Below are positions 1 to 64,000 of a DNA stretch of 64,000 nucleotides, one piece after another. Source of the stretch: Pseudomonas entomophila. GTDB lineage: Bacteria; Pseudomonadota; Gammaproteobacteria; Pseudomonadales; Pseudomonadaceae. The notes below the pieces were generated by a model, which worked only from the letters and a program-made list of their open reading frames with translations, did not search any database and was not told where the DNA came from. Each line of letters starts with the position of its first letter. The stretch's first letter is position 1. Made by a program: the position numbers and the translations under genes. Location: positions 1 to 64,000 of the forward strand of contig NZ_JAAMQI010000022.1 in NCBI RefSeq assembly GCF_013523165.1. The letters run 5' to 3'.

Positions 1-10
1 CGCTTGGGTG

Positions 11-90
11 AAGGGAGGAGGGGCGAAATCTCCCACGGTCTGTACTGCGCGAACAGTCAGAAGCGGATCTAGTCCCTCCTCCTCCCTTCA
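11..90. repeat. Imperfect inverted repeat
   Basis: A purine-rich arm at about 11-24 is matched by its complement at about 72-90, with roughly 48 bases between them. It lies downstream of the acyl-CoA dehydrogenase stop and has no T-tract on either side, so it is not a convincing intrinsic terminator. It may belong to the adjacent REP-type repeat. Confidence 0.45.
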
Positions 91-102
91 AGTCCTACCA
101 TA

Positions 103-145
103 CAAGCGGCCCCTGTGCCGCGATCGGCCTCGCCAGAGGCCGTAA
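103..145 (+). repeat. P. putida-type REP/intergenic repeat copy
   Basis: The core reading AGCGGCCCCTGTGCCGCGAT, followed by a short GGCCTC/GAGGCC stem-loop, has the same two-part design as the copies near 42461-42592. It fills the gap downstream of the acyl-CoA dehydrogenase gene. Confidence 0.55.
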
Positions 146-201
146 AATCAGCGACACCTTGCACTCAGGATATACCCGGACGAGCCGCCCTCGCTTACCC
201 A

Positions 202-2649
202 TTACCGTACCTTGCCCGCCGTCGGCAACAACGCCTCCTTGTCGAAATCATCCACATCGATGACCTTCCGACGCGCCGTCTCGGCCCGCTGCACGGTCGC
301 CGCCTGCTCGGCATCGAGCACGCCTGCTCGCATCGCCGCATCCAGCAGGGCCTCACCCGGCGCCGGCACGAACTGGCCGTCCTTGAGGGCCTTGTGCAGC
401 GTGCGCTGCAGAGGTGCCGCCAGATCGAGCTGGTCGCACGCGTGTTGCAGCGCCGCGACCGCATCGCCGTCGTGGGTCGGGCGGTAGCAGCCGGTGAGCA
501 GCTCTTCCAGGGCCGGGTCACCCTGATTGCGGCCGATCAGCGCGGCCACTTCGGCGTCCAGGGCATCGCTCGGCCCGGTATGGCGACGGCCGAACGGGAA
601 CACCAGCACGCGCAGGGCACCACCGACGAACCGGTTGGGGAAATTGTCGAGCAGCCTGGACAGCGCGTTCTCCGCCTGGCCCAAGCTTTCTTCCATCGCC
701 CAGCGCAGCAGTGGCTGCATGTGCTCGGGCGAGCCGAGGTCGTGGTAGCGCTTGAGCGCTGCCGAGGACAGGTACAGGTAGCTCAACACGTCACCCAGGC
801 GCGCACTCAGCCGCTCGCGGCGCTTGAGCGAACCGCCCAGCAGCATCATAGACAGGTCCGCCAGCAACGCGAACGCCGCCGCCTGACGGTCGAGGGCGCG
901 GAAGTAGCCCTGGCTCAGGGCATCGCCCGGGGCACGCTCGAAGCACCCCAGCCCCAGGCCGAGCACCAGGGTGCTGGCGGCGTTGCGCAGGGCGAAGAGG
1001 ATGTGCTGGCCGAGCAGGCCGTCGAACGTGCGCAGGGCCTGGTGCGGGTCGTCCTGCGCCGCGGCGGCCATTTCCTTGAGCACGAAGGGATGGCAGCGGA
1101 TGGCGCCCTGACCGAAGATCATCAGGTTGCGCGACAGGATGTTCGCGCCTTCCACGGTGATGAAGATCGGAGCGCCCTGCCAGTTGCGCGCCAGGTAGTT
1201 GTTGGGGCCCATGATGATGCCCTTGCCGGCGTGCACGTCCATGGCGTGCTGGATGCATTCGCGGCCGCGCTCGGTCAGGTGGTACTTAAGGATCGCCGAC
1301 AGCACCGAGGGCTTTTCACCCAGGTCCACCGCCTGCGCCGTCAGCAGGCGCGCGCTGTCCATCAGCCAGGCGTTGCCACCGATACGCGCCATGGACTCCT
1401 GAATGCCCTCGAAGGCCGCCAGGGGCACGTTGAACTGTTCACGGATCCGCGCGTACTGGCCGGTCACCAGGCTGGTGAACTTGGCGGCGCCGGTTCCGAC
1501 GGCCGGCAACGAGATCGACCGGCCCACCGACAGGCAGTTCATCAGCATCATCCAGCCCTTGCCGAGCATCGGCTGCCCCCCGATCAGGTAGTCCAGGGGG
1601 ATGAACACGTCCTTGCCGCTGTTGGGCCCGTTCATGAACGCGGCGCCGAGCGGCACATGGCGTCGGCCGATGGTGACACCGGGGGTATCGGTAGGGATCA
1701 ACGCCAGGCTGATGCCCAGGGTTTCCTGGTCACCCAGCAGGTGATCCGGGTCGTAGGCCTTGAACGCCACGCCGAGCAGGGTGGCGACCGGGCCCAGGGT
1801 GATGTAGCGCTTGTCCCAGGTCAGGCGCAGGCCGATCACCTCTTCGCCTTGCCACTGGCCCTTGCACACGATGCCGGTGTCCGGCATGGCGCCTGCGTCC
1901 GAGCCGGCCAGCGGGCCGGTCAGGGCGAAGCAGGGGATGTCCTCGCCACGGGCCAGGCGGGGCAGGTAATGGTCGCGCTGGGCGTCGGTGCCGTAGTGCA
2001 GCAGCAGCTCGGCCGGCCCCAGGGAGTTAGGCACCATGACCGTCGAGGCCAGGTCGCCGCTGCGGGTGGCCAGCTTCATCGCCACCTGGGAGTGGGCGTA
2101 GGCGGAAAAGCCCTTGCCGCCGTACTCTTTGGGAATGATCAGGGCGAAGAAACCATGGCGCTTGATGTGGTCCCAGGCCTCGGGCGGCAGGTCCATGTCC
2201 TGGCCGATCTGCCAGTCGCTGACCAGCGCGCAGAGCTCCTCGGTCGGGCCGTCGATGAAGGCCTGTTCTTCCTCGGTCAGGCGCGGGGCCGGGTAGTGCA
2301 GCAGCGTGTTCCAGTCGGGGCGCCCGCTGAACAGCTGCCCATCCCACCACACCGTGCCGGCATCGATGGCTTCGCTTTCGGTCTGCGACATCGGCGGCAG
2401 GGTCTTGCGGAACCAGTCGAAGATCGGCGCGGTGAACAGCCTCTGGCGCAGGTCAGGCAACAGCACCAGGGCCGCGGTGGCCGCCAGCGCTACCCAGAAC
2501 ACCGCCAGCAGCCAGCCGGACGTGTGACTGAACACCCCCATCGCCACCAGGTACAGCGCCAGGATCGCCAGGATCGCCGTCGGCGCGAGACGCCGGTGCG
2601 TGAGGTACGCCGCACCGATCACCAGAACCACCACCCACAACAGCCACAT
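202..2649 (-). CDS. fadE: Membrane-anchored acyl-CoA dehydrogenase, FadE type
   Basis: This 815-residue protein has the usual length of the FadE family, which catalyses the first, FAD-dependent step of fatty acid beta-oxidation (acyl-CoA to trans-2-enoyl-CoA). The N-terminus (MWLLWVVVLVIG) holds two or three hydrophobic membrane segments in residues 1-70. They are followed by the acyl-CoA dehydrogenase N-terminal, middle and C-terminal domains, with blocks such as IIPKEYGGKGFSA, FALTGPLAGSDAG and HAGKGIIMGPNNYLARNW. The start at 2649 was chosen because a good GGAGG site precedes it and the upstream extension of the frame has no family sequence. It is divergent from the GST gene. The chain-length preference cannot be read from sequence. 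Confidence 0.93.
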   Translation of the reverse strand: MWLLWVVVLVIGAAYLTHRRLAPTAILAILALYLVAMGVFSHTSGWLLAVFWVALAATAALVLLPDLRQRLFTAPIFDWFRKTLPPMSQTESEAIDAGTVWWDGQLFSGRPDWNTLLHYPAPRLTEEEQAFIDGPTEELCALVSDWQIGQDMDLPPEAWDHIKRHGFFALIIPKEYGGKGFSAYAHSQVAMKLATRSGDLASTVMVPNSLGPAELLLHYGTDAQRDHYLPRLARGEDIPCFALTGPLAGSDAGAMPDTGIVCKGQWQGEEVIGLRLTWDKRYITLGPVATLLGVAFKAYDPDHLLGDQETLGISLALIPTDTPGVTIGRRHVPLGAAFMNGPNSGKDVFIPLDYLIGGQPMLGKGWMMLMNCLSVGRSISLPAVGTGAAKFTSLVTGQYARIREQFNVPLAAFEGIQESMARIGGNAWLMDSARLLTAQAVDLGEKPSVLSAILKYHLTERGRECIQHAMDVHAGKGIIMGPNNYLARNWQGAPIFITVEGANILSRNLMIFGQGAIRCHPFVLKEMAAAAQDDPHQALRTFDGLLGQHILFALRNAASTLVLGLGLGCFERAPGDALSQGYFRALDRQAAAFALLADLSMMLLGGSLKRRERLSARLGDVLSYLYLSSAALKRYHDLGSPEHMQPLLRWAMEESLGQAENALSRLLDNFPNRFVGGALRVLVFPFGRRHTGPSDALDAEVAALIGRNQGDPALEELLTGCYRPTHDGDAVAALQHACDQLDLAAPLQRTLHKALKDGQFVPAPGEALLDAAMRAGVLDAEQAATVQRAETARRKVIDVDDFDKEALLPTAGKVR

Positions 2650-2823
2650 ACGCCTTCCTCCGTGAACAGTTCGAATCGAGCCATGTCTCGGAACCGGGAA
2701 GTGCGTTCGTCGAACGGCTGGTGTGAACAATGACCTGCCCGCACGCAGGGAGTTCGCAAGCGATTGCCAGAGAATGTGTCTGGAGTAGACTGGGATCTTC
2801 CGCGTACTTGACAGGATATCGCC

Positions 2824-3447
2824 ATGCTGAAGATCTGGGGCCGCAAGAATTCGAGCAACGTGCGCAAGGTGCAGTGGATCGCCCAGGAGCTCTGGCTCGA
2901 CGTCGAGTCGATCGATGCCGGGGGGCATTTCGGGGTGGTCGACGAGCCCCATTACCGAGCGCTCAACCCCAACGGACGGGTGCCGATGCTGGAGGACGGT
3001 GACCTGGTGCTCTGGGAGTCCAACGCCATCGTGCGCTACCTCTGCGCCGAGTACGGGCGCGAGCAGGGCTGGTACCTCGAGGACCCGCGCCAGCGCGCCC
3101 AGGCGGACAAGTGGATGGACTGGACCACCTCGTCGCTCGCCACGCCCTTCAAGCCGCTGTTCTGGGGCCTGCTGCGCACCCCGGCCGAGCAGCAGGACTG
3201 GGTCGCCATCAATGCCGCGCACAAGGCCTGCGCGAGCCTGCTGTCGATCGCCGACCAGGCACTGGCCGAACAACCCTACCTGTCGGGCGAGACCGTCGGG
3301 ATGGGGGACGTGCCGCTGGGGGCCTTCGCCTACGCCTGGTTCGAGATGCCCATCGAGCATCCGCCGATGACCCACCTGCGCGCCTGGTACGACCGGCTCA
3401 AGGCGCGGCCGGCCTACCAGGCCGGGGTCATGACCGAGCTGAGCTGA
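2824..3447 (+). CDS. Glutathione S-transferase family protein
   Basis: The 207-residue protein has an N-terminal thioredoxin-like GST domain (residues 1-80, with the conserved NPNGRVPMLEDG and WESNAIVRYL blocks that bind glutathione) and an alpha-helical C-terminal domain. Such proteins conjugate glutathione to electrophiles or reduce substrates in the cytoplasm. The substrate cannot be inferred. An AGGA-type ribosome site precedes the ATG. It is a single gene divergent from the acyl-CoA dehydrogenase, and the 174-bp gap between them must hold both promoters. Confidence 0.9.
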   Translation: MLKIWGRKNSSNVRKVQWIAQELWLDVESIDAGGHFGVVDEPHYRALNPNGRVPMLEDGDLVLWESNAIVRYLCAEYGREQGWYLEDPRQRAQADKWMDWTTSSLATPFKPLFWGLLRTPAEQQDWVAINAAHKACASLLSIADQALAEQPYLSGETVGMGDVPLGAFAYAWFEMPIEHPPMTHLRAWYDRLKARPAYQAGVMTELS

Positions 3448-3461
3448 ACACTCAGCCTGAT

Positions 3462-3478
3462 TCGATAGTCACTATCGA
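3462..3478. promoter_or_regulatory. Perfect 8-bp dyad, possible operator
   Basis: TCGATAGT and ACTATCGA are separated by one base, about 110 bp upstream of the ABC transporter start and just after the GST stop. It has no T-tract, so it looks more like a protein-binding site than a terminator. The binding protein is unknown. Confidence 0.4.
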
Positions 3479-3586
3479 TACAGGTGACTGTACTTGAGCG
3501 GCCTGGCCCCCCACCATGGCCGCCTATCACTGCGTCGGCCCAGGGCCGGTGCGCTCCGACTCCTCTTTCCCGGTAACTGACCTGTT

Positions 3587-4519
3587 ATGAGTTCCGCTCT
3601 GTCCATTCGACAGCTGACCAAGACCTACGGCAACGGTTTCCAGGCCCTCAAGGGCATCGACCTGGACGTCGCCGAAGGGGACTTCTTTGCCTTGCTCGGC
3701 CCCAACGGCGCCGGCAAGTCCACCACCATCGGCATCCTCTCGACCCTGGTCAACAAGACCAGCGGCACGGTGAAGGTGTTCGGCCATGACCTGGACCGCG
3801 ACCCGGCGGCGCTCAAGCGTGCCATCGGCGTGGTGCCCCAGGAATTCAACTTCAACCAGTTCGAGAAGACCTTCGACATCGTCGTGACCCAGGCCGGTTA
3901 CTACGGCATCCCGCCGAAGCTGGCCAAGGCGCGTGCCGAGCAGTACCTGACCCAGCTGGGGCTGTGGGACAAGCGCGACGTGCCTTCGCGCTCGCTGTCC
4001 GGCGGCATGAAGCGGCGCCTGATGATCGCCCGTGCGCTGGTGCACGAACCGCGCCTCTTGATCCTCGACGAACCCACTGCCGGGGTCGACATCGAGCTGC
4101 GTCGGTCGATGTGGACCTTCCTCACCGAGCTGAACCAGCAGGGCATCGCCATCATCCTCACCACCCACTACCTCGAGGAAGCCGAGCAGCTGTGCCGCCA
4201 CATCGGCATCATCGATCACGGCACCATCGTCGAGAACACCAGCATGCGCGACCTGCTCGGCAAGCTGCACGTGGAGACCTTCGTGCTCGACCTGCGCCGT
4301 GACCTGGCCCAGGCGCCGGTGCTCGAAGGCTACCCGTGCCGGCTGATCACCCCGCATACGCTGGAAGTGCAGGTGGACAAGGCCGTGGGCGTCACCGCGC
4401 TGTTCGGCCAACTGGCGCTGCAGGGCATCGAGGTGCTGAGCCTGCGCAACAAGACCAACCGGCTCGAGGAGCTGTTCGTGTCCCTGGTGGAAAAGAACCT
4501 GTCGAAGGTGGCGGTATGA
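3587..4519 (+). CDS. ABC transporter ATP-binding protein (YadG-like)
   Basis: This 310-residue cytoplasmic ATPase powers the membrane protein encoded immediately downstream. Visible motifs are Walker A (GPNGAGKST, near residue 40), the ABC signature LSGGMKRR, Walker B (LLILDEPTAGVD) and the switch histidine in ILTTHYLEEAEQ. The family resembles YadG of E. coli (ABC-2 type export systems). It overlaps the permease gene by 4 bases (ATGA), so the two are translationally coupled. The exported substrate is unknown. Confidence 0.93.
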   Translation: MSSALSIRQLTKTYGNGFQALKGIDLDVAEGDFFALLGPNGAGKSTTIGILSTLVNKTSGTVKVFGHDLDRDPAALKRAIGVVPQEFNFNQFEKTFDIVVTQAGYYGIPPKLAKARAEQYLTQLGLWDKRDVPSRSLSGGMKRRLMIARALVHEPRLLILDEPTAGVDIELRRSMWTFLTELNQQGIAIILTTHYLEEAEQLCRHIGIIDHGTIVENTSMRDLLGKLHVETFVLDLRRDLAQAPVLEGYPCRLITPHTLEVQVDKAVGVTALFGQLALQGIEVLSLRNKTNRLEELFVSLVEKNLSKVAV

Positions 4520-5295
4520 GTCTGGACCTGCGCAACAACTGGATCGCCCTCAACACCATCGTCTACCGGGAAGTGCGCCGCTTCCTGCGCATCTGGCCGC
4601 AGACGCTGCTGCCGCCGGCGATCACCATGGTGCTGTACTTCGTGATCTTCGGGAACCTGATCGGCCGACAGATCGGCGACATGGGCGGCTTCACCTACAT
4701 GCAGTACATCGTGCCGGGGCTGATCATGATGTCGGTGATCACCAACTCCTACGGCAACGTGGTCTCGAGCTTCTTCGGCAGCAAGTTCCAGCGCTCGATC
4801 GAGGAATTGATGGTCTCGCCGGTGTCGCCTCACACCATCCTGATCGGCTATGCCCTGGGCGGCATCCTGCGAGGGCTGGCGGTGGGCGTGATCGTCACCG
4901 TGCTGTCGGGGTTCTTCACCGACCTGCAGGTGCACCACCTGGGCGTGACCGTGCTGGTCGTGCTGCTCACGGCGACGATCTTCTCGCTGCTGGGCTTCGT
5001 CAACGCGGTGTTCGCCCGCAATTTCGACGACATCTCGATCATCCCGACCTTCGTCCTGACACCGCTGACCTACCTGGGCGGCGTGTTCTATTCGATCACG
5101 CTGCTGCCGCCGTTCTGGCAGACCGTGTCGCTGGCCAACCCGGTGCTGCACATGGTCAACTCGTTCCGCTACGGCATCCTCGGGGTCTCAGACATCCGGA
5201 TCGGCACGGCCATCACCTTCATGCTGGTGGCCACGGCGGTGCTGTACACCGTCTGCGTGCGACTGCTGGTCAGCGGCCGCGGCATGCGCACCTGA
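4516..5295 (+). CDS. ABC-2 type transporter permease (YadH-like)
   Basis: This 259-residue inner-membrane protein has about six hydrophobic helices and belongs to the ABC2_membrane family. The LTPLTYLGGVFYSI stretch near the C-terminus is typical of YadH. It pairs with the ATPase whose stop codon overlaps its ATG. The reading frame extends further upstream, but the ATG at 4516 is the coupled start and gives the family length. Its last 108 bases overlap the end of the convergent DUF2062 gene. Confidence 0.92.
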   Translation: MSLDLRNNWIALNTIVYREVRRFLRIWPQTLLPPAITMVLYFVIFGNLIGRQIGDMGGFTYMQYIVPGLIMMSVITNSYGNVVSSFFGSKFQRSIEELMVSPVSPHTILIGYALGGILRGLAVGVIVTVLSGFFTDLQVHHLGVTVLVVLLTATIFSLLGFVNAVFARNFDDISIIPTFVLTPLTYLGGVFYSITLLPPFWQTVSLANPVLHMVNSFRYGILGVSDIRIGTAITFMLVATAVLYTVCVRLLVSGRGMRT

Positions 5296-5805
5296 CACCC
5301 GGGCCTTGCGCCGGCGCCACTGCCGGCCTACCCACCAGCGCCAGTACAGCAGGGTCAGGCTGTAGCCCAGCAGCCCGAGGATCACCCCGCAGACCACCGA
5401 GCCGAGCAGAAACGGTTGCCAGACTGTGGACAGCTGCTCGCCGATCCAGGCGAAGGTGAGCTCGTCGGGCAAGTGGCGCGCAGGGACCTGCATCAGCCAG
5501 GCGCCGGTCAGGTAGGTCACCAGGAACACCGGCGGCATGGTCAGCGGGTTGGTCAGCCACACCAGGCTGACGGCGATCGGCAGGTTACCGCGCACACCGA
5601 TGGCCAATGCCGCCGCCAGCAGCATCTGCATCGGCATGGGGATCAACGCCGCGAACAGGCCCACGCCCATGGCCCGGGCGACCGAATGGCGGTTCAGGTG
5701 CCAGAGGTTGGGGTCATGCAGCAGCCTGCCCAGAAATCGCAACGACTTGTGTTCGCGGATGCTGGTCGGGTCCGGCATGTAGCGTTTGAAGATTCGGCGC
5801 GGCAT
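5188..5805 (-). CDS. DUF2062 domain membrane protein
   Basis: The 205-residue protein starts MPRRIFKRYMPD and carries a DUF2062 domain (residues about 20-150) with hydrophobic helices, including LVWLTNPLTMPPVFLVTYL. This domain is widespread in Proteobacteria and has no established function. The start was set at 5805 because upstream codons show no family sequence. The last roughly 35 residues, hydrophilic and Ala/His/Gln-rich, are read from DNA that also encodes the end of the convergent ABC permease. They are probably a strain-specific tail caused by loss of an earlier stop codon. Confidence 0.8.
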   Translation of the reverse strand: MPRRIFKRYMPDPTSIREHKSLRFLGRLLHDPNLWHLNRHSVARAMGVGLFAALIPMPMQMLLAAALAIGVRGNLPIAVSLVWLTNPLTMPPVFLVTYLTGAWLMQVPARHLPDELTFAWIGEQLSTVWQPFLLGSVVCGVILGLLGYSLTLLYWRWWVGRQWRRRKARVSGAHAAAADQQSHADGVQHRRGHQHEGDGRADPDV

Positions 5806-5947
5806 GGGGGCTCTCGCGGGTGTCGAGCGGCCAGTATGCCCGGATTGCCGAAGGCGCCTTCGACAGAGATTGTGACAATTCTTGAGCAACCGGAACGCGC
5901 CAGGCAGCTATGCCTGATCGGGGAATGTTGCCTGGGAGGGCGCTGGC

Positions 5948-8173
5948 ATGCGCGCAAGGATGATGGCGCTGGCGTTGGGGCTGGTCTGTCTGCGGTACCT
6001 GCCGGCCTTGCCTTCGGTCGGATGGCTGGGGGCGGGGCTGTTGGTGTCGCTGGGCTGCCTGCTGACGCGAGGGCGGTTACTGGGGTGGTTCGGCCTGGGG
6101 CTGTGCTGGGCGTGCTGGTGCGCACACGGTGCCCTGGACGATCGGCTGCCCATGGCCTTGGACGGTCGAACGCTGTGGCTCGAGGGCACGGTCAGCGGCC
6201 TGCCTCGGCAGACGGGGCAGGGGGTGCGCTTCGAGCTGAGCGAAGCCCGGTCGCGGCGTGCGGCATTGCCACAGCGCCTGCAACTGAGCTGGTTCGACGG
6301 GCCGCCGGTGCGCAGCGGGGAACGCTGGCGCCTGGCGGTGACGCTCAAGCGCCCCCATGGGCTGCTCAACCCGCACGGGCCTGACCAGGAAGCGACGCTG
6401 CTGGCACGGCGCATCGGCGCCACCGGTTCGGTCAAGGCCGGCGAGCGGCTTGCTGCCACTGACCCCGGCTGGCGGGACGGCCTGCGCCAGCGGCTGCTGG
6501 CCGTCGATGCGCACAGGCGCCAAGCTGCCCTGGTAGCACTGGTGCTGGGCGACGGCAGCGGTCTGTCCCAGGCCGACTGGGACACGCTGCGGGCGACCGG
6601 CACGGTGCACCTGATGGTCATTTCCGGGCAGCACATCGGCCTGCTGGCCGGGTTGATCTACGCCCTGGTGGCGGGGGCGGCACGGCTGGGCCTGTGGCCG
6701 GCGCGTCTGCCATGGTTGCCGTGGGCATGCGGCCTGGCCCTGGGCGCGGCCCTGGCCTATGGCACGCTTGCCGGTTTCCAGGTGCCGGTCCAGCGTGCCT
6801 GCGCCATGCTGGCGATGGTACTGGTCTGGCGCCTGCGCTTTCGCCACCTGGGCGCGAGCTTGCCGTGGTGGACGGCGCTGGTGGGGGTGCTATTGATCGA
6901 GCCTTTGGCCAGCCTGTTGCCGGGGTTCTGGCTGTCGTTCGGCGCGGTGGCCGTGCTGCTGTTCTGCTTCAGCGGCCGCCTGGGCGGCTGGCGGCCCTGG
7001 CAGGCGTGGACCCGCGCGCAAGGGGTGATCGCCCTCGGCCTGCTGCCGCCCTTGCTCGCCCTCGGCCTGCCGGTCAGCCTGAGTGGGCCGGTGGCCAATC
7101 TGCTGGCCGTGCCGGCGATCAGCCTGCTGGTGTTGCCCCTGGCGTTGCTCGGCACGTCGCTGATCGGCCTGCCACCCGTGGGCGACGCCTTGCTCGGGCT
7201 GGCCGGCGGGCTGCTGGCCGGGCTGTTTGAGCTGCTGGGTCAGCTCGCGCAATGGCGCCCCGCCTGGCAGCCGCCAGCCCTGTCCCTGGGGGCATGGTGC
7301 CTGGTCGGGCTCGGCAGCATGCTGGCGCTGCTGCCCCGTGGCGTGCCGTTGCGCCTGCCCGGCGCGGTGCTGATGGTGGGCGCGCTGTGGCTGCCGAACA
7401 CCCCGGTGCCCCAGGGCCAGGTGGAGGTCTGGCAACTGGACGTCGGCCAGGGGCTGGCCACGCTGCTGCGCACCCGGACCCACACCCTGCTGTTCGATGC
7501 CGGCCCTGCGTACGGCGACGTCGACCTGGGCGAGCGGGTGGTGCTGCCGACCCTGCAGCGGTTGGGCGTGCGCCGGCTCGACCTGCTGATCGTCAGCCAT
7601 GCCCATGCCGACCATGCGGGGGGCGCGCTGGCCGTGGCCGCCGGACTGCCGCCTGCCCGGACACTGGCAGGGGAGCCCGAGGCGCTGCCTGCGGCATTGC
7701 CCGGCCATGCCTGCCGGGCAGGCGAGCGCTGGGACTGGGACGGCGTCACGTTCGCGCTCTGGCAATGGCCTGCCGCACCGGACAGCAACCAGCGCTCGTG
7801 CGTGCTGCAGGTCGAGGCCGGGGGTGAACGCCTGCTGTTGACCGGCGACGTGGAGGCGGCCGCCGAACGCCTGTGGCTGGCACAGACCCCCGACCCTCGC
7901 ACCGACTGGCTGCAGGCGCCCCATCACGGCAGTCGAACCTCGTCCACCGACGCCTTCCTGCGCGCCACGGCGCCGCGCGGCGTGCTGATCTCGCGTGGCC
8001 GGCACAACGGCTTCGGCCATCCCCATCCCAGCGTGCTGGCGCGCTACCGGCGCCAGGGCATCGCCCTCCACGACACGGCCCTGCATGGCGCACTGCGCCT
8101 GCGCCTGGGCAGCGGGGGCGAGGTCCATCGCCTGCGGGCCGAGCGTCGCTTCTGGCGCGACCCTGGCGAGTGA
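5948..8173 (+). CDS. comEC: DNA internalization protein ComEC/Rec2
   Basis: ComEC forms the inner-membrane channel that carries single-stranded DNA into the cytoplasm during natural transformation. The 741 residues show the expected order: an N-terminal soluble region with the DUF4131 character, the multi-helix Competence domain (about residues 200-470, containing VMISGQHIGLLAGL), then a metallo-beta-lactamase domain with DVGQGLATLL, the metal-binding SHAHADHAGG, LLTGDVE and APHHGSRTS. All the metal ligands of the MBL fold appear present, so it should be intact. It leads the + strand run toward exbB. Confidence 0.94.
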   Translation: MRARMMALALGLVCLRYLPALPSVGWLGAGLLVSLGCLLTRGRLLGWFGLGLCWACWCAHGALDDRLPMALDGRTLWLEGTVSGLPRQTGQGVRFELSEARSRRAALPQRLQLSWFDGPPVRSGERWRLAVTLKRPHGLLNPHGPDQEATLLARRIGATGSVKAGERLAATDPGWRDGLRQRLLAVDAHRRQAALVALVLGDGSGLSQADWDTLRATGTVHLMVISGQHIGLLAGLIYALVAGAARLGLWPARLPWLPWACGLALGAALAYGTLAGFQVPVQRACAMLAMVLVWRLRFRHLGASLPWWTALVGVLLIEPLASLLPGFWLSFGAVAVLLFCFSGRLGGWRPWQAWTRAQGVIALGLLPPLLALGLPVSLSGPVANLLAVPAISLLVLPLALLGTSLIGLPPVGDALLGLAGGLLAGLFELLGQLAQWRPAWQPPALSLGAWCLVGLGSMLALLPRGVPLRLPGAVLMVGALWLPNTPVPQGQVEVWQLDVGQGLATLLRTRTHTLLFDAGPAYGDVDLGERVVLPTLQRLGVRRLDLLIVSHAHADHAGGALAVAAGLPPARTLAGEPEALPAALPGHACRAGERWDWDGVTFALWQWPAAPDSNQRSCVLQVEAGGERLLLTGDVEAAAERLWLAQTPDPRTDWLQAPHHGSRTSSTDAFLRATAPRGVLISRGRHNGFGHPHPSVLARYRRQGIALHDTALHGALRLRLGSGGEVHRLRAERRFWRDPGE

Positions 8174-8240
8174 CTTCCGGTGGCTGAGCGCCGCGTCATG
8201 CATGTGGTAGAGTGGCGAACTTTTCCGAGGGGTGATTACT

Positions 8241-8876
8241 GTGTGGGAGTTGGTCAAGTCCGGCGGTTGGATGATGTTGCCGATCATCCTCAGTTCCATC
8301 GCTGCCATGGCGATCGTCGTCGAGCGTTTGTGGGTCCTGCGCGCCAGCCGGGTGACCCCGCCGCACCTGCTGGGCCAGGTCTGGATGTGGATCCGCGACA
8401 AGCAGCTGACCGGCGACAAGCTCACGGCCCTGCGCGCCGACTCCCCGCTGGGCGAGATCCTCGCGGCGGGGCTGGCCAATTCCCGGCACGGGCGCGAGAT
8501 CATGAAGGAGTGCATCGAGGAAGCCGCCTCGCGGGTCATCCATGACCTGGAGCGCTACATCAGCACCCTCGGCACCATTGCCGCCATGGCACCGCTGCTC
8601 GGCCTGCTCGGCACCGTGCTGGGCATGATCGACATCTTCAGCGCCTTCATGGGCACGCAGATGACCGCCAACGCCGCCGTGCTGGCCGGCGGCATCTCCA
8701 AGGCCCTGGTCACCACCGCGGCCGGCCTGATGGTCGGCATCCCGGCCGTGTTCTTCCACCGCTTCCTGCTGCGCCGCATCGATGAGCTGGTGGTGGGCAT
8801 GGAGCAGGAGGCGATCAAGCTGGTCGAGGTCGTGCAGGGCGATCGCGAGGTCGAGGTGGCCGGAGGCGCGGCGTGA
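8241..8876 (+). CDS. exbB: MotA/TolQ/ExbB proton channel family protein
   Basis: The 211-residue inner-membrane protein has three predicted helices and the conserved TolQ/ExbB block [20 protein letters not shown]. With the ExbD partner encoded next it should form a proton-driven stator. The start was set at the GTG at 8241 (WELVKSGGW) because a GAGGGG site lies 9 bases upstream; an in-frame GTG at 8232 would sit almost on that site. It overlaps exbD by 4 bases. As it sits beside lpxK it may serve the envelope rather than TonB, which is inference. Confidence 0.92.
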
Positions 8877-9307
8877 AGTTCCGACGCAACCGTGCCCGCG
8901 AGAACGTCGACATCAACCTGGCGTCGCTGATCGACGTGGTCTTCGTCCTCTTGCTGTTCTTCGTCGTCACCACGACCTTCACCCGCGAAACCCAGTTGCG
9001 CGTGGAGCTGCCCGAGGCCACCAGCGCCGAAGCGGCGCCAGCGGAGGAAGGCAAGCTGGTGGAAATCACCATCAGTGCCGATGGGGTCTATTCGGTGAAC
9101 AACCACCTGCTGCCCAGCAGCGACCTGGCGACCCTCACCGAAGCCCTGCAGCGCGAGTCCGGCGGCGACAACCAGCTGCCACTGGCGATCAGTGCCGATG
9201 GCAAGACGCCGCACCAGGCCGTGGTGACCGCCATGGACGCTGCGGGCAAGCTGGGCTTCAGCCGTTTGCGCATGACCACCGTCGAGGCGGTTCAGGGAGC
9301 GAAGTGA
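8873..9307 (+). CDS. exbD: ExbD/TolR family biopolymer transport protein
   Basis: This 144-residue single-pass membrane protein starts with GTG inside the exbB stop. One N-terminal helix carries the essential proton-carrying aspartate ([15 protein letters not shown], Asp21) and is followed by a periplasmic domain. It is the partner of the ExbB-like channel directly upstream. The stop codon overlaps the lpxK ATG by one base, so exbB-exbD-lpxK should be one transcription unit. Confidence 0.93.
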
Positions 9308-10314
9308 TGGCCTTGGGCGAACGCCTGCTTGCCGCCTGGTACGCCGGGCACCCCGCCCTGACCCTGCTGCGGCCCCTGGAATGCCTGTACCGGCGCATCG
9401 TGGCCGGCAAGCGGGCACGCTTTCTCGACGGTCGCCGCGAGGCCTACAGGGCGCCGGTGCCGGTGATCGTGGTCGGCAACGTCACCGTGGGCGGCACCGG
9501 CAAGACGCCCATGATCCTCTGGCTCATCGCGCAGTGCCGTCGCCACGGCCTGCGGGTCGGGGTGGTCAGCCGGGGCTACGGTGCGCAGCCGCCGCACCTG
9601 CCCTGGCGTGTGGAGGCCGGGCAGGGCGCCGAGCAGGCAGGGGATGAGCCGCTGCTGATCGTGCAGCGCACCGCAGTCCCCTTGATGATCGACCCAGACC
9701 GCGCCCGCGCGGTGCGTAGCCTGCTGGCCGCCGAACCGCTGGACCTGATCCTGTGCGACGACGGCTTGCAGCATTACCGGCTGGCGCGCGACCTGGAGCT
9801 GGTGCTGATCGACGCCGCCCGTGGCCTGGGCAATGGCCGCTGCCTGCCCGCCGGCCCCCTGCGCGAGCCGCCCGAGCGTCTGGCCGAGGTCGATGCCGTG
9901 CTGTTCAATGGCGCCCCGACCGACCGCACCGAGGGCTATGCCTTTGGCTTGCGGCCCAGTGCACTGGTCAACGTGCGCACGGGCGAGCGCCGCGGGCTCG
10001 CGCATTTCCCGCCTGGCCAGGCCGTGCACGCGGTGGCCGGCATCGGCAACCCGGGGCGTTTCTTCAAGACCGTGCAAGCGCTAGACTGGCAGCCGATTGC
10101 GCACCCGTTCGCCGACCATGCCCGGTTCAGCCGCGAGGCCTTGGATTTCAGCCCGGCCCTGCCGCTGGTGATGACTGAAAAGGACGCGGTGAAGTGCCGT
10201 GCCTTCGCGGCCGACGACTGGTGGTACCTGGCGGTGGAGGCCGAGCCGTCGCCGGCGTTCGTCGCTTGGTTCGACGCACAGCTCGAACGGTTGCTGCCAC
10301 ACCGACGCGCGTGA
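9307..10314 (+). CDS. lpxK: Tetraacyldisaccharide 4'-kinase LpxK
   Basis: LpxK phosphorylates the 4' position of the tetraacyldisaccharide 1-phosphate precursor to give lipid IVA, at the cytoplasmic face of the inner membrane. The 335-residue product has the family length, an N-terminal membrane-associating helix, and a P-loop in [12 protein letters not shown] near residue 60. Other conserved blocks are VVSRGYG, GDEPLLI and [14 protein letters not shown]. The start at 9307 is fixed by the one-base overlap with exbD. kdsB, another lipopolysaccharide gene, follows in the same run. Confidence 0.96.
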
Positions 10315-10363
10315 GTCGTCGGTGCTCATCCTTTTTCCGGCCCCACATCCTTAGGACGCATTC

Positions 10364-10549
10364 ATGGACACCAAACTGCTCGACATCCTGGCTTGCCCGA
10401 TCACCAAAGGCCCGCTCAAACTCAGCGCCGACAAGACCGAGCTGATCAGCAAGGGCGCAGGCGTGGCCTACCCGATTCGTGACGGCATCCCGGTGATGCT
10501 GGAAAGCGAGGCACGCACCCTGACCGACGACGAGCGTCTGGATAAATGA
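10364..10549 (+). CDS. Trm112 family small protein (YcaR-like)
   Basis: This 61-residue protein begins [18 protein letters not shown], the signature of the Trm112/YcaR family. Eukaryotic Trm112 activates methyltransferases; the bacterial role is unclear. Only one cysteine remains, so a complete zinc ribbon is unlikely. It sits between lpxK and kdsB, as in many gamma-proteobacteria, and overlaps kdsB by 4 bases. Confidence 0.93.
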
Positions 10550-11310
10550 GCACCGCCTTCACCGTGGTGATTCCCGCCCGGCTGCGCTCCACGCGCCTGC
10601 CGGGCAAGCCGCTGCTGCCGATCGCCGGCAAGCCGATGATCCAGCACGTCTGGGAGCAGGCCTGCAAGAGCGCGGCGACGCGGGTGGTGATCGCCACCGA
10701 CGATGCGAGCATCGTCCAGGCCTGCCAGGCGTTCGGCGCCGAGGTGCTGCTGACCCGCGCCGACCACGAGTCCGGCACGGACCGGCTGGCCGAGGTGGCC
10801 GTGCAACTGGGGTTGCCTGCCGACGCCATCGTGGTCAACGTCCAGGGTGACGAGCCGTTGATCCCGCCGGTGATCATCGATCAGGTCGCCGCCAACCTGG
10901 CCGCCCATGGGCAGGCCGGCATCGCGACCCTGGCCGAACCGATCGAGCAACCCGATCAGGTGTTCAACCCCAACGCGGTGAAGGTCGTCAGCGACCGTCA
11001 CGGCATGGCCCTGACGTTCAGCCGGGCGCCACTGCCCTGGGCTCGCGACCTGTTCGCCCAAGGCCAGGACCGCTTGCCCGACGGCGTGCCCTACCGACGC
11101 CACATCGGCCTGTACGCCTACCGGGTGAGCTTTCTCCAGGACTTCGTGGGCTGGGGCCCGTGCTGGCTCGAGCAGACCGAAGCGCTGGAGCAGCTGCGTG
11201 CCCTCTGGCACGGCGTGCGCATCCACGTCGCCGATGCACTGCAAGCGCCGGCGGTCGGCGTCGACACGCCTGAAGACCTGGCGCGCGTGCGCCGCCTGCT
11301 GGAGGCATGA
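10546..11310 (+). CDS. kdsB: 3-deoxy-manno-octulosonate cytidylyltransferase KdsB
   Basis: KdsB activates Kdo with CTP to give CMP-Kdo for lipopolysaccharide inner-core assembly in the cytoplasm. The 254-residue protein has the nucleotide-binding start [17 protein letters not shown], the VNVQGDEPL metal-binding block and the HIGLYAYR motif near residue 187. The length is normal. Its stop overlaps the start of the phosphatase gene, continuing the chain of coupled genes from exbB. Confidence 0.96.
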
Positions 11311-11774
11311 TGCGTATCCTGTTCGTTTGCCTGGGCAACATCTGCCGTTCACCCACGGCCGAAGGCGTCCTGCGGCATCAGTTGCAGGCGGCCGGGCTGG
11401 CCAAGCGGGTCGAGGTGGCATCCGCTGGCACCGGCGACTGGCATGCCGGTGAGCCGCCTGACGCCCGTACCTGCCGTGCGGCCCTGGCACGGGGCTACGA
11501 CCTGTCGCGCCAGCGTGCACAACAGGTCAGGCCCGAGGACTTCTTCGAATACGACCTGATCCTGGCCATGGACCCGAGCAACCTCGCGCACCTGCAGGCC
11601 ATGCGTCCGCCTGCCTCGACCGCCGAGGTCGACCTGTTCCTGCGCCGCTATGGCGGCGCGCGTGCCGACGTGCCCGATCCTTACCACGGCGGCGCTGCCG
11701 GGTTCGAGCAGGTGCTGGACCTGATCGAGGCTGCCTGCCAGGCCATGGTGGCCGAGCTGCGGGGTCGTCCATGA
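11307..11774 (+). CDS. Low molecular weight protein tyrosine phosphatase
   Basis: The 155-residue protein carries the P-loop CX5R (C8-LGNIC-R14, followed by SPTAEG) and the C-terminal acid in DPYHGG, the two catalytic elements of the LMW-PTP family. Such enzymes remove phosphate from tyrosines, often of polysaccharide co-polymerases or kinases, but no such partner is in this window. The second ATG (11310) could be the true start. The gene overlaps both kdsB and murB by 4 bases. Confidence 0.93.
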
Positions 11775-12790
11775 CCCTCGTGCTGCGCGAGCACGCCTCG
11801 CTCAAGCCCTACAACACCTTCGGCATCGATGTGCACGCCGCCGTGCTGGCCGAGGCCCACAGCGACGACGAGGTGCGCGAGGCCCTCGACGAAGCGCGCC
11901 GGCGATCGTTGCCCCTGATGATCATCGGAGGGGGCAGCAACCTGCTGCTGACCGCCGACGTCCAGGCCCTGGTCCTGCGCATGGTCAGTCAGGGCCGCCG
12001 TGTGGTGGCCGAGACCGACGGGCAGGTCATCGTCGAGGCCGAGGCCGGCGAACCCTGGCACCCCTTCGTGCAATGGACGCTGGCCCAGGGGTTCTGTGGC
12101 CTGGAGAACCTCAGCCTGATCCCTGGCACCGTCGGCGCAGCGCCCATGCAGAACGTCGGCGCCTACGGGGTGGAGATCAAGGACGTGTTCGCCGGGCTGA
12201 CCGCCATGGACCGCCACGACGGCCAGGTGCGTGAGTTCAGCGTGCAGGACTGCCACTTCGGCTACCGGGACAGCGTGTTCAAGCGCGAACCCGGCCGCTG
12301 GATCATCTTGCGCGTGCGCTTTGCCCTGGACCGCCAGCTGCGGGCGCAGCTCGACTATGGCCCGGTTCGCCAGCGTCTGCTCGAACAGGGGGTCGAGCAG
12401 GCGAACGCTCGGCACATCAGCGAGGCCATTTGCAGTATTCGCCGTGAGAAACTGCCCGACCCGGCGACCCTGGGCAATGCCGGCAGCTTCTTCAAGAACC
12501 CGGTGGTGCCTGCGCAGGTGGCCGAGCGGATTCGCCGCGATCACCCCGGCGTCATCGCCTATCCTCAGGCCGATGGTCAGGTCAAGCTGGCAGCGGGTTG
12601 GCTGATCGAGCAGGCCGGCTGGAAAGGCCACCGTGAAGGCGATGCCGGTGTGCACGGCTTGCAGGCCCTGGTCCTGGTCAATCATGGGCACGCCACCGGC
12701 GCCGAGCTGCATGCCCTGGCGTGCCGCATCCGGCAGGACATCCAGGCCCGTTTCGGCGTGACGCTGGAGATGGAGCCCAACGTGCTGTAG
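11771..12790 (+). CDS. murB: UDP-N-acetylenolpyruvoylglucosamine reductase MurB
   Basis: MurB reduces UDP-GlcNAc-enolpyruvate to UDP-MurNAc with NADPH and FAD, the second committed step of peptidoglycan synthesis. The 339-residue length matches the long E. coli-type (type I) enzyme. FAD-binding blocks LMIIGGGSNLLLT and LSLIPGTVGAAPMQNVGAYG and the catalytic serine region GNAGSFFKNPV are all present. It is the last gene of the + strand run and is followed by a strong stem-loop. Confidence 0.96.
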   Translation: MTLVLREHASLKPYNTFGIDVHAAVLAEAHSDDEVREALDEARRRSLPLMIIGGGSNLLLTADVQALVLRMVSQGRRVVAETDGQVIVEAEAGEPWHPFVQWTLAQGFCGLENLSLIPGTVGAAPMQNVGAYGVEIKDVFAGLTAMDRHDGQVREFSVQDCHFGYRDSVFKREPGRWIILRVRFALDRQLRAQLDYGPVRQRLLEQGVEQANARHISEAICSIRREKLPDPATLGNAGSFFKNPVVPAQVAERIRRDHPGVIAYPQADGQVKLAAGWLIEQAGWKGHREGDAGVHGLQALVLVNHGHATGAELHALACRIRQDIQARFGVTLEMEPNVL

Positions 12791-12820
12791 AACAGGGCAT
12801 GCTCAGGGTTCGCCTGCCTG

Positions 12821-12854
12821 CCATCGTGTCTGTCCGCAAGGGCAGGCACGATGG
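12821..12854. repeat. 15-bp stem-loop after murB
   Basis: Arms at 12821-12835 and 12840-12854 pair over 15 positions (two G-U pairs) around a GCAA tetraloop. No T-tract follows, so it may stabilise the mRNA 3' end or be a REP-like element rather than an intrinsic terminator. A second, weaker dyad built on GTCGCGA and TCGCGAC follows at about 12860-12885. Confidence 0.55.
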
Positions 12855-12969
12855 GCGACCTGTCGCGAAACGTTTGTCGCGACCTGTTGCCCAAGCCCGC
12901 AAGCGGCGGCATGCCTGGTAACGGGTGCTGTGCGTCATCCACCTTTCGTTTTCGACCGCCCGGTATCCC

Positions 12970-15900
12970 ATGACCCTAGCTCCTGCCTACACCTTCCTGG
13001 ATTTCCCTGGCGAAATGGCGCGCTTGATGCGCGAAAAGGAGTGGTCACAAACGCCCTTCGGCCCGCTCGAAGGCTGGTCCCAGGCCTTGCGCTCGGCCGT
13101 CAGCATCTGCCTGGGGTCGCGCTTCCCGATGGTGCTGTACTGGGGTGAGACCCGCGCCCTGATCTACAACGACGCCTGGAGCCCGGTGCCGGGGCGCAAG
13201 CACCCAGCGGCCCTGGGCAGCCCGGGGCCCGAGGTGTGGGCCGAGATCTGGGACATCATCGGGCCGATGTTCGACCACGTGATGGACACCGGCGAGGCCA
13301 CCTGGTCCGAAGACCAGCTGCTGCCGCTCAACCGCTTCGGCTACACCGAAGAGTGTTACTTCTATTACAGCTACAGCCCGGTCCGCGGTGAGGACGGGCG
13401 AGTGGAGGGGATCTTCACGGCGGTCACCGAGACCACCTACCGTGTGTTGGCCACGCGTCGTGAACGCCTGTTGCGGCAGGTGGCCGAAGCCACTGCGCAG
13501 ACGCGCACCCCAGCGGATGCCTGTCAGGCGGTGGCCCGGCTGCTTCACGGCGTGCCGCAAGAGGCGCCCTTCGTGCTGGTCTACCTGGCCGACCCGGCCT
13601 CCGGTGGCTACCGCCGTGTGGCCATCGAAGGCTGCGCGGCGGCCGACGATCTGGCACCGGCGGTGATCCTGCCGGGCGAGCACGTGACGCCCTGGCCGCT
13701 GCACAGCGCCCTGGACGCCCCGGTGCCGGTCGAAGGGCTTGCGTCACGCTACCCGGGACGGCTGTCCGGGCAGCCCTGGCCGGAGCCGCTGGAGCAGGCG
13801 CTGGTGGTGCCGGTGCCGAGCGCGCGTGCCGGTGTGCCCTATGGTTTCCTGATCCTCGGCATCAGCCCGCGTCGACGCATCGACCCGGATTACATCACCT
13901 TGTTCCAGCGCGCCGCAGGGCACGTGAGCACCGCGCTGAGCAACATCGAGCGCTATGAAGAAGAGCGTCGACGCTCGGAGGAACTGGCCGAGCTGGACCG
14001 GGCCAAGACCGTGTTCTTTTCCAACGCCAGCCATGAGTTCCGCACCCCGCTGACGCTCATGCTCGGCCCCCTGGAAGACATGCTGGGCCAGCACACCGAA
14101 ACGCCCGGGCAGCTGACGGTCGCGCGCGAGTCGCTGCACCTGGTCCATCGCAACGGTCAGCGGCTGCTGCGGCTGGTCAACACGCTACTGGACTTCTCCC
14201 GTATCGAGGCCGGCCGCGTGCGCGCCGACTTCATGCCCGTTGACCTGTCCGCGTTCACGGCGGAACTGGCCAGCAGTTTTCGCTCGGCCATGACGCGCGC
14301 CGGGCTGGCGTACCACATCGACTGCGACGTGCTGGGCGAGGCGGTCTGGATCGACCAGGAGATGTGGGAAAAGATCGTCCTCAACCTCATCTCCAATGCC
14401 TTCAAGTACACCTTGAGCGGGCAGGTCAGCGTGCACCTGGCGCGTGTGCCCGAGGGCGCGCGCTTGCAGGTTCGGGACACCGGGGTCGGCATCCCGCAGC
14501 AGGAGCTCGAGCGCATCTTCGATCGTTTTCACCGCATCGAAGGCCAGATCGGTCGCACGCACGAGGGCACGGGGATCGGCCTGGCCCTGGTCAAGGACCT
14601 GACCCGGCTGCACGGCGGGCAGGTCGGCGTACGCAGCGAAATTGGCGTGGGCACGTGCTTCGAGGTGCTGCTGCCGTTCGGCAATGCGCACCTGCCGGCC
14701 CGCAAGGTCCAGGGCAATGCCCTGACCTCGACTGCCATCCATGCCGACACCTTCGTCGCCGAAGCCTTGCGCTGGCTGCCCGAGCCTGGCGGCGATGCGC
14801 TGCCGATGGGCGAGCGTACCGTTGGCCAGGCCAAGCCCAGCAACGGCCTGCACATCCTGCTGGCCGACGACAATGCCGACATGCGCGGCTACGTGCAGCG
14901 GCTGCTGACCGAGGCCGGTTTCGCCGTGACCGCCGTGGCCGATGGGCGCGAGGCGGTCGATCAGGCTCGCCGGGTGCGGCCCGACCTGGTGCTGTCGGAC
15001 ATCATGATGCCGGTGCTCGACGGCTTCGGGGTGATCCGGGCCCTGCGCGACGACCCGGCGACCCATGAACTGCCCATCATCCTGCTGTCGGCCAGGGCCG
15101 GCGAGGAAGCGTCCATCGAGGGCATCGCCGCCGGTGCCGACGATTACCTGGTCAAGCCGTTCAGCGCCCGGGAGCTGATCGCGCGGGTGGACGGGGCGCT
15201 GCGCCTGGCCAAGCTGCGCCAGGAGTCGGCCGCTGCGCTGCGCCAGGCCAACGAGGTGCTGGAGTCGCGGGTGCGCGAGCGTACCCGCGAGCGTGATCAG
15301 GTCTGGGCCTTCAGCCATGACATGATCGGCATCGCCGACCTCGAGGGCGTATGGCTCAGCGTCAACCCGGCCTGGACTCGGGTGCTCGGCTGGCCCGCCG
15401 AGCAGATCGTCGGCAAGACGTCGGCGTGGCTGGAGCACCCGGACGACAGCACCCGCACGCGTGAGGAAATCCAGGCGCTGGCCATTGGCGCGCCGACGTT
15501 CAACTTCGAGAACCGCTTCCGCACCCGGCTGGGCAGCTACCGCACGCTGAACTGGACGGCCGTGCCCGAAGGCGGCCTGCTGTACTGCGTGGCGCGCGAT
15601 GTCACGGTCGAGCGCGACCGGCTGGCCGAACTCGAACAGGCCAAGGACGCCTTGCGCCAGAGCCAGAAGATGGAAGCGATCGGGCAACTGACCGGTGGCA
15701 TCGCTCACGACTTCAACAATTTGCTGACCGGCATCATGGGGTCGATGGAGATGCTGCAGCGCCATGCGCTGCCCGAGCACCCCCGTGCCCAGCGCCATAT
15801 CGGCAACGCCATCGTCTCGGCGCAACGCGCCGCCGCATTGACCCAGCGCCTGCTCAGCTTCAGTCGGCGCCAGGCGCTGGACATGCGGCCGGTGGACGTG

Positions 15901-16794
15901 AACCGGCTGATCACCGGCATGGAGTTCCTGCTCCAGCGCACCGTGACCGAGAACATTCAGGTCGAGCGTGTCCTGCAGCCCGAGGCCTGGACCGTCCATA
16001 CCGATGCCAACCAGCTGGAAAACGTGCTGCTGAACCTGTGCATCAACGCCCGCGACGCCATGGGCGAGACGGGGCGGCTGCGGATCTGCACGCGCAACGT
16101 CGTGCGCTCGGGCCCCGTGACGAGCGATGGGCCCCTGGCCGGCGACTACCTGTCGCTCGAGGTCAGCGACACCGGCGAGGGCATCGCGCCAGACCTGCTG
16201 GACAAGGTCTTCGAGCCGTTCTTCACCACCAAGCCCCAAGGCAAGGGCACCGGGCTGGGTCTGTCCATGGTGTACGGCTTCGTCAAGCAGACCGGTGGCC
16301 ATGTGGAAGTCCAGAGCACGCCAGGGCAGGGCACCTGCATGACCCTGCTGCTGCCGCGCCACCGGGGCACGGTGACAGGCCTTGCGTCCGAACTGCCGGC
16401 GGCAGCCAGCGTGCTGAAGACCGGCACCGGTGAACGTGTGCTGTTGGTGGAGGACGAGCCCAGCGTCCGTCTGGTGGCCACCGAGCTGCTGACCGAGGCG
16501 GGGTACCATGTCGCCGAGGCCGAGGATGCGCAGGCGGCCCTGGCACTGGTCGACCGCGAGCCGGCCTTCGACCTGATGGTGTCCGATGTCGGTCTGCCGG
16601 GGCTGAGCGGTCGCGAACTGGCCGACCGGGTCAGGAGCCGCCAGCCGACGATCAAGGTGCTGCTGATCACCGGCTACGCCAAGGACGCCGGTAACCTCCG
16701 GCACTTCCTCGGCGAGGGCATGCACATCCTGCAAAAACCCTTCTCGGTAGAGGCCCTGGCCATGAAGGTTCGGGACGTGCTGCACGGCGCTTGA
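12970..16794 (+). CDS. Hybrid sensor kinase with two kinase cores and two receivers
   Basis: This 1274-residue protein has an unusual order: an N-terminal PAS-like domain (residues about 30-170), a GAF domain (about 180-330), HisKA plus HATPase (H-box SHEFRTPL, His355; GTGIGLALV), and a receiver (phospho-acceptor Asp677 in SDIMMPVLDG). A PAS domain (about 770-880), a second HisKA plus HATPase (GGIAHDFNNLL, His913; GKGTGLGLSMVYG) and a second receiver (Asp1206 in SDVGLPGLSG) complete it. No membrane segment is seen, so it should be cytoplasmic and sense an internal or diffusible signal. The ATG at 12970 was preferred to a GTG at 12925; neither has a clear ribosome site. No DNA-binding output domain exists. 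Confidence 0.9.
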   Translation: MTLAPAYTFLDFPGEMARLMREKEWSQTPFGPLEGWSQALRSAVSICLGSRFPMVLYWGETRALIYNDAWSPVPGRKHPAALGSPGPEVWAEIWDIIGPMFDHVMDTGEATWSEDQLLPLNRFGYTEECYFYYSYSPVRGEDGRVEGIFTAVTETTYRVLATRRERLLRQVAEATAQTRTPADACQAVARLLHGVPQEAPFVLVYLADPASGGYRRVAIEGCAAADDLAPAVILPGEHVTPWPLHSALDAPVPVEGLASRYPGRLSGQPWPEPLEQALVVPVPSARAGVPYGFLILGISPRRRIDPDYITLFQRAAGHVSTALSNIERYEEERRRSEELAELDRAKTVFFSNASHEFRTPLTLMLGPLEDMLGQHTETPGQLTVARESLHLVHRNGQRLLRLVNTLLDFSRIEAGRVRADFMPVDLSAFTAELASSFRSAMTRAGLAYHIDCDVLGEAVWIDQEMWEKIVLNLISNAFKYTLSGQVSVHLARVPEGARLQVRDTGVGIPQQELERIFDRFHRIEGQIGRTHEGTGIGLALVKDLTRLHGGQVGVRSEIGVGTCFEVLLPFGNAHLPARKVQGNALTSTAIHADTFVAEALRWLPEPGGDALPMGERTVGQAKPSNGLHILLADDNADMRGYVQRLLTEAGFAVTAVADGREAVDQARRVRPDLVLSDIMMPVLDGFGVIRALRDDPATHELPIILLSARAGEEASIEGIAAGADDYLVKPFSARELIARVDGALRLAKLRQESAAALRQANEVLESRVRERTRERDQVWAFSHDMIGIADLEGVWLSVNPAWTRVLGWPAEQIVGKTSAWLEHPDDSTRTREEIQALAIGAPTFNFENRFRTRLGSYRTLNWTAVPEGGLLYCVARDVTVERDRLAELEQAKDALRQSQKMEAIGQLTGGIAHDFNNLLTGIMGSMEMLQRHALPEHPRAQRHIGNAIVSAQRAAALTQRLLSFSRRQALDMRPVDVNRLITGMEFLLQRTVTENIQVERVLQPEAWTVHTDANQLENVLLNLCINARDAMGETGRLRICTRNVVRSGPVTSDGPLAGDYLSLEVSDTGEGIAPDLLDKVFEPFFTTKPQGKGTGLGLSMVYGFVKQTGGHVEVQSTPGQGTCMTLLLPRHRGTVTGLASELPAAASVLKTGTGERVLLVEDEPSVRLVATELLTEAGYHVAEAEDAQAALALVDREPAFDLMVSDVGLPGLSGRELADRVRSRQPTIKVLLITGYAKDAGNLRHFLGEGMHILQKPFSVEALAMKVRDVLHGA

Positions 16795-16821
16795 GCGCAG
16801 CGCGCCGGGAACCGTGCGGGC

Positions 16822-18375
16822 TCAGAGCTTGAAGCGCACGTGGATCTTGCTGGTCGGCGCCGTTCGGTCGACCGAGATGCCCCGGTCGCCGAACCCGGAG
16901 TAGCCCTTGATCAGGCGCATGCCCAGGCCTGTGCCGTTGGGTTTGGGGTAGGCCTCGGGGAAGCCGTCGCCTTCGTCGATGACGATCACCTCGATGGCCT
17001 CGGCATCGACCTCCTCGACCCGTACGACGATGTCCCCCTTGCCGTACTTCAAGGCATTGGTCACCAGCTCGCAGATCACCAGGCCCAGGGGCGCCAGGCG
17101 CTCGGCCCTGATCGAAGTCGGCTCGATCGACAGCTGGATGTCACGGTCGTCGAACGCCTTGCCGACGTCCTCCATCAAGGCATGCAGGTACTCGCTGACG
17201 CTGGCTTCGTGGCAGTTGTCGTCCAGGTAGAGTCGCTCATGCACCGCAGCGATGGCCAGCACCCGATTGGCTGCAGTCTGCAACTGGAGCTTGACCGTTT
17301 CTTCGGTCGCCACGTTGGCCTGCAGCAACAGCAAGGTGTTGACCAGTTGCAGGCTGTTCTTGATCCGGTGGTGGATCTCGTGAAGCTGCAGATCGCTCTC
17401 GCTGATCCGGGTGGTCTGCGCATCGATCAGCGACATCAGCTGGAGTTCATGGTTACGCCGCTCGGTGACGTCCCGGGAAATCGCGATGATCTTGTCGATG
17501 TTCTGGTGCTTGTCGTAGATCGGCGCCGCCGTGACGTCCCACCATTTCGGTTCGCCCTTGGCGGTAGGGCAGAACGACTCGAACCGTACCGATTCACCCA
17601 TGACCAGGCGCTGCATGGCATTGCGAACGGTCGGCTTGGCGTCTTCCGGCCACAGCTCGACCCAGTTCGAGCCGTTGACCTGCTCGGCATTGTCGAGCTG
17701 CATGCGGCATACCCCGGCCTCGTTGAAGAACTCGATGGTGCCGCACGGTGAGAGGATCTTGACGCAATCGGGGCTGGCGTTGAGCACGCTTTCGGAATAC
17801 GGAAGCGGGTGGGCTTCCTCGTCGCGCATGGCCATGCGTTCGACCGCCATCGCAATGACGTTGGCGATGCCCTCCATGAACACCAGATCGCTTTCGATGA
17901 AGTCGGTGTCGTCGCCACTGTCGGCTTCCAGCACGCCGTAGGGGCTGGACGGCCCTCGGATCGGGACGTTGATCGCACGCCGGATCTCATAGCGCTTGAG
18001 CAGCGAGGGGGTTCGGAAACGGTTTTCCTGGCCCAGGTGGTTGGAGATCACCGGTCGATCGGTCATGAACGCATAACCTGCCGGGCTGGCCTCGTCGGCA
18101 CCGATCGTGGCATGGCCGATGTCCTGCGCGTCCCAGCCCACCCCGTGTGAAAGCAGGAAGTGCTCGGCGTCGGGAAGCGGGGTCAGGATCTTGGCATAAG
18201 GCGTGCGCATGCCTTCGGCGACCGTGGCACAGGCTTGCGTCAGCAGCGCATCGATGTCCGTGGCATGCAGCGAACCTACGCCGAAGTTGACGACCAGCTC
18301 GTGCTGCTTGCGCAGCCGGGCATGGGAGATCTGCAACGCCGCACGAACCGTTTCGTCGGGAGAAGTATCAGGCAT
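16822..18375 (-). CDS. GAF-PAS sensor histidine kinase of the HisKA_2 type
   Basis: The 517-residue cytoplasmic protein has a GAF domain (about residues 30-180), a PAS domain (about 195-305) and a HisKA_2 dimerisation region with EIHHRIKNSLQ (phospho-acceptor His335 or His336). An HATPase domain follows with N-box ELVTNALKY (436-444) and G-box GTGLGMRLI. This kinase class often acts in light, stress or general stress-response pathways, but no LOV cysteine motif (NCRFLQ type) is seen in the PAS. Its stop is 27 bases from the stop of the hybrid kinase. No response regulator gene is adjacent, so the receivers of the neighbour are possible partners (inference). Confidence 0.88.
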   Translation of the reverse strand: MPDTSPDETVRAALQISHARLRKQHELVVNFGVGSLHATDIDALLTQACATVAEGMRTPYAKILTPLPDAEHFLLSHGVGWDAQDIGHATIGADEASPAGYAFMTDRPVISNHLGQENRFRTPSLLKRYEIRRAINVPIRGPSSPYGVLEADSGDDTDFIESDLVFMEGIANVIAMAVERMAMRDEEAHPLPYSESVLNASPDCVKILSPCGTIEFFNEAGVCRMQLDNAEQVNGSNWVELWPEDAKPTVRNAMQRLVMGESVRFESFCPTAKGEPKWWDVTAAPIYDKHQNIDKIIAISRDVTERRNHELQLMSLIDAQTTRISESDLQLHEIHHRIKNSLQLVNTLLLLQANVATEETVKLQLQTAANRVLAIAAVHERLYLDDNCHEASVSEYLHALMEDVGKAFDDRDIQLSIEPTSIRAERLAPLGLVICELVTNALKYGKGDIVVRVEEVDAEAIEVIVIDEGDGFPEAYPKPNGTGLGMRLIKGYSGFGDRGISVDRTAPTSKIHVRFKL

Positions 18376-18555
18376 GGAGTGTCCAGGGGGGGTAACGAGC
18401 TGTTCGAACGGGTCACGCCCGCGACAGGCAAGCGGCGACAGCGCGCAAATGTACACAAGCGCGCGCCTGCGGCATAGCGGTGAGTCAAGAGGCGTTGTCT
18501 GTCGTCTTTCGCATCGGACGAGCGGCGTTTGCCAGAACGGCGTCCCGCCCCACGA

Positions 18556-18590
18556 AAAAGGCCCCGCCAGTGTGCACTGGCGGGGCCTGT
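18556..18590 (-). terminator. Intrinsic terminator of rne
   Basis: A 13-bp GC-rich stem (18560-18572 with 18575-18587) is followed on the minus strand by a run of five T (the A-run at 18555-18559). It lies 17 bases beyond the rne stop codon. Confidence 0.88.
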
Positions 18591-18606
18591 TCAGGCTACC
18601 GGTACC

Positions 18607-21600
18607 TTAACCGTGGGGCTTGTGAGCCTCGGTCGAGGCAGGCAGCTCCGAGGCCCGCTCGCCAGGGGCGGCAGAGATGGCCTGGTCGGCAGCAGCCTGG
18701 GCGGCAGCCGCAGCTGCTGCCGCGGCGGCTTCGGCTTCACGCTTGCGGCGACGCACTTCACGTGGGTCGTTCGGCGCGCGGCCGTTGGGCAGCATGATGG
18801 TCGAAGGCTCGACCGTCGCCAGGTCCGCCGCTACAGGGTCCGCTTCGGCCTTGGGGGCTTCAGGCTGGGCCTCGGGCTTCACTTCGGCGCTCACCGGTTC
18901 GCTGGCCGGCGTCTCGACGGCAGGCGCGACGGCCGGGGTGTCGACCTCGGTCGCGGTCTGCTTCTCGATTTCACCGGCTTCGCTTGGCGCTGCCTGGGTC
19001 ACGGACGTCTCGACCGAAGGCTGCTCGGCAGGGACGTCGACATCGGCGGCGACAGGGGCGGGCGCGGCGTCGGCGTCGGCCTTGGGCTGCACGACATGCA
19101 CCGGATCGGCTTCGTCCGAGGCCACCGGTGCCGCTGGCTGCGACTCGGTCTCGCCTGTTTCGGCGATGGCTGCGGCGCTCGGCGCTTCGGCCGCTGGCGG
19201 CGGGGTCACTTCGACCACCGGCTCCAGGCCTGGCTCGACGCGGGCGGCGGGTGCCTGAACAGGCTGCTCGACCACTGGCGCGACGGTCACTTCGTCGGAC
19301 GAGGTCACCACGGGGGTGGCGTCGGCGACGGCGTCGGCAGACACGTCCACGGCCGGGGCCTCGACACGCGCGGTCGCACGCTCGGCCTGCTCGTTGGCCT
19401 GGGCATGGGCCTCGCTGCTGACGGCGCTGCTGGCCACGGCGGCGGTCACGGCCAGGCCTGCGGCCAGGTCGGCGCTCTGCGGGGAGGGCGTGTGCTGGCG
19501 CGGCGACTCGTCACCGGATTCCTCGTCGGTGCCTTCGATCAGCTCGCCGTTGGCATTGCGCTGGCGTTCACGACGATTGCTGCGACGACGCTGGCCGCGC
19601 GAACGACGGCGCGGACGCTCCTCGTCGCTGCCATCGTGCGTGTCGTCCTGCTGCGACTCGTCCACAGACAGGGCCTCGGCAGTGGCGTCGGCAGCCTCTT
19701 CCTGGACCTGTTCGGCCGCACGTGGCTGACGCTCTTCACGAGGCTGACGCGGCTGGCGCTCTTCGCGAGGGGCAGAGGCCTCCTGCTCAGCGCGTTCTTC
19801 CTGCTGTGGACGCTCTTCGCGCGAAGCAGGTGCTGCGTGTTGCGCGTGCTCTTGCGGCTGAGCCTGCACGTCCTGCGCAGCCTCGTCCTCGCGGGCGACA
19901 CGCTCTTCGCGTGGTGCGCGTTCTTCACGGGGTGCACGCTCTTCACGAGGCGCACGCTCTTCGCGTGGGGCGCGTTCTTCACGAGGTGCGCGCTCCTCGC
20001 GGGGTGCACGCTCTTCACGTGGGGCGCGTTCTTCACGCGGTGCACGCTCTTCACGGGCCGGGCGTTCCTCGCGGGCGACGCGCTCCTCACGGGGTTGACG
20101 CTCTTCACGTGCTACCGGGGTAGCGTCCAGCGGCTCGCGCAGTTCGCGTACCGGGCGCTCGTCGCGGTTGCCACGACGGTCATCACGCGACGAGCGGTTG
20201 TTACGCTCTTCACGCGGTGCACGTTCTTCACGGGGCTGGCGTTCTTCACGTGGCTGACGCTCTTCGCGGGGGGTGCGCTCGTTACGCTCCTCGCGTGGCT
20301 TGCGCTCTTCGTCACGGCGACCGTTGCGGTTGCGGGTCTGCTGACGGCCGTTGCGACGCTCCTCGTTGCGCTGGGGGCGCTGCTGTTGCGGCTCGGCAGG
20401 TTTCTCGGCCTTGGCGACCGGGGCCGGGGCAGGCTCTTCCTTACCGGCGAACAGGCTGACCAGGGACTTGACCAGGCCCTTGAACAGGCTGGGCTCCGGT
20501 GCGCTCTGCGGCTTGGCGACCGGGGCAGGCGCCGGTGCCGGTGCGGCAGGCGCTTCCTCGACGGCGGCTGGGACCGGTGCATCCCCTCGCGGTGGCGCGG
20601 TCTTCACGGCGGCTTCCTGGCGAACCAGGGTGCGCGTGGCCGGGGCCTGCGGGGCTTCCTCGACTTCGGTGGCGGCGATTTCGTAGCTGGACTGGCAGGT
20701 CAGCACGTCCGGGTTGTCATCGCGCAGGCGCTGCACTTCGAAGTGCGGCGTCTCGAGGTGATCGTTCGGCAGGATGATAATGCGCGCACGGGTACGCAGT
20801 TCGATCTTGGTGATCGAGTTGCGCTTCTCGTTGAGCAGGAACGCCGCGACCGGGATCGGCACCTGGGCACGGACTTCGGCGGTGCGGTCCTTGAGGGCTT
20901 CTTCCTCGATCAGGCGCAGGATCGCCAGCGACAGCGATTCGACGTCACGGATAATGCCGGTGCCGCTGCAACGCGGGCAGACGATGCCGCTGCTTTCGCC
21001 GAGCGAAGGACGCAGGCGCTGACGGGACATCTCCAGCAGGCCGAAGCGCGAGATGCGACCGACCTGCACGCGGGCACGGTCGGCCTCGAGGGCTTCGCGC
21101 ACGCGCTCTTCGACGGCGCGCTGGTTCTTCGCCGGGGTCATGTCGATGAAGTCGATGACGATCAGGCCGCCGATGTCACGCAGGCGCAGTTGGCGAGCGA
21201 TCTCTTCGGCTGCTTCGAGGTTGGTCTGCAGGGCGGTCTCTTCGATGTCGCTGCCCTTGGTGGCGCGCGCCGAGTTGATGTCGATGGAGACCAGGGCTTC
21301 GGTGGGGTCGATCACGATCGAACCACCGGACGGCAGCTCGACGACGCGCTGGAAGGCGGTCTCGATCTGGCTTTCGATCTGGAAGCGGTTGAACAGCGGG
21401 ACGCTGTCTTCGTAGAGCTTGACCTTGCTGGCGTACTGCGGCATCACCTGGCGAATGAAGGTGAGGGCTTCTTCCTGGGCATCGATGCTGTCGATCAGCA
21501 CTTCGCCGATGTCCTGGCGCAGGTAGTCGCGGATGGCGCGGATGATGACGTTGCTTTCCTGGTAGATCAGGAACGGCGCGGAGCGGTCGAGGGAGGCTTC

Positions 21601-22179
21601 CTTGATCGCGGTCCACAGCTGCAGCAGGTAGTCGAGGTCCCACTGCATCTCTTCGCTGCTGCGGCCCAGGCCGGCGGTGCGAACGATCAGGCCCATGTCG
21701 GGCGGGATGGACAGGCCGTTGAGGGCTTCGCGCAGCTCGTTGCGCTCTTCGCCTTCGATGCGGCGGGAGATGCCGCCGGCACGTGGGTTGTTGGGCATCA
21801 GCACCAGGTAGCGGCCGGCCAGGCTGATGAACGTGGTCAGGGCTGCGCCCTTGTTGCCGCGTTCTTCCTTCTCGACCTGGACGATGACTTCCTGGCCTTC
21901 GCTGAGCACTTCCTTGATGTTGACCCGGCCTTCAGGGGTCTTCTTGAAGTACTCGCGGGAGATTTCCTTGAGCGGCAGGAAGCCGTGGCGTTCGGAGCCG
22001 AAGTCGACGAAGGCGGCCTCGAGGCTGGGCTCGATACGGGTGATGCGGCCCTTGTAGATGTTGGCCTTCTTCTGCTCGCGCGCACCGGACTCGATGTCCA
22101 GGTCGTAGAGGCGCTGGCCATCCACCAGAGCTACACGCAACTCTTCGGGTTGAGTTGCGTTAATCAGCATTCTTTTCAT
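18607..22179 (-). CDS. rne: Ribonuclease E
   Basis: RNase E is the essential endonuclease of mRNA decay, rRNA and tRNA maturation and the scaffold of the degradosome. The 1190-residue protein starts [15 protein letters not shown], exactly the E. coli-type N-terminus. It has an S1 domain (about 35-120), the catalytic DNase I-like domain with the Mg-binding aspartates in [12 protein letters not shown] and VIDFIDM, and the zinc-link CPRCSGTG. The C-terminal half is disordered. It holds an Arg/Glu-rich RNA-binding stretch with eight copies of REERAP, a long acidic Ala/Pro/Glu region and, near the end, a poly-Ala helix. A good sigma-70 promoter lies about 710 bases upstream and a terminator follows. 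Confidence 0.97.
19909..20056 (-). repeat. 18-bp tandem repeat within rne
   Basis: Eight near-identical 18-bp units encode the hexapeptide REERAP in the arginine-rich region of RNase E. Flanking degenerate units read [12 protein letters not shown] and REERVA. Each unit keeps the frame, so gain or loss of units would change only the length of the RNA-binding segment. Confidence 0.85.
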
Positions 22180-22948
22180 GTAGTACCGTCGGTTTCCGGG
22201 CTGCCGGAAACGGCGTTCGGCACACACGACTTCTCATGGTCGGTGCCAAGGTGCGCAAGCAGTGGCGGGCCACTGCTCTTGTCCAGCGACGTACGGTACC
22301 GACCGGTTGCCCGGTGCGGCCGAGGTCGCGACGACGCGTCCTGTTTGCTGCGGTGCCTACTGCACTCAGTCAGGAGGAGGAATCAGCTTTCGGCCGTGGA
22401 TGCCCGCGGGCATCTGCATCGAGACCAGGTTCACCCGCCAGGCCTTGCAATGGCCAGGAGAGGCGGACACCGTGCTACACGGTCCGAGGAGCTGTGCATC
22501 TCCACCCTGCACATGTCCCTGAAAATTCGGGTGCTGCCGCGCGCTGAATCCGCAACGGGTTGCATGGTTCGCCCGCGTCGATGGGAGCGCGGACGGATTC
22601 GTGTCCGAGGCAGGTATTTCCGAAGCGTTCGCCGTGCGCTGCGTGGAAGCGCCAGGCTGGCAGAGGGACTGAAAGCAACGGGGAAGGAGGTGAAACACCG
22701 CACTTGTCGTTTTTTTTCGGGCTTCTCTACGCGGCGCTGGTGGCGATTCCAGGCAATTCGTTAAACTGGCAAAGCTCCGTCGGACGGCCTCGCGTCCTCG
22801 AGAATTGCGTCGATCAGGGGCGGGCGAGCTGTCGCTTTTCATCACGTGCCGCACCAATTGCCGCTGACCTGCCACTTTTGGCGGCACTCGCGACTATAAC
22901 AGCAATGATTAAGTGCTTCAATTCCATAAAAATTGTATGATTCGGGCC
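22180..22948. other. rne leader and rne/rluC divergent promoter region
   Basis: This 769-bp gap separates divergent rne and rluC. It has several short open frames, but none shows family sequence or a good start. Given the promoter at 22893-22921 it is best read as the long 5' untranslated region of rne, which in E. coli mediates autoregulation by RNase E. T-rich and hairpin-forming segments are present, but I could not define a fold by eye. Confidence 0.6.
22893..22921 (-). promoter_or_regulatory. Sigma-70 promoter for rne
   Basis: On the minus strand TTGAAG (-35, 22921-22916) and TATAGT (-10, 22898-22893, preceded by TGT) are spaced by 17 bases. The predicted start is near 22886, giving a leader of about 700 nt. 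It sits only 28 bases from the rluC start codon, so the two promoters must nearly overlap. Confidence 0.75.
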
Positions 22949-23905
22949 ATGACGACCAATACTTCCCCGACCTCCGGCGTTCAGCTGATCGAGGTCCCGC
23001 CTGAGCTTGCCGGCCAGCGCATCGACAATTTCCTCATCACCGCGCTCAAGGGTGTGCCCAAGACGCTGGTCTACCGCATCGTGCGCAAGGGCGAGGTGCG
23101 GGTCAACAAAGGCCGCATCAAGCCCGAGTACAAGTTGCAGGCCGGCGACATCGTGCGCGTGCCGCCGGTGCGCCTGCCCGAGCGCGACGAGCCTGCGCCC
23201 GTCGCCCAGGGCTTGCTGCAGCGCCTGGAGGCGGCCATCGTCCACGAGGACAAGGCGCTGATCGTGCTCAACAAGCCGGCCGGCATCGCGGTGCACGGTG
23301 GCAGTGGCTTGAGCTTCGGCGTGATCGAGGCGCTGCGCCAGTTGCGTCCGGACGCCAAGGAGCTGGAGCTGGTGCATCGCCTGGACCGCGACACGTCCGG
23401 GCTGCTGATGATCGCCAAGAAGCGCAGCATGCTGCGCCACCTGCACGCCGCCCTGCGGGGCGATGGCGTCGACAAGCGCTACATGGCGCTGGTGCGTGGC
23501 CACTGGCCCACGTCGAAGAAGCAGGTCAACGCGCCCTTGCAGAAGAGCAACCTGCGCTCCGGCGAGCGCATGGTCGAGGTCAACGACGAGGGCAAGGAGG
23601 CGCTGACGCTGTTCCGTGTCCTGCGCCGTTTCGGCGAGTTCGCCACCCTGATCGAGGCGCGGCCGGTGACCGGGCGTACCCACCAGATTCGCGTGCACAC
23701 GCTGCATGCCGGGCACTGCATCGCCGGTGACAGCAAGTACGGCGACGAGGACTTCACCCGCGAGATCCGCGAGCTGGGTGGCAAGCGGTTGTTCCTGCAT
23801 GCCTACGCCCTGACCGTGCCGCTGCCCGATGGCGGCGAACTCAAGCTCGAGGCGCCGGTGGACGAGACGTGGGCCAGTGCCGTGGAGCGTCTCGGTGCGG
23901 CCTGA
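22949..23905 (+). CDS. rluC: 23S rRNA pseudouridine synthase RluC
   Basis: RluC converts uridines 955, 2504 and 2580 (E. coli numbering) of 23S rRNA to pseudouridine. The 318-residue protein has an N-terminal S4 RNA-binding domain (about residues 15-75, [16 protein letters not shown]) and the RluA-type catalytic domain with [11 protein letters not shown], whose second aspartate is catalytic, and GRTHQIRVH. The start [12 protein letters not shown] was chosen by family length; an in-frame ATG at 22937 is possible. It overlaps the HAD gene by 11 bases. The divergent rne-rluC arrangement is standard in gamma-proteobacteria. Confidence 0.95.
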
Positions 23906-24575
23906 CTACGACCTGCTGATCTTCGACTGGGATGGGACGCTGGCCGACTCCATCGGCCGTATCGTCACGGCCATGAACACGGCCGCCGAGCGTTTCGGCG
24001 AAGCGCCGCGCAGCGAGCAGGCGGTCAAGGGCATCATCGGCCTGGCGCTGGACGAGGCGATCCTGACCCTCTACCCGCACCTGTCGCCTGAGCAGGTCAT
24101 CGTCTTCCGTCAGCACTACGCCGACGTCTACGTCGACCTGGATCAGGCCCCGTCGCCGTTGTTCGAGGGCGTGGTCGAGACCCTTCAAGCCTTGCGTGCC
24201 GACGGCTACCGGCTGGCCGTGGCGACCGGCAAGGCGCGCCGCGGACTCGATCGCGTGCTGCGGGCCAATGGTTGGGAAGACTACTTCGAAATTACCCGTG
24301 CGGCCGATGAAACCCGCGGCAAGCCTCACCCTCTGATGCTCGAGCAGATCCTCGCGCACTGTGGCGTGACGGCCGAGCGCGCGCTGATGATCGGCGACTC
24401 GACCTTCGACTTGCTGATGGCCCGCAACGCGGGCATGCATTCGGTGGCGGTGGGCTACGGCGCGATGCCGCTTCAGGCACTGAGCGAATTCGGGCCGCAG
24501 GTCTGCATCGAGCACTTCAGCCAGCTGCGCACGTGGCTGACGACGACCCAGCGGTTTTCAATTCAGGGTGAATGA
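23895..24575 (+). CDS. HAD-superfamily hydrolase, phosphoglycolate phosphatase-like
   Basis: The 226-residue protein has all four HAD motifs: nucleophile [10 protein letters not shown] at residue 11 onward, VATGKARRG with the motif II threonine, the motif III lysine in RGKPHPLM, and [10 protein letters not shown]. It resembles YcjU/Gph-like phosphatases; the substrate is not identifiable. The GTG at 23895 is the only start giving the proper N-terminus ([14 protein letters not shown]) and lies within the end of rluC. Its stop overlaps the sppA start, so rluC-HAD-sppA form an operon. Confidence 0.9.
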
Positions 24576-25645
24576 GCATGGTGGACGAATGGAAGGCACC
24601 GGGCCGACGTGAGCCGGAGGCGCCCAGGGAGGCCGCTTCCGAGGCGCAAGAGGAAGTCTGGATCGAGGTGAAGGGCAAGGACCAGCTGCGCGAGGAGCGC
24701 GAGGACCGGCGCAGCTGGAGGCTGCTGGAAGACACCCTGCAGGCCGGTATTCGCGAGCAGCGCCGCTCCCGTCGCTGGGGCATCTTCTTCAAGCTGCTGA
24801 CCTTCGCCTACCTGTTCGGGCTGCTGGCGCTGTTCTGGCCGCACATGAGCTTCGACGGCGCCACCGCGAGCGGCGGCCGGCATACGGCCGTGGTGGACGT
24901 GCGCGGCGTGATCGCCGACAAGACCCTGGCCAGCGCCGACAACCTCGTCGGCAGCCTGAGAGCGGCGTTCAAGGACAGCGGCACCCAGGCAGTGGTACTG
25001 CGCATCAACAGTCCGGGCGGCAGTCCGGTGCAGTCGGGGTACGTCTATGACGAGATTCGTCGGCTGCGCGCCGAGTACCCGGCCATCAAGCTGTACGCGG
25101 TGATCACCGACCTGGGCGCTTCCGGGGCGTACTACATCGCCAGCGCCGCGGACGAGATCTACGCCGACAAGGCCAGCCTGGTCGGCTCGATCGGGGTGAC
25201 GGCGGCCGGTTACGGATTCGTCGGCGCCATGGAAAAGCTCGGCATCGAGCGGCGCACGTACACGGCCGGCGAGCACAAGGCCTTTCTCGATCCGTTCTCC
25301 CCGCAAAAGCCTGAAGAGACCGCGTTCTGGCAGGGTGTACTGAACACCACGCACCAGCAGTTCATCGCCAGCGTGAAGGCCGGCCGGGGCGAGCGCCTCA
25401 AGGACAAGGAGCATCCCGAGCTGTTCAGTGGATTGATCTGGACCGGCGAGCAGGCCAAGGCGCTGGGTCTGGTGGATGGTCTGGGCAGCGTCAGCTACGT
25501 GGCGCGTGAAGTGGTCGGGGCAGAGAAGCTGGTCGATTTCACCGTCAAGGAGTCGCCTCTGGAATTGGTCTCCAAGGGTCTGGGCGCGAGCCTGGCCGAG
25601 CACCTGGCGCTGTGGATGGGCTTTGCAGGCCCTTCGTTGCGCTGA
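24572..25645 (+). CDS. sppA: Signal peptide peptidase SppA-type S49 protease
   Basis: The 357-residue protein has a charged cytoplasmic N-terminus, one membrane helix (about residues 70-92, WGIFFKLLTFAYLFGLLALF) and an S49 protease domain. The catalytic serine lies in DLGASGAYYIAS; a catalytic lysine is expected downstream near ASLVGSIGVTAAGYG. It is the short, single-domain form, which cleaves remnant signal peptides in the inner membrane. It is translationally coupled to the HAD phosphatase gene by an ATGA overlap. Confidence 0.93.
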   Translation: MSMVDEWKAPGRREPEAPREAASEAQEEVWIEVKGKDQLREEREDRRSWRLLEDTLQAGIREQRRSRRWGIFFKLLTFAYLFGLLALFWPHMSFDGATASGGRHTAVVDVRGVIADKTLASADNLVGSLRAAFKDSGTQAVVLRINSPGGSPVQSGYVYDEIRRLRAEYPAIKLYAVITDLGASGAYYIASAADEIYADKASLVGSIGVTAAGYGFVGAMEKLGIERRTYTAGEHKAFLDPFSPQKPEETAFWQGVLNTTHQQFIASVKAGRGERLKDKEHPELFSGLIWTGEQAKALGLVDGLGSVSYVAREVVGAEKLVDFTVKESPLELVSKGLGASLAEHLALWMGFAGPSLR

Positions 25646-25690
25646 TCCAGGCGCTCGGCATGGCAGCCTCGGGCTGTCATGCTCACCCGC

Positions 25691-26269
25691 TCAAGGCACG
25701 CTGATGCCTTCTTCGGCCAGCATCTGCACCAGACGGATCAGCGGCAGGCCGATCAAGCTGGTCGCGTCGCTGCCCTGGGTCTCGCGGAACAGGCTCACGC
25801 CCAGCCCTTCGGCCTTGAAGCTGCCGGCGCAGTCGTAGGGCTGCTCGGCCTGCAGGTAGCGCTCGACCTGGGCGCTGTCCAGGTCGCGCAGGATGACCGT
25901 GAACGGCACGCAGTCGACCTGGCAGTGCCCCGTGGCGCTGTTGAGCAGCGCCACGCCGGTCAGGAAGGTGACGGCACGGCCACTGGCATCCAGCAGTTGC
26001 TCGTGCGCCCGTTCGAAGGTGTGCGGCTTGCCGAGGATCCGCTCGTCCAGGACGGCGACCTGGTCGGAGCCGATGATCAGGTGGGCAGGGTGCGTGGCCG
26101 TCAGGGCGCGGGCCTTCGCTTCGGCCAGGCGACGCACCAGGGCCTCGCCGGGTTCGGCGGCCCGCCGTGCTTCGTCGATGTCCGGGCTGGCCCAGTCGAA
26201 AGGCAGGCGCAGGCGTTGCAGCAGGTCGCGGCGATAGGTCGAGCTCGAGGCCAGTAACAGGGGAAGCAT
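25691..26269 (-). CDS. Maf-like nucleotide pyrophosphatase (YceF type)
   Basis: The 192-residue protein matches the YceF branch of the Maf family, reported to hydrolyse 7-methyl-GTP and so act in nucleotide-pool cleaning. Motifs are LLASSSTYRRDLLQRL at the N-terminus, the catalytic IIGSDQVAVLD near residue 66, GKPHTFERA, and YDCAGSFKAEGLGVSLF. An AGGAG site precedes the ATG. It is divergent from yceD, the usual neighbour of yceF in gamma-proteobacteria. Confidence 0.93.
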   Translation of the reverse strand: MLPLLLASSSTYRRDLLQRLRLPFDWASPDIDEARRAAEPGEALVRRLAEAKARALTATHPAHLIIGSDQVAVLDERILGKPHTFERAHEQLLDASGRAVTFLTGVALLNSATGHCQVDCVPFTVILRDLDSAQVERYLQAEQPYDCAGSFKAEGLGVSLFRETQGSDATSLIGLPLIRLVQMLAEEGISVP

Positions 26270-26326
26270 GGCGGACTCCTGGTCAGATCGAGCGAGTCTA
26301 ACATGCGTGGGTCGACCGAATTTCCT

Positions 26327-26355
26327 TTGACAGGTGCCGGGGGCATCCCTAGAAT
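26327..26355 (+). promoter_or_regulatory. Sigma-70 promoter of the yceD-rpmF-plsX-fab operon
   Basis: A consensus TTGACA (26327-26332) and TAGAAT (26350-26355) are separated by exactly 17 bases. The -10 hexamer ends only 9 bases before the yceD ATG, which predicts a leader of about 2-4 nt and explains why no Shine-Dalgarno site is visible. Confidence 0.82.
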
Positions 26356-26364
26356 GCTGCGCCT

Positions 26365-26892
26365 ATGTTGAATGACCCGATTCCATCTCACGTTGACCCG
26401 CGCAAATTGGCTGATCGCGGCGTAACCCTCAAGGGTTCGCTGGCGCTTGCCGATTTGGAAAGACTCTGCGACCCGCTGTCCGACACTGTCGGTACGGTGC
26501 AGGCACAATTCGATTTTGAGCGAGACGAGCAAGGCGCTGTGGTCTTCCACAGCGCGCTGGACGTCGAGGTCAAGATGGTCTGCCAGCGTTGTCTTGAACT
26601 GGTCACCCTGCCGATCCACAGCGAATGTACGTACGCCGTGGTGAAGGAGGGTGCGAACACCCAGTCGTTGCCGAAAGGCTATGACGTGCTGGAACTGGGC
26701 GAGGATCCTTTGGATCTGCAGGCGCTGGTCGAGGAGGAGCTGTTGCTCGCCCTGCCCATCGTGCCTGCTCATCATCCGGAAGAATGCCAGCAGCCGGCGG
26801 GTGTCAACGAGCCCGAGCCGAGCGAGGACGAGGTATCGCGGTCCAACCCGTTCAGTGTTTTGGCGCAGTTAAAGCGTGACCCAAACGTTTAG
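26365..26892 (+). CDS. yceD: YceD family protein (DUF177)
   Basis: This 175-residue protein belongs to the YceD/DUF177 family, which in bacteria and plastids is linked to 23S rRNA accumulation and 50S assembly. A conserved cysteine lies in MVCQRCLELVTLPI (about residues 72-85), and the acidic C-terminal half is typical. It heads the operon and is 12 bases from rpmF. The start ATG lacks a ribosome site and is predicted to be almost leaderless. Confidence 0.93.
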   Translation: MLNDPIPSHVDPRKLADRGVTLKGSLALADLERLCDPLSDTVGTVQAQFDFERDEQGAVVFHSALDVEVKMVCQRCLELVTLPIHSECTYAVVKEGANTQSLPKGYDVLELGEDPLDLQALVEEELLLALPIVPAHHPEECQQPAGVNEPEPSEDEVSRSNPFSVLAQLKRDPNV

Positions 26893-26904
26893 GAGTTAAT
26901 CAGT

Positions 26905-27087
26905 ATGGCTGTTCAGCAGAACAAAAAATCCCGCTCTGCCCGCGACATGCGCCGTTCCCACGACGCCCTGTCGGAAAACGCACTGTCGGTCGACAAGAGC
27001 ACCGGTGACGTTCACCTGCGCCACCACGTTTCGCCAGAAGGCGTTTACCGTGGCCGCAAAGTGATCGACAAGGGCGCTGACGAGTAA
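26905..27087 (+). CDS. rpmF: 50S ribosomal protein L32
   Basis: The 60-residue basic protein begins [20 protein letters not shown], the typical L32 N-terminus, and ends with the [15 protein letters not shown] block. It lacks the zinc-binding cysteines found in some L32 variants, as usual in gamma-proteobacteria. It lies between yceD and plsX, coupling ribosome protein and lipid synthesis genes. Confidence 0.98.
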
Positions 27088-27090
27088 ATC

Positions 27091-28101
27091 TTGTCTGCCC
27101 GGATCATCGCGATCGACGCAATGGGCGGGGACTTCGGTCCCCGTCGCATTGTCCAGGCGAGTCTCGCCTGCCTGCGCTCCACCCCCTCGCTTCACCTGAC
27201 CCTGGTGGGTCACGCTTCCCTTCTCGAAGAGCTCGTCGGCAACCAACTGGCTGCGGACCGCGCACGCCTGCGCATCGTCGCGGCCAGTGAAGTGATCGGC
27301 ATGGACGAGCGGCCTTCGCAAGCCCTGCGCGGCAAGCCCGACGCCTCCATGCGCGTGGCGCTGCAGCTGGTGCGCGATGGCAAGGCCCAGGCCTGCGTCA
27401 GTGCAGGCAATACCGGGGCGCTGATGGCGTTGTCGCGGCAGGTGCTCAGAACCTTGCCGGGCATCGACCGCCCTGCCATGGTCGCCGCGATCCCAACCCA
27501 GGCCGGTTGCTGCCAGCTGCTGGACCTGGGGGCCAACGTCGATTGCAGTGCCGAGCACCTGTATCAGTTCGCCGTCATGGGGTCGGAGGCGGCCCGTGCG
27601 TTGGGCATCGCCCGCCCGCGGGTGGCGCTGCTGAACGTGGGCACCGAGGACATCAAGGGCAACCAGCAGGTCAAGCAGGCCGCAGCGTTGCTCCAGGAGG
27701 CGCCCGGCCTGAACTACGTCGGCTTCATCGAGGGGGACGGGGTCTACCGAGGCGAGGCGGACGTCGTGGTCTGTGACGGGTTCGTCGGCAACGTCCTGCT
27801 CAAGTCCAGCGAAGGGCTGGCTACCTTGATCGGCACGCGGATCCAGTCGCTGTTCCGCACGAGCGCGCTGGCCCGGGTCGCCGGTTTCGTCGCCATGCCC
27901 TGGCTGCGTCGCCTGCACATGGAGCTGGCGCCGGCCCGCCACAATGGCGCGAGCCTGCTGGGGCTGCAGGGCATCGTCGTCAAGAGTCACGGTTCGGCCA
28001 GTGCCGAAGCGTTTCAGAGTGCGATCCACCGTGCACTCATCGAGATCCAGGAGGATCTGCCACGACGCCTGCAAGGGCGGCTGGGGGATCTGCTGCGCTA
28101 G
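27091..28101 (+). CDS. plsX: Phosphate acyltransferase PlsX
   Basis: PlsX makes acyl-phosphate from acyl-ACP, the acyl donor for the first glycerolipid acylation. The 336-residue protein begins with TTG three bases after rpmF and reads [13 protein letters not shown], the family signature. Other conserved parts are [22 protein letters not shown] and [21 protein letters not shown]. The weak TTG start may set its level relative to L32. Confidence 0.96.
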
Positions 28102-28119
28102 ACACGCGTTCATCACGGA

Positions 28120-28143
28120 GAATGTGACCACGTGGTCGCGTTC
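28120..28143. promoter_or_regulatory. Palindrome upstream of fabD
   Basis: A perfect 12-bp palindrome GACCACGTGGTC (28126-28137) sits inside a longer imperfect dyad of 24 bp, about 80 bp before the fabD start. It could be an operator or an mRNA stem-loop between plsX and fabD. No T-tract follows. The binding factor is unknown. Confidence 0.45.
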
Positions 28144-28220
28144 ACCATCCAAGTTTCATCATCGTGCGTACCCGGCTGCATCGGGTACGCGTTTCGACAA
28201 GACCACAAGGGTTCGTTTCC

Positions 28221-29159
28221 ATGTCCGCATCCCTCGCATTCGTCTTTCCAGGTCAAGGCTCCCAGTCGCTGGGCATGCTGGCCGAGCTCGCCGACCAGCA
28301 CCCGCTGATCCTCGAGACCTTCAAGGAAGCTTCCGAGGCTCTGGGTTATGACCTCTGGCACCTGGTCCAGCAGGGCCCGGAAGAGCAGCTCAACCAGACC
28401 GACAAGACCCAGCCCGCCATCCTGACCGCCTCGATCGCCCTGTGGCGTCTGTGGCTGGCCGAAGGGGGCGTGCGTCCGGCCTATGTGTCGGGTCACAGCC
28501 TGGGCGAGTACAGCGCACTGGTCGCCGCGGGCAGCCTGTCGCTGCAGGACGCCGTCAAGCTGGTCGAGCGCCGTGGACAGTTGATGCAGCAGGCCGTGCC
28601 TGCAGGCCACGGCGCCATGGCCGCGATCCTCGGCCTGAGCGATGAGCAGGTGCTGGACGTCTGCGCCGAGGCGGCCGAAGACGAGGTGGTCAGCGCCGTC
28701 AACTTCAACTCGCCAGGCCAGGTCGTGATCGCAGGCAACAAGGCCGCCGTCGACCGTGCCATCGAGCTGTGCAAGGCCAAGGGCGCCAAGCGTGCATTGC
28801 CGCTGGCCGTCAGCGTGCCTTCGCACTGCGCCTTGATGAAGCCTGCCGCCGAGCGTTTCGCCGAGTCCGTCAATGCCATCGACTGGGCTGCACCGCAGGT
28901 GCCGGTGGTCCAGAACGTCAGGGCCGCCGTGGCGGCCGACGTCGATACCCTCAAGCAAGACCTGCTTGCCCAGCTCTACCAGCCCGTGCGCTGGGTGGAG
29001 TGTGTGCAGGCACTGGCCGCGCACGGCGCGGTCGATCTGGTGGAGTGCGGTCCGGGCAAGGTCCTGGCCGGGCTGAACAAGCGCTGCGCCGATGGCGTGA
29101 CCACCTACAACCTCAACACCCCTGACGCCTTCGCCGCCACCCGTGCGGCGCTGGCCTGA
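28221..29159 (+). CDS. fabD: Malonyl-CoA:ACP transacylase FabD
   Basis: FabD transfers malonate from CoA to ACP, supplying the elongation unit of type II fatty acid synthesis. The 312-residue protein has FVFPGQGSQSLGML at the N-terminus, the nucleophile serine in GHSLGEYSAL (Ser near 92) and the active-site histidine region PSHCALM. The start MSASLAFVFPGQG was chosen over upstream in-frame codons by family alignment. It lies 119 bases after plsX, the largest gap in the front part of this operon. Confidence 0.97.
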   Translation: MSASLAFVFPGQGSQSLGMLAELADQHPLILETFKEASEALGYDLWHLVQQGPEEQLNQTDKTQPAILTASIALWRLWLAEGGVRPAYVSGHSLGEYSALVAAGSLSLQDAVKLVERRGQLMQQAVPAGHGAMAAILGLSDEQVLDVCAEAAEDEVVSAVNFNSPGQVVIAGNKAAVDRAIELCKAKGAKRALPLAVSVPSHCALMKPAAERFAESVNAIDWAAPQVPVVQNVRAAVAADVDTLKQDLLAQLYQPVRWVECVQALAAHGAVDLVECGPGKVLAGLNKRCADGVTTYNLNTPDAFAATRAALA

Positions 29160-29175
29160 ATTCGGAGAAACCTGC

Positions 29176-29916
29176 ATGAGCCTGCAAGGCAAAGTTGCAC
29201 TGGTCACTGGCGCCAGCCGTGGCATCGGTCAGGCAATCGCCCTTGAGCTGGGTCGCCTTGGCGCCACCGTCATCGGCACTGCCACCACGGCCTCCGGCGC
29301 CGAGCGTATCGCGGCGACCTTCAAGGAGCACGGCATTACCGGCACCGGCCTGGCCCTGGACGTCACGTCCAGCGAGTCGGTCGACGCCACGCTGAGCACC
29401 ATCCAGGAGCAGTTCGGCGCGCCGGCGATTCTGGTCAACAATGCCGGCATCACCCGCGACAACCTCATGCTGCGCATGAAGGACGACGAGTGGTTCGACG
29501 TGATCGACACCAACCTCAACAGCCTCTACCGTCTGTCCAAGGGCGTCCTGCGCGGCATGACCAAGGCACGCTGGGGCCGTATCATCAGCATCGGTTCGGT
29601 GGTCGGCGCCATGGGCAACGTCGGGCAGGCCAACTACGCTGCCGCCAAGGCGGGCCTGGAAGGCTTCAGCCGTGCGCTGGCACGTGAAGTCGGCTCGCGT
29701 GGTATCACCGTCAACGCGGTGACCCCGGGCTTCATCGACACCGACATGACCCGTGAGCTGCCCCAGGCGCAGCACGAAGGTCTGCTGAGCCAGATTCCGC
29801 TGGGCCGTCTGGGCCAGGCCGAAGAGATCGCCAAGGTGGTCGGCTTCCTGGCCTCGGAGGGTGCGGCCTACGTCACTGGCGCTACCGTGCCGGTCAACGG
29901 CGGGATGTACATGTAA
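29176..29916 (+). CDS. fabG: 3-oxoacyl-ACP reductase FabG
   Basis: FabG is the NADPH-dependent ketoreductase of fatty acid elongation. The 246-residue SDR protein shows the cofactor motif GASRGIGQA, the NNAG block, and the Ser-Tyr-Lys triad (SIGSVVGAMG, then NYAAAKAG). A CGGAGA site precedes the ATG. It is 16 bases after fabD and is followed by a 194-bp gap before acpP. Confidence 0.97.
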   Translation: MSLQGKVALVTGASRGIGQAIALELGRLGATVIGTATTASGAERIAATFKEHGITGTGLALDVTSSESVDATLSTIQEQFGAPAILVNNAGITRDNLMLRMKDDEWFDVIDTNLNSLYRLSKGVLRGMTKARWGRIISIGSVVGAMGNVGQANYAAAKAGLEGFSRALAREVGSRGITVNAVTPGFIDTDMTRELPQAQHEGLLSQIPLGRLGQAEEIAKVVGFLASEGAAYVTGATVPVNGGMYM

Positions 29917-30110
29917 GGCGTGAACCAATCAGGCGAATCCTTTCGAAAAAACCATACTTGGTCTCGAAAATCCGCTATAACGCTGCAACCAGATTCCAGG
30001 CGCAGGACACGGTCCAGGTCGGGAGGATGCGAACCGCTTGAAAAGCGGGCGTCTTTCTATAAACTTGGTCGCCGGCCAGCTGCCTGACATATGTCCACTA
30101 GGAGTGAAAC

Positions 30111-30347
30111 ATGAGCACCATCGAAGAACGCGTCAAAAAAATCGTCGCCGAACAACTGGGCGTCAAAGAAGACGAAGTCTCCCCTGAGAAATCCTTCGTC
30201 GAAGACCTGGGCGCCGACTCGCTTGACACTGTAGAGCTGGTGATGGCTCTGGAAGAGGAATTCGAGACCGAAATCCCTGACGAAGAAGCCGAGAAGATCA
30301 CTACCGTACAAGCTGCCATCGACTACGTTAAAAACCACCAGGCCTAA
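30111..30347 (+). CDS. acpP: Acyl carrier protein
   Basis: The 78-residue acidic protein has the phosphopantetheine attachment serine, Ser37, in [15 protein letters not shown]. It carries the growing acyl chain in fatty acid synthesis. A strong AGGAG site precedes the ATG. The 194-bp upstream gap has a TATAAC box near 29975 that may form an internal promoter, and an intrinsic terminator-like hairpin follows. Both fit the need for high ACP levels. Confidence 0.98.
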
Positions 30348-30374
30348 TCGCCTGTAGTCGTCGCTTCTTGTCGG

Positions 30375-30411
30375 AAAAACCGCACTGCCTTCGTAGGCGT
30401 GCGGTTTTTTC
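30375..30411 (+). terminator. Terminator-like hairpin between acpP and fabF
   Basis: An 11-bp stem (AAAAACCGCAC with GTGCGGTTTTT) is followed by a T-run. It would end many transcripts after acpP, so that downstream fabF is made at a lower level or from its own promoter. Confidence 0.85.
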
Positions 30412-30491
30412 TTTGAAGGAACCGAGGATCGTCGCCGACCCTGTCACACGGGGCGCGTGACGGAATCTGTCAATAAAATAAGGAGAGTACT

Positions 30492-31735
<1,244 letters not shown>

Positions 31736-31736
<1 letters not shown>

Positions 31737-32551
31737 TGCAGCACTGGCTGGACGGTCAACCGGCGAACGCCATCGACCTGCACAACCGCGGGCTGGCGTA
31801 CGGCGACGGGGTGTTCGAAACCATCGCCGTGCGTCAGGGCCGTCCCAGCCTGCTGGGCCTGCACCTCGAGCGTCTGGCGCTCGGGTGCAGCCGCCTGGCG
31901 ATCCCCCTCGACCTGCCGCAGGTGCGTGACGAGCTGCTGCGCTTCGCCCGAACGCTGGGTGACGGCGTGGCCAAGCTGGTCGTGACCCGTGGCGATGGGC
32001 TTCGCGGTTATGCGTCGGCGCCCGACGTACCCGCCCGCCGGGTGCTGCTGGCCGGCCCGGCGCCGGCCTATCCGGCTCGGCATGCCGAACAGGGCATCAC
32101 GCTTTTTCCGTGCCAGACGCGTCTCGCCGAACAGCCGCGCCTGGCCGGCCTCAAACACCTCAACCGCCTTGAGCAGGTCCTGGCCCGTGCCGAGTGGCAG
32201 GGGAGTGATCCGGCCGAAGGCCTGATGCGCGACACCAGCGGCCGTCTGATCGAAGGGGTCTACAGCAACCTGTTCCTGGTGCACGACGGTGGCCTGCTGA
32301 CGGCCGACCTGAGCCGCTGCGGTGTGGCTGGCGTCATGCGCGCGGCCCTGATCGAGGCGGCCCGCGCCGAGGGCCTGGCCGTCAGCGTCACCGACCTGGC
32401 AATGGCGGACCTCGCCCAGGCCGACGAAGTTTTTCTCTGCAACAGCCTGTACGGCGTCTGGCCCGTGGTGCGTCACGCCGAGCTGAGCTGGTCGCCGGGG
32501 CCGGTGACCCGTAAACTGCAGGCCCTTGCCCAGACGTTATTGGATGCCTGA
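31736..32551 (+). CDS. pabC: Aminodeoxychorismate lyase PabC
   Basis: PabC splits 4-amino-4-deoxychorismate to p-aminobenzoate and pyruvate in folate synthesis, using PLP. The 271-residue fold-type IV protein shows the GLAYGDGVFETI start block, the PLP lysine region GLKHLNRLEQVLAR and the phosphate-binding GVYSNLF. It is coupled to fabF upstream and three bases from mltG downstream, the standard order in gamma-proteobacteria. Confidence 0.95.
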
Positions 32552-32554
32552 TTC

Positions 32555-33763
32555 GTGAGACGCCTACTGCTTCTGACCGTGGAGGCCCTGTTGATCCTGG
32601 CCGGGCTCGCTTTGGGCTGGTCGGCCTGGAAAGTGGCCTCGGTGGTCGATCAACCCCTGGCCGTGAGCCAGGAGCGCATGCTCGACGTGCCCACTGGCAC
32701 GACCCCCAATCGCATGTTCTACCGCATGCAGGACGACGGCCTGCTCAAGGACGCCTTCTGGCTGCGCCTGTACTGGCGCTTCAACCTGGCCGGCACCCCC
32801 CTGCACACCGGTGAGTACCGCATCACCCCTGGCATGACCGTCGCCGACCTGTTCGCCGCCTGGCGGCGGGGCGACGTGGTGCAGTACAACCTGACCATCG
32901 TCGAGGGCTGGACCTTCCGCCAGGTGCGCGCGGCGATCGCCCGCCACGACAAGCTCGAGCAGACCCTGACCAACGTGTCGGACGAGGCGGTGATGGAGCG
33001 CCTGGGCCATCCGGGCGTGTTCCCGGAGGGCCGCTTCTTCCCCGACACCTACCGCTTCGTGCGTGGCATGAGCGACGTCGAGCTGCTGCAGCAAGCCTAC
33101 ATGCGCCTGGAGGAGGTCCTGGCGCGGGAGTGGGCCGAGCGCGCCACCGACCTGCCGTACCGCGATCCCTACCAGGCCCTGATCATGGCCTCGCTGGTGG
33201 AGAAGGAAACCGGCGTGCCGCAGGAGCGTGGGCAGATCGCCGGGGTCTTCGTGCGTCGCCTGCGCCTGGGCATGATGCTGCAGACCGACCCGACCGTGAT
33301 CTACGGCATGGGCGAGCGCTACAACGGCAAGATCACCCGCGCCGACCTGCGTGCGCCGACCCCGTACAACACCTACACCATGACCGGCCTGCCGCCGACG
33401 CCGATCGCCATGGTCGGCCGTGAAGCCATTCATGCCGCGCTCAATCCGGCGTCGGGCAGCAGCTTGTACTTCGTGGCGCGTGGCGATGGCAGCCATGTGT
33501 TCTCCGACGACCTTGGCGATCACAACACGGCCGTGCGCGAGTACCAGCTCAAGCGTCGCGCCGACTACCGCTCCAGCCCGGCACCGCGTGCCACGCCGGA
33601 GGCGACGCCGTCGAGCGATGCCACGCCTGGCCAGGAGGCCGCTCCTGACCAGCAGGTCGAACCGGACAAGACACCCGATACACGCACCGACGATGCCGAT
33701 CCGGCGTCCGATTCCGCCGAACCTGTGCGCGCCCCGCAAGCGGACGCGCCCCATTCTCGATAA
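32555..33763 (+). CDS. mltG: Endolytic transglycosylase MltG
   Basis: MltG is an inner-membrane endolytic murein transglycosylase thought to terminate new glycan strands. The 402-residue protein begins with a GTG, has one membrane helix at residues about 3-25, a LysM-like region and the YceG catalytic domain. The catalytic glutamate lies in MASLVEKETGVPQERG, and LQTDPTVIYGMGERYNGKI follows. The last 60 or so residues are Pro/Ala/Asp-rich and probably disordered, an extension beyond the E. coli protein. Confidence 0.95.
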   Translation: MRRLLLLTVEALLILAGLALGWSAWKVASVVDQPLAVSQERMLDVPTGTTPNRMFYRMQDDGLLKDAFWLRLYWRFNLAGTPLHTGEYRITPGMTVADLFAAWRRGDVVQYNLTIVEGWTFRQVRAAIARHDKLEQTLTNVSDEAVMERLGHPGVFPEGRFFPDTYRFVRGMSDVELLQQAYMRLEEVLAREWAERATDLPYRDPYQALIMASLVEKETGVPQERGQIAGVFVRRLRLGMMLQTDPTVIYGMGERYNGKITRADLRAPTPYNTYTMTGLPPTPIAMVGREAIHAALNPASGSSLYFVARGDGSHVFSDDLGDHNTAVREYQLKRRADYRSSPAPRATPEATPSSDATPGQEAAPDQQVEPDKTPDTRTDDADPASDSAEPVRAPQADAPHSR

Positions 33764-35384
<1,621 letters not shown>

Positions 35385-35421
35385 GCCCCGCTCTCATCCA
35401 CTTTCTTCCTGACTGGTTCCC

Positions 35422-36204
35422 ATGCTCGTAGACTCCCATTGCCACCTCGACCGTCTTGACCTCACCGCCCACCAGGGCTGCCTCGACACCGCCCTGCAAG
35501 CGGCGCGTGACCGTGGCGTCGGGCACTTCCTGTGCATCGGCGTCAGCGCCGACAATGCCCAGGCGGTCAAGACGCTGAGCGAACGGTATGCCGACGTCGA
35601 CTGCTCGGTCGGCATCCACCCCCTCGACCTGACGCCTGGTGAAACGCCGGCGCTGGACTGGTTGCTGAGCGAACTGGCCCACCCCCATGCGGTGGCGATC
35701 GGCGAAACAGGCCTGGATTACCACTACGAGCCCGAAGCGGCCTCCGTGCAGCAGGCGTCTTTCCGCCTGCACCTGGAAGCGTCCCGCCAGACCGGCAAGC
35801 CGGTCATCGTGCACACCCGCGCCGCACGGGCCGATACCCTGGCGCTGCTGCGCGAGGCCGACCTGCCCCAGGCCGGCGTGCTGCACTGCTTCACCGAGGA
35901 TTGGGACATGGCCAGGGCGGCCCTGGACCTGGGCTACTACATCTCGCTGTCGGGGATCGTCACCTTCCGCAATGCCGAGGCGCTGCGCGAGGTCGCCCGG
36001 CGGGTGCCGGCCGATCGCCTGCTGGTGGAGACCGACTCGCCTTACCTGGCGCCCATCCCTCACCGTGGCAAGCCCAACCTGCCGCAGTACGTGCGGGAAG
36101 TCGCCGAGTTCGTCGCCTCGCTGCGCAGCGAAAGCCTGGAGTCCCTGGCGGCGCAGACCACGGCCAACTTCAAGCGGTTGTTCCCGCTTGCCCGCGTGGC
36201 CTGA
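35422..36204 (+). CDS. tatD: TatD family metal-dependent deoxyribonuclease
   Basis: The 260-residue TIM-barrel hydrolase has the metal ligands of the family: VDSHCHLDRLD, IGETGLDYHYE, VIVHTRAA, LHCFTEDWDMA and VETDSPYLAP. TatD-type proteins have been assigned 3'-5' nuclease activity in DNA repair and fragmentation. The gene ends the yceD to tatD run and is followed by a hairpin whose T-tract points leftward. Confidence 0.95.
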   Translation: MLVDSHCHLDRLDLTAHQGCLDTALQAARDRGVGHFLCIGVSADNAQAVKTLSERYADVDCSVGIHPLDLTPGETPALDWLLSELAHPHAVAIGETGLDYHYEPEAASVQQASFRLHLEASRQTGKPVIVHTRAARADTLALLREADLPQAGVLHCFTEDWDMARAALDLGYYISLSGIVTFRNAEALREVARRVPADRLLVETDSPYLAPIPHRGKPNLPQYVREVAEFVASLRSESLESLAAQTTANFKRLFPLARVA

Positions 36205-36211
36205 GGCCGGC

Positions 36212-36247
36212 AAAAAAAACCCGAACTCCGGGGGGAAGAGTTCGGGT
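36212..36247 (-). terminator. Intrinsic terminator of the sRNA
   Basis: The stem ACCCGAACTC / GAGTTCGGGT carries a C-rich loop and is followed on the minus strand by eight T. On the + strand no T-tract follows, so it does not serve tatD efficiently. Confidence 0.82.
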
Positions 36248-36330
36248 CAAGACCATTAGGAGTGGAACGAAGACACCCGGTCCTTGGTGCCTCCATTGCC
36301 CGATGCGCGGGGGGAAGGCATCGGAGCAAC
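36212..36330 (-). ncRNA. rgsA: Candidate RgsA-type small RNA
   Basis: A leftward intrinsic terminator (10-bp stem 36219-36228 with 36238-36247, then eight T) lies about 119 nt downstream of a start predicted by the -10-like element CGATACT (36343-36337), one base from the sigma-S consensus CTATACT. In P. aeruginosa the sRNA RgsA (PA2958.1), about 120 nt, RpoS-dependent and indirectly GacA-dependent, lies beside tatD. The position, length and promoter type match. Identity rests on synteny and layout, as no sequence alignment was possible. Confidence 0.6.
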
Positions 36331-36336
36331 ATAAGA

Positions 36337-36343
36337 AGTATCG
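36337..36343 (-). promoter_or_regulatory. Sigma-S-like -10 element for the sRNA
   Basis: CGATACT on the minus strand matches six of seven positions of the RpoS -10 consensus and sits 7 bases before the predicted start of the sRNA. No strong -35 is seen, as is common for RpoS promoters. Confidence 0.45.
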
Positions 36344-36605
36344 ATGATGGATCCCGGCGCGCCACTGCCGATCGGCCGATTCTTAAACGGTTTTGGAATA
36401 CGCGACGGGGTTGCTTGTAGCGCGGCGCTACAAGCGCAAGTCAATGCGCCTCCGGCAGCGACGAGTGGCGGTCTGAAGGAGGCCGGTCCAGACCGTTCGG
36501 CACGCCTGACATGTCATTCGCTGCTACAACCCAACGTGTAAGATCCGTGCAATTTCCCGCCAGTTAGGCATAATAATCCGCTTTGAACGCTACCCAAGCC
36601 TACTT

Positions 36606-37238
36606 ATGCAGAAAGAACCTCGTAAGGTCCGTGAGTTTCGTCGTCGCGAGCAGGAAATCCTCGATACGGCCCTGAAGCTGTTCCTCGATCAGGGTGAGGA
36701 CAGTGTGACGGTCGAAATGATCGCCGACGCCGTCGGCATCGGCAAAGGCACCATCTACAAGCACTTCAAGTCCAAGGCCGAGATCTACCTGCGGCTGATG
36801 CTCGACTATGAGCAAGAACTCAACGCGCTGCTGCATTCGGCCGACGTCGACCGCGACAAGGAGGCGTTGTCCCGCGCCTACTTCGAGTTCCGCATGCGTG
36901 ATCCGCAGCGCTACCGCCTGTTCGACCGGCTCGAAGAGAAGGTCGTCAAGGGCAATCAGGTCCCGGACCTGGTGGAGGAGCTGCACCGCATCCGTGCCTC
37001 GAACTTCGACCGCCTGACGGTCCTGATCAAGGGCCGCATCAGCGAGGGCAAGCTCGAGGACGTGCCGCCGTACTTCCATTACTGCGCGGCCTGGGCACTG
37101 GTGCATGGCGCGGTGGCGCTGTACCACTCGCCGTTCTGGAGCAGCGTGCTGGAGGATCAGGAGGGCTTCTTCCAGTTCCTGATGGACATCGGCGTACGCA
37201 TGGGCAACAAGCGCAAGCGCGAGCCGGACGCCGGCTGA
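36606..37238 (+). CDS. TetR/AcrR family transcriptional regulator
   Basis: The 210-residue protein has an N-terminal TetR helix-turn-helix (about residues 12-58, TVEMIADAVGIGKGTIYKHFKSK) and a ligand-binding C-terminal half. It corresponds in position to a probable regulator near tatD in P. aeruginosa (PA2957). Its ligand and targets are unknown. The downstream DUF4823 lipoprotein gene, 92 bases away on the same strand, is a possible target. Confidence 0.9.
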   Translation: MQKEPRKVREFRRREQEILDTALKLFLDQGEDSVTVEMIADAVGIGKGTIYKHFKSKAEIYLRLMLDYEQELNALLHSADVDRDKEALSRAYFEFRMRDPQRYRLFDRLEEKVVKGNQVPDLVEELHRIRASNFDRLTVLIKGRISEGKLEDVPPYFHYCAAWALVHGAVALYHSPFWSSVLEDQEGFFQFLMDIGVRMGNKRKREPDAG

Positions 37239-37330
37239 CGCGTTCACGTCGGCCTCCAGGGCGGTTCTGGCGCAAAAGCTGCATCTGGCCGCTGTCTGTC
37301 GGCTTTCCGTCGCCGGCCTCTGGAGGAACG

Positions 37331-37936
37331 ATGCGTAGCCTGGTCTTGCTGTCGGCGCTCATGGCGTTGGGCGGCTGCATGAATGTCAGCGACATGGGGG
37401 AGGGGGTGCGCTACCACCTGAGCGATGCCGGCCTGCTCGACCATAGCGACACGCGCCGAACGCTGTCGGTGCGTCTGCAGCCGGACTCGTTCATCTACAT
37501 CGGCCAGGGGTCGTTCGTGCCGCCCGGGCGCGGGCCGATCCCGCGCTCCAACGCGGTGGCCCAGGCAGCCTTCGACAGCTTCATCGAGTACTTCCCCCTG
37601 GTGCGGCGTGCACAGGGCCCGCTGGGCCTGGAAGAGGCGCTTGCCGAAGCGCGCGATGTCGGCGCCCATTACGTCCTGTATACCCGCTTCGCGCGCACCG
37701 ACGACCGTGTGGGTAACGATGAGGAATGGTACGACGAACAGGCCGTCGATCGCCTGGGGGTCGACACGGGCGTGGTGCAGATGATGCTGATCGAGACCAG
37801 CACGCGCTACCTCATCGACACGGTGCGCATCAAGAGCCGTGGCGGCTTGTTGACGCTGCACGACAACAAGCCCGAAGATCTGTTGGGCCCGCCGATGCGA
37901 GACTACGCTCGCAGCTTGCTGGGCATGAGCCGATGA
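37331..37936 (+). CDS. DUF4823 domain lipoprotein
   Basis: The 201-residue protein has a lipoprotein signal peptide ending at LMALGGC, with the acylated cysteine at residue 16; serine-free MNVSD follows. It should be anchored in the outer or inner membrane facing the periplasm. The remainder ([29 protein letters not shown]) matches the DUF4823 family of Pseudomonas, whose function is not known. A GGAGG site precedes the ATG. Confidence 0.87.
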
Positions 37937-37946
37937 AGGAGGCGAC

Positions 37947-38510
37947 ATGGCCGACCAAGACACGCCAGGCGATCTGATCGCGCATTTGCCCAAGGCAGGC
38001 AGGGGCCTGCCGCCCGTTCACCTGTGGAACCCGGCGTTCTGTGGCGATATCGACATGCGTATCGCGCGGGACGGCACCTGGTATTATCAGGGCACCCCGA
38101 TCACCCGGCCGGCGATGGTGCGCCTGTTTTCCGGGATCCTGCGTCGCGATGAAGACCGCTACGTGCTAGTCACCCCGGTGGAGAAGGTCGGCATCCGCGT
38201 CGACGACGCGCCCTTCGTCGCCGTGACCTTGGAGGTCAGCGGGGAAGGCGAGGGCCAGTCGCTCCGGTTCGTCACCACGGTGGGCGATCAGGTCGAGGCA
38301 GGGCCGTCCCATCCGTTGCGTGTCGACCTCGACCCGCACACCCAGGCGCCTTCGCCCTATGTGCTGGTGCGCACCAACCTCGAGGCGCTCATCCACCGCA
38401 ACGTGTTCTACCAGCTCGTCGACCTGGCGGTCGAGCGGCAGGTCGAGGGCGTGCCGTGGCTGGGGGTGTGGAGTGGCGGCGTATTCTTCCCGATCGGTCG
38501 TGTGGACTGA
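37947..38510 (+). CDS. DUF1285 domain protein
   Basis: The 187-residue soluble protein has the DUF1285 signature [26 protein letters not shown] followed by a beta-rich region and a C-terminal [16 protein letters not shown]. The family is conserved in Proteobacteria and has no experimentally fixed function. It is 10 bases after the DUF4823 gene with its own AAGGAGG site, and a bidirectional terminator follows, so the two probably form one unit. Confidence 0.9.
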
Positions 38511-38540
38511 GGCACCGCCTTTCACGGGGCGCTGAAACGA

Positions 38541-38576
38541 AAAAACCTCCAGGGGGTACGCCTCTGGAGGTTTTCA
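38541..38576. terminator. Bidirectional terminator
   Basis: The stem ACCTCCAG (38545-38552) / CTGGAGGT (38564-38571) is flanked by A-run on the left and T-run on the right. It ends the DUF1285 transcript and the convergent tRNA-Asn transcript. Confidence 0.88.
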
Positions 38577-38581
38577 TCATC

Positions 38582-38657
38582 TGGCTCCGCGACCTGGACT
38601 CGAACCAGGGACCCAATGATTAACAGTCATTTGCTCTACCGACTGAGCTATCGCGGA
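38582..38657 (-). tRNA. tRNA-Asn (GTT)
   Basis: A 76-nt cloverleaf including the encoded CCA, with acceptor stem TCCGCGA/TCGCGGA. The anticodon loop CTGTTAA carries anticodon GTT, and the T-arm reads GGTTCGAGTCC. Confidence 0.97.
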
Positions 38658-38667
38658 ATCTGCACGT

Positions 38668-38695
38668 ATCTTACTGATACCTAAAGAGAAGTCAA
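38668..38695 (-). promoter_or_regulatory. Promoter of tRNA-Asn
   Basis: On the minus strand TTGACT and TAAGAT are spaced by 16 bases, about 10 bases upstream of the tRNA 5' end. Confidence 0.7.
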
Positions 38696-38718
38696 GCTTC
38701 TCCCCGGCACCGGCTCGA

Positions 38719-39915
38719 TCACAGCACCTCGACGATGGCCTTGGTCACGACATGGATATTGTTCTGGTTCAGCGCCGCCACGCAGATGCGGCCGGTGCTC
38801 AGCGCGTAGATGCCGAACTCGTCCTTCAGGCGGCCGACCTGCTCGGCGGTCAGGCCCGAGTAGGAGAACATGCCGCACTGCCGGGCGACGAAGCTGAAGT
38901 CCTGCTTGGCACCGTACTGGGCCAGCAGCTCGACCATCTGCTTGCGCATGCCGTGGATCCGGCCACGCATCTCGGCCAGTTCGGTTTCCCACATCTGGCG
39001 CAGCTCAGGGTCGTTCAGCACGGCTGCGACGATGCTGGCGCCATGGGTCGGCGGGTTGGAGTAGGTGGTGCGGATCACCCGCTTGACCTGGGACAGGACT
39101 CGCGTGGCCTCGTCGCGGGAGTCGGTGACGATCGACAGCGCACCGACGCGCTCGCCATACAGCGAGAACGACTTGGAGAAGGAGCTGGACACGAAGCACT
39201 GCAAGCCGGAGTCGGCGAACAGGCGCACGGCGAAGGCGTCCTCGGCGATCCCGTCGCCGAAGCCCTGGTAGGCCATGTCGAGGAACGGCACGTGGCCCTT
39301 GGCCTTGATCACCGCCAGCACGTTCTTCCAGTCGTCCAGGCTCAAGTCGACGCCGGTCGGGTTGTGGCAGCAGGCGTGCAGCACGATGATCGAGCCGGAC
39401 GGCAGGGCCTCGAGGTCTTCGAGCATGCCGGCACGGTCGACGTCATGGCTGGCGGCATCGTAGTAACGGTAGTTCTGCACCGGGAAGCCGGCCGTCTCGA
39501 ACAGCGCGCGGTGGTTCTCCCAGCTCGGGTCGCTGATGGCGACGGTGGCGCCTGGCGACAGGCGCTTGAGGAAGTCCGCACCGATCTTCAGCGCGCCCGT
39601 GCCACCGACGGCCTGCACGGTGACTACGCGACCGTCGCGCAGCAGGGGCGAGTCGTTGCCGAACAGCAGCGTCTGCACGGCCTGGTCGTAGGTGGCGATG
39701 CCGTCGATCGGCAGGTAGCCCCGCGAGGCGTGTTGCGCGGCACGCCGGGTCTCGGCTTCGATGACGGCGCGCAGCAGCGGGATGCGACCCTCTTCGTTGC
39801 AGTACACGCCGACGCCGAGGTTGACCTTGTCGGTACGTGGGTCGGCGTTGAACGCTTCGTTGAGGCCCAGAATGGGGTCGCGGGGTGCCAGCTCGACAGC
39901 GGAAAACAGGCTCAT
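38719..39915 (-). CDS. tyrB: Aromatic amino acid aminotransferase
   Basis: This 398-residue PLP enzyme of fold type I, subgroup Ia, interconverts aspartate or aromatic amino acids and their keto acids. Conserved parts are MSLFSAVELAPRDPILGLNE, the PLP-lysine block SSSFSKSFSLYGERVGAL, HACCHNPTGVD and CGMFSYSGLT. TyrB and AspC cannot be distinguished by eye. The usual annotation in Pseudomonas is aromatic aminotransferase, and PhhC is the close paralogue. The start was chosen at MSLFSAVELAP. It is divergent from uvrB. Confidence 0.92.
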   Translation of the reverse strand: MSLFSAVELAPRDPILGLNEAFNADPRTDKVNLGVGVYCNEEGRIPLLRAVIEAETRRAAQHASRGYLPIDGIATYDQAVQTLLFGNDSPLLRDGRVVTVQAVGGTGALKIGADFLKRLSPGATVAISDPSWENHRALFETAGFPVQNYRYYDAASHDVDRAGMLEDLEALPSGSIIVLHACCHNPTGVDLSLDDWKNVLAVIKAKGHVPFLDMAYQGFGDGIAEDAFAVRLFADSGLQCFVSSSFSKSFSLYGERVGALSIVTDSRDEATRVLSQVKRVIRTTYSNPPTHGASIVAAVLNDPELRQMWETELAEMRGRIHGMRKQMVELLAQYGAKQDFSFVARQCGMFSYSGLTAEQVGRLKDEFGIYALSTGRICVAALNQNNIHVVTKAIVEVL

Positions 39916-40161
39916 TGTTACCTTGGCTCTGATGGAGAGTGATAGGGGTCGCACGCTCCAGCCAGATGCACTGAAGCGGTGCACAAACGGGGAGTCAGTA
40001 TAGTGATACGTCGGCCGGACTGCGACAGTCTGGCGCAGCTTTTCGAGGCCTGGAGGCGATTATTTTTCAACCCTTGGACCGCTTCCGGGGTCGCATGCAG
40101 GAAGAGGGTGACGGCAGGCTGCTCGCCGGGCTGCCGAAGGCACCTGAATCAGTGTAGACTA

Positions 40162-40177
40162 CTGGTTAAATTTACAG
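40162..40177. promoter_or_regulatory. LexA (SOS) box of uvrB
   Basis: CTG followed by ten mostly A/T bases and CAG, matching the LexA consensus CTG-N10-CAG, sits 26 bases before the uvrB start. A TAGACT -10-like sequence at about 40155-40160 abuts it, so LexA binding would block RNA polymerase. This makes uvrB a DNA-damage-induced gene, as in E. coli. Confidence 0.85.
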
Positions 40178-40203
40178 TTAAGCACGACGACCGAGGTACT
40201 TTC

Positions 40204-42219
40204 ATGTCCGAGTTTGAGCTCGTCACCCGATTCGCGCCCGCAGGCGATCAGCCGGAGGCCATCCGTCAGATGGTCGAGGGTATCGAGGCAGGGCTGGCGC
40301 ACCAGACCTTGCTGGGCGTGACCGGCTCGGGCAAGACCTTCAGCATCGCCAACGTGATCGCCCAGGTGAAACGCCCGACGCTGATCCTGGCGCCGAACAA
40401 GACCCTCGCCGCGCAGCTGTACGGCGAGTTCAAGACGTTCTTCCCGAACAACGCGGTGGAGTACTTCGTCTCGTACTACGACTACTACCAGCCCGAAGCC
40501 TACGTGCCGTCCTCCGACACCTTCATCGAGAAGGACGCCTCGATCAACGACCACATCGAGCAGATGCGCCTGTCGGCGACCAAGGCCCTGCTGGAGCGTC
40601 GCGATGCGATCATCGTCACCACGGTGTCGTGCATCTACGGTCTGGGCAGCCCGGAAACCTACCTGAAGATGGTCCTGCACATCGACCGCGGCGACAAGCT
40701 CGATCAGCGTGCGCTGCTGCGCCGCCTGGCCGACCTTCAGTACACCCGCAACGAGATGGACTTCGTCCGTGCCACCTTCCGCGTGCGCGGTGACGTGGTG
40801 GACATCTTCCCGGCCGAATCGGACCTGGAGGCCATTCGGGTCGAGCTGTTCGACGACGAAGTCGAGAGCCTGGCGGCCTTCGACCCCCTGACCGGCGAGG
40901 TGATCCGCAAGCTGCCGCGTTTCACGTTCTACCCCAAGTCGCACTACGTGACCCCGCGCGAGACGTTGCTGGGCGCCGTGGAGGGCATCAAGGAAGAGCT
41001 GAAGGACCGGCTCGAGTACCTGCACAAGAACAACAAGCTGGTCGAGGCGCAGCGCCTGGAGCAGCGCACCCGCTTCGACGTGGAGATGATCCTCGAGCTG
41101 GGCTACTGCAACGGCATCGAGAACTACTCGCGCTATCTGTCGGGCCGACCTGCCGGGGCGCCACCGCCTACCTTGTACGACTATCTGCCAGCAGACGCGC
41201 TGCTGGTGATCGACGAGTCCCACGTCAGCGTGCCGCAGGTGGGAGCGATGTACAAAGGCGACCGCTCGCGCAAGGAGACCCTGGTGGAATACGGGTTCCG
41301 CCTGCCGTCGGCACTGGACAACCGGCCCATGCGGTTCGACGAGTGGGAGGCGGTCAGCCCGCAGACCATCTTCGTGTCGGCCACGCCCGGCCCCTATGAG
41401 CAGGAACATGCCGGCCGGGTGATCGAGCAGGTGGTGCGACCGACCGGTCTGGTCGACCCGGAGATCGAGATTCGCCCGGCGTTGACCCAGGTGGACGACC
41501 TGCTTTCGGAAATCCGCAAGCGCGTCGCCATCGACGAGCGGGTGCTGGTCACCACCTTGACCAAGCGCATGTCCGAAGACCTGACCGACTACCTGGCCGA
41601 CCACGACGTGCGGGTGCGCTACCTGCACTCGGACATCGACACGGTCGAGCGGGTCGAGATCATTCGCGACCTGCGCCTGGGCACCTTCGATGTGCTGGTG
41701 GGGATCAACCTGCTGCGTGAGGGCCTGGACATGCCCGAGGTGTCGCTGGTGGCCGTGCTCGATGCCGACAAGGAAGGCTTCCTGCGTTCCGAGCGGTCGC
41801 TGATCCAGACCGTGGGCCGTGCGGCGCGTAACCTCAACGGGCATGCGATCCTCTACGCCGACCAGATCACCGGCTCGATGCAGCGAGCCATGGACGAGAC
41901 CGCTCGACGCCGGGAAAAGCAGGTCGCCTTCAACGAAGCCAATGGCATCGTGCCCAAGGGCGTGGTCAAGGACATCACCGACATCCTCGAAGGTGCCAGC
42001 GTGCCAGGGGCGCGGAGCAAGAAGCGCAAGGGCGCGGCCAAGGCAGCCGAAGAGACCGCACGTTACGAGGCCGAACTCAGCACGCCGGCGGACATCACCA
42101 AGCGGATCAAGCAGCTCGAAGAGAAGATGTTCCAGTTCGCCCGCGACCTGGAGTTCGAAGCGGCTGCGCAGCTGCGTGACGAGGTCAACCAGTTGCGCGA
42201 GCGATTGCTGACGGCATGA
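40204..42219 (+). CDS. uvrB: Excinuclease ABC subunit B
   Basis: UvrB is the damage-verifying helicase-like subunit of nucleotide excision repair, loaded by UvrA and cut-site partner of UvrC. The 671-residue protein has Walker A (GVTGSGKTF, residues 38-46), the beta-hairpin block [16 protein letters not shown]-like [11 protein letters not shown], the helicase C-terminal motifs [11 protein letters not shown] and QTVGRAARN, and a C-terminal UVR domain that contacts UvrC. The ATG at 40204 directly follows the LexA box. Confidence 0.98.
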
Positions 42220-42460
42220 GAAGTGGGTTCCAGGCGGGTCGTCATCGAGACCTGTGTGCTGCAGCCGGCAGGAGCGGCATGGTACGTGTCCGCCTGGGAC
42301 ATGGAGTGGGCTGATCTTATGGCCCCAGCGGGCCAGGCCCTTCAACGGCTTTGGAAAAAGCCTCAAGACAGGGTCACTATTGCACCCATGGATCCACCGG
42401 CACGATACAAGCACACGCAGCCCTCCTGTGGGAGATTCTATGGTTTCTGCCAAGTGCTAA

Positions 42461-42504
42461 TGTGGGCCTTGCAGGCCCAATCGCGGCACAGGGGCCGCTC
42501 CTAC
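42461..42504 (-). repeat. REP element, copy 1 of an inverted pair
   Basis: GGGCC(TTGCA)GGCCCAA joins the core ATCGCGGCACAGGGGCCGCT. It is the reverse complement of the copy at 42549-42592 and of the copy at the window start. Confidence 0.8.
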
Positions 42505-42548
42505 ACCCGTAGCCACACCGCGGGGTTGCAAAGCTATCGCGGTCACCT

Positions 42549-42592
42549 GTGGGAGCGGCCCCAGTGCCGCGATTGGGCCCGCAGGGCCCACA
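42549..42592 (+). repeat. REP element, copy 2 of an inverted pair
   Basis: GTGGGAGCGGCCCCAGTGCC leads into CGCGATTGGGCCCGCAGGGC. With copy 1 about 45 bases away in inverse orientation it forms a BIME-like pair. Confidence 0.8.
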
Positions 42593-42675
42593 GGATCAGC
42601 CCCCACGTCAGCTCAGAAAAGCCCGCCCCTACGAAACTGCTGGCCCGCGATCACGTCAATGCCACCGACCTGTGA

Positions 42676-42729
42676 GGGCTTGCCCGCGATAGCGTCCGGT
42701 CCATCACCGCCTGCATCGCGGGCAAGCCC
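42676..42729. repeat. REP hairpin pair, third element
   Basis: GGGCTTGCCCGCGAT (42676-42690) and its exact complement ATCGCGGGCAAGCCC (42715-42729) flank 24 bases. This is the classical P. putida REP core in head-to-head arrangement. Confidence 0.82.
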
Positions 42730-42916
42730 GCTCCCACACACGAAGTGAACCGCTCTGCCAGATCGGCAATGTGGTCCGCCTCGTTAGGTAAGGCCCGCAG
42801 GGCCTACAGCACCCGGACGGAGGCCAGGGCAGGGCGCATCGGTCTCCCATGGCTGGAGCCCGATACCCGCTCCCTGCTAACATCCGGGCTTCGTTTCATT
42901 CCAGCCCGAGAGTCCA

Positions 42917-44398
42917 ATGACCACCGTTCGCACGCGTATCGCGCCGTCGCCCACTGGCGATCCCCACGTAGGCACTGCCTACATCGCCCTGTTCAACTAT
43001 TGCTTCGCCAAGCAACACGGCGGCGAGTTCATCCTGCGCATCGAGGACACCGATCAGTTGCGCTCGACGCGCGAGTCGGAACAGCAGATCTTCGACGCCC
43101 TGCGCTGGCTCGGCATCGAATGGAACGAAGGCCCGGACGTGGGCGGCCCGCATGGCCCGTACCGGCAGAGCGAGCGGGGCGAAATCTACGCCAAATACGC
43201 CAAGGAACTGGTCGAGGCCGGTCACGCCTTCTACTGCTTCTGCACCGCCGAAGAGCTCGACCAGATGCGCGCCGAGCAGACCGCCCGTGGTGAAACGCCA
43301 CGCTATGACGGTCGTGCCCTGAAGCTCGAGCCACAAGAGGTCCAGCGTCGCCTGGCCGCCGGCGAGCCGCACGTGATCCGCATGAAGGTGCCGAGCGAGG
43401 GCGTCTGCGTGGTGCCGGACATGCTGCGTGGCGAGGTCGAGATCCCGTGGGACCGCATGGACATGCAGGTGCTGATGAAGACCGACGGTCTGCCGACCTA
43501 CTTCCTGGCCAACGTGGTCGACGACCACCTGATGGGCATCACCCATGTCCTGCGTGGCGAGGAATGGCTGCCATCGGCGCCCAAGCTGATCAAGCTGTAC
43601 GAATACTTCGGCTGGGAGCAGCCCAAGCTGTGCTACATGCCGCTGCTGCGCAATCCGGACAAGAGCAAGCTGTCCAAGCGCAAGAACCCCACGTCCGTGA
43701 CCTTCTACGAGCGCATGGGCTTCATGCCCGAGGCGATGCTCAACTACCTGGGGCGCATGGGCTGGTCGATGCCCGACGAGCGCGAGAAGTTCTCGCTGGA
43801 CGAGATGGTCGAGCACTTCGACCTGTCGCGCGTCTCGCTGGGTGGCCCGATCTTCGACATCGAGAAACTCTCCTGGCTCAACGGCCAGTGGCTGCGTGAC
43901 CTGCCCGTCGAAGCGTTTGCCCAGCGCGTGCGTGACTGGGCCTTCAACCCTGATTACCTGATGGCCATCGCGCCGCACGTGCAGGGCCGCGTCGAGACCT
44001 TCAGCCAGATCGCGCCCCTGGCCGGCTTCTTCTTCGAAGGGGCGGTCAAGCTCGATACCACGCTGTTCGCCCACAAGAAAATCTCGCCCGACCAGGTGCG
44101 CCAGGTCATGCAGCTGATCCTGTGGAAGCTCGAGAGCCTGCGTCAGTGGGACAAGGAGCGCATCACCGCGACTATCCAGGCCGTGGTCGACGGGCTCGGC
44201 CTGAAGCTGCGCGATGCCATGCCGCTGATGTTCGCCGCGATCACCGGCCAGTCCAGCTCGGTCTCGGTGCTCGACGCCATGGAGATCCTGGGCCCCGACC
44301 TGACGCGCTACCGCCTGCGCCAGGCGCTGGAGCAGCTGGGTGGCGTCTCCAAGAAAGAGAACAAGGAGTGGGAAAAGCTGCTGCTCACCCTCGACTGA
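42917..44398 (+). CDS. gltX: Glutamyl-tRNA synthetase
   Basis: GltX charges tRNA-Glu with glutamate. The 493-residue class I synthetase has the HIGH-type motif [13 protein letters not shown], the [11 protein letters not shown] block, the GEEWLPS loop and the KMSKS-type [10 protein letters not shown]. The length and the HVGT variant fit the Pseudomonas GltX1. It lies just upstream of two tRNA-Glu genes, its own substrates, although separated from them by a promoter. Confidence 0.97.
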
Positions 44399-44508
44399 GT
44401 GCGGGGCAGGGGGCGGTAAGTCGCACGCAGCAAGCAGAAGCGTATCAGCGCTGCCGCCCAGCGTGCAGCTTGCCGCTCACCTCCAAGGTAAGTGATTGTT
44501 ATGCCAGA

Positions 44509-44568
44509 AAATTTTTTTCAACTTTTTTGAAAAATATGTTTGACAGGCGTTCGATCCGATCTTAATAT
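44509..44568 (+). promoter_or_regulatory. Strong promoter of the tRNA cluster with UP element
   Basis: TTGACA (44540-44545) and TAATAT (44563-44568) are spaced by 17 bases. A 30-bp A/T-tract lies upstream (UP element) and a GC-rich discriminator (GCGCCCCG) follows, the hallmark of stringently controlled stable-RNA promoters. Confidence 0.85.
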
Positions 44569-44644
44569 GCGCCCCGTCCACAGCGATGAACGAAACGAAA
44601 CGCCAGACACCCAGTTAGGCGAATCGAGTTCAAAGCGACAACGT

Positions 44645-44720
44645 GGGGCTATAGCTCAGCTGGGAGAGCGCCTGCATGGCATGCAGGAGGTCAGCGGTTC
44701 GATCCCGCTTAGCTCCACCA
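44645..44720 (+). tRNA. tRNA-Ala (GGC), copy 1
   Basis: A 76-nt cloverleaf with encoded CCA. Anticodon loop ATGGCAT gives anticodon GGC. Identical to copy 2. Confidence 0.97.
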
Positions 44721-44796
44721 TATTCCGCTTCACGACCTCTCGGGGTTGGGAAGCAAGACCGGGTCCAGCAACCGGGTCTTGAAGGTAAGAAGGTTC

Positions 44797-44872
44797 GTCC
44801 CCTTCGTCTAGTGGCCTAGGACACCGCCCTTTCACGGCGGTAACAGGGGTTCGAGTCCCCTAGGGGACGCCA
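44797..44872 (+). tRNA. tRNA-Glu (TTC), copy 1
   Basis: A 76-nt cloverleaf with acceptor GTCCCCT/AGGGGAC and encoded CCA. The anticodon loop CTTTCAC gives TTC. Identical to copy 2. Confidence 0.97.
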
Positions 44873-44924
44873 GTTTCACACAAGTGCCATCATCGATGAC
44901 GCTGGGCCGCGAGGCTAGAAATCT

Positions 44925-45000
44925 GGGGCTATAGCTCAGCTGGGAGAGCGCCTGCATGGCATGCAGGAGGTCAGCGGTTCGATCCCGCTTAGCTCCACCA
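44925..45000 (+). tRNA. tRNA-Ala (GGC), copy 2
   Basis: Identical in all 76 positions to the copy at 44645. It is part of a tandem Ala-Glu duplication. Confidence 0.97.
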
Positions 45001-45044
45001 ATTTTGCCAGGGTTCGTGAAAACGGACCTGCACGAAGGTTACAT

Positions 45045-45120
45045 GTCCCCTTCGTCTAGTGGCCTAGGACACCGCCCTTTCACGGCGGTAACAGGGGTTC
45101 GAGTCCCCTAGGGGACGCCA
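45045..45120 (+). tRNA. tRNA-Glu (TTC), copy 2
   Basis: Identical to the copy at 44797. It closes the cluster and is followed by a terminator. Confidence 0.97.
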
Positions 45121-45147
45121 TTTTTACCCGCGTTTTGCGGGACCTTT

Positions 45148-45180
45148 AAGGCTCATTCGAATATTGAATGGGCCTTTTGT
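45148..45180 (+). terminator. Terminator of the tRNA cluster
   Basis: Stem AAGGCTCATTC / GAATGGGCCTT (with one G-U pair) is followed by TTTT. Confidence 0.82.
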
Positions 45181-45293
45181 TTGTCCGTCGTAAACACCCT
45201 GTCGCCATATGACGCCGTCGAGTTCGAGCAGGTGCGAGCGGTCAGGGCCTTGCATCCGGTACACTGGTGCGGTCCTCACGATCAGGAGACGGC

Positions 45294-45734
45294 ATGAGCT
45301 GGGATCTGGAAACGCCATTCATCATCGACCTGCGCGTCGGTGCCGAAGACATCGACGGGTTGGGTCATGCCAACAACGCGGTCTACGTCACCTGGCTGGA
45401 GCGTTGCGCGTGGCGCCATTCCCAATGGCTGGGGCTGGACCTGGCCGAGTACCGGCGCCTGGATCGTGCGATGGCCGTGCACCGCCACGAGATCGACTAC
45501 CTGGCCGCGACCCACCAGGATGACGAACTGCAACTGGCCACCTGGATCGTGGACTGGGACCAGCGCCTGCGCATGAACCGCCGCTTCCAGCTCAAGCGCC
45601 CCAGTGACGGCACGACCGTGCTGCGCGCCCAGACCACCTTCGTGTGCATCGAGCTCTCCACCGGCAAGCCCAAGCGCATGCCGAGCGAGTTTCTCGAGCG
45701 TTACCAGCCCGTGCAGGCGGACGGCGAGCGGTAA
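45294..45734 (+). CDS. Acyl-CoA thioesterase (4HBT hotdog family)
   Basis: The 146-residue protein has the 4HBT active-site block [19 protein letters not shown], in which an aspartate and an asparagine/histidine pair act in thioester hydrolysis. It resembles YbgC/FcbC-like acyl-CoA thioesterases; the acyl group is not identifiable. The ATG at 45294 is preceded by AGGAGA. It is probably monocistronic. Confidence 0.9.
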
Positions 45735-45894
45735 GCCGCCCGCTGCGCGTGGCCAGCTACATGCCACATGCCACAAGCCACATCGCGGCGCGGTTCGTTT
45801 GCTGGCCGTGTGCCCCTCACAGCCCCAACGTCATGCATCACCTGTCCCCACACCGATCCACTCGAAACGGCCGCCGCCTTCCTCGGAGACCCCC

Positions 45895-46866
45895 ATGCAA
45901 ATAGCCTTGGCCCCAATGGAAGGGCTGGTCGACAACATCCTGCGTGACGTGCTCACCCGCACCGGCGGTATCGATTGGTGCGTCACCGAGTTCATCCGCG
46001 TGTGCGATCGGCTGTTGCCGCCTGCGCAGTTCGACAAGCTGGCGCCCGAGCTTCGGCAGGGTGCCCGGACGGCCGCAGGCGTGCCCATGCGTGTGCAGCT
46101 GCTGGGGTCCGACCCGGTGTGCCTGGCCGAGAATGCCGTGCTGGCCTGCGAACTGGGCGCCCCGGTCATCGACCTCAACTTCGGGTGCCCAGCCAAGACC
46201 GTCAACAAGTCGCGTGGGGGTGCGGTGCTGCTCAAGGAGCCCGACCTGCTGCATGCGATCGTCAGTGAAGTCCGGCGCGCCGTACCGGCGCACATTCCGG
46301 TCACGGCCAAGATGCGCCTGGGCTTCGAGACGCCCGATGGCGCGATGGACTGCGCCCGGGCCTTGGCCGACGGTGGCGCAGCGCACCTGGTGGTGCATGC
46401 ACGGACCAAGGTCGAAGGCTACAAGCCGCCGGCCCACTGGGAGTGGGTGGCCAAGGTGCAGGACGTGGTCGGCGTGCCGGTGTTCGCCAACGGCGAGATC
46501 TGGAGCGTGGACGATTGGCGACGCTGCAAGGCGGTGAGCGGCGCACGTGACATCATGCTCGGCCGTGGTCTGGTGTCGTGCCCCGACCTGGCCCTGCAGA
46601 TCGCCGCAGCGCACGAAGGGCGCGAATATCGTCCCATGACCTGGCATGCGTTGCTGCCGCTGCTCCAGGCGTTCTGGCAGCAGGCCCAGGCCAAGCTCTC
46701 GCCCCGCTATGCGCCGGGGCGCATGAAACAGTGGGTTTCCATGCTGACGCGCAATTACCCCGAGGCCGTGGCGCTGTTCGCCGAGCTGCGCCGCGAGAGC
46801 GATTGCGCGCGCATCAGTGCGCTGTTGGGGCTGCCGGCGGTGTCGACCGAGCCGTGCGTCGCCTGA
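45895..46866 (+). CDS. dusC: tRNA-dihydrouridine(16) synthase DusC
   Basis: DusC reduces U16 in the D-loop of tRNA with FMN and NADPH. The 323-residue TIM-barrel begins [13 protein letters not shown], with FMN-binding and catalytic [18 protein letters not shown] (the cysteine is the proton donor) and [12 protein letters not shown] near the FMN phosphate. The [11 protein letters not shown] variant is typical of the DusC subfamily rather than DusA/B. The frame extends upstream but family sequence starts at this ATG. Confidence 0.94.
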
Positions 46867-46890
46867 GCTGATATTTTTTTGAGTGTGCGC

Positions 46891-46918
46891 CTTGAAAAGG
46901 CACGTCGGGTCCTTATCT
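46891..46918 (+). promoter_or_regulatory. Sigma-32 heat-shock promoter of ibpA
   Basis: CTTGAAA (-35) and CCTTATCT (-10) are spaced by 13 bases, close to the RpoH consensus CTTGAAA-N11-16-CCCCATnT. The predicted start is near 46925. Confidence 0.75.
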
Positions 46919-46925
46919 CTTCAGT

Positions 46926-46985
46926 ACGCGATGCCGAAGTCGGGTCGCGTGATGACTGAACTCGCTGAATCTCAGGAGATGAACC
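46926..46985 (+). promoter_or_regulatory. ROSE-like RNA thermometer in the ibpA leader
   Basis: The roughly 60-nt leader can form two hairpins: ACGCGA/TCGCGT (46926-46931 with 46945-46950), and a 3' hairpin in which CTCGCTGA (46961-46968) pairs with the Shine-Dalgarno segment TCAGGAG (46972-46978), leaving one G (46964) bulged. The anti-SD strand holds TCGCT, the U(U/C)GCU motif of ROSE elements, whose bulged G weakens the helix on heating. It fits the known control of Pseudomonas ibpA. Confidence 0.8.
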
Positions 46986-47429
46986 ATGACTACTGCTTTT
47001 TCGCTCGCTCCACTGTTCCGCCATTCCGTCGGTTTCGACCGTTTCAACGACCTGTTCGAGTCGGCGGCACGTAACGAGACGGGTAGCAGCTACCCGCCCT
47101 ACAACGTGGAAAAACATGGCGATGACCACTACCGCATCGTGATCGCCGCGGCCGGTTTCCAGGAAGCCGATCTCGACCTGCAAGTGGAAAAGGGCGTGCT
47201 GACCGTGACCGGTGGCAAGCGTGACAACGCCAATGGCGAGGTCACCTACCTGCACCAGGGCATCGCTCAACGCGCCTTCAAGCTGTCGTTCCGTCTGGCC
47301 GACCACATCGAGGTCAAGGCCGCGGACCTGGCCAATGGCCTGCTCAGTATCGATCTGCTGCGTCTGGTGCCGGAAGAAGCCAAGGCCAAGCGCATTCCGA
47401 TCAATGGCGAAAAGCCTGCGCTGAACTGA
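46986..47429 (+). CDS. ibpA: Small heat-shock protein, Hsp20/IbpA family
   Basis: The 147-residue chaperone binds unfolding proteins without ATP and keeps them refoldable. It has an N-terminal arm, an alpha-crystallin domain (about residues 35-130, starting NVEKHGDDHYRIVIAAAGF) and the C-terminal KAKRIPING with the I-x-I/V-type anchor. Both transcription (sigma-32) and translation (RNA thermometer) appear heat controlled. A strong terminator follows. Confidence 0.95.
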   Translation: MTTAFSLAPLFRHSVGFDRFNDLFESAARNETGSSYPPYNVEKHGDDHYRIVIAAAGFQEADLDLQVEKGVLTVTGGKRDNANGEVTYLHQGIAQRAFKLSFRLADHIEVKAADLANGLLSIDLLRLVPEEAKAKRIPINGEKPALN

Positions 47430-47484
47430 GCCTGTCGGGTCATGTAACGAGAGCGCCGGTCTGGGGTATGTCACCCTGACCGAC

Positions 47485-47514
47485 ACCGGGGTCGCCTAGC
47501 GACCCCGGTTTTCG
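47485..47514 (+). terminator. Terminator of ibpA
   Basis: Stem ACCGGGGTCGC / GCGACCCCGGT with a three-base loop, followed by TTTTC. Confidence 0.9.
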
Positions 47515-47576
47515 TTGTGCCTTCTGATCCTGTCGTCTTCTCGACACCGTGGCCGCCCCAGGGCTCCCGCGCTGGC

Positions 47577-50486
47577 TCAAGGCTCCGCAGGTCGATGGGC
47601 CAGCAGGGCCCGGAAGGTGTCCAGCGGCAGCGGTCGGCTGTACAGGTAGCCCTGGTACAGGTGACAGTCGAGCTGCTCGAGAAAGGCCAACTGCTCGGCC
47701 AACTCCACGCCCTCGGCGATCACCGTGAGGCCCAGGCTGTGCGCCATCGCCACGATGGCCCGGACGATCGCGGCGTCGTTGGTGTCCAGCAGCGCGTCAC
47801 GCACGAAGGTCTGGTCGATCTTCAGCGTGTCCACCGGCAGGCGCTTGAGGTAGGTCAACGACGAGTAGCCAGTGCCGAAGTCGTCCATGGCGAAGCCCAC
47901 CTCGTGGTGCTTGAGTTCGCGCATCTTGTCGATGGTATCGTCCAGGTTCTGGATGACGATGCCTTCGGTGATCTCCAGTTTCAGCAGGCGCCTGGGCAGC
48001 CCGCACTGATCGAGGCTGCGCAGGGTGCGCTCGACGAAGTCGCGCTGCCGGAACTGGCGCGGGCTGATGTTGACGCACAGGCTGAAGCGCGCCGGGTCGA
48101 TCAACCCGTCGGCGAGCAGGTCCGCGCACGCCTGGCAGGCCTGGTCCAGAATCCATCCCCCGACCTCGACGATCAGCCCGCTTTCCTCCAGCACCTGAAT
48201 GAACTGGGCCGGGGACTGCTGGCCCAGCACGGGGTGATACCAGCGCAACAGCACTTCGGCGCCGACGATCTGCTGGTCGCGTGCATCGACCTGGGGCTGG
48301 AAGTGCAAGGCCAGTTCGTTGCGGGCCACCGCCAGGCGCAGGTCGCTTTCCAGGCGCAGGCGCTCGCTGGCGGCCGTCTGCATGCTGCTGTGGAACAGCT
48401 CGGTGGCATTGCGCCCGGCATCCTTGGCGCGGTACAGGGCGATGTCGGCCCGCTTGAGCAGGTCGGCAGGCGTGGTGCCATGGTCAGGGATCAGTGCCAC
48501 ACCGATGCTCGGCGTCACCTGCAACTGTTGCCCGTCCAGCGCCATGGGCGCGGCCAGCAGCTGACGCAACCGGCTGGCCCGCTCGCCAACCTGCGCCTCG
48601 ACCGCTTCTCGACTGCCCCTCAGGCCGCCGAGCAAGACCACGAACTCATCGCCACCGAGCCTGGCCACGGTGTCCTGGACGCGAACGCTGGCCTCCAGGC
48701 GCGCGGTGACGATCTTGAGTACCGTGTCGCCCACCGGGTGGCCGAGCGAGTCGTTGATGTGCTTGAAGTGGTCCAGGTCCAGGAACAACAGGGCCCCGCG
48801 TGACTGGTTACGTTGCAGCACGTCGATCTGCTGGCTCAAGCGGTCCATCAGCAAGGCGCGATTGGGCAGGTTGGTCAGCGGGTCGTGGTAGGCCAGGTGA
48901 CGGATCTGGGCCTGGGCGTTCTTCAGCTGGGTCACGTCGCGCGCGTTGACCAGCAGGCAGTCGGTTTCGTTGAGGGTGATCGGCTCCACCGACATTTCCA
49001 CGACGAGTGCGTCGCCGCATTTGTGGCGTCCGAGCATCTCGCGCCGGTGCACGCGGCCCTGTTCGAGCAGTTCGGCGAGCAGGGCGCTGCGTTGCTCCTC
49101 GTCGGCCCAGATGCTGAGTTCGAACACACTGCGCCCCACCACGTCCTCGAGCCGATAGCCGGTCAGGCGACAGAACCCCTCGTTGACCTCCAGGTAGCGT
49201 CCCGTATCGCGCTCGGTGATGGTGATGGCATCAGGGCTGGAGTGGAAGGCCTTGGCGAACTTCTCTTCACTGGCCTTCAGGGCGGCCTCGGCGCGCTGCT
49301 GCTGGGTAATGTCGCGCAAGGTGGTGACGCTGCACGCTTGACCCTCGACATCGATCATCCGGCTGGCGATCACGCACGTCAGCCGCTCGCCCTGGGCGGT
49401 CTGGGCCACGACGGCCACGTTGCTCAGGCCCTGGTCGCGGATGACCTGCTCGATGCGCCGGGCCCGTTCGGGCGCTTCGGCCCACAGCCCCAGTTGTTCG
49501 GCGGTACGCCCGATGACCTGGTCGGCACGCCAGCCGAAGGTCTGGGTGAAGGCCGGGTTGACCTCGATGAACTGACCGGTGTCCTGGCGCGTCACGCAGA
49601 TGGGGTCGGTGCTCACCTGAAACAGGCTGGCGAACTTCGCCTCCGAGGCGCTCAGGCGCTGTTCACGTTCGACCTGCTCACTGAGGTCGACGAAGGTGGT
49701 CAGCAGGTGGGTGACCCCGGCCATCTCGACGCCTTGCGTGCTGAGGATGCCATCGTGCACCTTGCCACCGCTGTCGCGGAACGACACCTCCAGCGTGATC
49801 GGCCCGCTGGCATGCTCGGTGGCCTCGAGGACCTGCTGGCGGTGCGCGGGATCGACCCACAGGTCCAGCTCTGCGGTGGTCTTGCCGATGGCCTCGGCCA
49901 GCGGCCAGCCCAGGCTGTGCTCGAAGCTCTGGTTGGCTTCCAGGATCAGCCCATCGTGGCGGCGGGTGAGCAGGATCACGTTGGGGCTCAGGCGGAACAG
50001 CGTGGCGAAGCGCTGCTCCGACTGCATCAACGCGACCTCGCGCTCACGCTGCCGGGTGACCTCGCGGACCACGCCGATCATCTGCGCGCGGCCTTCGGCG
50101 TCGTGCAGCAGGCTGCCACTGATCTCCAGCCAGTGCAGGCTGCCGTCGGGCCAGCGAATGCGATGGCGCATGGCCTGCTCGAAGGGCTGACCGGCGATCA
50201 CGGCCTCGAAGGCCTGGCGCGCGCGATCGCGATCCTGGGGCGGGAGCAGGTCGAGGTACTCGATGTCGGCAGGCAGCGGCTGGCTTGGATCGAAGCCGAA
50301 CAGCGCCTGGGTGCCCCGTGACCAGCTCACGCCACCTGACGGGATGTCCCACAGCCAGGCGCCAAGGCGTGCGCCGTTGAGCGCGGCCAGCAATTGCGGG
50401 GCGTTCTGCCAGGCCTGCTCCGAGGCACCGGGATCGGAGGCCAGGATGCGTGGCAGGCGGGGAAAGCGGTGTGTGGAAGTGGGCAT
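47577..50486 (-). CDS. Multi-PAS GGDEF-EAL c-di-GMP enzyme
   Basis: This 969-residue cytoplasmic protein has four PAS domains (about residues 35-150, 155-272, 280-395, 405-522), a GGDEF domain (540-705; canonical GGDEF at 611-615 and an RVQD inhibitory I-site at 602-605), and an EAL domain (715-965). The EAL domain has EVL in place of EAL (744-746) and an intact DDFGTGYSS loop and NISPRQF. EVL is found in active phosphodiesterases, so both synthase and hydrolase activity are possible. No membrane segment is seen. It is a single gene, convergent with ibpA. Confidence 0.92.
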   Translation of the reverse strand: MPTSTHRFPRLPRILASDPGASEQAWQNAPQLLAALNGARLGAWLWDIPSGGVSWSRGTQALFGFDPSQPLPADIEYLDLLPPQDRDRARQAFEAVIAGQPFEQAMRHRIRWPDGSLHWLEISGSLLHDAEGRAQMIGVVREVTRQREREVALMQSEQRFATLFRLSPNVILLTRRHDGLILEANQSFEHSLGWPLAEAIGKTTAELDLWVDPAHRQQVLEATEHASGPITLEVSFRDSGGKVHDGILSTQGVEMAGVTHLLTTFVDLSEQVEREQRLSASEAKFASLFQVSTDPICVTRQDTGQFIEVNPAFTQTFGWRADQVIGRTAEQLGLWAEAPERARRIEQVIRDQGLSNVAVVAQTAQGERLTCVIASRMIDVEGQACSVTTLRDITQQQRAEAALKASEEKFAKAFHSSPDAITITERDTGRYLEVNEGFCRLTGYRLEDVVGRSVFELSIWADEEQRSALLAELLEQGRVHRREMLGRHKCGDALVVEMSVEPITLNETDCLLVNARDVTQLKNAQAQIRHLAYHDPLTNLPNRALLMDRLSQQIDVLQRNQSRGALLFLDLDHFKHINDSLGHPVGDTVLKIVTARLEASVRVQDTVARLGGDEFVVLLGGLRGSREAVEAQVGERASRLRQLLAAPMALDGQQLQVTPSIGVALIPDHGTTPADLLKRADIALYRAKDAGRNATELFHSSMQTAASERLRLESDLRLAVARNELALHFQPQVDARDQQIVGAEVLLRWYHPVLGQQSPAQFIQVLEESGLIVEVGGWILDQACQACADLLADGLIDPARFSLCVNISPRQFRQRDFVERTLRSLDQCGLPRRLLKLEITEGIVIQNLDDTIDKMRELKHHEVGFAMDDFGTGYSSLTYLKRLPVDTLKIDQTFVRDALLDTNDAAIVRAIVAMAHSLGLTVIAEGVELAEQLAFLEQLDCHLYQGYLYSRPLPLDTFRALLAHRPAEP

Positions 50487-50546
50487 CGGTACCAGACCTT
50501 TGGCGATGACGCGTCCTGGGGGGCGAGCGACGAAAATGAAGCCTGT

Positions 50547-51425
50547 TCAATCAGGTGCAGCATGGGCATCGAGCAACGCCATGAACGCCCGAGCGGCGTT
50601 CGACAGCGTTCGTTCCGTATGCAGAATGTAGCCCAGCTGGCGCGATAGCTCGATGCCGGGCAAGGGGATCGGCGCAACTTGTTCATCGAGCATGGTACGC
50701 GGCAGCACGCTCCACGCCAGACCGATCGACACCATCATCTTGATGGTCTCCAGGTAATTGGTGCTCATGGCGATGTTCGGCGTCAGCCCCTGGCTTTCGA
50801 ACAGCCGATGGACGATGTGATGGGTGAACGTGTTGCCGCCCGGGAACACCGCCGGATGCCGCGCCACGTCGGCCAGGCCGACCGCCCGGTCGTTGGCCAG
50901 CGGATGCTCGGGCGAGGCGACGAAGTCCAGCCAGTCGCGCCAGACCGGCGTGGCGCGGATCAGCGCATGGGGTTCGGGCGCCAGCGTGATGACCGCGATT
51001 TCGGCGCGACCGTGCAGCACTTCGTCATAGGCGGCCTCCGAATCGAGGAACTGAATGTCCAGCGCGACCTGGGGGTACTGGCGGGTAAAGGCGCGCAACA
51101 CCGGCGGCAGGCGGTGCAGGCCGATGTGATGACTGGTGGCCAGGGTCAGGCGGCCCCCGACTTCGCCTGCAAGGTTGGTCAGCGCGCGCCGGGTATCGTC
51201 CAGCACGTTGAGGATCTGGTAGGCACGCGGCAGCAGGGCCCGTCCGGCTTCGGTGAGGGTGACTTCACGGCCCAGGCGATCGAACAGCCGGGTGTCGAGC
51301 TGCTGCTCGAGGTTGGCGACCCGCTTGCTGATCGCCGGCTGGGTCAGGAACAGCCGTTGTGCGGCGCCGGAAAAACTGCCGGTCTCGGCGATCGCGATGA
51401 AGGCGCCCAAGGTCGCAAGGTCCAT
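50547..51425 (-). CDS. LysR-type transcriptional regulator next to leuC
   Basis: The 292-residue protein has the N-terminal LysR winged helix (residues 1-60, TGSFSGAAQRLFLTQPAISKR) and a substrate-binding effector domain. It is divergent from leuC across 129 bp that contain a T-N11-A dyad, so it is likely to control leuC and itself. It resembles CysB/CbbR-like regulators only in general fold. The effector is unknown; a leucine pathway intermediate is a natural guess. The start MDLATLGAF was chosen over an in-frame upstream ATG by the family N-terminus. Confidence 0.92.
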   Translation of the reverse strand: MDLATLGAFIAIAETGSFSGAAQRLFLTQPAISKRVANLEQQLDTRLFDRLGREVTLTEAGRALLPRAYQILNVLDDTRRALTNLAGEVGGRLTLATSHHIGLHRLPPVLRAFTRQYPQVALDIQFLDSEAAYDEVLHGRAEIAVITLAPEPHALIRATPVWRDWLDFVASPEHPLANDRAVGLADVARHPAVFPGGNTFTHHIVHRLFESQGLTPNIAMSTNYLETIKMMVSIGLAWSVLPRTMLDEQVAPIPLPGIELSRQLGYILHTERTLSNAARAFMALLDAHAAPD

Positions 51426-51467
51426 CTGTGATTCCTGAAGGTTATCCAAAGCATGAAAATTATGAAT

Positions 51468-51480
51468 TTGAGTTATTCAA
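51468..51480. promoter_or_regulatory. LysR-type operator (T-N11-A dyad)
   Basis: TTGAGTTATTCAA has 4-bp arms around five bases and the T-N11-A form expected of LysR sites. A wider dyad TGAAT...ATTCA overlaps it. It lies in the leuC/LysR divergent region. Confidence 0.6.
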
Positions 51481-51554
51481 TCTAGCGCCTTAGCATTCGT
51501 CCGTACAAGCCAAGTGGTCTTTGGCACAGAAAGTCGCTGATGAGGAAACGCTCC

Positions 51555-52988
51555 ATGGCCGGCAGAACGCTTTACGACAAACTCTGGGACGCGCACGAAG
51601 TGAAGCAGCGTGACGATGGGTCGTCGCTGATTTACATCGACCGCCACATCATTCATGAAGTCACCTCGCCCCAGGCGTTCGAAGGGCTGCGCCTGGCGCA
51701 GCGCAAGCCATGGCGGATCGACGCCAACATCGCCACGCCCGACCACAACGTGCCGACCACCCCGGAACGCAAGGGCGGCATCGACGCCATTGCCGACCAG
51801 GTCTCGCGCCTGCAGGTCAAGACCCTCGATGAAAATTGCGACGAGTACGGCATCGTCGAGTTCAAGATGAACGACGTACGTCAGGGCATCGTGCACGTCA
51901 TCAGCCCGGAGCAGGGCGCGACCCTGCCCGGCATGACCGTGGTCTGCGGTGACTCGCATACCTCGACCCACGGCGCCTTCGGGGCCTTGGCCCACGGCAT
52001 CGGTACCTCGGAAGTCGAGCACGTGCTCGCCACCCAGTGCCTGGTCGCCAAGAAGATGAAGAACATGCTGGTCAAGGTAGACGGCACCTTGCCCCAGGGC
52101 GTCACGGCCAAGGACATCGTCCTGGCCGTGATCGGCCAGATCGGCACCGCTGGCGGCAACGGGCATGCCATGGAGTTCGCCGGCAGCGCCATCCGCGCCT
52201 TGTCGATGGAAGGCCGCATGACCATCTGCAACATGTCCATCGAGGCCGGCGCGCGCGTCGGCCTGGTGGCCACCGACCAGACCACCATCGACTACGTCAA
52301 GGGGCGCCCCTATGCGCCGACCGACGCACAGTGGGAGCAGGCGGTCGCCGCCTGGCAGGACCTGGTCTCGGACGACGACGCGGTGTTCGACACCGTGGTC
52401 GAGCTGCGTGCCGAGGACATCAAGCCGCAAGTCAGCTGGGGCACGTCGCCGGAGATGGTGCTGGCCGTCGACCAGCGCGTGCCCGACCCGGCCGCCGAGC
52501 CCGACCTGGTCAAGCGCGGCTCGATCGAGCGTGCCTTGAAGTACATGGGCCTGTCGGCCAACCAGGCGATCACCGACATCCGCCTGGACCGCGTGTTCAT
52601 CGGCTCGTGCACCAACTCGCGTATCGAGGACCTGCGCGCCGCCGCCGAGATCGCCCGCGGTCGCAAGGTCGCGGCCAGCGTCAAGCAGGCCATCGTGGTG
52701 CCCGGTTCCGGCCTGGTCAAGGCACAGGCCGAGCGCGAAGGCCTGGACAAGATCTTCCTCGCCGCCGGCTTCGAATGGCGTGAACCAGGCTGCTCGATGT
52801 GCCTGGCGATGAACCCGGACCGGCTGGAGAGTGGCGAGCACTGCGCGTCCACCTCCAACCGCAACTTCGAAGGTCGTCAGGGGGCCGGTGGGCGTACCCA
52901 CCTGGTCAGCCCGGCCATGGCCGCCGCCGCCGCGGTCGCCGGTCACTTCATCGATGTCCGCGAGTTGATCCAAGGGAGCGCAGCATGA
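51555..52988 (+). CDS. leuC: 3-isopropylmalate dehydratase large subunit
   Basis: LeuC with LeuD isomerises 2-isopropylmalate to 3-isopropylmalate in leucine synthesis. The 477-residue aconitase-family protein has the [4Fe-4S] cysteines in [12 protein letters not shown] and [11 protein letters not shown], and [14 protein letters not shown]. The start [14 protein letters not shown] is the family start; an ATG five codons earlier is less likely. It overlaps leuD by 4 bases. Confidence 0.97.
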
Positions 52989-53626
52989 GAGCCTTCACCC
53001 AGCACACCGGCCTGGTCGCACCGCTCGATCGCGCCAACGTCGACACCGACCAGATCATTCCCAAGCAATTCTTGAAGTCGATCAAGCGTACCGGCTTCGG
53101 TCCGAACCTGTTCGACGAGTGGCGCTACCTGGACGTCGGCCAGCCTTACCAGGACAACAGCACGCGTCCGCTGAACACCGAGTTCGTGCTCAACCACGAC
53201 CGTTACCAGGGCGCCAGTGTCCTTTTGGCCCGCGAGAACTTCGGCTGCGGCTCAAGCCGCGAGCACGCGCCCTGGGCCCTCGACGAATACGGATTCCGCA
53301 GCATCATCGCGCCGAGCTTCGCCGACATCTTCTTCAACAACAGCTTCAAGAACGGCCTGTTGCCGATCGTCCTGCCGGCTGACGAGATCGACGAGCTGTT
53401 CAGGCAGGTCGAGGCCATGCCCGGCTACCAGCTCACCATCGACTTGCAGGCCCAGGCGGTGACACGCCCGGACGGCAAGGTGCTGACGTTCGAGATCGAC
53501 GCCTTCCGCAAGCATTGCCTGCTCAACGGCCTGGACGACATCGGCCTGACCCTGCAGGACAGCGAGGCGATCGCGGCCTTCGAACAACGCCACCGTGCCA
53601 GCCAGCCCTGGTTGTTCCGGGGGTGA
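52985..53626 (+). CDS. leuD: 3-isopropylmalate dehydratase small subunit
   Basis: The 213-residue swivel-domain partner of LeuC has [13 protein letters not shown] at the N-terminus and the substrate loop [19 protein letters not shown]. It is coupled to leuC by an ATGA overlap. A methyltransferase gene follows instead of leuB, with a gap of 116 bases. Confidence 0.97.
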
Positions 53627-53742
53627 GACGAGCGACACGACGCGCCACGCGCGGACGGTAGCGCGGTGCGTCAGCTGTGACCAGGATGTCGAGGCGGCGC
53701 TGACGCGCTGACGTGCAGCGTGCAGATCCCAAGGAGACCCCG

Positions 53743-54504
53743 ATGAACGAACACCACACCGACGTCGTGCAGCGCCAGTTCGGCGAGCAGGCCAGTGCTT
53801 ACCTGAGCAGCGCCGTGCATGCGCAAGGCAGCGAATTCACGCTGCTGCGTGAGGCGGTCAGCGGGCAGGGCGCTGCGCGGGTCCTGGACCTGGGCTGTGG
53901 CGCCGGGCACGTGAGCTTCCAGGTCGCGCCCCTGGTGGGCGAGGTGGTGGCCTACGACCTGTCGTCGGCCATGTTGGCGGTGGTCGCCGCGGCGGCCGGG
54001 GAGCGTGGGCTGGACAATGTGGTCACCGTCCAGGGGCCTGCCGAGTGCCTGCCATTCGAGGACGGTACGTTCGACTTCGTCTTCAGCCGCTATTCCGCGC
54101 ACCACTGGAGCGACCTGGGCCTGGCGCTCCGGGAGGTGCGTCGCGTCTTGAAGCCAGGCGGTGTGGCGGCCTTCATCGACGTGATGTCGCCGGGCAGCCC
54201 GTTGCTCGACACCTACCTGCAAAGCGTCGAGGTGCTGCGCGACACCAGTCATGTGCGCGACTATACGGCGGCCGAGTGGATCGGCCAGGCGAGCGAGGCC
54301 GGTTTGCAGGTTCGCAGCCATGCCCGCCAGCGCCTGCACCTGGAATTCGCCTCCTGGGTCGAGCGCATGCGCACGCCCGAAGCGATGCGCGTGGCCATTC
54401 GTGCGTTGCAGCACGCCATGGGCGAAGAAGTACGGCAGTATTACCAGATCGACCCCGAGGGTTCGTTCAGCACCGACGTGCTGGTCCTGTGGGCCGAGCG
54501 TTGA
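53743..54504 (+). CDS. SAM-dependent methyltransferase between leuD and leuB
   Basis: The 253-residue class I methyltransferase has the SAM-binding motif I VLDLGCGAGHVSF (residues about 46-58), the acidic VVAYDLS, motif-like AECLPFEDGTFDFVFSRYS, and LKPGGVAAFIDV. It belongs to the UbiE/Coq5-like Methyltransf_11 group; the substrate is unknown. An AAGGAG site precedes the ATG. Its position inside the leuCD-leuB run is stable in Pseudomonas as far as I recall, but no role in leucine synthesis is established. Confidence 0.92.
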   Translation: MNEHHTDVVQRQFGEQASAYLSSAVHAQGSEFTLLREAVSGQGAARVLDLGCGAGHVSFQVAPLVGEVVAYDLSSAMLAVVAAAAGERGLDNVVTVQGPAECLPFEDGTFDFVFSRYSAHHWSDLGLALREVRRVLKPGGVAAFIDVMSPGSPLLDTYLQSVEVLRDTSHVRDYTAAEWIGQASEAGLQVRSHARQRLHLEFASWVERMRTPEAMRVAIRALQHAMGEEVRQYYQIDPEGSFSTDVLVLWAER

Positions 54505-54558
54505 ATTCGTTTCGGCGGGGCCGGTCTGGCCGCGCCGCTTGATTGGATAGAGGAAAGC

Positions 54559-55641
54559 ATGAGCAAGCAGATTCTGATTCTCCCGGGTGACGGCATCGGT
54601 CCGGAAATCATGGCCGAAGCGGTGAAGGTGCTGGAGCTGGCCAATGACAAGTTCCAGCTCGACCTGACCCTGGAGCATGACGTGATCGGCGGCGCGGCCA
54701 TCGACCAGCACGGTGTGCCGCTGGCCGACGAGACGCTCGAGCGTGCCCGCCGTGCCGATGCCGTGCTGCTGGGCGCCGTGGGTGGGCCGAAGTGGGACCG
54801 TATCGAGCGCGACATCCGTCCCGAGCGCGGCCTGCTGAAGATCCGCTCGCAACTGGGCCTGTTCGCCAACCTGCGCCCGGCCATCCTCTACCCGCAACTG
54901 GCCGACGCCTCCTCGCTCAAGCCCGAGATCGTCGCCGGCCTGGACATCCTCATCGTCCGCGAGCTGACCGGTGGCATTTACTTCGGCGCGCCCCGTGGCA
55001 CCCGTGAACTGGACGGCGGCGAGCGCCAGGCGTACGACACCTTGCCCTACAGCGAGAGCGAGATCCGCCGCATCGCCCGTGTCGGTTTCGACATGGCCCG
55101 CGTGCGCGGCAAGAAGCTCTGCTCGGTGGACAAGGCCAACGTGCTGGCCTCCAGCCAGTTGTGGCGCGAAGTGGTCGAGGAGGTCGCCAAGGACTACCCG
55201 GACGTGGAGCTGAGCCACATGTACGTCGACAATGCGGCGATGCAGCTGGTGCGTGCGCCCAAGCAGTTCGACGTGGTAGTGACCGACAACCTGTTCGGCG
55301 ACATCCTGTCCGACGAAGCCTCGATGCTGACCGGTTCGATCGGCATGCTGCCGTCGGCCTCGCTGGACGCCGACAACAAGGGCATGTACGAACCGTGCCA
55401 CGGTTCGGCCCCGGACATCGCCGGGCAGGGCATCGCCAACCCTCTGGCGACCATCCTCTCGGTGTCGATGATGCTGCGCTACAGCTTCAACCAGCACAGC
55501 GCCGCCGACGCCATCGAGCAGGCCGTGAGCCGGGTGCTGGACCAAGGCCTGCGCACCGGCGACATCTGGTCGAGCGGCTGCGACAAGGTCGGTACGCAGG
55601 AAATGGGCGACGCAGTAGTCGCGGCCCTGCGGAATCTGTAA
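54559..55641 (+). CDS. leuB: 3-isopropylmalate dehydrogenase
   Basis: LeuB oxidises and decarboxylates 3-isopropylmalate with NAD+ to 4-methyl-2-oxopentanoate. The 360-residue protein has [14 protein letters not shown] at the start, the substrate arginines in [14 protein letters not shown], and the metal site [23 protein letters not shown] site precedes the ATG. Confidence 0.97.
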
Positions 55642-55706
55642 TCTCTCTGGCCCGCTATCGTTTATCCATCGGGTAGCGGCCCACTTTTAGCAAAGGTGTA
55701 GTTGCG

Positions 55707-56819
55707 ATGAAACGTGTAGGTCTGATCGGTTGGCGCGGCATGGTTGGCTCCGTGCTCATGCAGAGGATGCTGGAGGAGAAGGACTTCGACCTGATCGAGC
55801 CGGTCTTCTTCACCACCTCGAACGTCGGGGGCCAGGGCCCGGCGGTGGGCAAGGACATTGCCCCGCTGAAGGACGCCTACAACATCGACGAGCTCAAGAC
55901 CCTCGATGTCATCCTGACCTGCCAGGGCGGCGACTACACCAGCGAAGTCTTCCCCAAGCTGCGTGAAGCCGGCTGGAAAGGCTACTGGATCGATGCGGCC
56001 TCCAGCCTGCGCATGCAGGACGACGCGGTCATCGTGCTGGACCCGGTCAACCGTCGGGTGATCGACCAGCAGCTCGACGCCGGCACGCGCAACTACATCG
56101 GCGGCAACTGCACCGTCAGCCTGATGCTGATGGGCCTGGGTGGCCTGTTCGAGGCCGGGCTGGTGGAATGGATGAGCGCCATGACCTACCAGGCCGCCTC
56201 CGGCGCCGGTGCGCAGAACATGCGCGAGCTGATCCGCCAGATGGGCGCCACCCACGCGGCCGTCGCCGATGACCTGGCCAACCCGGCCAGCGCCATCCTC
56301 GACATCGACCGCAAGGTCGCCGAGAGCATGCGCGGCGAGGCGTTCCCGACCGAGCACTTCGGCGTGCCGCTGTCGGGCAGCCTGATCCCGTGGATCGACA
56401 AGGAGTTGCCCAACGGCCAGAGCCGCGAAGAGTGGAAGGCCCAGGCCGAGACCAACAAGATCCTCGGCCGCTTCAAGAACCCGATCCCGGTGGATGGCAT
56501 CTGCGTGCGCATCGGTGCCATGCGCTGCCACAGCCAGGCGCTGACCATCAAGCTGAACAAGGACGTGCCGCTGGCCGACATCGAAGGCATGATCAGCCAG
56601 CACAACCCGTGGGTGAAGCTGGTGCCCAACCACCGCGAGATCAGCATGCAGGAGCTGAGCCCGACGCAGGTGACCGGCACCCTGAACGTGCCGGTAGGGC
56701 GCTTGCGCAAGCTGAACATGGGTTCCCAGTACCTGGGCGCCTTCACCGTCGGCGACCAGTTGCTGTGGGGCGCTGCCGAGCCGCTGCGCCGCATGCTGCG
56801 GATCCTGCTGGAGCGTTGA
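55707..56819 (+). CDS. asd: Aspartate-semialdehyde dehydrogenase
   Basis: Asd reduces aspartyl phosphate to aspartate semialdehyde for lysine, methionine, threonine and diaminopimelate synthesis. The 370-residue protein shows [18 protein letters not shown] and the catalytic cysteine in [15 protein letters not shown]. This is the true gamma-proteobacterial Asd, unlike Usg 5 kb downstream. A strong bidirectional terminator follows. Confidence 0.97.
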
Positions 56820-56841
56820 GCGCGTCGGTTGCCTGAAGCGT

Positions 56842-56880
56842 GAAAAAGCCCGCCCCTGTCCTGCAGGGGCGGGCTTTTTC
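56842..56880. terminator. Bidirectional terminator after asd
   Basis: A 17-bp perfect stem (56842-56858 with 56864-56880) is flanked by A-run and T-run. It marks the left edge of the accessory-looking cassette. Confidence 0.93.
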
Positions 56881-57077
56881 ATGGGCGCTGGCAACCGGTG
56901 TGTGCCCGGGCTGTGACACGGCACGGCTTACTCCCTGCGCCAGCGTGGTGATGTGTTGCATGGGCCTGCCAGCCTCATGCCTCAGGCGAACAGAGACCAG
57001 TGCCGCCCTGCCTGGGAGTGCCACCTGTGCCGACATCTAAGGTCTCGTCGGCTCTGGGGTTCTCCTTGCCGCGCCGC

Positions 57078-58289
57078 TCAGGCAGCGCTTTGCTGCGCCT
57101 GCGCGCGCGAGGTCTGAAAGCTCAGGAAGGCGCCGGTCAGCAGGACGACCGCGCTCGCCACGAAGGTGCTCTGATAGCCGCTGGCATCGAACAGCAAGCC
57201 GCCGACGGTCGAGCCCAGGGCGATGGCGAACTGGATGACGGCCACCATCAGGCCGCCGCCCGCTTCGGCGTCGTGCGGCATGGCCTGGGCGATCCAGCTC
57301 CACCAGCCCACGGGCATGGCCGTCGCCATCAGGCCCCACAGGCCCAGCAGCACGGCCACAGGAATGACCCAGCCACCGAGCGGGATCAACGCCACGGCGA
57401 TCACCGCCATGAGGGCCGGAATGGTGATGAGCGGGCCGTACAGGCCCCGCTTGAGGATCGAGTCGATGACCACGGTGCCGATGAAGCCCGCCACGCCGAT
57501 CACGAGCAGCAGCAGCGACAGCGTGGATACGCTCACGTGCGTCACCGTTTCGAGGAAGGGGCGCAGGTAGGTGAACAGAGCGAACTGACCCATGAAGAAG
57601 GCCCCGCACGCCGCCATGCCGTAGGCAACGGTGCGGCTCTTGAGCGCCTTGAATACGTTCTCAGAGCCCGGAACCCGGGCCTCGTTCTTCATGGGAGGCA
57701 AGGCGAACCATTGCCAAACCAGAGTGAGGACCGCCACGGGCACCAACGCAAAGAAGGCGCCGCGCCACCCGATGATGGAGCCCAGATAGCTGCCCAGCGG
57801 CGCGGCGATCACCGTCGCCAGCGCGTTGCCGCCATTGAAGATTGCCAGAGCCTTGGGCACGTTACGGGAAGGCACCAGGCGGATTGCCATGGCGGCCGAC
57901 ATGGACCAGAAGCCGCCGATCACGACGCCAATGAGGGCACGGCCAGCCATGTAAGTCACGTAGTTGTGCGCCAGCGCCACGATGGCGCCCGAGACGCCCA
58001 TCAGGACGGTGAGCACCAACAGCAGCTTCTTGCGGTCCATGGTGCCGGCCAGCGCCGAGATCGACAGGCTGGTCAGGACCGCGAACGCGCCGGAGATCGC
58101 GATGCCCTGGCCTGCCATCCCTTCGGTAATCCGCAGGTCGCCGGCGATCGAGGTCAGCAGGCTGACGGGCATGAATTCGGAAGCGACGAGCGCGAAGACG
58201 CACAATGACAAGGCAAATACGCCGCTCCAATAGGCGGGGCGATCTTCGGTCGGGGCCTCAGCAGGGGTGTCAGATGTATTAGGTGTCAT
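57078..58289 (-). CDS. MFS exporter, NepI/AraJ-like (DHA1)
   Basis: The 403-residue membrane protein has 12 predicted helices and belongs to the DHA1 drug/nucleoside efflux group. The N-terminal half (EFMPVSLLTSIAGDL, GRALIGVVIGGFWSMSAAM, IRLVPSRNVPKAL) closely follows the E. coli purine-ribonucleoside exporter NepI as I recall it. It is the last gene of a leftward cluster behind the SDR and hydrolase genes, with 197 bases to the hydrolase. The exported compound is not known. The start MTPNTSDTPAEA was chosen by the hydrophilic N-terminus. Confidence 0.9.
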   Translation of the reverse strand: MTPNTSDTPAEAPTEDRPAYWSGVFALSLCVFALVASEFMPVSLLTSIAGDLRITEGMAGQGIAISGAFAVLTSLSISALAGTMDRKKLLLVLTVLMGVSGAIVALAHNYVTYMAGRALIGVVIGGFWSMSAAMAIRLVPSRNVPKALAIFNGGNALATVIAAPLGSYLGSIIGWRGAFFALVPVAVLTLVWQWFALPPMKNEARVPGSENVFKALKSRTVAYGMAACGAFFMGQFALFTYLRPFLETVTHVSVSTLSLLLLVIGVAGFIGTVVIDSILKRGLYGPLITIPALMAVIAVALIPLGGWVIPVAVLLGLWGLMATAMPVGWWSWIAQAMPHDAEAGGGLMVAVIQFAIALGSTVGGLLFDASGYQSTFVASAVVLLTGAFLSFQTSRAQAQQSAA

Positions 58290-58486
58290 GGAATGCTTTG
58301 TTATGTCCCAGTGCCCATGGATAAATGCCATGCACATCCGTCGGGACGAGCACGGCAAGATGGGGGGTTAATCAGTGTGCCGAAGCCCTTGGATGGGATC
58401 GGCTTTGGCAATTGCTGGCGGTGGAAGCCACCTAGGTCCGCGCCGGGCGAATGGCACACCATCCTCCCGGCGACTGCTTCAATCCG

Positions 58487-59650
58487 TCATGCCGAGCCCA
58501 GGTGCTGCGTGAAGTACGCCGTCAACGTGTCGAAGGGAATCTTGTCCATCTGGTCGTACAGATCGACGTGGTCCGCGTTCGGCACGATCAGCAATTGCTT
58601 GGGATCAGCAGCCGACTTGACGGCATCCTCCGAGTAGTAACGGGAATGGGCATTTTCGCCCGCCACCAGCAGGACTGGACGCGGAGAGATCATCTCGACA
58701 TGCGCAAACAGCGGGAAGCTGAAGAACGACATCGGCGTCGTGGCCGTCCACGCCGTGGTCGAGTTAATGCTGCGCGCATGGAAGCCGCGCGGCATTCTGT
58801 AGTAATTGAAGAAGGCTCGCAGCACGGGGTCCGGATTGGCGGGCAGGGTTTCAGGCAGCACACGCTGCCCCTTGACGAGGTTGCCGTTCTCGTCGAATGG
58901 CATTTCGTGATAGCCCAACGCATACTTGCCGCTTTCCGCATCTGCCCAGCGCTGCTGGCTGATGTAGTCGATGACCTTGTGGCGCTGCTCCGTGGTGTAG
59001 CTGTTCTTGTAGCTGCGGCTGATGCTGCGCGACATGTCATACATCGATGTTGTAGCGACTGCCTTGATGCGCGAATCGCTGGTGGCGGCCGTCAGCGCCA
59101 TGCCAGCAAAGCCGCAGATACCGATAGCACCGATGCGATTGCGATCCACATTCGATTGCAGGCCCAGAAAGTCCACAGCGGCGCTGAAATCTTCGCTGTT
59201 GATGTCCGGCGAGGCGACGTGGCGGGGCTCGCCACCGCTTTCTCCAGTGAACGAAGGATCGAATGCCAGGGTGACGAAGCCGCGCTCAGCCATGGTCTGC
59301 GCATACAGGCCCGAGGACTGTTCCTTCACTGCGCCAAACGGCCCGCTGACCGCAAGCGCCGGCAGCCTGCCGTTGGCGTTCTTCGGCTGGTACAGATCGC
59401 CCGCCAAGGTGATGCCGAAGCGGTTCTTGAGGGTGACCTTCTTGTGCTGAACCTTGTCGCTCTTGGCGAAAGTTTTGTCCCACTTGTCGCTCAGCTCAAG
59501 GGGAGATTGCGCGGCAGCCGGACCCGCGGCGATGGCGCCCACACTCAGGGCGGCGATGCCGGTACCGGTCATCTTCAGCACGTTACGGCGGCCAATACCT
59601 GCGTTGTCCAGAATGGCGATGTCCCCATCGGTCTCATAGCGGGTGTTCAT
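58487..59650 (-). CDS. Tat-exported alpha/beta hydrolase with Cys nucleophile elbow
   Basis: The 387-residue protein has a twin-arginine signal (IGRRNVLKMTG, then a hydrophobic stretch and the cleavage site AAAQS near residue 49), so it should fold in the cytoplasm and be exported. The alpha/beta-hydrolase fold shows the elbow IGAIGICGFAGMAL with Cys179 where serine is usual (dienelactone-hydrolase style), and a catalytic histidine in NADHVDLYD (His361). It resembles the YcjY-like group (COG1073). The substrate is unknown. It lies 50 bases after the SDR gene, probably in one operon. Confidence 0.86.
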   Translation of the reverse strand: MNTRYETDGDIAILDNAGIGRRNVLKMTGTGIAALSVGAIAAGPAAAQSPLELSDKWDKTFAKSDKVQHKKVTLKNRFGITLAGDLYQPKNANGRLPALAVSGPFGAVKEQSSGLYAQTMAERGFVTLAFDPSFTGESGGEPRHVASPDINSEDFSAAVDFLGLQSNVDRNRIGAIGICGFAGMALTAATSDSRIKAVATTSMYDMSRSISRSYKNSYTTEQRHKVIDYISQQRWADAESGKYALGYHEMPFDENGNLVKGQRVLPETLPANPDPVLRAFFNYYRMPRGFHARSINSTTAWTATTPMSFFSFPLFAHVEMISPRPVLLVAGENAHSRYYSEDAVKSAADPKQLLIVPNADHVDLYDQMDKIPFDTLTAYFTQHLGSA

Positions 59651-59700
59651 GGTCAAAATCCTTTGCTGATTGAGCTCGGTGGCCGTGGTTGTGAGAGACC

Positions 59701-60465
59701 TCAGACGGTCTGCCCGCCATCGACGACGACATTGGCGCCCACGGTGAATCCGGCCTCCTCGGAGCACAAGTACAGCACGGTCGCTGCAATCTCCTCGGGC
59801 TTGCCCGGGCGGCCCACCGGCTCGTTGTCCACCACGTTGCGCAGGCCTTCCTCGGTGCCCCCGGTGATGCGGTCCATCATCGGCGTAGCGATGAAACCTG
59901 GAGAGACGACGTTCACGCGGATGCCCTTCGCGGCGTAGTCCAGGGCGGCGGCCTTGCTCATGCCGGTCAGGCCCCACTTCGTGGCGCAATAGGCTGCCTG
60001 TCCTGCGAAGCCCTTAACGGCTGCGCCGGAGCCCGTGTTGACGATCGCGCCGCCGCCTTGCTTGAGCATCTGGGGAATCTGATGCTTCATGCTAAAGAAG
60101 ACACCGCTCAGGTTGGTGCTGACCTGGCGCTCCCACTCGGCGCTGGTGATGTCGGCCAGCGCAATGACGCCGTGATCCACGCCAGCGTTGTTGAACGCGA
60201 AGTCGAGGCGGTCGAAAGTGTCCACCGTCCTGGCGATGGCGGCCTCCACTTCGGCTTCCTTGGTCACGTCGCAGAGGATGGCGGCTGCGCGGCCGCCTGC
60301 CTGATCGATCAAGCGCACCGTTTCCTGGATACTCGCGTCGGTGCGTCCCACCACAGCGACGGCAGCGCCGGCCTTTGCAAAAGCGAGCGCCGTTGCGCGC
60401 CCGATGCCGGTGCCTGCGCCGGTGACGAAGGCGACCTTGCCTGTGAAATCGAATTGGATTGCCAT
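59701..60465 (-). CDS. SDR-family oxidoreductase
   Basis: The 254-residue short-chain dehydrogenase has the cofactor motif VTGAGTGIGRA, the NNAGVD block, the serine in NTGSGAAVKG and YCATK with catalytic tyrosine and lysine, then VSPGFIATPM. Arg in VVGRTD suggests NADP preference (inference). A GGAG site precedes the ATG at 60465; upstream codons of the frame are not family-like. It heads the leftward cluster and is divergent from a LysR gene. Confidence 0.92.
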   Translation of the reverse strand: MAIQFDFTGKVAFVTGAGTGIGRATALAFAKAGAAVAVVGRTDASIQETVRLIDQAGGRAAAILCDVTKEAEVEAAIARTVDTFDRLDFAFNNAGVDHGVIALADITSAEWERQVSTNLSGVFFSMKHQIPQMLKQGGGAIVNTGSGAAVKGFAGQAAYCATKWGLTGMSKAAALDYAAKGIRVNVVSPGFIATPMMDRITGGTEEGLRNVVDNEPVGRPGKPEEIAATVLYLCSEEAGFTVGANVVVDGGQTV

Positions 60466-60630
60466 GGGAGCTCCTTTGCAGTGTTGGTTAAATGACATGG
60501 AAGGAGAGCGCATCAGCTCCTGCATTCGCCTGTGGGTTTCAATGCTTCTCGACGCGGACCTTCGTCGGCATGAAGCAAATTTTCTTGCGTCCCGCGCGTC
60601 CTGACTAGCTAATGAATACTTAAAAGGGCT

Positions 60631-60645
60631 ATTAGGTGCACTAAT
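60631..60645. promoter_or_regulatory. LysR-type operator in the divergent SDR/LysR region
   Basis: ATTAG and CTAAT flank five bases, containing the T-N11-A pattern, 27 bases before the LysR start. Such sites bind the LysR protein and control the divergent operon. Confidence 0.65.
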
Positions 60646-60671
60646 CAAAACTCTATGAGAAACTGAAAAGC

Positions 60672-61592
60672 ATGGTCAGACGCAATCTCAACGATCTCCT
60701 CTCATTTGTCACCGTGGCGCGCGAAGGCAGCTTCACGCGTGCGGCCGCGCATCTGGGAGTCACCCAGTCGGCGCTGAGCCAGGCCATCAGCGGTTTGGAG
60801 GCCCGGCTGGAGATCCGGCTTCTCACCCGCACCACGCGCAGCGTGTCTCCCACCGCTGCGGGGGAGCGGCTGCTGCACGCCATCGGCCATCGCTTCGACG
60901 AGATCGAGGCGGAGCTGGACGAGTTGACGGAGCTGCGCGACAAGCCTGCCGGCACGGTGCGCATCACCTGTGGTGACCATGTGCTCAAGACGACGCTCTT
61001 GCCCAAGATTGCGCCCCTGCTACGCAAATATCCGGACGTGAAAGTGGAGTTCGACGTCAACTACGGATTCAGGGACATCGTGGCCGACCGCTTCGACGCG
61101 GGCGTGCGTCTGGGCGACACCATCGACAAGGACATGATTGCGGTACCGATCGGTCCCAAGCTGCGCATGGCCGCGGTCGCTGCCCCAGCTTACTGGGCGC
61201 AGCATCCGAAACCGAAATCACCGGAAAACCTGACCCAGCACATGTGCATCAACCTGCGCTTTCCCACGCATGGGGCGCTGTACGTCTGGGAGTTCACGCG
61301 CAAGGGCAAACAGTTGAATGTGCGCGTTGAGGGTCAGGTCACCCTCAACAGCACCCCGCATATCGTTCAGGCGGCGCTGGAAGGCCTAGGCATCGCCTTT
61401 CTGCCCGAAGAGGAGTTCGCCCCGCATATCGAGGAGGGCCGGCTCGTACGTGTGTTGGAGGACTGGTGCACGCCGTTCGAGGGCTACTACCTTTACTACC
61501 CCAGCCGGCGGCAGCCATCGCCGGCGTTCTCGCTGGTGGTCGATGCGCTGTGTTCGCGCGAGGCACTCGTCAAGAAGCACAAACGCCGGTAG
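60672..61592 (+). CDS. LysR-type regulator of the SDR-hydrolase-MFS cluster
   Basis: The 306-residue protein has the LysR winged helix (residues 1-60, GSFTRAAAHLGVTQSALSQA) and an effector-binding domain. It is in the group near DmlR/PgrR-like regulators. It is transcribed away from the SDR-hydrolase-MFS cluster from a shared 206-bp region with a LysR-type dyad, so it is the likely local regulator. Codons are somewhat less GC-biased than in the flanking leu and fimV genes. Confidence 0.92.
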   Translation: MVRRNLNDLLSFVTVAREGSFTRAAAHLGVTQSALSQAISGLEARLEIRLLTRTTRSVSPTAAGERLLHAIGHRFDEIEAELDELTELRDKPAGTVRITCGDHVLKTTLLPKIAPLLRKYPDVKVEFDVNYGFRDIVADRFDAGVRLGDTIDKDMIAVPIGPKLRMAAVAAPAYWAQHPKPKSPENLTQHMCINLRFPTHGALYVWEFTRKGKQLNVRVEGQVTLNSTPHIVQAALEGLGIAFLPEEEFAPHIEEGRLVRVLEDWCTPFEGYYLYYPSRRQPSPAFSLVVDALCSREALVKKHKRR

Positions 61593-61639
61593 CGGCGACA
61601 ACGCCCGGCATAAGGAAAGGAACTGGATGAAAACTCGGA

Positions 61640-61845
61640 GCATTGCCACCTGTCCACGCGCCAGATCGATGAAGGCCGTATAGACGCCATAGCGAGGCCA
61701 CGTGCCTCTGCCCGAGCGATAACCTCCATGCCGAGGCCCGGATACACCAGCACGTCACCACACCGATCACCCCACGCCCCAGCCCTCAGGCCAAGAGCCA
61801 TGGCCTCACCGACGCAATCGGCGTAAAGTGCCGCCCCTCGCTCAT
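61640..61845 (-). pseudogene. Possible gene remnant upstream of usg
   Basis: The minus-strand frame here reads protein-like text (for example ADCVGEAMALGLRAGAWGDR and GMEVIARAEARGLAMAS) with no start codon or ribosome site. It could be what is left of a gene lost when the neighbouring cassette inserted. It could also be chance in GC-rich DNA. Confidence 0.2.
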
Positions 61846-61859
61846 CCGGAAGACCTCCC

Positions 61860-62864
61860 ATGCCCCAGACTTTCGACATCGCCGTCATCGGTGCCACCGG
61901 CTCGGTGGGTGAAACCCTCGTGCAACTGCTCGAAGAGCTCGATTTCCCGGTCGGCGAACTGCACCTGCTGGCCAGCCTCGAGTCCGCCGGCAGCAGCGTC
62001 GCGTTCCGCGGCCGCAACGTACGGGTGCGCGAGGTGGAGGCGTTCGATTTCACCAAGGCCCGGTTGGCCTTCTTCGCCGCAGGCCCTGCGGTCAGCCGCC
62101 GCCTGGTCGACAAGGCCCTGGCTGCCCAGTGCACGGTCATCGACCTGTCCGGCGGCCTCGAGCAGGCACCCGTGGTGGTCCCGGAAGTCAACGGCGCGCA
62201 GCTTGCACAGATGCCGTGGCCTGCCGTGGTGGCAAGCCCCAGCACAGCGACCATCAGCCTGGCCGTGGCGCTGGCGCCCTTGCGTGCGCTGCTGGACATC
62301 GAACGCCTCCAGCTCACGGCCTGCCTGGCGGTCTCCGCCCAAGGCCGCGAAGCCGTCACCGAACTGGCCCGGCAGACCGCCGAGCTGCTCAACGCCCGAC
62401 CGCTCGAACCACGCTTCTTCGACCGGCAGATGGCGTTCAACCTGCTGGCCCAGGTCGGCCCGAGCGATGACCAGGGCCACGGCGTGCTGGAACGCCGCCT
62501 GGTGGACGAGCTGCGCGCCGTGCTGGAGGCGCCGACGCTCAAGGTCGGTGTCACCTGCATCCAGGTCCCGGTGTTCTTCGGCGACAGCTACAGCGTCACC
62601 GTGCAAAGCCGTCTCCCGGTCGATCTGGCCGCGGTCAACGCGGCCCTCGACGCCGGCGAGAGCCTCGAGCGCGTGGAAGGGGACGACTACCCGACACCGG
62701 TCGGCGATGCAGTGGGCCAGGATGTGGTCTATGTTGGACGAGTACGCCAGGGCATCGACGACGCCGAACAGCTCAACTTCTGGCTGACCACCGACAACCT
62801 GCGCAAGGGTGCGGCGCTCAACGCGGTGCAGATAGCGCGCTTGTTGATAAAAGACCAGCTGTAA
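61860..62864 (+). CDS. usg: Usg protein (Asd-like, catalytically dead)
   Basis: The 334-residue protein has the Asd fold (FDIAVIGATGSVGETLVQLL, FFAAGPAVSRRLVDKA) but the catalytic cysteine is missing: VVASPSTATISLA stands where active enzymes have a PNCST-type block. It matches USG-1, an Asd-like protein found beside truA/fimV in gamma-proteobacteria with no known activity. It is separated from asd by the accessory cassette and from fimV by 74 bases. Confidence 0.92.
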   Translation: MPQTFDIAVIGATGSVGETLVQLLEELDFPVGELHLLASLESAGSSVAFRGRNVRVREVEAFDFTKARLAFFAAGPAVSRRLVDKALAAQCTVIDLSGGLEQAPVVVPEVNGAQLAQMPWPAVVASPSTATISLAVALAPLRALLDIERLQLTACLAVSAQGREAVTELARQTAELLNARPLEPRFFDRQMAFNLLAQVGPSDDQGHGVLERRLVDELRAVLEAPTLKVGVTCIQVPVFFGDSYSVTVQSRLPVDLAAVNAALDAGESLERVEGDDYPTPVGDAVGQDVVYVGRVRQGIDDAEQLNFWLTTDNLRKGAALNAVQIARLLIKDQL

Positions 62865-62938
62865 AAGATACTTGCCAGCACTTATGTCCTTGTTCCATCA
62901 CGGGCTCGCCGGGACGATTCATCGATAGGGAAGGGGTC

Positions 62939-64000
62939 ATGCTTCGAATCCGCAAGATGGTGCTGGCCATTGCCGCCGCTACCGCGTTGTCCTCTGGCGT
63001 GGTCAACGCCCTGGAGCTGGGCGACCTGACGCTCAAGTCCGGCCAGGGCCAGCCCTTGGATGCCGAGATCGAGCTGCGCGACGTGCAGGACCTGACGGCC
63101 GCCGACCTCAGGTCGAGCCTGGCAGGGCCCGAGGAGTTCAGCCGGGCCGGGATTCCCATGCCGGCCTACCTCGAAGACCTGACCTTCACCCCGGTGATCG
63201 TGCCCAATGGCCGCAGCGTGCTGCGGGTGACGTCGAGCGCCGCGTTGCCGGCCCCGGTGGTCAAGTTCCTCGTGCAGGTCATGTGGCCCCAGGGCCGCCT
63301 GCTGCGTGACTACGACGTCGCGCTCGATCGCCCCCAGCCACAGCCCTCGCGTGCCGCGCCAGGCGTTCAGCCTGCCGTGAGCGCTGCCGGCACCTACACC
63401 AGCCGGCGTCGTGACACCCTGTGGCAGATCGCTGCGCGTAATGCCCAGGGCGGGTCCGTGCAGCAGACCATGCTGGCGATCCAGGCGCTCAACCCGGGCG
63501 CCTTCATCGGCAACAACATCAACCAGCTCAAGGTCGGGCAGGTCCTGCGCCTGCCCGATGCGCAACAGATCCAGAGCATCCCGCAGCGTGACGCCGAAGC
63601 CGAGGTCGCCGAGCAGTACGCCGCCTGGCGTGAAGGCCGGCGCCTGGGGCCGCGCGCGCGCCAACTGGACGCCACGCGGCGGACCAGCGCCGGGGCGGCC
63701 CCTGCCCAGGTGACCCAGGCCGACAACCTGCGCCTGGTGTCGCCCGAGTCGACGGCCGCCGCCAACGATGCCCGCGCCCTCAACGATCAGCTGGCCGTGG
63801 CCCAGGAAAGCCTCGACACCAGCCGGCGCGACAACGAAGAACTCAAGAGCCGCATGGCTGACCTGGAAAGCCAGCTGGACAAGCTGCAGCGGCTGATCGA
63901 ACTCAAGAACGACCAGCTGGCACGCCTGTCGCAGCAGGCCGGGGTACCGGCGCCGACACCCTCGGCCGCCAATGCCACCGCGCCAGCTGCAGCGTCTGCG
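62939..64000 (+). CDS. fimV: FimV/HubP family LysM protein, 5' part
   Basis: The first 354 codons of the gene are in the window and the rest is cut off. It begins MLRIRKMVLAIAAATALSSG, a signal peptide, then LELGDLTLKSGQGQPLDAEI, the conserved FimV N-terminal periplasmic domain. A LysM motif follows (about residues 155-210, DTLWQIAARNAQGG to GQVLRLP), then a coiled-coil segment. FimV/HubP proteins are polar inner-membrane landmarks that support type IV pilus secretion and twitching. GGAAGGGG precedes the ATG. Confidence 0.95.
   Translation, partial: MLRIRKMVLAIAAATALSSGVVNALELGDLTLKSGQGQPLDAEIELRDVQDLTAADLRSSLAGPEEFSRAGIPMPAYLEDLTFTPVIVPNGRSVLRVTSSAALPAPVVKFLVQVMWPQGRLLRDYDVALDRPQPQPSRAAPGVQPAVSAAGTYTSRRRDTLWQIAARNAQGGSVQQTMLAIQALNPGAFIGNNINQLKVGQVLRLPDAQQIQSIPQRDAEAEVAEQYAAWREGRRLGPRARQLDATRRTSAGAAPAQVTQADNLRLVSPESTAAANDARALNDQLAVAQESLDTSRRDNEELKSRMADLESQLDKLQRLIELKNDQLARLSQQAGVPAPTPSAANATAPAAASA

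Follow-up and report, generated by a model that had tools for sequence, protein, structure and literature searches.

Why some sensor kinases carry two kinase cores is little understood, and the question is raised by a gene of Pseudomonas entomophila that lies within the stretch analysed here (64,000 nucleotides of contig NZ_JAAMQI010000022.1, hereafter the window). An earlier note, made from the letters of the window alone, had described one chain with two cores and two receivers and had proposed an internal phosphorelay. We therefore asked whether both cores are complete, whence they came and how they may be coupled.

A single chain with two complete kinase cores

The gene (12970..16794, + strand) runs from an ATG start to a stop codon and encodes 1274 amino acids, for which Pfam searches and structure modelling gave the order PAS-GAF-HK1-REC1-helical linker-PAS2-HK2-REC2, which agrees, the helical linker aside, with the reading of the earlier note. 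HisKA, HATPase_c, Response_reg and PAS stretches each occurred twice with scores above the curated Pfam cut-offs. The N-terminal PAS (residues 66-158; 13165..13443, + strand, as are all features of this gene) matched PAS_4 at 27.2 bits (cut-off 23.1). The GAF domain (residues about 180-323; 13507..13938) scored 22.7-23.1 with GAF_2, below the cut-off of 28.6, and was assigned from a model of residues 1-357 that matched the solved GAF domain 3ci6 (E 1.3e-7, TM 0.70 by target). Mean pLDDT of this model was 68.7; most of residues 161-330 reached 75-94 (63 in one block), whilst the N-terminal PAS part was poorly modelled (block pLDDT 52 or less, residues 51-160).

Pfam and conservation placed HK1 at 14005..14679 (HisKA 346-415, HATPase_c 462-570; His355 at 14032-14034) and REC1 at 14854..15189 (residues 629-740; Asp677 at 14998-15000). 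A single helix, predicted by the structure model, leads from the last helix of REC1 into PAS2 (residues 733-781; 15166..15312). PAS2 itself was identified by Pfam (residues 782-882; 15313..15615) and is followed by HK2 (HisKA 905-969, HATPase_c to about residue 1130; 15682..16359; His913 at 15706-15708) and REC2 (residues 1157-1267; 16438..16770; Asp1206 at 16585-16587), both again placed by Pfam and conservation. The histidines and aspartates noted earlier (H355, D677, H913 and D1206) are all intact and, in addition, conserved in relatives, and the ATP-site boxes are kept in HK1 and HK2; the domain search that the earlier note had suggested thus found neither core degenerate. Homologues with 70% identity along the full length of the protein exclude a chance layout. 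Among the 64 genome matches read, no other frame of this genome held two above-cut-off HATPase_c matches.

In this single chain a complete transmitter is thus twice followed by a receiver, the same alternation as in the published TRTR proteins. Such a layout had been called unusual, and it is indeed rare, two transmitters being reported in 51 of 4650 hybrid kinases in one census (PMC3018481), but the kind is already known, including four myxobacterial TRTR proteins said to be non-orthologous to each other (PMC4603909). The layout is hence rare but described, and what is newer is the comparison of its N-terminal part set out below.

A front module joined to different C-terminal partners

Residues ~12-768 constitute a conserved front module, PAS-GAF-HK1-REC1, which was found in 5 of the 398 genomes searched from the genus and in 12 of the 398 from the phylum, the genome of the window being counted, and whose bearers include a haloarchaeon, Streptomyces, Deinococcus, a cyanobacterium and proteobacteria. 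The window protein matched the module profile A1 over its whole length at 1217.5 bits, with H355 and D677 present, a score that is partly high by construction as the window protein is among the 17 rows of the profile. In the open-licence literature no title or abstract was recognisable as describing this module, which is weak evidence of absence.

A set of 67 front-module proteins, the window protein included, was chosen by profile matches over most of the length that scored at least 600, a choice biased towards intact modules; five matches were dropped. The set is not a fair sample, as a single family within the class of the window contributed 32 proteins and others came from plasmids. The first histidine, the first aspartate and the receiver lysine were present in all 67, and their counterparts in the second core in all 45 proteins with a window-type second kinase. 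REC1 and DHp1 were the best-conserved parts (averaging 63% and 67% identity to the window protein across 66 relatives), and the GAF domain the least conserved (31%).

The C-terminal partners differ, being CckA-type, other HisKA or HWE kinases, one SpoIIE phosphatase, one REC-LuxR part and one archaeal BAT part. By label, the 67 comprised 45 AHDFNN, 12 other HisKA (all Pfam-scanned, pooled under one label and possibly mixed), six HWE, and one each of SpoIIE, REC-LuxR, BAT and sensor domains only; the second kinase is accordingly HisKA-type in 57 proteins and HWE in six more. The AHDFNN labels were given by motif, seven of them, including that of the window, also being Pfam-scanned; in two such proteins (L197 and L201) HisKA was not reported by Pfam at E up to 1e-5.

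Exchange of partners is illustrated by Massilia, whose front is 63-64% identical to that of the window and whose second kinase is of another class. In Massilia L035 the front segments are 51-86% identical, followed by PAS2 at 29% and REC2 at 38%, and the window HK2 matches just the HK1 of L035 (29%). At the N-terminal end, residues 1-165 share 86-90% identity with P. rhizoryzae, P. matsuisoli and Massilia. Three relatives without a C-terminal HisKA in Pfam retain REC1 at 60-64% and DHp1 at 62-71% identity, namely Streptomyces L121 (SpoIIE phosphatase), Roseomonas L124 (PAS-REC-LuxR) and Natrinema L120 (BAT, in a frame that runs off the end of the stretch examined). None of the three has a second kinase histidine to receive a phosphate from REC1, which suggests that REC1 need not act by handing phosphate on. 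These relatives show that the front module is portable and has been combined naturally with various outputs.

The two cores have different origins

The HK2 tree (162 sequences thinned to 67, with the long branches L119, TodS-like and L192 flagged by the program) separated HK1 and HK2 into distinct clades with 100/99 support. In double proteins the HK2s are not grouped together but interspersed with kinases lacking HK1-REC1 (42 of the 67 rows), and the double kinases are hence likely to have arisen by several fusions or swaps. Of those 42, three (L046, L022 and L047) have the PAS-GAF portion of the front module. These results support the fusion of two genes for which phylogenetic tests had been suggested. 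Internal duplication of one core was considered and rejected given the separate clades, and each core is also closer to its own StyS/TodS counterpart than to the other core.

A front-module tree, built by a quick method from 50 thinned front modules plus StyS/TodS, required 15 changes of partner label (one being the StyS/TodS label; minimum possible seven). The 'other HisKA' and HWE labels were not more clustered than under shuffling, which gave values as low in 279 and 85 of 500 cases, respectively, and the front tree therefore says little on the timing of the swaps.

Relation to known systems

TodS of P. putida and StyS of Pseudomonas sp. VLB120 (L227) share the PAS-HK-REC-PAS-HK order, and their HK1-REC-PAS-HK2 core is homologous and colinear with that of the window protein (HK1 36-38%, REC1 35-39% identity; PAS2 of StyS a weak match, 31% over 71 amino acids). 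Unlike them, the window protein has an added GAF domain, a C-terminally fused REC2 and an HK2 of AHDFNN type. A TodS-type aromatic-sensing PAS1 was not found, residues 1-330 having no match to StyS or the TodS-like protein at E up to 1.

The C-terminal unit resembles PRK13557 PAS-HK-REC kinases (residues about 798-1273, 459.9 bits) and CckA models (residues about 890-1272, 366-435 bits), without reaching the NCBIfam equivalog cut-offs (CckA 366.2 and 434.8 against 1000; PRK13557 459.9 against 631); it differs from both in sitting behind a second hybrid kinase. The same T-R-T-R order also occurs over two overlapping frames, HK / REC-PAS-HK-REC, in Pseudomonas and others (L058 and nine more loci), and HK2s representing this pair (L068 and L050) fall with the window HK2 in a starred clade of 27 rows. 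The separate HK1 of the pair has no front PAS-GAF and is 30-36% identical to that of the window, no closer than TodS/StyS, and on this comparison the pair is possibly an independent arrangement. Rsb-type genes were observed upstream of the pair in L058.

Genomic neighbourhood

The double-core kinase lies between murB and rne together with a convergent gene for a second soluble sensor kinase (16822..18456, - strand; GAF-PAS-HisKA_2-HATPase by Pfam), 27 bases away, which the earlier note had missed. Partnership of the two kinases found no support, the HisKA_2 kinase being unmatched in the compared flanks of two 70% relatives. The double kinase of P. rhizoryzae adjoins a LysR gene and a chemoreceptor gene, and that of P. 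matsuisoli ABC-transporter and MFS genes.

As noted before, the chain has no output domain, and no response regulator adjoins its gene among the genes typed between 8.8 and 22.2 kb. StyR adjoins StyS, whereas the neighbours here (murB, the HisKA_2 kinase and rne) include no LuxR-type regulator. Eleven Hpt matches were found in the genome, just one of them in a frame under 700 amino acids; this HptB-like HPt, encoded downstream of a SpoIIE-HATPase gene and before fliK, is by elimination the best candidate partner.

How the two cores may be coupled

We put at about even the chance that the protein is a two-stage soluble sensor, in which the portable PAS-GAF-HK1-REC1 is joined to a CckA-type PAS-HK2-REC2 and REC1 steers the latter through a continuous helix into PAS2. 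A signal at PAS/GAF would set autophosphorylation of HK1 at His355, and HK1 would phosphorylate Asp677 of REC1. REC1 would then alter the helix that runs from its last helix into PAS2, itself a second input, and so toggle HK2 between kinase and phosphatase; HK2 (His913) would phosphorylate Asp1206 of REC2, and the signal would leave through a separate HPt protein, perhaps the HptB-like one. The continuity of the helix is a prediction of the model (residues 733-781, and 879-932 from PAS2 to DHp2 with His913; block pLDDT 68-90 and 55-73). For CheS3, the published proposal is a REC1 that governs the kinase linked to it yet accepts no phosphate from it (PMC3868531), and coiled-coil linkers are described as interchangeable coupling elements in kinases, phosphatases and cyclases (PMC12143880). 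The linkers between REC1 and PAS2 vary in length, however, and a seven-residue periodicity was not demonstrated: 16 landmark matches gave 10 at spacing 69 and the rest at 31, 48, 49, 58, 83 and 110, some clearly false, with 11 of the 67 proteins dropped when missed by the lysine pattern. The non-kinase outputs are, moreover, three single proteins.

The main competitor is a linear relay of TodS type, His355 to Asp677 to His913 to Asp1206, with the HK2 histidine domain as phosphotransfer domain. An internal relay is reasonable by analogy, as TodS, which shares the domain order and has a homologous HK1-REC1, is reported to use a His-Asp-His-Asp relay (PMC4321377, PMC4861429) in which His190, Asp500 and His760 are all required for multistep signalling to TodT Asp57 (PMC4861429). 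TRTR loci have been proposed as such relays (PMC3018481), StyS is colinear at 30% over residues 323-1135 (E 7e-99) and the TodS-like protein at 28% (E 1e-93), and the HisKA-type or HWE second kinases of most front-module proteins would chemically permit a relay. Against it, the front module is also found joined to C-terminal parts lacking HisKA. The frequency of HK2s without HK1-REC1 likewise indicates that this type need not be a phosphotransfer domain alone, whilst the separation of StyS/TodS HK2 from that of the window in the tree argues weakly, given the long branches. We hence favour REC1 steering whatever follows, itself an evenly balanced proposition, over the strict relay, which we regard as possible but rather doubtful.

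Two parallel His-Asp pairs with little cross-talk, whose fusion would secure stoichiometry or location, could explain why HK1-REC1 and HK2-REC2 each resemble a self-contained cognate pair and why HK2-REC2 is widespread on its own. Within this chain, however, REC1 lacks a separate output, its conservation across different outputs and the predicted unbroken helix suggest coupling, and the Pseudomonas two-gene arrangements keep a receiver on the HK2 protein with the kinase as a separate overlapping gene; such independence is improbable. That one core is a pseudo-kinase serving merely as scaffold or phosphatase is very improbable: the second transmitter of the Red system is reported as seemingly unable to autophosphorylate (PMC3018481), but in both cores here the boxes are intact and conserved, and nothing in the window sequence supported degeneration.

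Extended to the family, the steering reading would make PAS-GAF-HK1-REC1 a portable self-phosphorylating unit that directs kinases, a PP2C phosphatase or a DNA-binding part via one helical joint, with REC1 as an allosteric input and not a relay step, a generalisation that we advance with slightly less than even confidence. Natural proteins with one front module and varied outputs, such as those of the window and Massilia with their different second kinases, constitute a ready experiment. Should kinase, phosphatase and DNA-binding ends all respond to one front, the middle receiver would be an allosteric switch; if the response is limited to ends that bear a histidine, it would be a relay.

Domain architecture and genomic surroundings

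The reading frame at 12970-16794 (+) begins with ATG and encodes a double kinase of 1274 residues, in which the phospho-sites named in the earlier note (His355, His913, Asp677 and Asp1206) were all correct on inspection of the translated frame. Pfam searches returned the order PAS_4, HisKA, HATPase_c, Response_reg, PAS, HisKA, HATPase_c and Response_reg, and so upheld the proposed PAS-GAF-HK-REC-PAS-HK-REC layout except for the GAF domain, which fell under the curated cut-off and was recognized instead by the match of its structure model to a solved GAF domain (3ci6, E 1.3e-7). Phytochrome PAS-GAF modules also ranked high among the structure matches of the N-terminal model, with poor superposition; since the model is poor in that part, the N-terminal PAS call is based on Pfam. 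The domain search, which the note had suggested as a check for degeneracy, found neither core, nor any domain, degenerate, and REC2 carries no effector, in line with the claimed lack of an output domain. As read from the table of 64 HATPase_c matches in the same genome, no frame but the double kinase exceeded the cut-off twice. Elsewhere in this genome, a frame of 788 residues (G000:C27:3967-6177) matches HATPase_c once at 57.9 bits and once, narrowly under the cut-off, at 26.0 bits. The double kinase is real, intact and rare, and of a known kind.

Comparisons were made with StyS, taken from an annotated record with StyR adjoining, and with a TodS-like protein, having 91% identity to a stretch of TodS, the PAS1 of which matched the TodS chain in the PDB. 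The double kinase is colinear with StyS over residues 323-1135 (30%, 7e-99) and with the TodS-like protein over residues 328-1136 (28%, 1e-93), its HK1 pairing with their HK1 (36-38%) and not with HK2 (23-26%). Residues 1-330 found no match in either protein, hence the sensor end differs.

Upstream of the double kinase lie lpxK, kdsB, a low-molecular-weight phosphatase gene and murB, whilst downstream and convergent is a second soluble sensor kinase (GAF-PAS-HisKA_2-HATPase; 16822-18456, -), followed by rne (18607-22227, -; RNase_E_G, 338 bits), placing both kinases between murB and rne. Of 30 other genomes of the genus searched, the locus was obtained from 29, and a piece of rne was found within 1.5 kb behind murB in 10 of these, a count that may miss matches given the poorly conserved C-terminal half of RNase E and, with the low-complexity filter off, may include chance ones. 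The kinase pair looks like a lineage-specific insertion.

Distribution of the double kinase and its front module

The best named relatives, from P. rhizoryzae (L034) and P. matsuisoli (L037), share 70% identity over the whole chain, each in a different gene neighbourhood. Further double kinases, matched along the entire query, lie on plasmids of Methylobacterium (52%), Azospirillum, Rhizobium, Shinella and Cupriavidus. Of 93 matching records, 19 cover 80% or more of the query, and two of these 19 stop before REC2. With the full-length query, one-piece whole-chain matches were retrieved from 3/199 genomes of the genus (own included); a fourth genome, matched over residues 5-762, also encodes a double kinase. 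A profile of the front module (PAS-GAF-HK1-REC1) detected it, at E up to 1e-180, in 5/398 genomes of the genus and 12/398 of the phylum (own genome included in each), 8/199 of one order and 36/150 of one family.

From the loci examined, 67 front-module proteins were assembled, including that of the window, with five matches dropped. All 67 kept His355, the adjacent downstream Glu, Asp677 and the receiver Lys, as well as those ATP-site residues that were checked. Their C-terminal partners comprised 45 kinases of the AHDFNN (CckA) type, 12 other HisKA kinases and six HWE kinases, with one each of a SpoIIE phosphatase, REC-LuxR, BAT and sensor domains only. Mean identity of the 66 others to the window was 67% for the His-bearing domain of HK1, 63% for REC1, 54% for the ATPase, 48% for the N-terminal PAS and 31% for GAF; segment identities in the three proteins with non-kinase outputs (L120, L121 and L124) fell within the same range as other front modules. 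A changing ligand would fit GAF as the variable part.

On a Natrinema plasmid, a complete archaeal front module is continued by repeated PAS and GAF domains and by BAT, in a frame still open at the end of the stretch (L120). In L192 (1512-3809, -), PAS-HK-REC and Hpt come after the front module, so that this double kinase brings along a phosphotransfer domain. Three others (L046, L022 and L047) join the PAS-GAF part alone (profile positions 1-331) to an HK2-type kinase, without HK1-REC1, and another kinase of L058 (11488-13632, -) opens with a PAS of the N-terminal type, 36% identical to residues 2-173, then has PAS-HK-REC without HK1. The N-terminal PAS type itself seems mobile.

Separate histories of the two cores

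A natural exchange was observed in Massilia (L035), where identity to the window was 86% in PAS, 51% in GAF and 66% in both HK1 and REC1, and after REC1 fell to 29% in PAS2 and 38% in REC2. The sole match of the window HK2 in this protein was its HK1, and its second kinase box reads AHELRNP, as opposed to AHDFNN in the window; L034 and L037 kept 66-76% identity in PAS2 and HK2.

The HK2 tree comprised 67 rows (20 from front-module kinases, double proteins among them, 42 from kinases lacking HK1-REC1, two StyS/TodS and three HK1). Here HK1 formed its own clade apart from HK2, whilst the window HK2, with those of L034 and L037, lay within a starred clade of 27 rows, 22 without HK1-REC1. The double label required eight changes, at least five forced by starred branches, against a shuffled mean of 17.6; it is therefore more clustered than chance, and a single event must account for more than one member in some groups. 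On the front tree, built by the quick method from 50 rows and StyS/TodS, the partner label required 15 changes, one being the StyS/TodS label, where the minimum possible was seven. The AHDFNN label was clustered (six changes versus 17.4 shuffled), and no clustering was seen for the other two large partner labels in these rows by this method. The phylogenetic test for fusion of two genes, proposed in the earlier note, thus indicates from both trees that the cores differ in history, with either repeated joining of the two or a swap of the second.

Two-gene arrangements were sought at 15 of 80 homologous loci, chosen for a match containing a REC-PAS-HK-REC frame. An HK1-like frame overlapped it in ten (L050, L053, L055, L057, L058, L059, L064, L067, L068 and L101), with start sites unsure as frames were taken stop to stop; the two lay apart in L054, other arrangements occurred in L065, L091 and L095, and no HK1-like frame was seen at the L086 locus. 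HK1 of the two-gene loci was 30-36% identical to that of the window, no more than TodS/StyS HK1, so the two-gene layout may be an independent arrangement. In Pseudomonas L058, the overlapping pair (3261-8689) has RsbRD/STAS and HATPase-SpoIIE-like genes upstream (SpoIIE under cut-off); passages of PMC9237108 describe stressosome loci with kinase/receiver modules behind them.

Possible signalling mechanism

Residues 619-1274 were modelled as a monomer (mean pLDDT 78.0, pTM 0.36, at which the domain arrangement is unreliable). An unbroken helix was predicted from the last helix of REC1 into PAS2 (733-781; block pLDDT 68-90), and another from PAS2 into the His913-bearing domain of HK2 (879-932; 55-73). 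The former, together with the exchange of outputs, favours a model in which REC1 would act through helix 733-781 on the part that follows. Passages of PMC3868531 propose that a receiver in CheS3 rules a linked kinase, and those of PMC12143880 put forward exchangeable linkers for kinases, phosphatases and cyclases. A TodS-type relay, passing phosphate from His to Asp to His to Asp along the chain, is a serious rival to this helix coupling, and each may operate in different members.

Among 11 Hpt matches in the window's genome, just one lay in a frame under 700 residues, behind a SpoIIE-HATPase gene and before fliK, an order that resembles the HptB arrangement of pseudomonads. This small Hpt protein would be the leading candidate to accept phosphate from REC2. 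Two points go beyond the passages of the census considered here: that the front module is portable and takes exchangeable outputs, and that the second core had a separate and repeated origin.
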